Assembly: GCA_027023805.1 (NCBI GenBank)
Contig: JALVUF010000020.1
Coordinates: forward strand, 1-41,251
Origin: Helicobacteraceae bacterium
Lineage (GTDB): Bacteria > Campylobacterota > Campylobacteria > Campylobacterales > Sulfurimonadaceae
Direction of reading: 5' to 3'
Length of the DNA: 41,251 nt
Shown here piece after piece: positions 1 to 41,251 of the stretch. The notes under the pieces are model-generated. The model was not told the DNA's origin. It saw nothing but the letters and a program-made list of their open reading frames with translations, and searched no databases. The translations under genes and the position numbers were made by a program. Each line of letters starts with the position of its first letter. The stretch's first letter is position 1.

Positions 1-1
1 T

Positions 2-228
2 CATAAGCTGTACTCTACAAGGCATACATTTGCTACAACAATGTTAAAAGAAATATTGTAAGCATTAATGAGCTAGCGGGTCTTTTAGGGTATTCATCGC
101 CAAAGATAACTCTACAACATTATGCAAGTGTAATTGATGTAAGAAATAATAATTTAGATAATAATTTCGCCCTGTTTTGTGACGATTTGGTTACAATCCA
201 AAACAAGACAAAGAGTAAAAGCCTATAA
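2..228 (+). pseudogene. Tyrosine recombinase (phage-type integrase) C-terminal fragment, frameshifted
   Basis: The first 60 bases read HKLYSTRHTFATTMLKE, the conserved box II (Arg-His-x-x-x-Ala) of tyrosine recombinases. The frame then hits a stop at 59-61. Shifting by one base at about 50-54 restores a good integrase end, with LAGLLGYSSPKITLQHYASV carrying the catalytic Tyr, and this runs to a stop at 226-228. One missing A in an A-rich run would explain the break, so this is either a decaying gene or a sequencing error. The 5' part lies outside the window. It converges on rnpB, and its last codons lie inside the rnpB terminator hairpin, as might happen if an element integrated beside rnpB. 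The family is clear; the element type is not. Confidence 0.75.
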
Positions 229-238
229 ATAGGGCTTT
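218..238 (-). terminator. rnpB terminator hairpin
   Basis: Reading the minus strand, AAAGCC pairs with GGCTTT, with an inner CTA/TAG stem beside a one-base bulge and a TTTA loop. A short T-run (TTTT) follows. It starts a few bases after the mature RNase P RNA end, and the final codons of the facing integrase fragment overlap it. Confidence 0.6.
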
Positions 239-242
239 ATCG

Positions 243-572
243 AAGGTAGGTACAACTATAAGCCGGGTCTTGTTAAAAGTTGATATTAATCTATATTAAT
301 TTTCACAAATTAATTAAAGCGAAACAATAGTAAATGTAAGACTCTAACCATCTGTTTCTTGCTACTAGGTTGGGTTTACAAGCTATCTATATTGCTATAG
401 ATACTGGCAGTCTCTTACACTGCCCTTTCACCTTTACCGAATAAACGGAAGTTTACTTTCTGTTGCACTTTCCCTCATATTGCTATGGCCATCTGTTAGA
501 TGGAACCCTGTCTTACTGTAGCCCGGACTTTCCTCTTGAACTTATCATTCAAGCATCAACTCGTTGTACCTT
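243..572 (-). ncRNA. rnpB: RNase P RNA (catalytic RNA of ribonuclease P)
   Basis: This is the RNA component that matures tRNA 5' ends. On the minus strand the signature AGAGGAAAGTCCGGGCTAC (P4 region, CR-I) lies near 520-539. GGGAAAGTGCAACAGAAAG (CR-II type) follows, then GTAAACCC...AGCAAGAAAC (CR-IV type), and AAGACCCGGCTTATAG (CR-V) near the 3' end. GGTACAAC at 563-570 pairs with GTTGTACC at 249-256 as helix P1, which sets both ends to within a few bases. The length of about 330 nt suits a bacterial type A RNA. A candidate -10 lies just upstream and a hairpin terminator just downstream. The ends given are estimates. Confidence 0.95.
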
Positions 573-577
573 TTAAA

Positions 578-583
578 ATGATA
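578..583 (-). promoter_or_regulatory. Candidate -10 element of rnpB
   Basis: The minus strand reads TATCAT six bases before the inferred rnpB 5' end, preceded by an A/T-rich stretch. A -35 is not obvious, as is common in Campylobacterota. The most distal TetR-type operator (610-621) lies about 30 bp upstream. Confidence 0.45.
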
Positions 584-609
584 CCAAAAAAATAATTTAT
601 TTTACCAAA

Positions 610-721
610 GAACAATCGTTCATTATGAATATAAGCATATATTAACAATTGTTCATATATAATAATTATAATGATTAACAATCGTTCATTACATATTATT
701 TTTATAGGAACAATTGTTCAT
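610..721. promoter_or_regulatory. Four phased palindromic operators upstream of the TetR gene
   Basis: Four near-identical copies of AACAAT(C/T)GTTCAT start at 611, 644, 677 and 709, so the spacing is 33, 33 and 32 bp, about three helical turns each. The core GAACAATTGTTC is a perfect 12-bp palindrome, complete at 708-719, and GAACAATCGTTC at 610-621 is one mismatch off. TATAAT-like boxes lie between the copies (658-663 and 667-672), and TATAAA follows the last copy (721-726). This is the expected layout for cooperative self-repression by the adjacent TetR regulator. The pairing with that protein is inferred from position. Confidence 0.8.
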
Positions 722-745
722 ATAAAATATAAAAAAGGGTCATAA

Positions 746-1360
746 ATGCCACAAAATAGGGATAAAACAACCAAACAGAGGATTTTAGAATCTGCAATGA
801 GATTATTTGCAGAGCTAGGATACAAAAATGCTTCGGTTAGAAAAATTGCAAAATCAGTCGGCATTAGAGAAAGTGCTTTGTATAATCATTTTAAAAATAA
901 AGAAGATATATTTTTGCATATTGCTTCAGAAATTTTTGCTACTCCTTTTAATCATGATGAAAACATGTCAACTACTATTGCTAAATCCAATAACCCTAAA
1001 GCTTATTTACATAAATTTGCAACAGAGTTTAAATTGATAACATTTGATAAAAACAAAGAAAATTTATTTAGAATCATGATGATTGAACTGTTTCAAAATA
1101 AAAATCTTAGAGATGGTTTTTTAAATGAGTTTCATAATAAAAACATTAAAATCCTAGCACCAATCTTTTTTACTATGATGCAAGAAGGATATGTAAGATC
1201 ATCAGACCCCATGGTAATGGCGCAAGAGTTTTTAGCTCCTCTTTTTTATCTTCGTTTACATGTAACACTACTAAGAATAGACTCTCAAGCAACAACAGCT
1301 CTATCTTCACAATTTGAAAAACATGTTGATTTTTTTTGGGAAGGCATAAAAGTTGGATAA
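746..1360 (+). CDS. TetR/AcrR-family transcriptional repressor
   Basis: This 204-residue protein has an N-terminal TetR-type DNA-binding domain (about residues 8-56). KQRILESAMRLFAELGYKNA is followed by a helix-turn-helix around SVRKIAKSVGIRESALYNHF. The C-terminal two thirds (about 60-200) should form the helical ligand and dimer domain and resembles nothing specific, so the ligand is unknown. It directly follows four palindromic sites and is probably autoregulated. It overlaps the next gene by eight bases, so it likely controls the two membrane and glycosyltransferase genes behind it. The GGGTC before the ATG is a weak ribosome binding site. Confidence 0.93.
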   Translation: MPQNRDKTTKQRILESAMRLFAELGYKNASVRKIAKSVGIRESALYNHFKNKEDIFLHIASEIFATPFNHDENMSTTIAKSNNPKAYLHKFATEFKLITFDKNKENLFRIMMIELFQNKNLRDGFLNEFHNKNIKILAPIFFTMMQEGYVRSSDPMVMAQEFLAPLFYLRLHVTLLRIDSQATTALSSQFEKHVDFFWEGIKVG

Positions 1361-2843
1361 TAAAAAAAGAGCTGTATTGATAGCAAGATATGAAATAAGC
1401 TATAAAATATGCATATATTTTATAGCAGCACTAATATATACTTATTTTGCAGGTTTTAGTATGCAAGATGATGGCTTAAGAAATATTGCATTTGCATATC
1501 ATCAAAATATCATGCACTCTTGGGGATACATATATCCTCATTCATTATTTTTTTTACATTATGATCCATGGCATGTATGGGATAGTATATTAGCTTTTTA
1601 TTTAAAATTCTTTCCTTATAACAAAGTTCACATGGCTATTAATTTTACCGCCTTGTTTAGTCTAATGATATTACTTGAATTGTTATTTAGAAAATTTTCA
1701 AAAATAAACTTTCATACTTTATCTGTGTTTTTTATATTAATGATCGCTTCCATGGGTTGTGGTAGATATATTAATGTCAGACCTGACTTATTATCCGGCT
1801 TATTTTTAATGCTTGCTTTACTGCTTGATAAACGTTTAATCTTTTTGTTTATTCTTACTATATTATACTCTAGTAGCTACTATCTATTTTTTTTATATAC
1901 AGGATCGGTAGGTTTAGTGTATATGATATTAAAGAATTATAGAGCGTTAATATTACTTTTTATCGGTTCTTTGATTGGATTGTTTATTCATGTGTTATAT
2001 GGGGGTATGGATTTTCTTAAAACAGTATCACACTTACTGCATGACCAAGCCTTAAGAGATGGTTTGATGGTTGGAGAAGGTCAGCCTTTATTTAGTTTTA
2101 TACATATTTTTAATTATTATGTTCTTGTCGGTCTTTGTCTTACTGTTACTTTTACGCTGGCTTACAAATTTTATCGTTATTTTAAGCAACAACCAATCGC
2201 CCTACTCCTTTTAATTATGTCACCGCTCTGGCTGGCTCAGATAAGATATTTTGAGATACTTCAACCACTATTTTTTCTGTATCTATTGTTAGAGAGTAAA
2301 AAAATCATAGATTATATGCTCTCACGACGAGTAAAATATTTTATTTATAGGTTAGCTCATATATTTAAATCACTAAAATTCAATAAACTTTTTATAGTCC
2401 CTACGCTGCTTTATACCATTGCAATTCTGGGCTATTCCATGAGTACGCATAATCATATAAAAACTCTGCAAAATAAAATATTTTATAAAGATGAAATCTT
2501 TAATGATAAAATCATACTATTTAATACCTTATCCTCTGATATCTATTACGCTTCATACCTAAATCCTACTATCAGGTTTGTGCCTAGCTGTAGCATAGGA
2601 TGGTTTAGAGGCAGTAAAAAGATGAAAAAGATTTACGTACAGATGATGAAACCCCGCGGCATCACGCCAAAAGAACTTAAGGCGCTCCTTACATACGTGC
2701 ATGCCAGTTATTTTTTTCAGGTGCTAAATAATGATAAACAGATGCTATCATTTAAAAAATTAGACAAACTCGGTATCAAGCCCATTATGATAATAGATGA
2801 TAAAATTTTATTTAAAAATATCAATCTTAAAGGAAAATCATGA
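1353..2843 (+). CDS. Polytopic membrane protein, possibly a GT-C-fold glycosyltransferase
   Basis: This 496-residue protein has roughly ten to eleven hydrophobic segments between residues 20 and 375. A soluble C-terminal domain of about 120 residues follows, likely periplasmic. After the first membrane segment comes SMQDDGLRNIAFA. An acidic pair in the first external loop is typical of GT-C enzymes, which move sugars from polyprenyl-phosphate donors. I see no other family signature, so the assignment rests on topology, the acidic pair and the neighbour: the downstream gene is a GT2 enzyme of the kind that makes such lipid-linked sugars and overlaps by ATGA. The start overlaps the tetR end. 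An unrelated membrane protein remains possible. Confidence 0.6.
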   Translation: MDNKKRAVLIARYEISYKICIYFIAALIYTYFAGFSMQDDGLRNIAFAYHQNIMHSWGYIYPHSLFFLHYDPWHVWDSILAFYLKFFPYNKVHMAINFTALFSLMILLELLFRKFSKINFHTLSVFFILMIASMGCGRYINVRPDLLSGLFLMLALLLDKRLIFLFILTILYSSSYYLFFLYTGSVGLVYMILKNYRALILLFIGSLIGLFIHVLYGGMDFLKTVSHLLHDQALRDGLMVGEGQPLFSFIHIFNYYVLVGLCLTVTFTLAYKFYRYFKQQPIALLLLIMSPLWLAQIRYFEILQPLFFLYLLLESKKIIDYMLSRRVKYFIYRLAHIFKSLKFNKLFIVPTLLYTIAILGYSMSTHNHIKTLQNKIFYKDEIFNDKIILFNTLSSDIYYASYLNPTIRFVPSCSIGWFRGSKKMKKIYVQMMKPRGITPKELKALLTYVHASYFFQVLNNDKQMLSFKKLDKLGIKPIMIIDDKILFKNINLKGKS

Positions 2844-3760
2844 AAATTGCTGTGCTAATACCGTGCTTTAATGAAGAAGCAACCATTGAAAAAGTCATTC
2901 TTGATTTTAAGCAGGCTTTGCCGCAAGCTAATATTTTTGTATATGATAATAATTCAACAGACAACAGCTATATAGTTGCCAAACGAAATGGTGCAATTGT
3001 TAAAAAAGAGTACAGGCGCGGCAAGGGTAATGTTGTGCGTACTATGTTTTTGGATATAGAGGCTGATATATATGTTATGGTTGATGCCGATGACACCTAT
3101 CCGGCACAAGAAGTCTTAACATTAATCGATCCAATTGTAAACTGTGAAGCTGATATGTGCGTTGGAGACAGACATTCAAATGGAAGCTATTTACAACAAA
3201 ATAAGAGGATGTTTCATAATTTTGGTAACAACCTTGTTGTAAAATTAATCAACACCTTATATAAAGAAAATTTAAAAGATATTATGAGTGGATACCGCGC
3301 TTTTAATAGAGATTTTGTTAAACATTTCCCAATCCATAGTGGTGGCTTTGAGATAGAAACTGAAATGAGTATTCATGCGCTTGACAAACGTTTTAAAATA
3401 AAAGAAGTTCCAGTATCATACAAAGACAGAGAAGATGGAAGTGTGTCAAAACTAAACACATATACCGACGGATATAAGATACTCAAAACAATATTTTGGT
3501 TATTTAAAGATTATAAACCGCTTATGTTTTTTTCAATAATAGCTGGAGTATTTTTTATATTTTCTTTAGTAGCAGGAGTGCCTGTAATAGTTGAATTTGT
3601 GCGTACGCATTATATCGCAAAAGTACCGTCTGCTATTTTAGCAGTCGGTCTTATGCTGATATCAACTATGACGCTGTTTATAGGCTTTGTCTTAGATACT
3701 GTTACAAAACAGCATAAAGACAATTTCGAATTATTTAGATTAAACAATAAATATAAATAA
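2840..3760 (+). CDS. GT2 family glycosyltransferase, polyprenyl-phosphate sugar synthase-like, membrane anchored
   Basis: This 306-residue protein begins with a GT2 (GT-A fold) catalytic domain (about 1-220). The opening is IAVLIPCFNEEATIEKV, then VYDNNSTDNS and the metal-binding VDADDTYP. MSGYRAFNRDFVKHFPI and GGFEIETEMS follow as in dolichol- and undecaprenyl-phosphate sugar synthases. Two hydrophobic segments near the C-terminus (about 232-256 and 263-290) anchor it to the inner membrane. Such enzymes transfer a sugar from a nucleotide donor to a polyprenyl phosphate. The membrane gene before it overlaps by four bases and may use the product. The sugar and final acceptor cannot be told from sequence. 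The gene ends 20 bp from the convergent pilin gene. Confidence 0.88.
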   Translation: MKIAVLIPCFNEEATIEKVILDFKQALPQANIFVYDNNSTDNSYIVAKRNGAIVKKEYRRGKGNVVRTMFLDIEADIYVMVDADDTYPAQEVLTLIDPIVNCEADMCVGDRHSNGSYLQQNKRMFHNFGNNLVVKLINTLYKENLKDIMSGYRAFNRDFVKHFPIHSGGFEIETEMSIHALDKRFKIKEVPVSYKDREDGSVSKLNTYTDGYKILKTIFWLFKDYKPLMFFSIIAGVFFIFSLVAGVPVIVEFVRTHYIAKVPSAILAVGLMLISTMTLFIGFVLDTVTKQHKDNFELFRLNNKYK

Positions 3761-3780
3761 GTAATTACTTTCTTGATGCA

Positions 3781-3960
3781 TCACTGCATTGCGTTATTAA
3801 TAGCAGTATTTGCTTTAGTCATGATATTATTTTTTTGCCCGGTTAACCAAACATTTATACCTGCTACTAAACCTACTCCGATAAGTACAAGCAATAATGC
3901 AATCATAACACCACTCAAACCTTTTTGAGACCTAAACCTTTTAAAAAACCTTTTTAACAT
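3781..3960 (-). CDS. flp: Flp-like Tad pilin (small prepilin)
   Basis: This short gene encodes 59 residues. The basic leader MLKRFFKRFRSQKG is followed by the hydrophobic stretch LSGVMIALLLVLIGVGLVAG and a short polar tail ending NNAMQ. This is the Flp prepilin plan: a short basic leader with cleavage after Gly14, then a hydrophobic assembly helix. It lacks the usual Glu at +5 and the Tyr after it. AAAGGAT lies six to seven bases before the ATG. The gene sits 97 bp behind the secretin gene with its own TATAAT promoter, fitting the need for far more pilin than machine parts. It is the only good major-pilin candidate here. Confidence 0.82.
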   Translation of the reverse strand: MLKRFFKRFRSQKGLSGVMIALLLVLIGVGLVAGINVWLTGQKNNIMTKANTAINNAMQ

Positions 3961-3988
3961 AAATATCCTTTTATAACTTTCTGTCGAT

Positions 3989-4019
3989 ATTATACAATAT
4001 TTTTATATATTGTGTCCAA
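3989..4019 (-). promoter_or_regulatory. Promoter of the Flp-like pilin gene
   Basis: On the minus strand TTGGAC (4014-4019) and TATAAT (3989-3994) are separated by 19 bp, slightly long. TG directly precedes the -10 box. The spacer holds a perfect 7-bp inverted repeat, ACAATAT-ATAAAA-ATATTGT, which could be an operator. The -10 lies 28 bp upstream of the start codon. Confidence 0.6.
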
Positions 4020-4057
4020 TAAAATATAAATATATTTAATATAACGTTTATACATAC

Positions 4058-5842
4058 TTAGTTTTTACAATAAGTAAACCGCCTTGAAATCCATAATACA
4101 TGTGAGAGTTTTCTGCACACATTTTTATAACAATCCTGAGTAATATTGATCCATACACCTCCTGTTTTTGTTTGTTGCTTTAAAGTTGTTATAAATTTAT
4201 GTCCATATATCCAGATACCTTGAATGGTTCCATTTATTGGTTTTGATCTTATAAATATCTTTTTAGTTGAAACCATGCAGTCGTGTTGCATCAGTTTAAC
4301 AGATTTTTGTTTGATAACTACATGTTGCTTAACAACCTGAATACTCTTTTTTGGCTGCATAATTATTTGGCTGTTTTTAGAAGTAGTAATATTGTTATCA
4401 GAGAAATTAATATCCTTTACCGAAATATTATTAACAATAGCTGCGTTACCAATTGTACCTTTTTTCGGAGTCAAGACGATTGTATCTATTTTTTTACTGC
4501 TGGTTTTATGTTCATTTTGTATATCTAGTGTTTTTACAGTCGTTGTGTTATCATCACTGCCTAAAAGATTAAGTTTTTGACTGCCTTGTTCAAATCTGTG
4601 GTAAAAATGTGTGTCATTCGTATCTGTTTTTTGATTGATGATTTGCGGTACCAGAAAAAATAACAGATCATTTTCATTATTGCTTGTTGAATCATTTCTA
4701 AACAACCTGCCTATAAGCGGTAAATCGCCTAAAAATGGAATTTTGGATTTTTTAACAGTGCTTTGTTTATGCAAACGTCCGCCAAGAGCTATAACCTGTC
4801 CTGATTTTGCAACAATATTGGTGCTGATATGTTTACTTAAAAAAGATGGTACCACAACACCGCTTCCAAGACTGACATCATGTGCTTTATCAGGATCAAA
4901 TTCACTATCGCCTATTTTTACATCTACATCTATATAATTGCTATGATTTAAAAATTTCGTTGTTAGCACAAGTTTTAGGCCATATTGCTTTTTTCTCAGC
5001 TGAATAGTAGGCGGATACCCTGCTCCGGTTTGCGTTAAACCTATGGGAATATACACATCTCCTCCGACTTGAAAGCTTGCGTTTTTATCCTCTGTTGTTG
5101 TTAAAACAGTATCATCCAATATTTTAGCGATTCCTTTCGTTTGCAAGAATTTCAGTGTACTGGTCAAACTATGCGTACCTGAGCCTCCAAAAGTTGAAAA
5201 TTGATCTATATTATTTAACAGCCAACCACTAAAAGTTGCTGATGTTGCTACTCCTGGATTTAGTGATGCACTTATATATTGGTTAAAAAAACCGAGTCCG
5301 GTTATCCCTCCCAATTGCTTTGCTTTTGTGTTGTTAATCTGAACTAGATACAGTTTTGTTCTCACCATTTTATTAATTTTAGTTGTAGTTGTAATATCCA
5401 TAATGCGCTTTAAATTAAATCCGGCATTTGCTAAAAGCTTATAAACACGCTTCTTTTCATGGGGATTTGAAAAGACCCCTGATATAATGATTGAGCCATC
5501 GCCTATGCGGTGGAGACGAATTTTTGGCTGTATATTATTAATCATACTCTGTATGAATGCAAGATTTTGGTTTACATAGATTTGATAGTTGAGTATTTTT
5601 CCATTACTAAATACAATAAGCATTGAGGTGTTACCACTTTTTTTACCATATAATTTTAATGTTGTAAAAGAACTATGCGGCATATTTAGTAAAGACACAT
5701 TTATAATTCCTTTACTTCCGATAATAATTTTAGATATGCCTCTATTTAGCTGTAATACCTTAAATTCGTTTTGAAACACCACTATATCTTTTGCCAAGAT
5801 TATTATAGATGACAATAGCATTGCTAATATAATTTTTTTCAT
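4058..5842 (-). CDS. rcpA: Tad pilus outer-membrane secretin (RcpA/CpaC type) with SH3-like C-terminal extension
   Basis: This forms the outer-membrane channel for the Tad pilus. The 594 residues start with a signal peptide (1-17), then the pilus-secretin N-terminal domain (about 20-95) and a BON-like domain (about 105-150, with IGDGSIIISG). The secretin core spans about 225-403 and includes IALGGRLHKQ, KIPFLGDLPLIGRLFR and LLFFLVPQII. Unusually, about 190 residues follow. A polar linker (404-517) leads to a Cys-containing module (about 518-594) with IFIRSKPINGTIQG, GGVWINI and VLWISRRF, resembling a bacterial SH3 domain. AGAGGA precedes the ATG. It follows the TadE/F-like gene by 12 bp. The secretin call is firm; the SH3-like call is by eye. 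Confidence 0.93.
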   Translation of the reverse strand: MKKIILAMLLSSIIILAKDIVVFQNEFKVLQLNRGISKIIIGSKGIINVSLLNMPHSSFTTLKLYGKKSGNTSMLIVFSNGKILNYQIYVNQNLAFIQSMINNIQPKIRLHRIGDGSIIISGVFSNPHEKKRVYKLLANAGFNLKRIMDITTTTKINKMVRTKLYLVQINNTKAKQLGGITGLGFFNQYISASLNPGVATSATFSGWLLNNIDQFSTFGGSGTHSLTSTLKFLQTKGIAKILDDTVLTTTEDKNASFQVGGDVYIPIGLTQTGAGYPPTIQLRKKQYGLKLVLTTKFLNHSNYIDVDVKIGDSEFDPDKAHDVSLGSGVVVPSFLSKHISTNIVAKSGQVIALGGRLHKQSTVKKSKIPFLGDLPLIGRLFRNDSTSNNENDLLFFLVPQIINQKTDTNDTHFYHRFEQGSQKLNLLGSDDNTTTVKTLDIQNEHKTSSKKIDTIVLTPKKGTIGNAAIVNNISVKDINFSDNNITTSKNSQIIMQPKKSIQVVKQHVVIKQKSVKLMQHDCMVSTKKIFIRSKPINGTIQGIWIYGHKFITTLKQQTKTGGVWINITQDCYKNVCRKLSHVLWISRRFTYCKN

Positions 5843-5854
5843 TTTTTTCCTCTT

Positions 5855-6286
5855 TTATTTACAGATATACTTAACTGAACTGTTTTGATCTTGATATGAA
5901 TATGTAATCATCTGTGCTTGCAGATTTTTATTGAAATATCTACTTTTATACCCATAAGATACTGTTACATCGATGGTGCTGGGTGAAGGGTTGGGATTTT
6001 GGGATACAAGTTGAATCGAAGTATGATTTGGGCATAGAGATGCAGCGTTTTTTAGTGCAGATTTATACATGCTACTGCTGGCTGCATCTGTTATATTTTG
6101 CTCATTGTCTAATGCGCGTGATATAATGTTTGATATCAATATTAGGTTATTATCAACTCTCATAACACCCCAATAATCTGTCAGTAAAATCACAATAAAT
6201 GCTAATGTTGGAATAACAACTAAAAGCATAGCAATAATTTGAGCAAATCCAAATCCGCTTCTCCATACTCTAGCCTTTTTATTCAT
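5855..6286 (-). CDS. TadE/TadF-like minor pseudopilin
   Basis: This 143-residue protein starts with a short basic leader, MNKKARVWRSGFG. A hydrophobic helix follows (FAQIIAMLLVVIPTLAFIVI), then a soluble periplasmic part with two Cys, ending SSVKYICK. This is the general shape of TadE/TadF pseudopilins, which are processed by the Tad prepilin peptidase and help prime pilus assembly. The ATG at 6286 overlaps the end of the preceding cpaB-type gene. A TTG two codons upstream is also possible. It lies between RcpC and the secretin. The family call rests on architecture and position rather than a clear motif. Confidence 0.65.
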   Translation of the reverse strand: MNKKARVWRSGFGFAQIIAMLLVVIPTLAFIVILLTDYWGVMRVDNNLILISNIISRALDNEQNITDAASSSMYKSALKNAASLCPNHTSIQLVSQNPNPSPSTIDVTVSYGYKSRYFNKNLQAQMITYSYQDQNSSVKYICK

Positions 6287-7181
6287 AAACAATTTTAACC
6301 AAATGATGATTTCGTTTCACATTATGTAAAGATCTATGTTTATGCAGATTTGTCAAGTGCAACATCAACATCTTTTTAGTGTGCTCAAACCGACTGTTAG
6401 ACTTACCATTGCATTTTACAATCCATAACTGCCCATCATAGCCATTGCTTGAATAATATCTCATGCTATCAAGAGACTGTGTTTTATAATAAAGCGCTAA
6501 TAAATTAGCGATACCGCTTGGAGAAAGCTCCATAATTACACTATCTGCAGCTACAACGGAGTGTGCTTTATCGTTTAGATGAATTATAAATGTGTTTACC
6601 AACTTATGCTTATATAAAAAACCTTTAACCGCTACATGTAAAGCCACATATCTTGTTTTAAATATCAATTGACCATGTTGGTTATGTGACGGAAATACCG
6701 TAACTATATCAACCTTGTCTCCTGCATGTAACGGTGAGCTAAAATTTTTAAACATGTTTATAGGAACAGAAATTGTATCTACGCCTAAATGTTCAATTTT
6801 TTGGTTTGTCTTATGTATGGAGTTTATCACTGTTTTTATAGGTTTTGATATATCTTTTGAACGCTTTATCAAAGATAACTCATTTTTCTCAATCGGCATA
6901 AACTTTAAGATATCCTCCTTTGCATATTTTCCTATAATCTCCGTATAAGGCAGAGGTTTAAATGAGATAAGATTAATCGGAAAACGTTTAGCTACGATAT
7001 CTTCGGGCTTTATCTTGGATCCGAGTTTTACAAAATGCTTGGCAACAAACACATTTATCGTCGGTTGAATCATTTTATGCATATTATTTTGTTTATAGTA
7101 AAACCATAGCGTTGTAGATGATAGAAAAAATATCGCTGATAACATTATGGCTATTAAAACTCTTCTTTGTTGTTGTCTCAT
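6279..7181 (-). CDS. rcpC: Tad pilus periplasmic assembly protein RcpC/CpaB
   Basis: This 300-residue protein has one N-terminal membrane anchor (about 8-28). An SAF-type domain (about 43-105) follows, with VFVAKHFVKLGSKIKPEDIV, RFP and KEDILKFMPIEKNELSL, as in CpaB and flagellar FlgA chaperones. The RcpC-type middle part has VSVPINMFKNFSSPLHAGDK and VDIVTVFP, then VALHVAVKG. These proteins work in the periplasm beside the secretin. AAAGGATACAA precedes the ATG. It lies 17 bp behind tadC, and its end overlaps the next pseudopilin start. Confidence 0.88.
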   Translation of the reverse strand: MRQQQRRVLIAIMLSAIFFLSSTTLWFYYKQNNMHKMIQPTINVFVAKHFVKLGSKIKPEDIVAKRFPINLISFKPLPYTEIIGKYAKEDILKFMPIEKNELSLIKRSKDISKPIKTVINSIHKTNQKIEHLGVDTISVPINMFKNFSSPLHAGDKVDIVTVFPSHNQHGQLIFKTRYVALHVAVKGFLYKHKLVNTFIIHLNDKAHSVVAADSVIMELSPSGIANLLALYYKTQSLDSMRYYSSNGYDGQLWIVKCNGKSNSRFEHTKKMLMLHLTNLHKHRSLHNVKRNHHLVKIVYE

Positions 7182-7198
7182 TTGTATCCTTTATCCTT

Positions 7199-8032
7199 TT
7201 ATGTGATAGATTTCATAAGTACGCCGGCAATCATAGGAAACATAATAATTGCAATAATAGCAGGCAGTATAAATATAAATACAGTCAAGGTAATACCTAT
7301 ATTCATCAGTGCCGCTTTTTTTTCAACACCCAAGATATCAGCTTCTTTTATCTCAATAGATTGATTTTCAAATATTTCTTTAACGCCTATGCCGGTATCT
7401 TCAGATAGTTTCATAAAGCCAACAATAGTTGAAATAGCTTCCGAAGATGTTCTATTTGCTAGATTAGCATAAGCTATGTCACTGTTGTAGGTTATAAATT
7501 CTTGTTTAAAGCGGCGTGACTCTTCAAGCAAATCCTCTCCTATTACGCCTGTGCCTTCTGTTGTAACCGTATCAATAGCATTATGAAGACCGCCTCCCCC
7601 TTCAAGGATAATAATCAACAGATCTATAAAAACCGCCAAATCATTATCTATTTTTTTAACTCTTGCTTTCTTCTGCTCATCAACATAGAGCATAGGCATA
7701 AAAACGGCGATAGAGATAGAAATAATAAACACCAATATCTCCATAGGCCATGACAGATGAAACAAAAAGCTAAGCAAAAAAACACTAGCTCCTGCAATGC
7801 CGGCAAGATAAATTATCTGTTTGTATTCCTTCTTGGTGATACCGGCTTGAACCAATTTTAGTTTTAACTTATCAGCTTTATTGGTGGTATCTGAAAAAAT
7901 ACCAAAACTGTTCGTTTGAAAAATAACTTTTATCCACTCTCTATGTTTACGCAAAAGATATAAAAAATAAAAACATAAAAATAAAAAGATAACAAATGAT
8001 ATCATCATTACAATATCTAGCATAAATATCAT
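7199..8032 (-). CDS. tadC: Tad pilus inner-membrane platform protein TadC
   Basis: This 277-residue protein belongs to the T2SF (GspF) family. It has an N-terminal membrane segment (about 4-26), a pair near 75-110, a cytoplasmic helical domain (about 115-235) and a C-terminal membrane helix pair. The motif ALMNIGITLTVFIFILPAII closes the protein. With TadB it forms the inner-membrane platform on which the TadA ATPase works. Its start overlaps the tadB stop by ATGA. TadC is assigned over TadB because it is the second of the pair and has the TadC-like ending. Confidence 0.87.
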   Translation of the reverse strand: MIFMLDIVMMISFVIFLFLCFYFLYLLRKHREWIKVIFQTNSFGIFSDTTNKADKLKLKLVQAGITKKEYKQIIYLAGIAGASVFLLSFLFHLSWPMEILVFIISISIAVFMPMLYVDEQKKARVKKIDNDLAVFIDLLIIILEGGGGLHNAIDTVTTEGTGVIGEDLLEESRRFKQEFITYNSDIAYANLANRTSSEAISTIVGFMKLSEDTGIGVKEIFENQSIEIKEADILGVEKKAALMNIGITLTVFIFILPAIIAIIMFPMIAGVLMKSIT

Positions 8033-8967
8033 TTCTCAATCCTGGTAATAATCCTGTTTATAAACAATCCAAATATCACCCATGCGATAATCCCTAAAAG
8101 TTCAAATCTGCCATAATGACTAGTCATATAAAAATGTTGGATTTTACCTTGAAAATTTGCATTTAAAGCAAAATATAAAAAGACAGCAATGCCTGCTATG
8201 AGATATGAACCCACAGAACTCTCCCTAGTTACAACATCTATCTTTTCCTGCATTTTTTTTCTATGTCTTATGGTTAATTCTACTTTGTGAAGTGTTTGTG
8301 AAAATCTTCCGCCGCTTGCCCTTCCGATTTTAACAGAAAGTGCAAATATCTTTAATTCACGCGACTTGATATATTTATTCATATTATTAAATGCCTCTTC
8401 TTCTCCGATTGTATTTTTTTCATGAAAAAATCTACCAAATAACTTTTTAAGCATAACAGAGCTTGAAATATCTACAGCTTTTTGTAGTGATTGCTCAAAA
8501 CCTACACCATTTTTCATCATTTTCACCAATACGGAAATGGCAATCGCCAAAGCTCGATTAAATTGTATCGTTCTGTATGATATAATTAATTCTATAATCC
8601 AATATGAAATACCGCTCCCAACCAATAAGCCAAGAATAACACCGATATAAATATTTTTTAAAAATACAGAAAAAATCAATATACATAACGATAAAAAAAT
8701 AATTTCTACAAAAAACAAAACAATATTGGAAATATTCTCTATGCCTAAAAGCATTTTTTTACTATTTAACTTACTTAAAAACGATCTCTTTTGTGATATA
8801 TTTTTATAATCAAGCAATTCTGGACTACTAGAGCTACCTATTGAGATCATCTGTTTAATACTTCGTAATTGATATGCTTTTTTTAAATATCCAAATATTT
8901 GTAACACCAGCACTGCTAAAGCGCTACTGCTGATAAAAAGTAAAATAACCTCAATGATAATCTTCAT
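8029..8967 (-). CDS. tadB: Tad pilus inner-membrane platform protein TadB
   Basis: This 312-residue T2SF-family protein has membrane segments near 5-25, 80-125 and at the C-terminus. Between them is a helical cytoplasmic domain with FNRALAIAISVLVKMMKNGV and FEQSLQKAV, then LKIFALSVKIGRASGGRFSQ, the conserved TadB/GspF pattern. It pairs with TadC to build the assembly platform. It starts one base after the tadA stop and ends by overlapping tadC, so the three are surely cotranscribed. Confidence 0.9.
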   Translation of the reverse strand: MKIIIEVILLFISSSALAVLVLQIFGYLKKAYQLRSIKQMISIGSSSSPELLDYKNISQKRSFLSKLNSKKMLLGIENISNIVLFFVEIIFLSLCILIFSVFLKNIYIGVILGLLVGSGISYWIIELIISYRTIQFNRALAIAISVLVKMMKNGVGFEQSLQKAVDISSSVMLKKLFGRFFHEKNTIGEEEAFNNMNKYIKSRELKIFALSVKIGRASGGRFSQTLHKVELTIRHRKKMQEKIDVVTRESSVGSYLIAGIAVFLYFALNANFQGKIQHFYMTSHYGRFELLGIIAWVIFGLFINRIITRIEK

Positions 8968-8968
8968 T

Positions 8969-10516
8969 TTATAAGTTTGACCATCTCTCTACAATATTTT
9001 TACCGTCACTGTATGAATTTTGAATAATTTCAGCCATATAATTTTCTTTCCACCCACACATTCTTGATGGAGGAAACTGAATTAATTCATCTATAATCAT
9101 ATCTTTTGTAACTACAAAGTCGTTATCAAAAATTCTACTATCCATATCGACACCATTATCTAACATTTTTTTAATAGCCCTCGAAGATGCAGATACTGCT
9201 ATAAATTCTCCATGCGAATTCATAGGATTTGCGCTCCCGCCTAATCTTTTAAATTCTAAAAGATCAAGCATTGCGACAACTCCACTCTCTTCCACTCTTT
9301 TTTCAGGCTCAGAAATCTTAACTATTCGTCTTGTGCCGTCTGGAAATCTAATTAACTGAACAATCAAATCGACAGCTGAAATAATTTGTGAGCGTACAAA
9401 ACCCATATTGGCAGTCGGGCGGGCTTCTAAAAACATATTTTCGATTCTAACAATTGCCTCTTTTGTATCATCGGAGTGTATGGTTGTCATAGAACCGGGA
9501 TGCCCTGTATTCATAGCATTTAGCATCGTAACGATTTCAGGACCCCTGCATTCTCCTACAATGATACGTCTTGGGCTTGACCTTAGTGCGGTCTTAAGCA
9601 GTGCTTCGATACTGATTTCACCGACTCCCTCTTCATTTGGAGGGCGAGCCTCAAATGATCTTATAGAGTGACACGGCATCTGTGGTTTCATCTCCTTGGT
9701 ATCTTCTATAGTTAATAATTGGTCGCCTTCATCTATAAATCTTGTTAAAGAGTTTAAAAAGGTAGTTTTACCGCTTGAAGTTCCGCCGGAGACAACGATA
9801 TTTAGCTTGCCTTTAACAGCATTGATTAAAAAATATGCCATTTTAAGGTCCATCATACCGGAATCTATAAGTGATTCAAAAAGAAGTGGAATCTCACGAA
9901 ACTTTCGCAATGTAACGTAAGCTCCAGGCTCTCCATCTTTATTTAAATTTGCCGCAACTGGCGGTATTTGGACTTCTAATCTTGATCCGTCTATTAATTT
10001 TGCAGATGCAATAGGATGTGATTCATCGACTTTTCTGTTTGATGTAGAGAGCATTCTGTTGATTATCTTTTTAAGCTCCTCTTCACTTCTAAAACAAAGT
10101 GGAGTAGAGATTGTTTGACCGGCGTAAATAATATCAATATAATCTTTTGTATTAATTAAAATATCATTTAAATTATCTCCGGCAAGTTTTATCAGAGTGG
10201 TAATTGGTCCAAAATATAACAGATTATTAATCACAAATTCTGAAATCTCATGTTTTAAAACAGCTTTTGGAATGGAATACTCAGAGATATGCTTAATGAC
10301 GACATCTCGGATCATCTGCTCGGTTAAAGTACCATTTATATTTAATTTTTCAACAAAATCATCGTATATCAGACATGCTAATTTATAGTAAGTTCCATCT
10401 CTGTACATAAGCGGAAAACAAACCTGATTGCAGATTGAATCTGCGATAGCAGATGTTGATTTCTGCTCTATTTTCGTCGTATTTTTTAAAAATCTTATCT
10501 TATCTTTTAGAGCCAT
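8969..10516 (-). CDS. tadA: Tad pilus assembly ATPase TadA/CpaF
   Basis: This is the secretion-type ATPase that drives pilin assembly. The 515 residues include an N-terminal helical domain (about 1-110), the PAS-like N2 region, and the GspE/VirB11 core. The core has Walker A GGTSSGKTT (about 244-252), an Asp box TIEDTKEM, Walker B-like RRIIVGECRG (about 316-325), and the His box GHPGSMTTIHSDD (about 338-350). All catalytic elements look intact. The C-terminal 100 residues extend past the usual end of the core. It overlaps the tadZ gene by ten bases and is followed by tadB after one base. Confidence 0.96.
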   Translation of the reverse strand: MALKDKIRFLKNTTKIEQKSTSAIADSICNQVCFPLMYRDGTYYKLACLIYDDFVEKLNINGTLTEQMIRDVVIKHISEYSIPKAVLKHEISEFVINNLLYFGPITTLIKLAGDNLNDILINTKDYIDIIYAGQTISTPLCFRSEEELKKIINRMLSTSNRKVDESHPIASAKLIDGSRLEVQIPPVAANLNKDGEPGAYVTLRKFREIPLLFESLIDSGMMDLKMAYFLINAVKGKLNIVVSGGTSSGKTTFLNSLTRFIDEGDQLLTIEDTKEMKPQMPCHSIRSFEARPPNEEGVGEISIEALLKTALRSSPRRIIVGECRGPEIVTMLNAMNTGHPGSMTTIHSDDTKEAIVRIENMFLEARPTANMGFVRSQIISAVDLIVQLIRFPDGTRRIVKISEPEKRVEESGVVAMLDLLEFKRLGGSANPMNSHGEFIAVSASSRAIKKMLDNGVDMDSRIFDNDFVVTKDMIIDELIQFPPSRMCGWKENYMAEIIQNSYSDGKNIVERWSNL

Positions 10517-11712
10517 TGCTTAAGCCTTGATAAGAAATTGTCAGGTTTTTTCAGCACCATTTTTTTATTATCTTCGAAATGTTGATGATATGTAAAAAAC
10601 TGTCTTGTCAGCAATAATAGTTGTTGACTCAAAGGCGCATTTGGATACAAGTCATATATAAGCTTTGCCTCATTCCAGCACTCCCTGCAATGGGCGGCAT
10701 CGTTTGGTAAGGAAAAATCTATCTCAAATTGATGCTTCAATCCTCTTGAGAGTATTTTTTTAGCATCCTCTTGGGTTATTGTTCCAAAAGAATCTACACG
10801 ATTTGCTATGATACGTGTTTTGTTATACCACCCACTTTTATCAATAATATCTATATATGTTTTTAAAATAGACATCGACGGGATGCTAAATTCAGCAATA
10901 ACAAAAATTTCATCAGCCATTTCTTGAATATCAACTTCTAGCTCGACATCTTCAAAAACACCAATATCTATGATAATAAAATCAAATTTCTCTTTGATAA
11001 AATTGATAAAATTTAAAAATTTTTGAATATTTTCATGTTTGTCCAAATCTTCTCTGTCTGTATGTTTTTGAATTCCGGGCACAACAAACAAATTATTTGA
11101 TATTTTATATAAACCGCTATTAAACAACTCTTCAACTTCTAAATTTGGCATCGTAGCAATATCTATAATATATTTTTCTGGATTTATAATGTTGAAAAAA
11201 AGATTTGATATTGCTTTTGTATAGGCAAAATCTAAAAATAAAACATTTTTATCTTGATACTCATCTGCTAGGCATCTGGCTGTGTTCATGGCAATTGTTG
11301 TAGTACCAATCCCGCCGCTAATACCCGTAAAAACAGAAATATTGCTTTTTCCTTTTCTGTGTTTTATAACAAGCCGGGAGTCAATAACCAGCCTATGTAT
11401 ATCTACAACTTTACTGGGACTGCTATCGTTAATATAAGCATCAACGCCTATTTTGCCTGCTTGTAGTGAAAACTCTATATCATCTTTACCTATTACTATT
11501 ATATAAATATTATTTTTAAAATGCATAGATGTGAGTATTTGTAGTTCATTTATAGATTCAACTCTATAAATTAAAACTATATCTCTATTGTTATTTGTGG
11601 CATAAAAGTTGATGAACTCGTTTATGTTGGCAAAATTTCTAACATCTTCAAATTCATCAACAAATTTATTATAACACTCCATATCAGCCTGTGAAACATA
11701 CGCAACTATCAT
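10507..11712 (-). CDS. tadZ: Tad pilus localisation protein TadZ/CpaE (ParA/MinD-like)
   Basis: This 401-residue protein has an N-terminal receiver-like domain (about 1-110) lacking clear phosphorylation residues. A MinD/ParA-type ATPase domain (about 122-385) follows. The deviant Walker A loop reads GISGGIGTTTIAMN, with Thr in place of both the signature and P-loop lysines. LFLDFAY and FIIIDIGV mark the following strands. CpaE/TadZ proteins place the Tad machine at a cell pole and many have weakened ATPase motifs, so this fits the family. The start overlaps the stop of the 589-residue gene (TAATG). It is cotranscribed with tadA. Confidence 0.88.
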   Translation of the reverse strand: MIVAYVSQADMECYNKFVDEFEDVRNFANINEFINFYATNNNRDIVLIYRVESINELQILTSMHFKNNIYIIVIGKDDIEFSLQAGKIGVDAYINDSSPSKVVDIHRLVIDSRLVIKHRKGKSNISVFTGISGGIGTTTIAMNTARCLADEYQDKNVLFLDFAYTKAISNLFFNIINPEKYIIDIATMPNLEVEELFNSGLYKISNNLFVVPGIQKHTDREDLDKHENIQKFLNFINFIKEKFDFIIIDIGVFEDVELEVDIQEMADEIFVIAEFSIPSMSILKTYIDIIDKSGWYNKTRIIANRVDSFGTITQEDAKKILSRGLKHQFEIDFSLPNDAAHCRECWNEAKLIYDLYPNAPLSQQLLLLTRQFFTYHQHFEDNKKMVLKKPDNFLSRLKQWL

Positions 11713-13481
11713 TATCTTATACCTTGCATGACGTTAAGCAGTTTAAAATGTGTTGTTGTGCCCGGCTGTCCTATCTTAAAGGATGAAGTATTTTTTAGAT
11801 CTAAAATAAGATTATTGTGTACTTGTTGCTGATAACTGACGACTGTAAATCCAAGATTATGAAGTAATGAATCTATTGCTTGATTTTTAGTTGGATTAGT
11901 AGATTTTTTTGCAAAAAGCTGTAAAAAATTACCAAATAATGAACCAAGAAGTGAAGACTGCTGCCCCTGGTTTCTTCTGCACCATCCAAGCCAATCTTTG
12001 GTTGTCAGTTTTATAGTGTATTTTTTAAATATTTTAAACGGGAAGCCCCATTTTGTGACAGTAGGATTTAAAACTGAATAATAACTAGTATTTAATTTAC
12101 TTAGCGGTGTTTTTGTTTGAGAAAAATAAGAAGAAGTTGATATAGTATGAATAAATCGGTATCCCTGATTTAATTTTGTCGCATCAGTTTTAAACTCAAC
12201 CGATATATATCCAACCTGTTTAGCATTATTTTGCTTAACCGTACACTGTGTTACGTTTGTACCATACACACTCTCAATTCCTGTTAAAAGCATCTGCTTG
12301 ATACCTGAGACAATATTATTTTTTACAATAATAAATGCAAGCGGTACAGGTTTTTTGAATTTAAATTGCACATCTGCAAGCTGTGTTGTGTTTGTGGACT
12401 TTGAGCCGAAAAAAAGATGTATCATAGACTTAAACATATATGACGCAGGTTTGAGAAGTTGGACTAAAAAGTTTGAACCTTTTCCACCCGAAACAGATGT
12501 TGTAGAAATATTACTTAGATAGTCAGTATGGTTTAGTTTACCGGCCAATGCCAATAACGTGTTTTCGGTATCCGTTACCATAGAAGTCGTTGTAATAACA
12601 GTTTTATCACGATCATTGACAAAAGGCATCCAGCTTGATATATTAAAAAACTGTATGATTTTACATGTAAGAGAATCCAGATTGTAATCAAATATTAACC
12701 CACTGCATCCCGTAGTCTGTGTAGTAGATTGATTGTTGTAATCAAGAAGCGAAATTTTATCTTTTGTTGCTTTGTTTGGCTGAGAAATAAAGATTGTGCC
12801 AGAGTGTGCTTGACTTGCCTGATCGATTCCATAGGTTATATTTTCAACATATCTTATTCTTAAGTTGCTAAGAGATGGATTCATTGGGTTATATGTTGTT
12901 GTTTTAAGAGAAAAGTAATTTTTAATCAAAGAGAGTAGATAATTAAAAAAACCTTCACCACTTGCTTGTTTTGTAACAGTTACAGATTTTGTAAAATATT
13001 TCTTATTTCGATATGTATCAATGGCATAAAATGAACTAATGTTTGATGGAGTATAACTTTTAGCACTTCCATAAGGAATACGATATTCTCCTTGCGGCAA
13101 GGTATTATCATCAATACCTTTTTGTAAATTCGGATTTGTAAATGTTCCAGTATTGACAATAAAAGGTTTTTGACCGGAACATCCATTTAGATCAAGGCTT
13201 CCATCACGACAAACAAAAGAAGCCTCAGTTGAGAGTGAGAAGATACCCGTAGTTGATATATTCGAATATATAGACTGGCTCTTAGGATTACTAAACTTAC
13301 CCCAAAAATTATTAATTTTAAAATTTTTTGTAGATATCGTAACTTTTTGCTTGGATACGGTATTGCCATATTTATCTGTTGAAATATTAGATAGTTTTGA
13401 AAATGTTGTTGTAGTTGTTGTATTTTGTGCAAATACTCCAGCAACAATAAAACAGCTTAGAACTAATATCGATTTTTTCAT
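11712..13481 (-). CDS. Unrecognised secreted protein in the Tad operon (589 aa)
   Basis: I do not recognise this family. A signal peptide (about 1-18, ending GVFAQ) and a run of Thr lead into a Thr/Ser/Asn/Lys-rich protein with a beta-rich look. Six Cys fall in spaced positions (VCRDGSLDLNGC, GCSG, LTC, QCT, GWCRR). Four short hydrophobic patches recur: FFNYLLSLIKNYF, IIQFFNISSWMPF, FLVQLLKPASYMFKSMIHLF and LLGSLFGNFLQLF. It is exported, overlaps its upstream neighbour by ATGA and tadZ by TAATG, and so belongs to the Tad machine. It occupies a place where no tadG or rcpB is seen. An adhesin or surface or periplasmic pilus part is possible, but that is inference. Confidence 0.8.
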   Translation of the reverse strand: MKKSILVLSCFIVAGVFAQNTTTTTTFSKLSNISTDKYGNTVSKQKVTISTKNFKINNFWGKFSNPKSQSIYSNISTTGIFSLSTEASFVCRDGSLDLNGCSGQKPFIVNTGTFTNPNLQKGIDDNTLPQGEYRIPYGSAKSYTPSNISSFYAIDTYRNKKYFTKSVTVTKQASGEGFFNYLLSLIKNYFSLKTTTYNPMNPSLSNLRIRYVENITYGIDQASQAHSGTIFISQPNKATKDKISLLDYNNQSTTQTTGCSGLIFDYNLDSLTCKIIQFFNISSWMPFVNDRDKTVITTTSMVTDTENTLLALAGKLNHTDYLSNISTTSVSGGKGSNFLVQLLKPASYMFKSMIHLFFGSKSTNTTQLADVQFKFKKPVPLAFIIVKNNIVSGIKQMLLTGIESVYGTNVTQCTVKQNNAKQVGYISVEFKTDATKLNQGYRFIHTISTSSYFSQTKTPLSKLNTSYYSVLNPTVTKWGFPFKIFKKYTIKLTTKDWLGWCRRNQGQQSSLLGSLFGNFLQLFAKKSTNPTKNQAIDSLLHNLGFTVVSYQQQVHNNLILDLKNTSSFKIGQPGTTTHFKLLNVMQGIR

Positions 13482-13759
13482 ATCTTACCTTTATATATAT
13501 GATTTGCATGCATCATATTGCGTATATAGCCATTAATCTTCCCATCAACGTCAGTATCATTTGAATCATCAACCTGCATTAACTCAATTTTTCTGTTAAT
13601 AGCGGCACTCAACAGGCGATGCTGCAAATTTTGTAAGTTTTCAAGGCGATTAATCTTGTGAGTGTTATCGCCCTCCTGTCCTAAAAACCAGATAAACCAA
13701 AAGATAAACATCACGCCAATCAATAAAGGAACAAATGCTGCTGATCCATTTCGTTTCAT
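13478..13759 (-). CDS. Small pseudopilin-like membrane protein in the Tad operon
   Basis: This 93-residue protein has a short leader (MKRNG) and then a hydrophobic helix, SAAFVPLLIGVMFIFWFIWF. A polar, helical tail follows with LENLQNLQHRLLSAAINRKIEL and an acidic stretch DDSNDTDVDGK. The layout resembles TadE-like minor pseudopilins, but no motif proves it. TGGAG precedes the ATG by a normal distance. The gene lies 11 bp behind the prepilin peptidase and overlaps the next gene by four bases. It could equally be a small membrane partner of the Tad machine. Confidence 0.65.
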   Translation of the reverse strand: MKRNGSAAFVPLLIGVMFIFWFIWFLGQEGDNTHKINRLENLQNLQHRLLSAAINRKIELMQVDDSNDTDVDGKINGYIRNMMHANHIYKGKI

Positions 13760-13770
13760 CTATAACTCCA

Positions 13771-14169
13771 CTATATGTTTACTATAAAGTAACTAACGAC
13801 TGTTGCTAGACTCATAGCAGGCGCAAACGCAAAGGTTTCTTTTTTTGTTAAATACAAAAAAATTATCTGTAAAATACCGCTAAGTAAAATAAACCATCCT
13901 ATAGGATGCAGACCTAAAAAAAGAGCACAAAAAACTCCAAAACGAATATCACCGCCACCAAACTTTAAATTTAAAGCAATAAACATCGTAAATAAAAAAA
14001 AGACTAATAAAACAGCATAAATATCACCTAACTGAAGTTTATAAAAAAGCAACTTTAACAAAAGTAATCCAACGATTGCCGGTAAAACAATTATATCTTT
14101 GATATAACCTGTCTTTATATCTTCAATAGAAATTATAATAGATATAAAAATAAAAAATAATAATAAGAT
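13771..14169 (-). CDS. tadV: Type IV prepilin peptidase (TadV/CpaA type), start codon unresolved
   Basis: This inner-membrane aspartic protease removes prepilin leaders. Two catalytic Asp motifs are visible: ISIEDIKTGYI (near 14105-14130) and KFGGGDIRFG in the GxGD region. Several hydrophobic segments surround them. A TTG at 14061 would give a 96-residue product without the first Asp, so it is too late. The frame stays open upstream to a stop at 14185-14187. It offers only non-standard codons there, for example ATC at 14169, seven bases after AAGGG. A GTG beside that AAGGG is in another frame, so a one-base error or frameshift in the T-rich run is possible. The call is sure; the start is not. 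Confidence 0.8.
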   Translation of the reverse strand: MLLLFFIFISIIISIEDIKTGYIKDIIVLPAIVGLLLLKLLFYKLQLGDIYAVLLVFFLFTMFIALNLKFGGGDIRFGVFCALFLGLHPIGWFILLSGILQIIFLYLTKKETFAFAPAMSLATVVSYFIVNI

Positions 14170-14189
14170 ACTAACACCCTTATATTAAA

Positions 14190-14195
14190 ATTATA
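14190..14195 (-). promoter_or_regulatory. Candidate -10 element of the Tad operon
   Basis: The minus strand has TATAAT about 20 bp before the likely tadV start. The 150-bp gap to oorC is very A/T-rich, so other boxes are possible (for example TATAAT within ATTTTATAATTTTTTATGC further upstream). No clear -35 is visible. Confidence 0.35.
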
Positions 14196-14327
14196 ATAAT
14201 GATACTGTTGTAAAAATTAAAATAAGCATAAAAAATTATAAAATAACTACAAGAATTTATTTATGTAACATTTTGAAACAGATGGTTTAAGAAAAGATAT
14301 AGATAAGAAGATAGATAGAGGCTATAT

Positions 14328-14355
14328 CTACAAGCTACGATTTCATAGCTTGTAG
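14328..14355 (-). terminator. Perfect 10-bp hairpin across the oorC stop codon
   Basis: CTACAAGCTA (14328-14337) and TAGCTTGTAG (14346-14355) are perfect inverted repeats with an 8-base loop. The oorC stop codon lies in the downstream arm. There is no T-run after it on the minus strand, so it may protect the 3' end of the long operon mRNA rather than terminate intrinsically. Confidence 0.5.
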
Positions 14356-14889
14356 AGCATATTTTTTACCTAGTTCATAAGCTTTTTTATTTGCCTCATG
14401 AACTTTAGGGGGTACTTTAGATAACATTGTGTCAATCAGCGTCTGTTCATCCAAAACTTTTGTCATCGTATTTGTAATAGCTAATGCTACAACAGATTGA
14501 GTAATTACATTACCAACCTCTTCTTTAGCGATAGTAATAATAGGAATATCGTAAATTTTCCATTTTTGTCTATCCTCATCAGTTGGATAAACAAGATTAG
14601 GATCAATTACTATAATTGCACCCGGTCTCACACCATTTTTAAACTGCTGATAACTTACATCTGCCACTGAAAGCATAAAATCAACTTCACCTTCATTGGC
14701 ATAAGGATATCTTATCTCATTATCGTCAAGTGTTATGTCAACAACCGTAGGACCACCACGAACTTGAGATGTATATGTAGCTGTCTTAAGACCATATCCA
14801 CCCTCTTTGATTTTACAAGCTGCCATAATCTCACCAGCTAGTAAAACTCCTTGTCCGCCTACTCCTGTAAAACGTAAAGTATTTCTCAT
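14335..14889 (-). CDS. oorC: 2-oxoglutarate:acceptor oxidoreductase, gamma subunit OorC
   Basis: This is the catalytic-domain-III subunit of 2-oxoglutarate:acceptor oxidoreductase, which links 2-oxoglutarate and CO2/succinyl-CoA chemistry to ferredoxin or flavodoxin. The 184 residues have the family pattern RFTGVGGQGVLLAGEIMA at the start and SQVRGGPTVVDITL in the middle. AGGAG lies at good spacing before the ATG. It is the last gene of the mdh-to-oorC operon and lies 11 bp behind oorB. Confidence 0.95.
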   Translation of the reverse strand: MRNTLRFTGVGGQGVLLAGEIMAACKIKEGGYGLKTATYTSQVRGGPTVVDITLDDNEIRYPYANEGEVDFMLSVADVSYQQFKNGVRPGAIIVIDPNLVYPTDEDRQKWKIYDIPIITIAKEEVGNVITQSVVALAITNTMTKVLDEQTLIDTMLSKVPPKVHEANKKAYELGKKYALQAMKS

Positions 14890-14900
14890 ATAGGACTCCT

Positions 14901-15755
14901 TTATATTTTCTTCTCAAAATCGTCTTGAGTAAGTTTTGCACGTTTGCCTTGAGCGGCATCTTGGATTTTGGCATACATTTCACAATACTCTTCCTGCTCA
15001 ACATCCCGCAAGACACCGGTTGGAAATTTATTGAACTTTTCATCTTCTGGTAATGCTTCCCATTTTCTACTAGCAACGGTGATACCGTCAATCCATTCAA
15101 GATTCTCCATAGCATTTGCCATTTTATTTTTACGCCCAAGATTAATATGGCAGTTTGACATAATATCAAAAAAGCTAAAACCTTTATGTTGAAAGCCTTT
15201 AATCAATACTTTTTCAAGTTTTTTCGGATCAATTACACTCTCACGCGCAACAAAAGATGCCCCTGCTCCAATAGCCAAATTACAAGCATTAAAAGTAGGA
15301 TCAATATTTCCATTTTTTTGACTAACCGTCCACATGCCTCGTGGTGTTGTCGGTGATGTTTGCGAATTTGTCAAGCCATAGATAAAGTTATTGATTAAAA
15401 TAAAGTTTAAATCAATATTTCTGCGACAGCCATGTATAGTATGGTTTCCGCCGATAGCAAGTCCATCACCGTCACCGGCTACTACAATCACATTAACATC
15501 AGGATTTGCAAGCTTGATACCGGTTGCGTAAGCAACAGTGCGGCCGTGAGTCGTATGAACTGTGTTACAATCAATGTATGAGCTAAAACGGCCGGAACAA
15601 CCGATACCTGAGACGATACAAACTTTATCCATATCCCAACCACATTTCTCAATAGCACGGATGGTTGCTTTTAGTATAACGCCATCACCACAGCCCCAAC
15701 ACCAAAGTGTCGGCATTTTATTTACACGTAAATATTTATCATAATTAAAAGCCAT
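14901..15755 (-). CDS. oorB: 2-oxoglutarate:acceptor oxidoreductase, beta subunit OorB (thiamine diphosphate binding)
   Basis: This 284-residue subunit binds thiamine diphosphate and an iron-sulfur cluster. The cofactor motif GDGDGLAIGGNH is followed about 20 residues later by ILINN. Early Cys residues in LWCWGCGDG and SGIGCSGRFSSYIDC serve the cluster or active site. It starts by overlapping the oorA stop as TAATG. Family, length and position all agree with the Campylobacterota OorDABC enzyme. Confidence 0.96.
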   Translation of the reverse strand: MAFNYDKYLRVNKMPTLWCWGCGDGVILKATIRAIEKCGWDMDKVCIVSGIGCSGRFSSYIDCNTVHTTHGRTVAYATGIKLANPDVNVIVVAGDGDGLAIGGNHTIHGCRRNIDLNFILINNFIYGLTNSQTSPTTPRGMWTVSQKNGNIDPTFNACNLAIGAGASFVARESVIDPKKLEKVLIKGFQHKGFSFFDIMSNCHINLGRKNKMANAMENLEWIDGITVASRKWEALPEDEKFNKFPTGVLRDVEQEEYCEMYAKIQDAAQGKRAKLTQDDFEKKI

Positions 15756-16909
15756 TACATCATCTCCTTAACTTTTTCTACCATCTCAGCAGGTGCAATC
15801 GGACGTCCGTTTGCTTTATTAAGCGTAGTAAAATCATCACGTTTGATAATTCTTTCAATCTCTTTTGAATATTGCCCCATATTCAACTCGGTTACAAAGA
15901 TTTTATCTTTAAACTTCTTGCCTATTTCAGCTAGCTTTTTTGCTGGACTAGGCCATAATAAAATTGGTCTAAACATTCCGGCTTTAATACCTTGTGCACG
16001 AAGTTTTTGAACAGCTTCATAAGCACCAAGACCGATTGAACCGTAAGCAATAATACAAATCTCCGCATCATCTAACATGTACTCTTCATAATCAGGCAAA
16101 TCATCTAAGCCATTTTCTTGCGCAGCTACTGTATTGATTTTACCGACTAATCTTTCGATATTAAACTCACACTGAGCAGCATCTTCAGTCGGAAAACCTT
16201 CCGCACCGTGATGCAAGCCTGTTACATGATAACGATATCCCTTAAACATCGGGTTAAGTACAGCCGGTTTATTCATCGGAACATCATACGGTTTATAATC
16301 TTTTGGATCACCGTTAAATGTAGCACGATTAACTATACCTGCTTCTACTTCCTCAATATCTGGCAATATCGCCTTACCGTGCATATGACCGATAGTTTCA
16401 TCAAGTAATATAAAAACAGGAGTCATATACTTCTCAGCTAAATTAAAAGCACGCACCGTCTGTGTATAACATTCAGTTAACGAACCTGCACAAAGCGTAA
16501 CAGATGCATAATCTCCATGCGTCGGATATTGAGCTTGACCAATATCTGCTTGTGATACACGAGTCGGAAGACCGGTTGATGGACCGCCACGCATAACATT
16601 TATTATCACCAATGGAATTTCAGCGATAAAGCCTAATCCTATCTGCTCGGCCTTAAGTGAAATACCGGGACCCGATGTTGCCGTAAATGCTTTCACGCCG
16701 CTCATTGATGCTCCAAGAGCAGATGATATACCTGCTATTTCATCCTCCATCTGTATCGCCACTCCGCCAACTTTTGGCAACAAATCAGATGATACATGCA
16801 TAACTTCTGATGATGGAGTAATCGGATATCCTCCAAAAAATCTAGCACCGGCTTCAATTGCGGCTTTAGCGGCTAGCTCATTGCCGGTTGAAATTACTTC
16901 TCTTGCCAT
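15755..16909 (-). CDS. oorA: 2-oxoglutarate:acceptor oxidoreductase, alpha subunit OorA
   Basis: This 384-residue subunit carries the pyrimidine-binding and transketolase C-terminal-type domains. Clear family segments are GGYPITPSSEVMH, MEDEIAGISSALGASMSG, FTATSGPGISLKAEQIG and RGGPSTGLPTRVSQAD. The last 90 residues form the C-terminal domain (ICIIAYGSIGLGAYEAVQKL). It overlaps oorD and oorB by TAATG at each end, so translation is probably coupled and the subunits made in equal amounts. Confidence 0.96.
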   Translation of the reverse strand: MAREVISTGNELAAKAAIEAGARFFGGYPITPSSEVMHVSSDLLPKVGGVAIQMEDEIAGISSALGASMSGVKAFTATSGPGISLKAEQIGLGFIAEIPLVIINVMRGGPSTGLPTRVSQADIGQAQYPTHGDYASVTLCAGSLTECYTQTVRAFNLAEKYMTPVFILLDETIGHMHGKAILPDIEEVEAGIVNRATFNGDPKDYKPYDVPMNKPAVLNPMFKGYRYHVTGLHHGAEGFPTEDAAQCEFNIERLVGKINTVAAQENGLDDLPDYEEYMLDDAEICIIAYGSIGLGAYEAVQKLRAQGIKAGMFRPILLWPSPAKKLAEIGKKFKDKIFVTELNMGQYSKEIERIIKRDDFTTLNKANGRPIAPAEMVEKVKEMM

Positions 16910-17244
16910 TATCTAACTCCTTTTTCATCAAGTGACATATAATTATTTGATGCAATTTGTTTTTGACGAGCTTTTGCATCATCTGTTAATTTAGCAAACT
17001 TATACTCTTTTTTATCTGCTACATAGATAGCAAAATCCGGACATGAAAGTTCACATTCATTACATCCTATACAAGCCTCTGGATGATCTACAGATATCAT
17101 GGCGCCTAATGTTGATGATGGATCGTAACGCATGCCGAGCACACCTGACGGGCATACAGATACACAAATATCACATGCCTTACAATTATTGGTGTTGACC
17201 CAGACAGGTTGATTTCCCGGATTTACTGTTTGAAATGTTCCCAT
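16909..17244 (-). CDS. oorD: 2-oxoglutarate:acceptor oxidoreductase, ferredoxin-like delta subunit OorD
   Basis: This 111-residue protein has two 4Fe-4S motifs: CKACDICVSVCPSG (about 22-35) and CIGCNECELSCPD (about 58-70). It passes electrons between the catalytic subunits and the carrier. It is the first oor gene, about 70 bp behind sucD, and overlaps oorA by TAATG. Confidence 0.95.
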   Translation of the reverse strand: MGTFQTVNPGNQPVWVNTNNCKACDICVSVCPSGVLGMRYDPSSTLGAMISVDHPEACIGCNECELSCPDFAIYVADKKEYKFAKLTDDAKARQKQIASNNYMSLDEKGVR

Positions 17245-17315
17245 ATATTCTCCTTTTATTTTAAAATGAATTTTGTTAACTAGCAGTATATTAAACTCTT
17301 AATCTTAAAAAAATA

Positions 17316-18188
17316 TTAAGAACCTAAAATTTTAGCAATTGCCTTACCTATATCTGCCGGCGATACAACAACCTCGGCTCCCGCCTCTTTTAGCGCATCC
17401 ATTTTTTCTTTGGCAGTGCCTGCACCTCCGCTAATAATTGCCCCGGCATGCCCCATTCGCTTGCCTTTAGGAGCTGTTTGCCCTGCAATAAAGGCCACTA
17501 CGGGTTTTGTAATATTTTCTTTAATATATTTAGCCGCTTGGATTTCTAGATCGCCGCCAATTTCACCTATCATAACAATCGCCTTAGTTTGCGGATCTTC
17601 TTCAAACATAGCTAGTAGCTGCTTATAAGACAGACCGATAATTGGATCTCCGCCAATACCTACTGCCGTACTAATACCAAAGCCTTCATTACAAACTTGA
17701 TTTGCACCCTCGTATGTCAGTGTTCCACTTTTAGATATCAAACCTACATTACCCTTTTTAAACACCATTCCCGGCATAATACCTATCTTACACTCCTCGG
17801 CCGTAATTATACCCGGACAGTTTGGACCTATAGTTTTCATATTGTGTTTAACAGCATAAGCTTTAGCACTTTGCATATCTTTAACAGGAGCACCTTCAGT
17901 GATAATAACAGCCAATTCAATACCAGCATCAGCAGCTTCCATCACAGCATCACCGACAAATGCCGGCGGTACAAAAATCATACTGACAGTTGCATTTGTT
18001 GCGGCAATGGCTTCTTTGACCGTATTAAAAACAGGTTTTCCTAGATGCGTCTGTCCGCCTTTATTTGGAGTCACGCCTCCAACAATCAATGTTCCATAGT
18101 TTAAACATTGTTCAGCATGAAACGTACCCTCTTTACCGGTAAAACCCTGTACAATTACTTTTGTATCCCTATCTACTAAAATGCTCAT
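17316..18188 (-). CDS. sucD: Succinyl-CoA synthetase, alpha subunit
   Basis: This 290-residue subunit interconverts succinyl-CoA and succinate with nucleotide phosphorylation. The CoA-binding Rossmann part opens with [40 protein letters not shown] follows, and the active-site phospho-His region is [14 protein letters not shown] (about 244-257). The length is normal. AAAGGAG inside the end of sucC serves as ribosome binding site, with a 3-bp gap between the genes. Confidence 0.96.
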
Positions 18189-18191
18189 AAA

Positions 18192-19364
18192 TTATTCTCC
18201 TTTTGCCGCTGCAACTGCTTTAGCAGCACCGTCTGCCAAATCATTTGCCACTATTACATTTTTAATTTTAGCATTAGCCAATATTTCTGATGCCTCATTA
18301 GCATTTGTACCGTCTAGTCTTACGATAACTGGCACATGTACATCAACCATGGTTGTTGCTTCTAAAATACCATTGGCAATTCTATCGCATCTTACAATTC
18401 CACCGAAAATATTAACAAAAATAGCTTTTACATTTGAATTTTTCAAAATAATTTCAAACCCTTTTGCGACAGTTTGAGCATTCGCTTTTCCGCCGACATC
18501 AAGAAAATTTGCCGGTGTTCCTCCCATATAATTTATAGTATCCATAGTTCCCATAGCAAGCCCTGCCCCGTTAACCATACATCCTATTTCACCATCGAGA
18601 CTAACATATGACAAACCATATTGACTTGCTTCTCTCTCATCGGGATCTTCTTCTGAAATATCGCGCATATCCTCAATCTCAGGATGGCGACCCAATGCTG
18701 AATCATCAAAACTCATCTTGCCGTCAAGCGCTAAAAAATCACCACTGCCTGTTTTTATTAAAGGATTTATCTCAATAAGCTCTGCATCATTATCCATATA
18801 TACTGTATATACTTTAGACGCAAAATTAATAAACTTTTTCTGCTGCGCGGGGTCAGTAATGCCTAAACCATAAACTAATTCCCGTCCATGAAAGCCCTGA
18901 AAACCGATAGTAGGATCAACAGCTACTTTAATAATTTTATCAGGTGTCTCTTGTGCAACTTTTTCTATCTCCATACCACCTTCGGTAGAAGCCATGATAA
19001 CAGGCATCTCTTTTGCACGATCTAAAACAACGCCAAGATAAAATTCATCTTTTATGTCGGCGCCCTCTTCAATATACACCTTATGAACTCTTCTTCCCTG
19101 GGGACCTGTTTGATGAGTTACAAGATTCATGCCCAATATTTCACTTGCTAATTGTCTGACCTCTTCTATAGAATGTGCCAACTTCACACCACCGCCAAGA
19201 CCACGACCTCCGGCATGTATTTGTGCTTTTACTACCCAAACACTGCCTCCTAATTCAGCCGCATTAGCCGCCGCTTGATCCGGTGTATTGGCAACAATAC
19301 CTCTTGGTGTAGGCACATTATACTTTGCAAAAATCTGTTTTGCTTGATATTCATGTATATTCAT
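18192..19364 (-). CDS. sucC: Succinyl-CoA synthetase, beta subunit (ADP/GDP-forming)
   Basis: This 390-residue ATP-grasp subunit starts with the typical MNIHEYQAKQIFAKYNVP. It continues with VVKAQIHAGGRGLGGGVKLA and, in the nucleotide domain, ELIEINPLI. The CoA-ligase domain has GGTPANFLDVGGKANA and FVNIFGGIVRCDRIA. It pairs with sucD directly downstream. It lies 26 bp behind fumC in the same operon. Confidence 0.97.
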   Translation of the reverse strand: MNIHEYQAKQIFAKYNVPTPRGIVANTPDQAAANAAELGGSVWVVKAQIHAGGRGLGGGVKLAHSIEEVRQLASEILGMNLVTHQTGPQGRRVHKVYIEEGADIKDEFYLGVVLDRAKEMPVIMASTEGGMEIEKVAQETPDKIIKVAVDPTIGFQGFHGRELVYGLGITDPAQQKKFINFASKVYTVYMDNDAELIEINPLIKTGSGDFLALDGKMSFDDSALGRHPEIEDMRDISEEDPDEREASQYGLSYVSLDGEIGCMVNGAGLAMGTMDTINYMGGTPANFLDVGGKANAQTVAKGFEIILKNSNVKAIFVNIFGGIVRCDRIANGILEATTMVDVHVPVIVRLDGTNANEASEILANAKIKNVIVANDLADGAAKAVAAAKGE

Positions 19365-19390
19365 ATATGTATCTCCTTAAATTAATTAAA

Positions 19391-20782
19391 TTATTTTGTC
19401 GGCTTAATCATGTTTTTTGGTACAACATACCTATCAAATTCTTCTGCAGTTAAAAAACCTAGCTTAATGGCTTCTTCTTTTAAGGTCGTACCATTTTGAT
19501 GAGCAGTTTTAGCAATTTTAGCTGAATTTTCATATCCTATATGAGGATTAAGCGCGGTAACTAGCATTAATGAATCATGAAGATAATGATCTATTTTATC
19601 AAGATTGGCTTTAATGCCTATTGCTGCATGATCGTTAAACGATACTATAGAGTCAGCTAAAAGTCTTGATGACTGCAAGAAATTGTATGCAATAACAGGT
19701 TTAAATACATTTAATTCAAAATTACCTTGGCTAGCAGCAAAACCGATTGTCGCATCATTACCCATAACTTGACATGCAACCATAGTAACGGCTTCGCTTT
19801 GTGTAGGATTCACCTTACCGGGCATAATAGAACTTCCCGGCTCGTTTGCAGGTATTTCAATCTCGCCTAAACCGCATCGTGGACCACTTGCCAGCCATCT
19901 CACATCATTGGCAATTTTCATCATATCTGCCGCAAGCGCTTTTAAGGCACCGTGGGCAAATACAAGCGCATCATGCGATGTTAGTGCATGAAATTTATTT
20001 GGAGCAGTTATAAACTGATGCTCTGTTAATTCTGAGAGCTTCTTAGCGACACGCTCACCTAGCTCAGGATGTGCATTAAGCCCTGTTCCTACAGCTGTTC
20101 CGCCAATGGCCAATTCCCTAACTGGATCTAGTGCGACCCTGATCATGCTTTCACATTTATTGAGCATTTCTGCCCAACCGCTTATCTCCTGTCCCAGCGT
20201 AATAGGCGTAGCATCTTGAAGGTGTGTTCTGCCTATCTTTACCACATCTTTAAATTCTATACTTTTTTCATTGAGAGTATTTTTAAGTTTAACGATTGCG
20301 GGAAGTAATCTTTCTTCAATAGAGATTACAGACGCTACATGTAAAGCAGTCGGATACGTATCATTGGAACTTTGTGATTTATTAACATCATCATTTGGAT
20401 GAACTAGCTTCTGTGTTTTATAATCACCGCCTAAAATCTCTGTGGCTCTATTTGCCAGAACTTCATTATTGTTCATGTTAGATTGAGTTCCTGAGCCTGT
20501 CTGCCAGACGACAAGAGGGTAATTACCATCTAATTTTCCAGCCAACATCTCATCTGCAGCCCTGGCAATTGCATCAGCTTTTTTTGCATCTAACTTTCCT
20601 AAATCCTTATTAACCAGTGCTACAGCTTTTTTCAAATATGAAAATGCACGAGTTATTTCATACGGCATAGTCTCTTCGCCTATCTTAAAGTTCTCAACAG
20701 AGCGTTGTGTTTGTGCGCCCCAATATGCATCATATGGAACTTCGATCTCTCCCATAGTGTCTTTTTCTATTCTAGTTTTCAT
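19391..20782 (-). CDS. fumC: Fumarate hydratase, class II
   Basis: This 463-residue enzyme interconverts malate and fumarate without an iron-sulfur cluster. It has [20 protein letters not shown] at the start, [20 protein letters not shown] and the superfamily signature [15 protein letters not shown]. The active-site His/Lys region [16 protein letters not shown] is intact. Its start overlaps the mdh stop by ATGA. In Campylobacter the mdh-sucC junction is direct, and some related autotrophs carry class I fumarase genes here, so the class II gene in this slot is a lineage mark. Confidence 0.97.
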
Positions 20783-21744
20783 TTTGTACTATTCTCCTTA
20801 AAAAAATTGTTTTGATTTAACGTATCTATCAATCTTGAAACCGAAGCACACGACTTACTAAACATCTGTTTTTCTTTTTCATCCAATGTTATTTCAATAA
20901 TTTTCTCAGCTCCATTAGAACCGAGCATAGTCGGAACCCCTGAGACAATATCCTCATAACCATACTCACCGTCTAGTGCAACAGCACATGGATATATCTG
21001 CTTAGTATCTTTTAAAATTGCTTCGACCATGATGCTAGTTGATTTTGCCGGCGCATAATATGCGGAGGCATTTTTAAGATAATTTACAATTTCTGCGCCG
21101 CCATGACGAGTTCTAGTTACAACCTCAACTATCTCTTCTTCACTGAGCAGATCCGTAAGAGGTACTCCGGCGACCGTTGAATATCTTGGCAAAGGCACCA
21201 TATCATCACCATGTCCACCCATAACAGAAGCCCTGATTTGACCACCGCCATATCCTAATTTCTCCTGTATAAATGCGGCCATTCTTGAACTGTCCAACAC
21301 TCCGGCCATACCGATAACTTTACTGCGATTAAAACCACTCTCTTTAAGTGCAACATATGTCATAGCATCTAATGGATTTGATACCATGATTATAACTGCA
21401 TTAGGAGAATACTTTGCAACCCCCCTAACCACTTCTTTTGTAATATGTGCATTAACCATCAATAAATCATCACGACTCATACCAGGCATCCTGGGACTTC
21501 CTGCCGTTACTACTACAACATCACAATTTGTCAGCTCAGACATATCCTCTGCAACTGTTACGACCGTATGCGAACGAACGGCAGAAGCAGCTTGACTCAT
21601 ATCAAGCGCCTTGCCTTTTGCAATATCTATTTTATTGTCTCGTAAAATAATCTCGTGGCAAGAACCGCGAACTGCCAACGAATACGCGACAGTTGCTCCA
21701 ACATTACCGGCACCGATAATACCGACTCTTTTTCCTTGATTCAC
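20779..21744 (-). CDS. mdh: Malate dehydrogenase (LDH-like type)
   Basis: This 321-residue NAD-dependent enzyme interconverts malate and oxaloacetate. The NAD-binding loop is [20 protein letters not shown]. The substrate loop is [28 protein letters not shown] follows, and the catalytic His is in [14 protein letters not shown]. The start is GTG, with AAGGGAG at good spacing. It opens the operon that runs to oorC, and fumC overlaps its end by ATGA. Confidence 0.96.
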
Positions 21745-21795
21745 GCCAACTCCCTTGTTTTATAAATCATCTATAAAAATTAATAGTTTGTAGTT

Positions 21796-21804
21796 CTTAT
21801 AATA
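21796..21804 (-). promoter_or_regulatory. Candidate -10 region of the mdh-fumC-sucCD-oorDABC operon
   Basis: The minus strand reads TATTATAAG about 52-60 bp before the GTG start, in an A/T-rich gap of 122 bp behind mltG. There is no clear -35, and read-through from mltG is possible. Confidence 0.35.
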
Positions 21805-21866
21805 ACACTAACAAAGTTAATATCTTTTAAGCTTTGTGCTAGATTGTAAAAAGTTTAAATAATGTT

Positions 21867-22808
21867 TCATTTTGTAGCATTTTTGATGTTATGTATGTGT
21901 GTAGAAAAGTTACAACTAAAGAAAAACTTCCCATTTTTAGCAGTCACAAAATATAAATATGATGTTTTAGCCGAAAAAACTGCGGCAGTTATTGCATTTA
22001 CGCCGACATTACATATGGGGTATTTTGGTAGCCCTACATGTAAATAGGTATTGTATGAAGTATGATCAGTTTTTATTCTTTGCGGTGTTATTATTTTATG
22101 TGAATATATTCCATAATTTAAGGCTCCATCCATTTGCAGCGGCATATGTCTTTTTAGCCTGTTGTGAATAACTGAACTAACTAAAGACATCTGTTGCCCA
22201 GGCATAGCTTCTTTTTGAATTATCGATGCAATGATTAGATATCTTACCCACTGTTTTTGATTGTAATGTCCCAACAATTTGTATGACAACCTTTTCATTT
22301 GTATATCGGACTCATGCAGTAACAGCAATACAAGACTTTTAGCATCAATACCCATAGGAACACTATATGTATTGGGAACTAAAATTCCCTCCGGTTCATA
22401 TGCATAGCGACGATAAAACATTTGCAGTTTATCATCTTTTAAATGCAGTTGTCTAGAGAGTTGCTTTAAAAACATCACAGTGGTCTCACCCGGTATTAAT
22501 GTTATATTACATTTTGCGGCTTTAGCATGCGATATTGCAAACAAAAAATCTGCTTTTGTAAGATCTGTACTATTTAAATCTATCCATCCGTGTTGCGGCG
22601 AGCCAAACAGTCTTAAGATATAGCTATCTAGCTTTGTGATGTTATTATTGTTGTGTTTTAACTGTGTTATAATTTTATCAATTGAACCATTTGGTATATA
22701 AATAATTTGTTTAGTACGCACATTCATATTTAGGTAATACATGAAAGATATAAATATAAAAAACATAATTGCAAAGATGTATTCTGTAATTCTTAGCTTT
22801 TTTTTCAT
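21867..22808 (-). CDS. mltG: Endolytic peptidoglycan transglycosylase MltG (YceG-like)
   Basis: This inner-membrane enzyme cuts nascent glycan strands. The protein has about 313 residues: one N-terminal membrane helix (YIFAIMFFIFISFMYYLNM), LysM-like and catalytic YceG domains. The active-site stretch IIASIIQKEAMPGQQMSLVS carries the catalytic Glu, then VIHNRLKRHMPLQMDGALNY. YLHVGLPKYPICNVGVNAI is also typical. I chose the ATG at 22808 (MKKKLRITEY), because a start at 22907 would add a leader lying wholly inside the divergent gene. Even so the two genes overlap head to head by 68 bp. A TATAAT box at 22899-22904 (minus) could be its promoter. Confidence 0.92.
   Translation of the reverse strand: MKKKLRITEYIFAIMFFIFISFMYYLNMNVRTKQIIYIPNGSIDKIITQLKHNNNNITKLDSYILRLFGSPQHGWIDLNSTDLTKADFLFAISHAKAAKCNITLIPGETTVMFLKQLSRQLHLKDDKLQMFYRRYAYEPEGILVPNTYSVPMGIDAKSLVLLLLHESDIQMKRLSYKLLGHYNQKQWVRYLIIASIIQKEAMPGQQMSLVSSVIHNRLKRHMPLQMDGALNYGIYSHKIITPQRIKTDHTSYNTYLHVGLPKYPICNVGVNAITAAVFSAKTSYLYFVTAKNGKFFFSCNFSTHIHNIKNATK
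22645..22673 (+). promoter_or_regulatory. Candidate promoter of the AsmA-like gene, inside mltG
   Basis: TTATTG (22645-22650) and TATAAT (22668-22673) are separated by exactly 17 bp, with TGTGT just before the -10 box. The promoter lies in the mltG coding region, about 68 bp before the downstream ATG. Confidence 0.5.
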
Positions 22809-25800
22809 TTTAATTTTATCTCTTTTTTTATTATTTGGCTTACTGCTGCATGGTATTAAAATAGATAATCTATATCTTACGCACTTAAAAATCCAACAAT
22901 TATACATAAAATGGGATAAAGGGCTGATTGTAACAGCAGAGAAACTCTCTATACAGAAAAATCAGCATATCACCTCTGTTTCAAACAAATCATATATGCA
23001 CGATATATTTGTCGGCGTGCACTATTTGCAACAACTCTCAGATATACTTAAAAAAGTCTCTATTAAAGATTTTAGATTTAATAACACACACTCTATTATC
23101 CATTACAATATAAACAAGCCAAGCTTTGTAGATGTCACATCCTCGCAATGGTTACTAAAAAGCGTAATAAAAACGAAACATAGAAATATTGATATACATA
23201 TAGTAAAACTGATTAATCAAAAACGAGGTATCAGTATTTCCGGGAATATCACACTAAAGCGCAGTGACAAAAGTTTAAATGCAAAGCTTATAGCTAAATT
23301 GGATTCCAATATCTCACTCTTACTATCACTTAATATCAAAAAAAATATCTTGACATACAGACTCTTTAGTAAACATAACATAACCAATATACAAAAAATT
23401 TTACATGACTTTACTATACCAAAATCTATAGCGCCTTGGATTTTTGAGAATGCTTTACATGTAAAAAGTATCACACTGCATAACTTTCAAGGACATGTGA
23501 ATCTAAACAATCCGACTAACGCCTTTAAACAACTATCACTCAATATGGATTTTAATCAAATGAGTTATAAGTTTGATAAAAATCTAGCATCTATCGTGTC
23601 GCCAAAAACAGTATTAACTATACAAAACGGTATTATAAAGATATATCCACAAAATGCGATATTTCTAAATCAATCCCTGCAAAAAAGCTGGTTATATATA
23701 AACCCTCTTGGTGTGGACCCGCTAATAGGAATCTATATACTTGGTAATTTGCAGCTAAGTAAACAATTAAATTCTTTACTTAAATATTACAACATACAAA
23801 TACCTTTCATCCAAAGTAAGTCAAAAACTCATACATATCTTCAGTTAATGCTACATCTTCATAATTTTCACATAAATGCACAAGGAGTATTTAGCACAAA
23901 AAACTCTTTATTTAATTATCGCGGTCATACGGTATATGTTCCTGTGGCAAATCTTTCTTTAAATAACAATCTTATGAATATAAACCAGCTGACAATTACG
24001 GATGATAACAACACTAAAGCCAATATGGTCGGTAAAATAAACTTTAAACAACAAACAGCAGATATCACATGTAAAATAGATAGGCTCCGTTATAATATAG
24101 GCAAACACTACATTGCTCTTAAAACAAATCCGTTAATACTTACATATACAAAAAATCCATTTTACTCAAAAGTTAATATCCCATCATCTGTTTGGATCTA
24201 CCATAAACAATTGATCATGCTAAAAAAAGTCTCTCTACCAATCAATGTAAACACCGGTCAAATATCTATACCACACACAATAATAAATATAAATAACAAT
24301 ATAAAATTCTTTCTTAAAGGCCATATAAATATACAAAAAAAAATAGGTAAAATTAATTTAAATCTAATCAAGTTTAAATTTCATTCTATAAAATTAAATC
24401 AGATTAATCTTCCGTTACGATTTAATTACAACCGCTTTGTAACACTTGCTAGTACCAATTTAAGCAGATGGGCAGTAGGAGATAAAAATATCACTTTGGG
24501 TCATGCATCAATACAGCTAAAGGAAAATAAAATCTTTATTCGGCCCGTTAAATTAACAGCAGATAAAAATATCTCTGCAAAAATCAGTGCCATATATAAT
24601 TTTACGGATAAAACAGGCAACTTGTATATACAAAAATTAGTGCTTGGCAATCCAGTATTTAATCAAATACTGCATGATAAACATTCTATTTCTTTAAAAT
24701 TAATGGACAAAAATCATATTATGCATCTGTATTCAAAACAATTTGGTGCTGATATATCTTTATACCCTCATTATTGGAAGGCAAATCTAAACTTATCAAA
24801 ACTTGCACACTTTGTATCCCCATTACAACAATATAGTCTAACTCGTGGCTATTTGAGTATTTCTTCAAAAAACAATACGCTGTTTTTATTGCATGGCTCT
24901 GTTTATTTTCCATATCCGATTATCATAGAACATACTAAAAAAATCCATAACTATAATATAACAGGCAGTTACAACAAACTCTCACAAGCTCTACACTTAA
25001 AAATAAACAGTCGCATAAACATCCTCATAAACAAGCAAATTCATATATCTTCACCTAGCACCAACGTTAACATATTGGCACTTATATCTTTTTTTAAATC
25101 ACATCAGTTTAAATCAAAAGCCGAGTCTAAGGCCATGTATATAACATTAAATAATGGATATTTATATGCCGGCAAAAACAGAAGAATTTTATTTGATAAT
25201 CTTCAAATTTTATATATCAACTCTATTGCGACGGCAATTTTGACATACAAAAATGCAAAGGCAAATCTAAAACTAAACTCACGTGGACACTTCGACCTTT
25301 TTGGTGCAAAATTTAATGATAATTTTATAAATCATATTTTTACAACTTCTGAATTATCTGGCGGAACTTTGTCTTTTGCGCTCAGAGGAGATCTCTCAAA
25401 CTATGACGGACTGATCGAAATAAAAGGCGCCACATTAAAGAATTACACTATTTTAAACAACATATTAGCTTTTATCAACACCGTACCGGCGCTAACATCA
25501 TTTTCCCTGCCCAATTATTCTACTAAAGGATTGCCTACGCAAAAAATGTATTGTGCTTTTAATAATAAAAACAATATATTAACATTAAAAGAGATAGCTT
25601 TGAGTTCTAAAAAACTAAATATATACGGCAAAGGAAAAGTTGATTTAAAAACCAGAAAACTAAATATTGCTTTAAATCTTAAGACCAATATAGCCTCAAC
25701 GCTATCTAAAATCCCGTTAGTAGGCTATATTTTATTTAATAAAAATAGTATCTCTACATCTTTAAAAATAACCGGTACCATAGATAAGCCAAAGATTCAA

Positions 25801-25911
25801 ACCAGCGTGGCAAAGGATATTATATTAGCACCGTTTAATATAATCAAGCGAACTTTTTTATCACCTTTTGAACTTGTTATGCCTAAAAAAAATTTTAACA
25901 ATCTATTTTAG
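22741..25911 (+). CDS. AsmA/YhdP-like envelope protein (large periplasmic bridge protein)
   Basis: This 1056-residue protein has one N-terminal membrane helix (about 15-37). A very long periplasmic part follows, rich in alternating hydrophobic and polar strands. The last 200 residues match the AsmA/YhdP C-terminal pattern: LSGGTLSFALRGDLSNYDG, GATLKNYTILNNILAFINTV, and STSLKITGTIDKPKIQTS. Members of this family are thought to form grooved rods that help phospholipids reach the outer membrane. AGG precedes the ATG. A second ATG 12 codons on is possible. It diverges from mltG and converges on the LolC/E-type gene with only 11 bp between the stops. Confidence 0.85.
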   Translation: MKDINIKNIIAKMYSVILSFFFILILSLFLLFGLLLHGIKIDNLYLTHLKIQQLYIKWDKGLIVTAEKLSIQKNQHITSVSNKSYMHDIFVGVHYLQQLSDILKKVSIKDFRFNNTHSIIHYNINKPSFVDVTSSQWLLKSVIKTKHRNIDIHIVKLINQKRGISISGNITLKRSDKSLNAKLIAKLDSNISLLLSLNIKKNILTYRLFSKHNITNIQKILHDFTIPKSIAPWIFENALHVKSITLHNFQGHVNLNNPTNAFKQLSLNMDFNQMSYKFDKNLASIVSPKTVLTIQNGIIKIYPQNAIFLNQSLQKSWLYINPLGVDPLIGIYILGNLQLSKQLNSLLKYYNIQIPFIQSKSKTHTYLQLMLHLHNFHINAQGVFSTKNSLFNYRGHTVYVPVANLSLNNNLMNINQLTITDDNNTKANMVGKINFKQQTADITCKIDRLRYNIGKHYIALKTNPLILTYTKNPFYSKVNIPSSVWIYHKQLIMLKKVSLPINVNTGQISIPHTIININNNIKFFLKGHINIQKKIGKINLNLIKFKFHSIKLNQINLPLRFNYNRFVTLASTNLSRWAVGDKNITLGHASIQLKENKIFIRPVKLTADKNISAKISAIYNFTDKTGNLYIQKLVLGNPVFNQILHDKHSISLKLMDKNHIMHLYSKQFGADISLYPHYWKANLNLSKLAHFVSPLQQYSLTRGYLSISSKNNTLFLLHGSVYFPYPIIIEHTKKIHNYNITGSYNKLSQALHLKINSRINILINKQIHISSPSTNVNILALISFFKSHQFKSKAESKAMYITLNNGYLYAGKNRRILFDNLQILYINSIATAILTYKNAKANLKLNSRGHFDLFGAKFNDNFINHIFTTSELSGGTLSFALRGDLSNYDGLIEIKGATLKNYTILNNILAFINTVPALTSFSLPNYSTKGLPTQKMYCAFNNKNNILTLKEIALSSKKLNIYGKGKVDLKTRKLNIALNLKTNIASTLSKIPLVGYILFNKNSISTSLKITGTIDKPKIQTSVAKDIILAPFNIIKRTFLSPFELVMPKKNFNNLF

Positions 25912-25922
25912 GCATAAATATT

Positions 25923-27125
25923 TTATTCATTTCTTAAAACAGTCAAAATATCCACGTCACTGGCTTTTTTAGCCGGATAATATGATGAGATAATTACAAT
26001 AATAAAAGCACCTGCTATAATCAAAAAGAGATCTGATACGCTTAGATCTAAAGGTAAAGTAGTACTTGGATATACATTTTTTGGTAAATTTACAATATCA
26101 AAATGACCCAAAATCCATATACCTAAAAAACCTAGCAATGTACCGGCTAAAATACCCCCGCTTCCAATCACCATGCCTAAATATAAAAAAACTTTTTTAA
26201 TTTGACTTTTTGCAATACCCAAAGAAAGCAATAAAGCAATCTCAGCGCGTCTATTCATAACAGTCATGAGTAGCGATGATATAATATTGATAGCTGCAAT
26301 TAAAATAAGTAGCATTAAAACTATGAAAAGTGATCTCTTCTCCATCTGTAGGGCTGCAAAAAAGTTTACATTATCTTGCCACCACCCTTTGATAATAACG
26401 GTATTTGGTAAAAATTTTCTTAATTTTTTAATCATTTCTCGTGGATGCTTGGAGAAAACATGGATACCGTTATATTGATTAAAAGGAATGTTTAAAACTC
26501 GCTGTAAAGAATTTAGCGTAGTATAGCTGTAAGCCTTGTCATAAGCTACCAAACCAGAATGAAACGTACTTATAATCTTAAATCTTTTTAACTGTGGCGA
26601 TACGGAAAAACCGTTTGGCTGTACTTGTGTAAATATATACATTAGTCTATCGTTAATACTTAAATCATATTCATTGAGCAAAGATCTGCCCACAACAACA
26701 TCAAAGCGATGAACTGTTTTTCCTTTTAAAGATTTTTTCAGGATACTATTAACAGACTCTTCATTTTTAAAATTGACGCCGAAAATATATCCACCCTCAA
26801 GCAAAGATCCACTTTTTGTAATGACTGATGATACTACATAGGGGCTATATTTTAACTTAGGGAATCTATGCTGCAGACTGTTTAGTAAAGTTTTATCAAC
26901 CGCACCATAAAATTTTGGCAATACAGTTAACGGATAATTCATAATAGTCAGTTTAGATTTAAACTCTTTATCAAATCCATTCATCAGTGCCATAGCAACA
27001 ATTAAAACCATAACTCCCACAGCTATACCTACAAACGCAAGTACGGCAGAGAGGAATATAAAAGGCTGATCTTTATCAAAACGCAAAAAACGTTTTAAAA
27101 GATAAGAGACTATAATATGCTTCAA
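25923..27125 (-). CDS. Lipoprotein-releasing ABC transporter permease (LolC/LolE type)
   Basis: This 400-residue inner-membrane protein has the FtsX/LolC plan: one helix near the N-terminus ([21 protein letters not shown]), a large periplasmic domain (about 45-265), then three helices. [23 protein letters not shown] is the FtsX-family coupling segment, and [19 protein letters not shown] is the usual ending. It extracts lipoproteins for LolA. It overlaps secA by four bases, and lolA lies just across secA. I cannot tell LolC from LolE. Confidence 0.93.
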
Positions 27126-29701
27126 GAGGCAAAGACACCTTTTTTAGGTCCACTTTTGCCGCAACAATTTTTATATTTTTTACCGCTTCCACATGGGCAA
27201 GGTTCGTTTCTTGCTACTTTCTTTTTAATAGCTTGAATATCATCACTGTCATGTCTATTTAAAAGCATTGTAGCCTCATCTTGCTTTCTTTCCTGTTTTA
27301 TTTGGTTGGTAAAATTTTGAGCCTCTTCTTGTGCCGATTCTACTTCAAATTCAATAACATGCAGTGTTTTTATCGTATCATATTTAATATTTTCAACCAA
27401 CTCGCTAAAAAGATTAAAACTCTCTTTTTTATACTCTACTAGCGGATCTTTTTGATTATATGCACGTAATCTTATACCGGTCTTCATATTATCCATAACA
27501 TAAAGATGTTCTCTCCAAGCAAAATCAAGTGTTTTAAGATAAAACTCCCTTTGAACCTGCATTTTTGTTTCCTCATCTAAAACAGACATTTTCTCATCAT
27601 AAGATTTTTTTAAATCGGTGTATATATAATCTACCATATCGCTATACTCTAAATCTTTTATGGATTGCAAATCTATATGGTAATTTAACTCTTCTTTTAA
27701 AATCTTAGATAATTTTGTTAAATTTTCATCTTCCATAGAAGTATCATCAAAAATATTTGATTGAGTTAAGAGATGCTGCAAATACTCCTCTCTAATCTCA
27801 TTTATCTTACCGTCTATATCGTATGTTTCGTTTAAAAGCTCATTTCTAAACTTATATACGATTTTTCGTTGCTCATTAGCAACATCGTCATACTCTACAA
27901 TCTGCTTTCTACCCTCGTAATGAAGATTCTCAACTTTCTTCTGTGCCTTTTCAACCGCTCTAGTTACCATTTTTGATTCAATAAAATCACCATCTTCAAC
28001 ACCCAGTCTTTCCATAATACTTTTAATTCTATCTGAGCCAAAAATTCTTAATAGATTATCTTCAAGTGAAAGATAAAACTGTGTGCATCCAGGATCGCCC
28101 TGTCTGCCGGAACGTCCTCTTAATTGGTTGTCAATACGTCTGTTTTCATGGCGTTCTGTACCTATAATATATAAACCACCTAAATTTTTTACTTCATCAT
28201 TTATCTTAATATCAACACCACGACCCGCCATATTTGTGGCAATTGTCACAGAGCCTTTAACGCCGGCATTTTTAATAATTTCGCCCTCTTGTTCGTGGTT
28301 TTTTGCATTTAGCACGGTATGAGGTATCTTTTGCTTTTTTAAAAGTTCATGTAAAAGTTCAGATTTTTCAATAGAGGCCGTACCGATCAAGACAGGCTGA
28401 CCGTTTGCTTTTAACATCTTTATTTGCGCTATTACCGCATCAAATTTCTCTTTTTCTGTTTTATATATAAGATCATTTAAATCTTCTCTGGTAATAGGTA
28501 TATTAGTAGGAATAGAAACCACATCAAGCTTATAAATTTCAGCAAATTCTGTTGCTTCTGTTTGCGCGGTACCTGTCATACCTGAGAGTTTGTCATACAT
28601 TCTAAAATAATTTTGAAAAGTTATGTCTGCTAAGGTTTGAGATTCTTCTTTAATTTCTACATTTTCTTTTGCTTCTAAAGCCTGGTGCAGACCTTCTGAA
28701 AAGCGTCTTCCCTCACTAAGTCGTCCTGTAAACTCATCTACTATAACGACTTCTGAATCTTTTACTACATAATCAACATCTTTTTCAAACAGATAGTTTG
28801 CTTTTAGCGCCTGATCTAAAAAATGTGATAAAAGCGGATTGTCGATACCATACAAATTTTCAACGTTAAATAAAGCCTCAGCCTTTTTTATGCCCTCTTC
28901 TGTTATCAAAATAATCTTATCTTTTTCATCAACCGTAAAATCTTTATCTTTTTGCATTTTCAGCGCAATATCATTTGCCACCTTATAATCTTGCAAAGAT
29001 CTCTCAACGGGACCTGAAATAATCAACGGAGTTCTTGCCTCATCAATCAAGATAGAGTCAACTTCATCCACGATAACAAAACTGTGCCCACGTTGGGTCA
29101 TCTCCTCTTTGGAGTAGCTCATGTTGTCACGCAAATAATCAAATCCAAATTCGTTATTGGTTCCATAAGTGATATCAGCTTCATATTGCAATCTTTTCTC
29201 ATGCGGGTCTTGTATGCTCTCTAGCACCACACCTACCGTATATCCTAAAAATTCATATATAGGAGCCATATCATTTGCATCTCTTCTGGCTAAATAGTCA
29301 TTTACCGTAACTAAATGAACTCCTTTTTTCGTCATTGCATTTAATACAATCGGTAAGGTAGCAACCAAAGTTTTACCCTCACCCGTTTTCATCTCAGCAA
29401 TCTTTCCCTCATGTAAAACCATGCCGCCTATTAATTGAACATCATAATGGCGCATATTAAGCACGCGATTACTTACTTCCCTTGTTATCGCAAACGAATC
29501 AACCAAAACATCATCTAAGGTTTTTTCATTAGATAAAACAGAATCTTTAAGTTTTGCAAAAGCATGTTGCAACTCTTCATCACTCATATTTTTATATGAA
29601 TCTTCTAAAGCATTAATTTGTTTAACTCTTGAACTATATTTTTTTAAAGCTCTATCATTAGTCGTACCGATTATTTTTCCCATAAATGCTTGTAGCATCA
29701 T
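27122..29701 (-). CDS. secA: Preprotein translocase ATPase SecA
   Basis: This motor drives proteins through SecYEG. The 859 residues contain Walker [15 protein letters not shown], the DEAD-like [20 protein letters not shown], and in the second motor domain [21 protein letters not shown] and [18 protein letters not shown]. The C-terminal zinc motif is [16 protein letters not shown]. Two adjacent ATG codons start the frame. The second (29698) is better spaced from AAGG. It diverges from lolA across a 123-bp gap. Confidence 0.98.
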
Positions 29702-29725
29702 AAACCTTATATTTTAAATTGTAAA

Positions 29726-29731
29726 ATTCTA
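29726..29731 (-). promoter_or_regulatory. Candidate -10 element of secA
   Basis: The minus strand reads TGTGTTAGAAT, giving TAGAAT as a -10 box about 25 bp before the start codon. No clear -35 is seen. Confidence 0.4.
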
Positions 29732-29797
29732 ACACATTAAAGGTAAATTATTGATATATTAATATCATATTAAATAATATGTAAATATCTAATAGGA

Positions 29798-29803
29798 TAT
29801 AAT
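29798..29803 (+). promoter_or_regulatory. -10 element of lolA
   Basis: A perfect TATAAT in GGATATAATTCC lies 21 bp before the lolA ATG, giving a leader of about 15 nt that includes a GGAT ribosome binding site. The upstream 60 bp is A/T-rich without a clear -35. Confidence 0.6.
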
Positions 29804-29824
29804 TCCAAAAAAAAATGGATATTA

Positions 29825-30340
29825 ATGAAAAAAATAATCTCGTTGGCAATAGTAGCAGTCAATTTAGTCGCATTAAATTTTCATATCAAAACATTTTCTG
29901 CTGATTTTACACAAACTATTAATGGATCAAAACATACTCAAATAAGATACAGCGGAACAATTCAGGCAAAACTGCCCGGTATGATTAAATGGAGCTATAA
30001 AAAGCCAATTCAAAAAACGGTCTATGTAAATAATAATCAAATTACAATTATCCAACCTCTTATCCAGCAGGCTATTGTCACAAGAATTAATAACACATTA
30101 CCGTTTTTTAATATCTTAAAAAATGCTAAACAAATGTCACCAAATCAATATCAGTCATTTTTTAATAAAACTAAAATATACCTAACGACCGATAACAATA
30201 AAATTGTCTCAATTACTTACCATGACCAATTGCAAAACAAGATTACAATTATATTTACTCATCAAGAACAAAACAAGCCAATTCCAAAGTATATCTTTCA
30301 TGCAACAATCCCAAGCAATTATGATCTAATCAATAGGTAA
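29825..30340 (+). CDS. lolA: Outer-membrane lipoprotein carrier LolA
   Basis: This periplasmic chaperone carries lipoproteins from the Lol ABC transporter to the outer membrane. The 171 residues begin with a short signal-like segment (about 1-18), then SADFTQTINGSKHTQIRYSG, AKLPGMIKWSYKKPIQKTVY and VNNNQITIIQPLIQQAIV, the usual LolA strands. It lacks a Cys, so it is not a lipoprotein itself. It diverges from secA and the LolC/E gene. Confidence 0.92.
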   Translation: MKKIISLAIVAVNLVALNFHIKTFSADFTQTINGSKHTQIRYSGTIQAKLPGMIKWSYKKPIQKTVYVNNNQITIIQPLIQQAIVTRINNTLPFFNILKNAKQMSPNQYQSFFNKTKIYLTTDNNKIVSITYHDQLQNKITIIFTHQEQNKPIPKYIFHATIPSNYDLINR

Positions 30341-30346
30341 ATAGAC

Positions 30347-30375
30347 AAATAGCTTTTACAAGTAAAAGCTATTTT
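30347..30375. terminator. Bidirectional terminator between lolA and acnB
   Basis: AAATAGCTTTTAC and GTAAAAGCTATTT are perfect 13-bp inverted repeats separated by two bases, flanked by T-rich sequence on the plus side. It lies between two convergent genes and could end both transcripts. Confidence 0.85.
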
Positions 30376-30385
30376 GATTTATATG

Positions 30386-32938
30386 CTAAAGTTTGTAGTT
30401 ATCTATCAAATTAAAATTTAGATATTTATAGATTTCATCCTCTTTTCCACCTATCTTTTTAGGAACAATATTTAAATATTCCTCTTTTGTGGGCAGATAT
30501 CCGAGAATCGAACACACTGCCGCTAGTTCTGCTGAACCTAGATATACTTTCGCATCTTTACCTAAACGATTATCAAAGTTCCTTGTTGAGGTTGAAAACA
30601 CAGTTGCACCTTCAGCAACTCTTGCCTGGTTACCCATGCAAAGTGAACAGCCGGGTACTTCTGTTCTAGCACCGGCTGCCCCATAAATAGAATAATAGCC
30701 TTCATCTGTTAATTCTTTGGCATCCATTTTAGTAGGAGGACAAACCCAAAGTCTGGTAGGTACTGCACCTTCACCTTTTAAAACCTCTCCAAGAGCCCGA
30801 TAGTGCCCTATGTTGGTCATACAAGAGCCAACAAATACCTCATCGATAATATGAGGACGACTTGGATCTGCCAGAATCTCTGTTAACGTGGCTACATCGT
30901 CCGGATCATTTGGACAAGCTAAAATCGGCTCTGTTATTTTATTTAAATCAATATCTATAACTGCAGCATAATCCGCATCTTGATCTGCTGATAATAGTTT
31001 TGGATTCTCTATCCAATTTTGCATTTTTTCAATTCTTCTTGCAATTGTACGCTTATCTTCATAACCGGCTTCTATCATCTGCTGTAAAAGCACAATATTA
31101 GACTTGATATACTCGATAATAGGCTCTTTATCAAGCTTTATAGCACATGCTGCAGCACTTCTCTCCGCACTGGCATCTGAAATTTCAAAAGCTTGTTCAC
31201 ATTTAAGCTTAGGAAGTCCTTCAATCTCTAAAATACGTCCGGCAAAAATATTTTTCTTACCTGCTTTTGGAACAGTCAACAATCCGTCTTTAATAGCTTG
31301 ATACGGTATAGCATTAACTAAATCACGAAGTGTAATACCCGGCTGCATCTCTCCATGAAATCTAACAAGAACAGATTCTGGCATGGTAAGCGGCATACTA
31401 CCGGTCACTGCCGCAAAAGCAACTATACCAGAACCGCCCGGAAAACTAATACCTATTGGAAAACGTGTATGGCTGTCACCACCGGTTCCTACGGTATCTG
31501 GCAATACCATCCTATTTAACCATGAATGGATGATGCCATCACCGGGGCGTAAAGAGATGCCTCCTCTATTGGAGATAAACTCAGGTAGTGAATGTTGCAT
31601 CTGAACATCTGATGGTTTTGGGTAAGCTGCTGTATGACAAAAAGACTGCATGACCAAATCTGCTCCAAAACCAAGTGATGCCAGCTCCTTTATCTCATCT
31701 CTTGTCATGGGTCCCGTGGTGTCTTGACTTCCGACTGTTGAGATAATTGGCTCACAATATACACCAGGCTTAATACCATCTACTCCGCACGCACGACCTA
31801 CCATTTTTTGAGCCAATGTGAAGCCTTTACCATTGTCTGCGGGTTGTTCAGGACGCAAAAAAATATCATCAACACCCAAACCAAGACTTTTTCTCGCTTT
31901 TGTAGTAAGTCCTCGCCCGATAATCAATGGAATACGTCCACCTGCTCTAACCTCATCGGTAATGGTATTTGGTCGTAACTTAAATGTTGCAATCAGCTCA
32001 CCGTCTTTATATGCTTTACCTTTATATGGGAAGATGGAGATAACATCACCTGTATTCATTTTAGATACATCAAGCTCTATAGCAAGAGCACCCGAATCTT
32101 CACATGTAGCAAAAAATATCGGGGCTATCGTACCGCCAAGCACTACTCCGCCTGTTCTTTTATTGGGAACGCCTGCAATATCTACGCCTAAATGCCATTG
32201 CACGGAATTTACTCCTGATTTACGACTAGAACCGGTCCCTACAACCTCTCCTACATATGCTACTGGATTGCCTTTGGCTTTTAACTCTTTTATAATCTCT
32301 AAAGGTTTATCCATCTTTGCAGATAGCATAGAGTTTGCATGAAGTGGAATATCTGAGCGCGTAAAGGCTTCAGATGCCGGAGAAAGATCATCTGTATTTG
32401 TTTCACCCTCAACCTTAAACACAGTCACTTTAACTTCATCGGCTAACGGTGCTTTAGATGTGAACCACTCTGCATTTGCCCATGACTCCATCACCTCTTT
32501 AGCTGCTTGATTACCTTTTTTATACAACTCTTCAATGTCATTAAAAGCATCATACACAAGAAGGGTATGCTTTAGCGCTTGAATCGCTTTTTGAACAACA
32601 TCTTTTTTTGAAGAAGATAATGCATCAATCAAAGGCTTAATATTATATCCTCCTAGCATCATACCAAGCAATTCAACAGCATATGCAGGAGAAATAGCCT
32701 CTACCTCAATACCCCCTTTAACTACATCATTTAAAAATGCAGCTTTAACATAGGCTGCTTCATCAACACCCGGAGAAATCCGATTTTTAAGTAAATCAAG
32801 ATTGAAATTTATATCACCTTCACCGTTTTTAATCATTTCAATCAAAGTTGCAGTTTGCTTTGCATCCAAAGGAAGCGGCGGCACACCAAGCTCTGCCCGC
32901 TCCTGTACATGTTTATTATATTGTTCTATAAAAGTCAT
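30386..32938 (-). CDS. acnB: Aconitate hydratase B
   Basis: This 850-residue enzyme interconverts citrate and isocitrate through a 4Fe-4S cluster. AcnB-type features are the N-terminal helical repeat domain, the swivel domain placed before the core ([38 protein letters not shown]), and the core motifs [28 protein letters not shown] and [16 protein letters not shown], which hold the cluster Cys. AGGAG precedes the ATG. It stands alone, with a promoter and an inverted repeat upstream. Confidence 0.97.
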
Positions 32939-32975
32939 ACCGACTCCTGTGTAATTAATTTTAAGATATATTTGA

Positions 32976-33022
32976 ATTATAGCTAAAAAAATATTTATTA
33001 TATCGATATGTTACAAATGTAA
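32976..33022 (-). promoter_or_regulatory. acnB promoter with upstream inverted repeat
   Basis: On the minus strand TATAAT lies at 32976-32981, about 38 bp before the start codon. About 30 bp upstream of it, TTACA-AA-TGTAA (33011-33022) forms a perfect 5-bp inverted repeat inside a wider ATATGTT...AACATAT frame. This position suits an activator or repressor site. The binding protein is unknown. Confidence 0.5.
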
Positions 33023-33072
33023 ACATATGATAAAAAAATTTAATTTTAGATGTATCTTTTAGTAACAAAAGA

Positions 33073-35205
33073 CTACAAAATCTCTCTAACACCTTTTGTA
33101 TTTGGACTAGAAAGCACACCGTTATTTTCTAATTGTTCTATCAATCTGGCTGATTTATTGTATCCTATTTGCAATCTTCGTTGAAGATAGGATATGGAGG
33201 TTTTTTTTTCGCTTAAAATAATAGATTTTGCCTCATCATACAAAGGATCTAGTTCCGTATATGTATTGTTAGAAGAGTTTTGAGATGATTCGTTATCCTC
33301 TAGTAAAAAACTCTTATCATAATTTGGCTCTCTTTGAGATTTGATAAACTCTACAATATGCTCAATCTCTTCTTCACTGCTCCAAGGCGCATGCAAACGT
33401 ACAAGCCCTGTAGCACCGGGAGGAGTAAATAACATATCCCCACGTCCAAGCAGGGACTCTGCACCCTGCTGATCCAAAATAATCTTACTATCGACTTTTT
33501 GTCCGACTCGATAACTTATGCGAGAAGGAAGATTTGCTTTGATGAGTCCCGTTACAACATCAACTGACGGTCTTTGCGTAGCAACTATGAGGTGAATACC
33601 CGCCGCTCTAGCCATTTGTGCCAATCTTGCTATTGAGTGTTCAACTTCTTTTCCGCTTGTCATCATCAAATCAGCCAATTCATCAATAATAACTACAATA
33701 TACGGCAACTCTTCGCCTCCCTCTTTAGAAATCTTTTCATTATAATTTTCAATATTTTTTGTACGCGTATCACTCATCATGGTGTAACGACGTTCCATTT
33801 CAGTTACCATATTATTTAATGCAATAACTGCTTGTTTGGACTGTGTGATCACAGGAGTGAGAAGATGTGGGATATTATTATATACAGAAAATTCCAGCAT
33901 TTTTGGATCTATCATAAGCAAGCGCAACTTATCCGGCGAATTTTTATAAAGCAGACTCAAAATCATAGAGTTTATCCCTACACTCTTACCGCTTCCCGTT
34001 GTGCCTGCGATTAGCAGATGTGGAAGCTTTTTTAAATCAGTAATAAAAGGCTTCCCGACAATATCTTTACCAAGTACAATAGTAAGCGGTGATTTTGACT
34101 CTATAAATAACTTACTCTCTATCAAGTCTCGTAAATATATAGTTTCTACCGTATGATTTGGTATCTCAATACCAACTACATCTTTACCGGGTATCGGCGC
34201 TTGAATACGGATAGTTTGTGCACGCAGAGCCATCGCTAAATCATCTTGAAGATTTAAGATTTTAGAGACTTTTACATTTGCAGCCGGCTTAAACTCGAAT
34301 GTCGAGACCACAGGACCGGCATAAGTTCGTATCACATCTCCATCTATGTTAAAATGAGATAGTTTTTCTATAAGATCTTTTATTTTATCATCAAGTTCAG
34401 CTTCATCAACGGTATTTATTTTTTTAGGCGGTTTTTGTAAAAAATGACTTGTTGGAAGTTTAAAATTTTTAGGTTTTTCAGTTTTGCCTTTTTCGATTGA
34501 TTCTAATAGTTTTTTATTCTCTTCCAATTCATCTACTATAATATTGCACTTTGGAATAGCTGCTTCTTTTGCTGATGCTGTCTCTTCTGCTGATGAGGTG
34601 GCGTTGTTTGATACTAAAATATCAGATATATTCTCTTTTTGTTGATGCAAAGGAGGTTTTACATCCTTTTTAATATCAATATGCTTGCGAATATATGATG
34701 GCTCGTCCAAAATGTCTTCTTTGGTGTCTTCTTCAGTATCCTTTTTTGCAGCATCAGAGTACGCAAATAATAGTTTATCTCTGAATTGGTACAATTCAAA
34801 ATCGTATAAAATACTAAAAGATATCAATACCAATGTAAGTACAACCAGCCATACACCAAAAATACCGATATATGGAGAAATAAACTCTATAAAGTCAGAA
34901 CCTAGCTTACCTCGTAGATCATTGGAGATTAAAACGGCTTGTAATATTTCCATAGCAAAAAAAAGCACGATAGAAGCTATAATGATCTCCAACCGTCTTG
35001 AAGTAAGTACAGAAAACTTATATATCTTATATAATGGATATAAAAATAAAAACGGATAGATATAAGACAGATAACCAAAATATCTATGATTAAACACTGC
35101 AAATGCATGACCATAATTTCCAACTATAGAGCTATCAGCCACAACCGTTGATATACCTAAATATATCAAAACTCCAAATACAATGATATAAAAAATATTA
35201 CGCAA
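33073..35205 (-). CDS. ftsK: DNA translocase FtsK
   Basis: This protein pumps chromosome ends across the septum. The 710 residues hold four N-terminal membrane helices (within about 1-150), a short linker (about 150-250), the alpha/beta motor and a gamma DNA-reading domain. Walker A is AGTTGSGKSVGINSM and Walker B is YIVVIIDELADLMM. ATQRPSVDVVTGLIKANLPS follows, and the gamma domain ends ISYLQRRLQIGYNKSARLIE. The start is TTG with AGGAT before it. The linker is much shorter than in E. coli, as is usual here. It lies behind flgL. Confidence 0.96.
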   Translation of the reverse strand: MRNIFYIIVFGVLIYLGISTVVADSSIVGNYGHAFAVFNHRYFGYLSYIYPFLFLYPLYKIYKFSVLTSRRLEIIIASIVLFFAMEILQAVLISNDLRGKLGSDFIEFISPYIGIFGVWLVVLTLVLISFSILYDFELYQFRDKLLFAYSDAAKKDTEEDTKEDILDEPSYIRKHIDIKKDVKPPLHQQKENISDILVSNNATSSAEETASAKEAAIPKCNIIVDELEENKKLLESIEKGKTEKPKNFKLPTSHFLQKPPKKINTVDEAELDDKIKDLIEKLSHFNIDGDVIRTYAGPVVSTFEFKPAANVKVSKILNLQDDLAMALRAQTIRIQAPIPGKDVVGIEIPNHTVETIYLRDLIESKLFIESKSPLTIVLGKDIVGKPFITDLKKLPHLLIAGTTGSGKSVGINSMILSLLYKNSPDKLRLLMIDPKMLEFSVYNNIPHLLTPVITQSKQAVIALNNMVTEMERRYTMMSDTRTKNIENYNEKISKEGGEELPYIVVIIDELADLMMTSGKEVEHSIARLAQMARAAGIHLIVATQRPSVDVVTGLIKANLPSRISYRVGQKVDSKIILDQQGAESLLGRGDMLFTPPGATGLVRLHAPWSSEEEIEHIVEFIKSQREPNYDKSFLLEDNESSQNSSNNTYTELDPLYDEAKSIILSEKKTSISYLQRRLQIGYNKSARLIEQLENNGVLSSPNTKGVREIL

Positions 35206-35230
35206 AAAATATCCTATTTATAACAATAAT

Positions 35231-35250
35231 AAAAAGCGTATAAAGCTTTT
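35231..35250 (-). terminator. flgL terminator
   Basis: On the minus strand AAAAGC and GCTTTTT form a short stem around TTTATAC and run into a T-rich tail, about 34-53 bp behind the flgL stop. The stem is weak but well placed. Confidence 0.5.
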
Positions 35251-35283
35251 ATCTTTAAGGCATGGAGTATATCAAAAATCAGC

Positions 35284-37680
35284 TTATATATAATTGACCA
35301 ATGATAACTTTGATACTTTTGACAAACTGGCATACAAAGCTTGTTGATTTAATTGTAACTGACTTAGCCTTGCAGTGGCTTCGGCAATATTTGTATCAAT
35401 CACTGACGATTGAACTATCTGTGTACTGACTTTAAGCATACTGGTAGTATCTGCGGCTTGTTGCAGTGATTGTGTTTGTACACCTGAAAGAGAGTGTACT
35501 TTTGTTACATGGTTTATAAGGTTAGTTATCATGGTTATGGAATTTTCTATACCTATACTAGTCTGACTTCCCAGAGTCGAATCGGGGTAAATTTGATTTT
35601 TAGAAACCGATGAAATAGCTTCACTCAAAGCAGAAAAAAAGTTTGTTTTTGGGTCAGAAACAGTATTAGCTTTATTTGCATTAAATTCTAAAGCAGCAGG
35701 TGATGAAGAGGCGGTACTATTACTATTTGCATCATATAGACTTATTTGTGCTTTTGTAATGTTTGCGTTATTTTGTGTAAATGTAAGCTGACCTTGATCA
35801 TTTAATTTCACAGTAGATTGTATATCGGCATTTGCAATAGCCGTATCATATGCTGTTGGACTCGACGTAGATAATGGAAGATTGTTGCTTACTATCATAT
35901 TTACAACATCACTTAATTGCTGATATGTAACATCATTACCATTTGTAGCTATTCTTGGGGTTGCCATACTGTAGATTGGGTAGTTTGTTGTACCGCCATC
36001 AACTGAGAAAGTTGAGCCGCTTTGCTTAAGATCTATAGTTGCGTTAAAAGCTTTACCGTTTATATCGATACCCTTTAAAATAAGTTGTCTTGATTGTGTG
36101 CTGCTCACAAAAGGAGAGATGCCGGAGACTTGGGAAAGTGTCGTGCTATTTGTTGCATAAGAATTATCTGCATTAACGATTTGAGACACGTTAGATGTTA
36201 GTGATGCTCCATTAGTTGTAAATGCTGCAGTGTCATAGCTCAATCCCGCATTTGCCGTAAGCCCGTTTATAGTTGTGCCGCTACTATCTTGGGATATCAT
36301 TGAGATATCTATCCTTCCTGCTCCGGCTTTTGTATAAAATGTCAACTTGCCGTTTATTAATCCAACATTCAAGTCATCTCCGGCAGACTGATAAGTTGTT
36401 TTAATCGCATTCATTAAGTCTTGAACCGTCGAACTTGATGTGACAGTAAAAGTTGATGACGCGCCACTGCCATCTGTTTTATTTCCACTAAATAAGATTG
36501 TTGCCGTATTGGCAGGTAAAATCGAAAGTAAAGGTGTAGAAGTCTGTGCTGTTTGACCCGCATGAGTCGTCATCTGCATGTTTAATGTGTAGCTAGCAGG
36601 ATCATATAAACTATGCTGTTGCCCTACTTTTGAGATATAACTAACAACAGAACTTTGATTGAAGCTGACTAGATTTGTTTTATCGGAATTTAAAGCAGTA
36701 AGATTACTCTGTGGCGTATTGCTTGTATTTTCAACCATATGAAAGTCAAGCTTTGAACTACCGGGCAAATTATCTTTAATGACAAATTCTCCATGCGCAT
36801 TAAGAGATACATCAACCACGTTGTTTGTAGGAGTATTGCCAAATGCCTCTCCTATCTTGTTCATCAAATCCTGGACGGTATTTGTATCTGTTAGACTTAT
36901 TGTCGTATTAAAAGTTGTACCATCATGCGTTGTTCCTTGAATATAGAAATTATGATTAGCCAAAGTACTGTTAATAATAGATGATGATGAGCCGACAAGA
37001 TCACGTATAGTGTCTGTCGGTGTAATATACACCTGTTGTGAATTTTGGTCTGGTGAGGTTGTCATGACACTAGGATGGAGCAGCGTTTGATTTAAATGTG
37101 GCACATTTGTAGTAATTGTCCTTTTTACACTGCTATTTGACCCTAAAAACAGTTGCGAACCGGGAATGTTGTATGCCTGCTTAACGCCTGATCCTAAAAA
37201 GGCAGTTAGCTGCTGCGTATTACCCATATATTGTCCATTAGCATTTATTGGTTTTTGTGAAGTCGCTGAACCGGAAAACAGATATTGTCCATTAACAGAG
37301 GTGTTTGCTAGATTCATCAAATGTGTTTTTATACCTGAGAGAGTTTGGGCTATAGCGTCCATGCTGGCGCCAGATTGTCCGCCCGAAGCAGCTTGAATAA
37401 GCGTCGTCTTAAATTGTGTAAGTGAAGATATCATGCCACTAATTGTACTGTCTGTTTGTTTGCTGATATTTTGAGCGCTGTTAACACTTGAGATAATCTG
37501 TGAAAATGTTGATATTTCATCATTAAGGTTTAATGTTTTTGCAAACGCATTTGGATCTTGATATGCGTATTGTATCTTTGCGCCTGATGAGATTTGTCTG
37601 TTTACATTTAAAAGTTCATTAGCCAAAGCGCTATTGCTACTGTTAAAGTTTTGATAATACATACCTTGTGTAATACGCAT
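35284..37680 (-). CDS. flgL: Flagellar hook-filament junction protein FlgL (HAP3), long form
   Basis: This joins the flagellar hook to the filament. The 798 residues keep flagellin-like coiled ends: MRITQGMYYQNFNSSNSALA and GQYLFSGSATSQKPI at the N-terminus, and SQLQLNQQALYASLSKVSKL at the C-terminus. The middle is a large surface insert in which one domain seems copied three times (about 244-316, 393-462, 530-650). The length matches the long FlgL of Campylobacterota rather than the 300-residue E. coli form. GGAGAG precedes the ATG and a sigma-54 promoter lies 45 bp upstream. Confidence 0.93.
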   Translation of the reverse strand: MRITQGMYYQNFNSSNSALANELLNVNRQISSGAKIQYAYQDPNAFAKTLNLNDEISTFSQIISSVNSAQNISKQTDSTISGMISSLTQFKTTLIQAASGGQSGASMDAIAQTLSGIKTHLMNLANTSVNGQYLFSGSATSQKPINANGQYMGNTQQLTAFLGSGVKQAYNIPGSQLFLGSNSSVKRTITTNVPHLNQTLLHPSVMTTSPDQNSQQVYITPTDTIRDLVGSSSSIINSTLANHNFYIQGTTHDGTTFNTTISLTDTNTVQDLMNKIGEAFGNTPTNNVVDVSLNAHGEFVIKDNLPGSSKLDFHMVENTSNTPQSNLTALNSDKTNLVSFNQSSVVSYISKVGQQHSLYDPASYTLNMQMTTHAGQTAQTSTPLLSILPANTATILFSGNKTDGSGASSTFTVTSSSTVQDLMNAIKTTYQSAGDDLNVGLINGKLTFYTKAGAGRIDISMISQDSSGTTINGLTANAGLSYDTAAFTTNGASLTSNVSQIVNADNSYATNSTTLSQVSGISPFVSSTQSRQLILKGIDINGKAFNATIDLKQSGSTFSVDGGTTNYPIYSMATPRIATNGNDVTYQQLSDVVNMIVSNNLPLSTSSPTAYDTAIANADIQSTVKLNDQGQLTFTQNNANITKAQISLYDANSNSTASSSPAALEFNANKANTVSDPKTNFFSALSEAISSVSKNQIYPDSTLGSQTSIGIENSITMITNLINHVTKVHSLSGVQTQSLQQAADTTSMLKVSTQIVQSSVIDTNIAEATARLSQLQLNQQALYASLSKVSKLSLVNYI

Positions 37681-37724
37681 CTCGTCTCTCCATTATAGAT
37701 TATCTATGCAATATATTATTTAAA

Positions 37725-37740
37725 AGCAAATACAGTTCCA
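37725..37740 (-). promoter_or_regulatory. Sigma-54 promoter of flgL
   Basis: The minus strand reads TGGAACTGTATTTGCT, matching the sigma-54 consensus (TGGCAC-N5-TTGC) with one change. The invariant GG and GC are exactly ten bases apart. The GC lies about 46 bp before the start codon. Middle and late flagellar genes of Campylobacterota commonly use sigma-54, and rpoN lies 2 kb away. Confidence 0.85.
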
Positions 37741-37792
37741 TTTGCAACTTTTATATAAGTATCGTCTAAAAATTGTTTTTATAAAATCAAAC

Positions 37793-37798
37793 TATACT
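37793..37798 (+). promoter_or_regulatory. Candidate -10 element of tRNA-Leu
   Basis: TATACT lies 60 bp before the tRNA 5' end, in an A/T-rich stretch without a convincing -35. The leader would be removed by RNase P. Confidence 0.35.
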
Positions 37799-37857
37799 TT
37801 ACGCTGTTTTTAAGCAACAAATGTGTATCATTGCACTCTTATTTAACTTCAACAGAT

Positions 37858-37940
37858 GCCACCGTGGTGAAATTGGTAGACACGCCGGATTCAAAATCCG
37901 GTTCTTCGGAGTGCCGGTTCGATTCCGGCCGGTGGTACCA
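37858..37940 (+). tRNA. tRNA-Leu (anticodon CAA)
   Basis: This folds as a class II tRNA. The acceptor is GCCACCG with CGGTGGT (a G-U at the first pair), then the discriminator A and an encoded CCA at 37938-37940. The D arm contains AATTGGTAGAC. The anticodon stem CCGGA/TCCGG holds the loop TTCAAAA, so the anticodon is CAA. A long variable arm (TTCTTCGGAG) follows, then GCCGGTTCGATTCCGGC as the T arm. It reads UUG leucine codons. Confidence 0.96.
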
Positions 37941-37956
37941 CCAAAACATAAAAAAC

Positions 37957-37970
37957 ATCTTAATTAAGAT
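37957..37970 (-). terminator. Weak A/T-rich hairpin at the end of the bestrophin-like gene
   Basis: ATCTTAATTAAGAT is a 14-bp perfect palindrome overlapping the stop codon. On the minus strand it is followed by GTTTTTTATGTTTT, so it could end that transcript just before the tRNA. Confidence 0.35.
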
Positions 37971-38844
37971 AAAAACCATTACTCTTTATGGGTTGCGGTA
38001 TCTCCGGCTCCTCTATCAAAGTAAGTAAATTTATCTCTATATTTCGGCTGATTGAGTACATTGGTACATCCGGCGGCAAACCCTCAAAAGGGTTTTGAAG
38101 ATGTTTTGCAGTCGCTTCAAGTAAAAAAAATGGCACCGCAATGAAAATAAGCATAAATATCTCCCAATGATGCTTAAGATTTGCCAACGAAAGTGAAAGA
38201 AACGCCAAAAAAATATAAATAGATGCATGAAGTACAAGTTGATATTCCATAGGAAATCTTGTATTTTTAATACGCTCCAGTTTTCCCATATGTGCCACCA
38301 ATCTTGTAAGTGTTGAATCAATTTGTATTTGTTCGTACGTATTTAGAGATGTAAATTCTTTAAGTTCTGCTTGTATCTTATTGTAAATCCAAAGAGGCTT
38401 ATGCTGCGCATTAGCAAAAGATTTTTTATCTTTATTGTTTAGATATTTTAGAGATTTACCGTCAATATCATTTTTTCTAAGCATCGATACAACTGCATAA
38501 TTCCAAACAATCTGCAGTTTTATTATCTTTTTATATTTGGCTGTATCAGCCTCAGTTGTAAAGCGTTTGAGCTGTAGAGCTAGTGAGCGGGAATCATTTA
38601 CTATAGCACCCCAGATTTTTCTACCCTCCCACCATCTATCATAAGATTGAGCCAGGTTAAAAGAGAGTATTAACGAAATAGCCGTTCCTGAAAAAGCGGA
38701 GATAGAGATAGGCATAAACATAGTAAAATAGTTTGTGTAGTGATGCGACAAAAATAAGATAGTTGTAAAAATTGAAAGCATGATAAAATCTTTATATGTT
38801 GATTTTATACCATAAAAAAGTGTATATTTTTTATTAATTAACAA
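37960..38844 (-). CDS. Bestrophin-like anion channel family protein
   Basis: This 294-residue inner-membrane protein carries the bacterial bestrophin signature SFNLAQSYDRWWEGRKIWGA, followed by IVNDSRSLALQLKRF. Helix pairs lie near 20-65 and 205-250. The C-terminal half has FPMEYQLVLHASIYIFLAFL and NPFEGLPPDVPMYSISRNIE, the second also a family mark. Bacterial homologues are pentameric ion channels; selectivity cannot be read here. The start is TTG with an excellent AGGAGGA before it. It stands alone, with 109 bp separating it from the DUF2400 gene upstream. Confidence 0.9.
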   Translation of the reverse strand: MLINKKYTLFYGIKSTYKDFIMLSIFTTILFLSHHYTNYFTMFMPISISAFSGTAISLILSFNLAQSYDRWWEGRKIWGAIVNDSRSLALQLKRFTTEADTAKYKKIIKLQIVWNYAVVSMLRKNDIDGKSLKYLNNKDKKSFANAQHKPLWIYNKIQAELKEFTSLNTYEQIQIDSTLTRLVAHMGKLERIKNTRFPMEYQLVLHASIYIFLAFLSLSLANLKHHWEIFMLIFIAVPFFLLEATAKHLQNPFEGLPPDVPMYSISRNIEINLLTLIEEPEIPQPIKSNGFYLN

Positions 38845-38953
38845 ACGTATCCTCCTACTAACCCTAAAATTTACACTTAATTATACTGAATTTAATAGAC
38901 ATGTTGGAAATTTATACCAATCTCGGCTAAAAGGATGAATATATATAGCATTA

Positions 38954-39727
38954 TTACAATATCTTCTTCTGCCCTATCCTATATAGCGCAAAATCATACT
39001 TTAACGGATCTTTTTCATCAAACTCTTTCAGCTTACATGTAAGCTGGATGGCTGATTCTAAATCATATGTTTTTCTACTTAGCAGTCCCAGTTTTTTTGA
39101 GACATTAAATGTATGCGTATCAAGCGGCATGATAAGATCAGATTTATCAACTTTACTCCACAATCCCATATCTATGTTATCACTTCTTACCATCCAGCGA
39201 AGATACATCATCCATCTCTTTAATGCACCTGCGCCTTTTGTTTTTGCAGGCACCCTGCCAAGTAAAAAGCCATACCCTCTTGATGAATGCTCACAAAGTC
39301 CATACATGGTTTGTAGCACTTCAGAGATACCTTCTAAAATATTACGGTTTTTTTTGTAACCTTGCGCAAATAAATCCTCAATACTTGAGATATCCTTTAG
39401 CCGCTTAAGAGCAATAAACAAACATGTAATGTCCTGTGAATTTTGAAATCTGTAGTAATAATAGTTTAGCTCTTTTTGTATAATATCATCCTCGGCATCT
39501 AAAAGTGCAAAATCAAGAGAATCCAAAAACTTGACTATCTGCTTGACATTGCCGTATGCAAACAAAGCGCATATCAGCGAAATGGTTTCATCTTTATATT
39601 TGCGTGCTACGATAATAGGATCAAGTCTATCTCTTGAGACTTCTGTGGTTTTGTTTCGTTTTACAACTTCTGTGTCAAGTCTTTTTTTTAATTCAGACAT
39701 TGAGTTGATATAGTTTTTTTCTTTCAT
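38954..39727 (-). CDS. DUF2400 (TIGR02757) family protein
   Basis: This 257-residue protein belongs to a conserved family of unknown function, distantly like HhH-GPD DNA glycosylases. Family marks are DPIIVARKYKDETISLICALFAYGNVK near the N-terminus (read as DPI...DETISLICALFAYGNV), KTKGAGALKRWMMYLRWMVR, and MPLDTHTFNVSKKLGLLSRK, with a Cys/Asp-rich end ending YRIGQK. I chose the ATG at 39727 because AGGATC precedes it at good spacing. It then overlaps the rpoN end by 35 bp. The ATG at 39700 is possible too. No catalytic role is claimed. Confidence 0.82.
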   Translation of the reverse strand: MKEKNYINSMSELKKRLDTEVVKRNKTTEVSRDRLDPIIVARKYKDETISLICALFAYGNVKQIVKFLDSLDFALLDAEDDIIQKELNYYYYRFQNSQDITCLFIALKRLKDISSIEDLFAQGYKKNRNILEGISEVLQTMYGLCEHSSRGYGFLLGRVPAKTKGAGALKRWMMYLRWMVRSDNIDMGLWSKVDKSDLIMPLDTHTFNVSKKLGLLSRKTYDLESAIQLTCKLKEFDEKDPLKYDFALYRIGQKKIL

Positions 39728-40964
39728 TTGATCCTGCGATGTTAAGTTGTGCTCTATATTTTGCAATCGTTCTTCTAACCATTGTAACTTTAAACTTTTC
39801 TTCGATTAGTTTTAATAATTTCATATCGCTCAGGGGCTTATCTCTTGATTCATTTTTAACTAGCAAAACAAGATACTCTTTTATAGCTGAATTTGAAACA
39901 TCATCACAAATAGCAGTTGTAAAAAAATCTTTCATAGCAAGCGTACCTCTGTTGCAGACGATATATTTGTTAGCAATTGCGCGCGAGATGGTTGATGGAT
40001 TGTGCCCAAGTTCATCTGCTAATGTTTTAAGCGTTAAAGGACGAATATCTCCGCCTGTAAAAAAATCATACTGATATTCTACAATCATCAGTCCTATTTT
40101 GTAAAGAGTAGCTTTTCTCATCTGCAGAGCATCCACAAGACTTTTTGCTTCTTTAATCTTTTGTGTGATAAAAGGGTGATCTACCTTATAAGACTCATCT
40201 ATATGTACAACAGGATAGTAACTATCATTTAGCTTTACTTCTATGCCGTCATCATCGTTAAAAAATATAAAAATATCCGGTATTATCTGTACTGAGTCTT
40301 CAAGATAATCTATCGCGGGAGGATTGTTTAGTCTCCCTATTGCTCTAACGGCTTCTTGAAAATAAGCTTGATCTTTATAAGTATGGATATTATCCATATT
40401 CTTTATCAATTTAACGGCAAGGCCGTAAACATTATCTGCAATATCTAAGGATTGAAGCTGAAATAAAAATGATTCTGTAATATTTTTCGCTCCGATACCC
40501 GTCGGCTCAAGGTATATAAACCGCTGTCTTATCTCTTCAAATTTTGTTAAATCGATATCATGGCGGATGCAAAAATCCTCTTCATCTGCATCATAGTATC
40601 CGTTTTCATTAAGATTTTCTACTATATACCTTGCAATTTTTTGTGAGATAGGAGTTGGAAACAAAGGAGCTTCAAGCTGTTCTTCTAAAACATCATATAA
40701 AGATTTTTTTTGAATTGTTAGAGCTTCGATCTGCTCCGTTCTGGAATTGGACACATTTGTAAAAAGAGGTTTTTTTGGCAGTTTGCCTTTAAAAGTATCT
40801 TCAAAACCTGATGACACCTCCACGACGGGATTTGACTGCACAAAAGGCTGTACAATCTCTTCAAGCTCACTTAAACCGGAATGCAAAATAGGCAGCCAGC
40901 TACGCAAAGTGTTCGATAATTTTACTTTGGTCTGAACGCTCTGTCTAGCTTTTAAAGCCGGCAT
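39693..40964 (-). CDS. rpoN: RNA polymerase sigma-54 factor RpoN
   Basis: This sigma factor reads GG-N10-GC promoters and needs an activator ATPase. The 423 residues include region I (about 1-50, rich in Leu and Gln as in SNTLRSWLPILHSGLSELEE), the core-binding part (LNENGYYDADEEDF, YLEPTGIGAKNITESFLFQL) and the DNA-binding part (IRPLTLKTLADELGHNPSTI). The RpoN box reads VRRTIAKYR (about 396-404), close to the consensus ARRTVAKYR. It lies 17 bp behind lptB. It probably drives flgL in this window. Confidence 0.96.
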   Translation of the reverse strand: MPALKARQSVQTKVKLSNTLRSWLPILHSGLSELEEIVQPFVQSNPVVEVSSGFEDTFKGKLPKKPLFTNVSNSRTEQIEALTIQKKSLYDVLEEQLEAPLFPTPISQKIARYIVENLNENGYYDADEEDFCIRHDIDLTKFEEIRQRFIYLEPTGIGAKNITESFLFQLQSLDIADNVYGLAVKLIKNMDNIHTYKDQAYFQEAVRAIGRLNNPPAIDYLEDSVQIIPDIFIFFNDDDGIEVKLNDSYYPVVHIDESYKVDHPFITQKIKEAKSLVDALQMRKATLYKIGLMIVEYQYDFFTGGDIRPLTLKTLADELGHNPSTISRAIANKYIVCNRGTLAMKDFFTTAICDDVSNSAIKEYLVLLVKNESRDKPLSDMKLLKLIEEKFKVTMVRRTIAKYRAQLNIAGSNERKKLYQLNV

Positions 40965-40981
40965 ATCATCTCCTTGAGTTT

Positions 40982-41251
40982 TTAAAATCTAAAATCTGCT
41001 CCTAGATAATGAGTTCTTACATCTTCATTGTGACTAATCTCCTTGCTTGTGCCACTAGCTAGTAGTGAACCTGATTTGATAACATATGCCCTATCACAAA
41101 CCGAGAGTGTTTCACGGACATTATGATCTGTTATTAAGACGCCTATATCATAGGAAACTAACTGTTTTATAACTGTTTGAATATCTAAAACAGCGATAGG
41201 ATCAACTCCTGCAAAAGGCTCATCAAGCAAAAGAAATTTTGGCTTATTTAC
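40982..41251 (-). CDS. lptB: LPS export ABC transporter ATP-binding protein LptB (C-terminal part)
   Basis: The gene enters from beyond the window end, so only about 89 residues are seen. They include Walker B and D-loop LLLDEPFAGVDPIAVLDIQ, the switch His in VLITDHNVRETLSVCDRAYV, and KSGSLLASGTSKEIS, followed by HYLGADFRF at the end. This is the LptB pattern rather than that of a general ABC ATPase. LptB powers lipopolysaccharide export with LptFG. It precedes rpoN, the usual arrangement in Campylobacterota and many proteobacteria. Confidence 0.92.
   Translation of the reverse strand, partial: VNKPKFLLLDEPFAGVDPIAVLDIQTVIKQLVSYDIGVLITDHNVRETLSVCDRAYVIKSGSLLASGTSKEISHNEDVRTHYLGADFRF

Follow-up and report, generated by a model that had tools for sequence, protein, structure and literature searches.

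Two adjoining genes of a Campylobacterota Tad operon as the probable head and stalk of one minor pilin

What is the 589-residue protein encoded in the middle of the Tad pilus operon of this Sulfurimonadaceae genome? An earlier note on the window (the whole stretch of 41,251 nucleotides which was analysed) had described it as an exported protein, made together with the pilus machine, possibly a tip adhesin or an outer-membrane component. We consider it likely that this protein and its 93-residue neighbour are, respectively, the head with a distal part and the stalk helix of a Tad minor pilin which has been split into two genes. That the two genes are homologous, in order, to one single-chain protein is well supported. 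The evidence for homology is good and that for function moderate.

All the genes of the operon lie on the minus strand, in the order TadV, 93-residue protein, 589-residue protein, TadZ, TadA, TadB, TadC, RcpC, TadE-like protein, RcpA and Flp. The TadV-like prepilin peptidase (13771-14061) was recognised by a weak Peptidase_A24 match and its conserved position, and its true start is upstream of 14061: between 14061 and 14200 (minus strand) the reading extends beyond the first ATG, GTG or TTG, and conserved peptidase residues are found there. After the two genes of interest come a TadZ/CpaE-like ATPase (10507-11712; profile matches and conserved position), the TadA/CpaF motor ATPase (8969-10516; T2SSE 5e-43, TadA-family model 3e-61), a TadB-like platform protein (8029-8967; weak T2SSF match and position), a TadC-like platform protein (7199-8032; weak model match and position), an RcpC/CpaB-like alignment protein (6279-7181; SAF 7e-6 and CpaB model 1e-5, below the cut-off), a TadE-like minor pilin (5855-6292; position and a 37.5% profile match to the TadE-like protein of a second family, see below), the RcpA/CpaC secretin (4058-5842; Secretin 1e-32) and the Flp major pilin (3781-3960; sequence and conserved position). 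This Flp lacks the Glu at +5 which is usual in type IV pilins. Like the earlier note, we could recognise no tadG, tadD or rcpB among the genes of the operon; a TadE-like gene is present. PF13400 (TadE/G-like) has no match in the whole genome, in a search which is insensitive.

The reading frame of the 589-residue protein is genuine. The coordinates, length and overlaps given before were right, and the strand, which had been left unsaid, is the minus strand: the gene reads from 13481 to 11712. It shares four nucleotides (ATGA) with the 93-residue gene upstream and one (TAATG) with tadZ, which follows downstream. Its N-terminus resembles a typical Sec signal peptide (residues 1-18, 13428-13481, minus strand), MKKSILVLSCFIVAGVFA followed by QN, with a predicted cleavage after VFA which we judged by eye. 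A similar hydrophobic leader starts each of the 20 aligned homologues. The six cysteines reported are those of the mature protein, the precursor having a seventh inside the signal peptide; the six are invariant in 20/20 homologues. With leader cysteines excluded, the mature count is even (6, 8 or 12) in all 20, including the lineages which have gained extra cysteines; such counts fit a pairing into disulfides. The richness in Thr and Ser holds for this protein (22.8%) but not as a strict trait of the family, because the homologues range from 15 to 25%. The hydrophobic patches which had been noticed do exist, are conserved and coincide with predicted helices (178-189, 339-358 and 511-523). That they form a homologous internal repeat was rejected, as the comparison of the profile with itself gave a probability below 1%.

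Neither the single sequence nor a profile of 20 sequences matched anything in Pfam, NCBIfam or the sequences of the PDB, where the best match had an E-value of 0.51. No enzyme or toxin domain was found in the protein (Pfam, NCBIfam; Pfam also across the homologues), and it has no lipobox.

The protein is present in 25 of the 228 genomes of the home family, and its TadA in 29. When only genomes of at least 90% completeness are counted, the two sets are identical (16 of 139). Five genomes of lower quality have TadA without the 589-residue protein; in four of them the contig ends before the slot, and in the fifth (G174) the Tad locus is divergent and the slot is filled by another protein, of single-chain type. 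The order TadV, small protein, 589-residue protein, TadZ, TadA is kept in every home-clade locus which spans the region, so that the pair always occupies the slot between TadV and TadZ of a TadV-TadZ-TadA-TadB-TadC-RcpC-TadE-RcpA operon. Across the phylum, evenly sampled with 397 genomes, only the home family has the protein. Hence it is a fixed, obligate part of one Tad operon in that family and not an unrelated add-on, and the earlier suggestion of a lineage-specific pilus part is borne out by the 16 good genomes which it shares with TadA. In the literature on Tad pili in Sulfurimonas which we searched, we found no account of this operon.

The same strict retention with the machine across the whole clade bears on one alternative, namely that the protein is a secreted effector or cargo merely travelling with the pilus operon. 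It is indeed a Thr/Ser-rich exported protein of unfamiliar fold encoded in a pilus operon, and pilus-dependent cargo is known from other type IV systems (TcpB/TcpF, cited in PMC12075869). The lack of any enzyme or toxin domain match and the homology to a membrane-anchored operon protein, described next, also speak against cargo, and we regard this explanation as very improbable.

The same Tad operon is found in G174 and in many members of another family of the order (the second family, f9, probably the Arcobacteraceae), but in most of these one protein of 312 to about 860 residues stands between TadV and TadZ (the loci L099, L101, L102 and L078 are among them). This single-chain slot protein consists of an N-terminal pilin-type membrane helix, a beta-rich head and variable C-terminal modules; in its long members the C-terminal end consists of bacterial Ig, cadherin-like or DUF4114 domains. 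Its N-terminal helix aligns with the 93-residue protein, and its head motifs TFWYxF, APxAIN and FYAV align with NNFWxKF, KPFxVN and FYAID of the 589-residue protein. Slot, succession of pilin-type helix and beta head, and the motifs FW, P.xIN and FYAxD are thus common to both. Unlike our pair, the single chain has no signal peptide and lacks the six invariant cysteines, and its C-terminal modules differ and vary. The part collinear with the beta head is residues 44-194 (12900-13352, minus strand; hhalign). The distal part, residues 195-589 (11715-12899, minus strand), contains four of the six invariant cysteines (259, 273, 413 and 501) and has no detectable relatives beyond its own family; the homologous stretch is only about the first third of the protein.

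We compared the profiles of the two families (20 sequences for the 589-residue protein, 19 for the single chain) with hhalign, so that the E-values given here refer to single comparisons and not to a database search. The 589-residue profile matched the single-chain profile with a probability of 89% (E 2e-6, score 55, against a maximum of about 26 for shuffled columns), and the profile of the 93-residue protein matched the single-chain N-terminus with E 7e-5 (score 34.7, shuffle maximum about 24). When the small and the large protein were joined in genomic order, the match to the single chain rose to 96.5% in local mode (score 82) and 98.1% in global mode, and it persisted at 95.9% without L078; joining them in the reverse order brought no gain. 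The other Tad proteins of the home operon, taken as controls, reached at most about 2% against the compared profiles. The sole strong match linked the single-chain protein to the TadE-like minor pilin encoded in the same operon: the single-chain N-terminus reached 94-95% (shuffle maximum 27). One such TadE-like protein also matches the Pfam Tad family PF13400 below threshold (E 8e-4). By these comparisons the 589-residue protein, which had been thought to match no Tad component, corresponds to the head of a single-chain minor pilin in the same slot of a related family, and its probable membrane half, in the adjoining gene, had been overlooked.

That gene, for a membrane protein proposed as the stalk-helix half, lies at 13478-13759 on the minus strand and was assigned by adjacency and hhalign. 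A gene of its type, with homologues of about 90 residues, always adjoins the 589-residue gene in the home-clade loci, and helix and head are encoded by two genes in all of them, never as one polypeptide. The spacing between the two varies from an overlap to a gap of about 15 nt. An origin of the split in a frameshift or a sequencing error was rejected: this spacing varies, and in 20/20 homologues the second gene starts with a leader of its own. The region of the prepilin site in the 93-residue protein reads [GA]-S-x-A-[IFL]-V, with Gly or Ala before SxA; it is not a canonical site, as neither Glu nor Phe stands at +5. Taken alone, the protein gave no profile match to TadE of either lineage, and the N-terminal helix of PF13400 or PF07811 was found neither in it nor in its large neighbour.

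Structure models agree with this division. The AlphaFold model of the single chain (pLDDT 81, pTM 0.53) has a long helix 2-57 and helices 60-71 and 75-83, followed by strands. That of the 589-residue protein (pLDDT 70, pTM 0.58) has, after the leader, a strand 41-57, a short FW helix 61-64, a strand 69-86, the PFIVN strand 104-110, a strand 132-137, the FYAID strand 151-155 and the hydrophobic helix 178-189. The elements run in the same order in both models, which are of moderate quality by their pTM of 0.53-0.58, and with 83 residues the helical portion of the single chain is about as long as the small protein (about 90). Therefore the split would lie between stalk and head. Against solved structures (Foldseek, VIA-align) the model of the 589-residue protein gave no credible match, the best Z being 4.5, and that of the single chain gave nothing clear; a match of the latter to the minor pilin PilX (Z 4.3, 78 residues, 3.0 A) was dropped, since unrelated folds had similar or higher Z. 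The structure prediction proposed earlier as a check has thus returned a shared order of elements and no credible solved relative.

The models also bear on the idea that the protein serves the machine in the outer membrane or the periplasm, either as a stand-in for RcpB or TadD or as a partner of the secretin. Neither RcpB nor TadD is seen in the operon, and an exported protein with hydrophobic helices would suit such a role. The model, however, gives no hint of a barrel, a lipobox is lacking and the homologous single chain begins with a pilin-type helix. Moreover, RcpB and TadD have no obvious counterpart in the f9 operon either, and the slot protein there is clearly anchored by its helix. 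We hence hold this explanation to be unlikely, and of the two roles first suggested for the protein, the outer-membrane component is the less likely one and the tip or adhesin role, as the head of the proposed split minor pilin, the best reading.

A tip role could also be filled by a separate adhesin resembling PilY1, which would bind an independent minor pilin, the 93-residue protein, without the two ever having been one pilin; the likeness to the single chain would then come from a shared docking domain which was fused in the second family. In type IVa pili, the large Sec-exported protein PilY1 has been proposed to sit at the tip on top of small pilins, and the 589-residue protein is likewise large, Sec-exported and rich in predicted disulfides, with C-terminal two thirds which have no counterpart in the single chain. 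Yet both parts in the window match one chain, in order and with lengths that agree, which is not the relation between PilY1 and its pilins, and the beta-propeller domain of PilY1 has no Pfam match in the 20 homologues. We therefore find an independent adhesin rather doubtful, and a split minor pilin the preferable reading.

The TadA tree concerns the same point. The split-gene loci form one group (99/97), G174 goes with the single-chain family (96/93) and the canonical Tad loci make a third group (100/100). As the root is not proven, the second family could instead have undergone a fusion. Single-chain large minor pilins are, however, also present in the canonical Tad loci of the phylum. As these are found in both other groups of the tree, the simplest reading is a gene fission, probably in the ancestor of the split-gene lineage and with the gain of a signal peptide.

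Among the closest known systems are the large Tad minor pilins TadG/CpaL and KilN, proposed to act at the tip, in which a pilin-like module carries a big distal domain (PMC12607857, PMC12075869). The single-chain slot protein has this architecture too. All of these tip pilins consist of one chain, CpaL of Caulobacter having a VWA domain (PMC12607857) and KilN of Myxococcus a modular distal domain (PMC12075869), and in the literature which we found on Tad minor pilins, including the recent work on CpaL and the Kil tip, only single chains with a pilin stalk are described. In situ work on the Tad machine (PMC13170226) puts such minor pilins at its base until the pilus is assembled and at the pilus tip from then on. 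By Pfam, neither the 589-residue protein nor its homologues have a VWA domain. Such a domain is absent from some TadG and KilN proteins too. The profile comparison across the Tad loci of Campylobacterota matched the single-chain slot protein and detected no direct similarity to the canonical TadG of the phylum: against 12 TadG sequences the joined pair reached at best 12.8%. The canonical TadG matches the PF13400/PF07811-type helix weakly. For want of a direct profile match we do not file the 589-residue protein as a TadG, only as a protein which may work like one.

In Geobacter, one pilin subunit is made from a short helical polypeptide, PilA-N, and a globular one, PilA-C (PMC11046646). Adjacent genes for a short helical chain and a globular chain, the mark of a split pilin of this kind, are what we find here, and we propose that they too give one subunit. 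The Geobacter subunit differs in being a type IVa major pilin with much smaller chains, and we claim no homology with it.

We infer that the two proteins rejoin and that they stand at the pilus tip, a role which published work describes or suggests for TadG, CpaL and KilN, all of them large minor pilins of one chain. The 93-residue protein would be placed in the inner membrane and serve as the pilin stalk; the 589-residue protein would be exported separately by Sec, fold with about three disulfides and, once in the periplasm, attach itself to the stalk. Together with TadE, the two could then prime Flp assembly and ride out to become the tip, where the distal domain would contact surfaces or other cells. 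On balance we lean, by a little, towards a tip minor pilin which is permanently split and whose disulfide-bonded head rejoins the stalk helix noncovalently. If this is true, tips could possibly be exchanged or shed without a new stalk. What a Tad pilus touches is decided by its tip minor pilins. In a lineage which encodes the stalk apart from the head, nature would have set up an experiment on the way a pilin head is held in place, and the separate head gene would make the tip easy to tag. The split would also explain why TadG seems absent from the Tad loci of Sulfurimonas-like bacteria, and two protein families left blank by standard annotation gain a testable name.

Several minor observations concern the surroundings of these loci. 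The Tad loci of the phylum fall into two clearly distinct lineages: the canonical, which includes TadD/E/F/G-like genes (L105-L108), and a reduced one (L099-L104 and the window). The Flp of the home lineage reads QKG/[LM]SGV and that of f9 EKG/AMDKIL, both without Glu at +5. Extra single-chain copies without adjoining TadV or TadZ occur in f9 (L110 1501-2472, L115 305-2493, where two stand in tandem, and L136 1489-2598) and could, by analogy with the Kil system of Myxococcus, be interchangeable tips; no such single-chain copy was found elsewhere in the genome of the window. A few f9 genomes have other, divergent single-chain relatives, placed away from any recognised Tad locus (L129 574-3319, L130, L127). 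Finally, divergent from flp, the window encodes on the plus strand a 496-residue multi-membrane protein (1353-2843) and an overlapping family-2 glycosyltransferase (2840-3760). A similar pair (494 and 308 residues, the glycosyltransferases about 50% identical) adjoins flp in the f9 loci L103 (12875-15278) and L104 (13388-15795), and likewise in L014; these pairs are possibly a Tad-linked glycosylation module.
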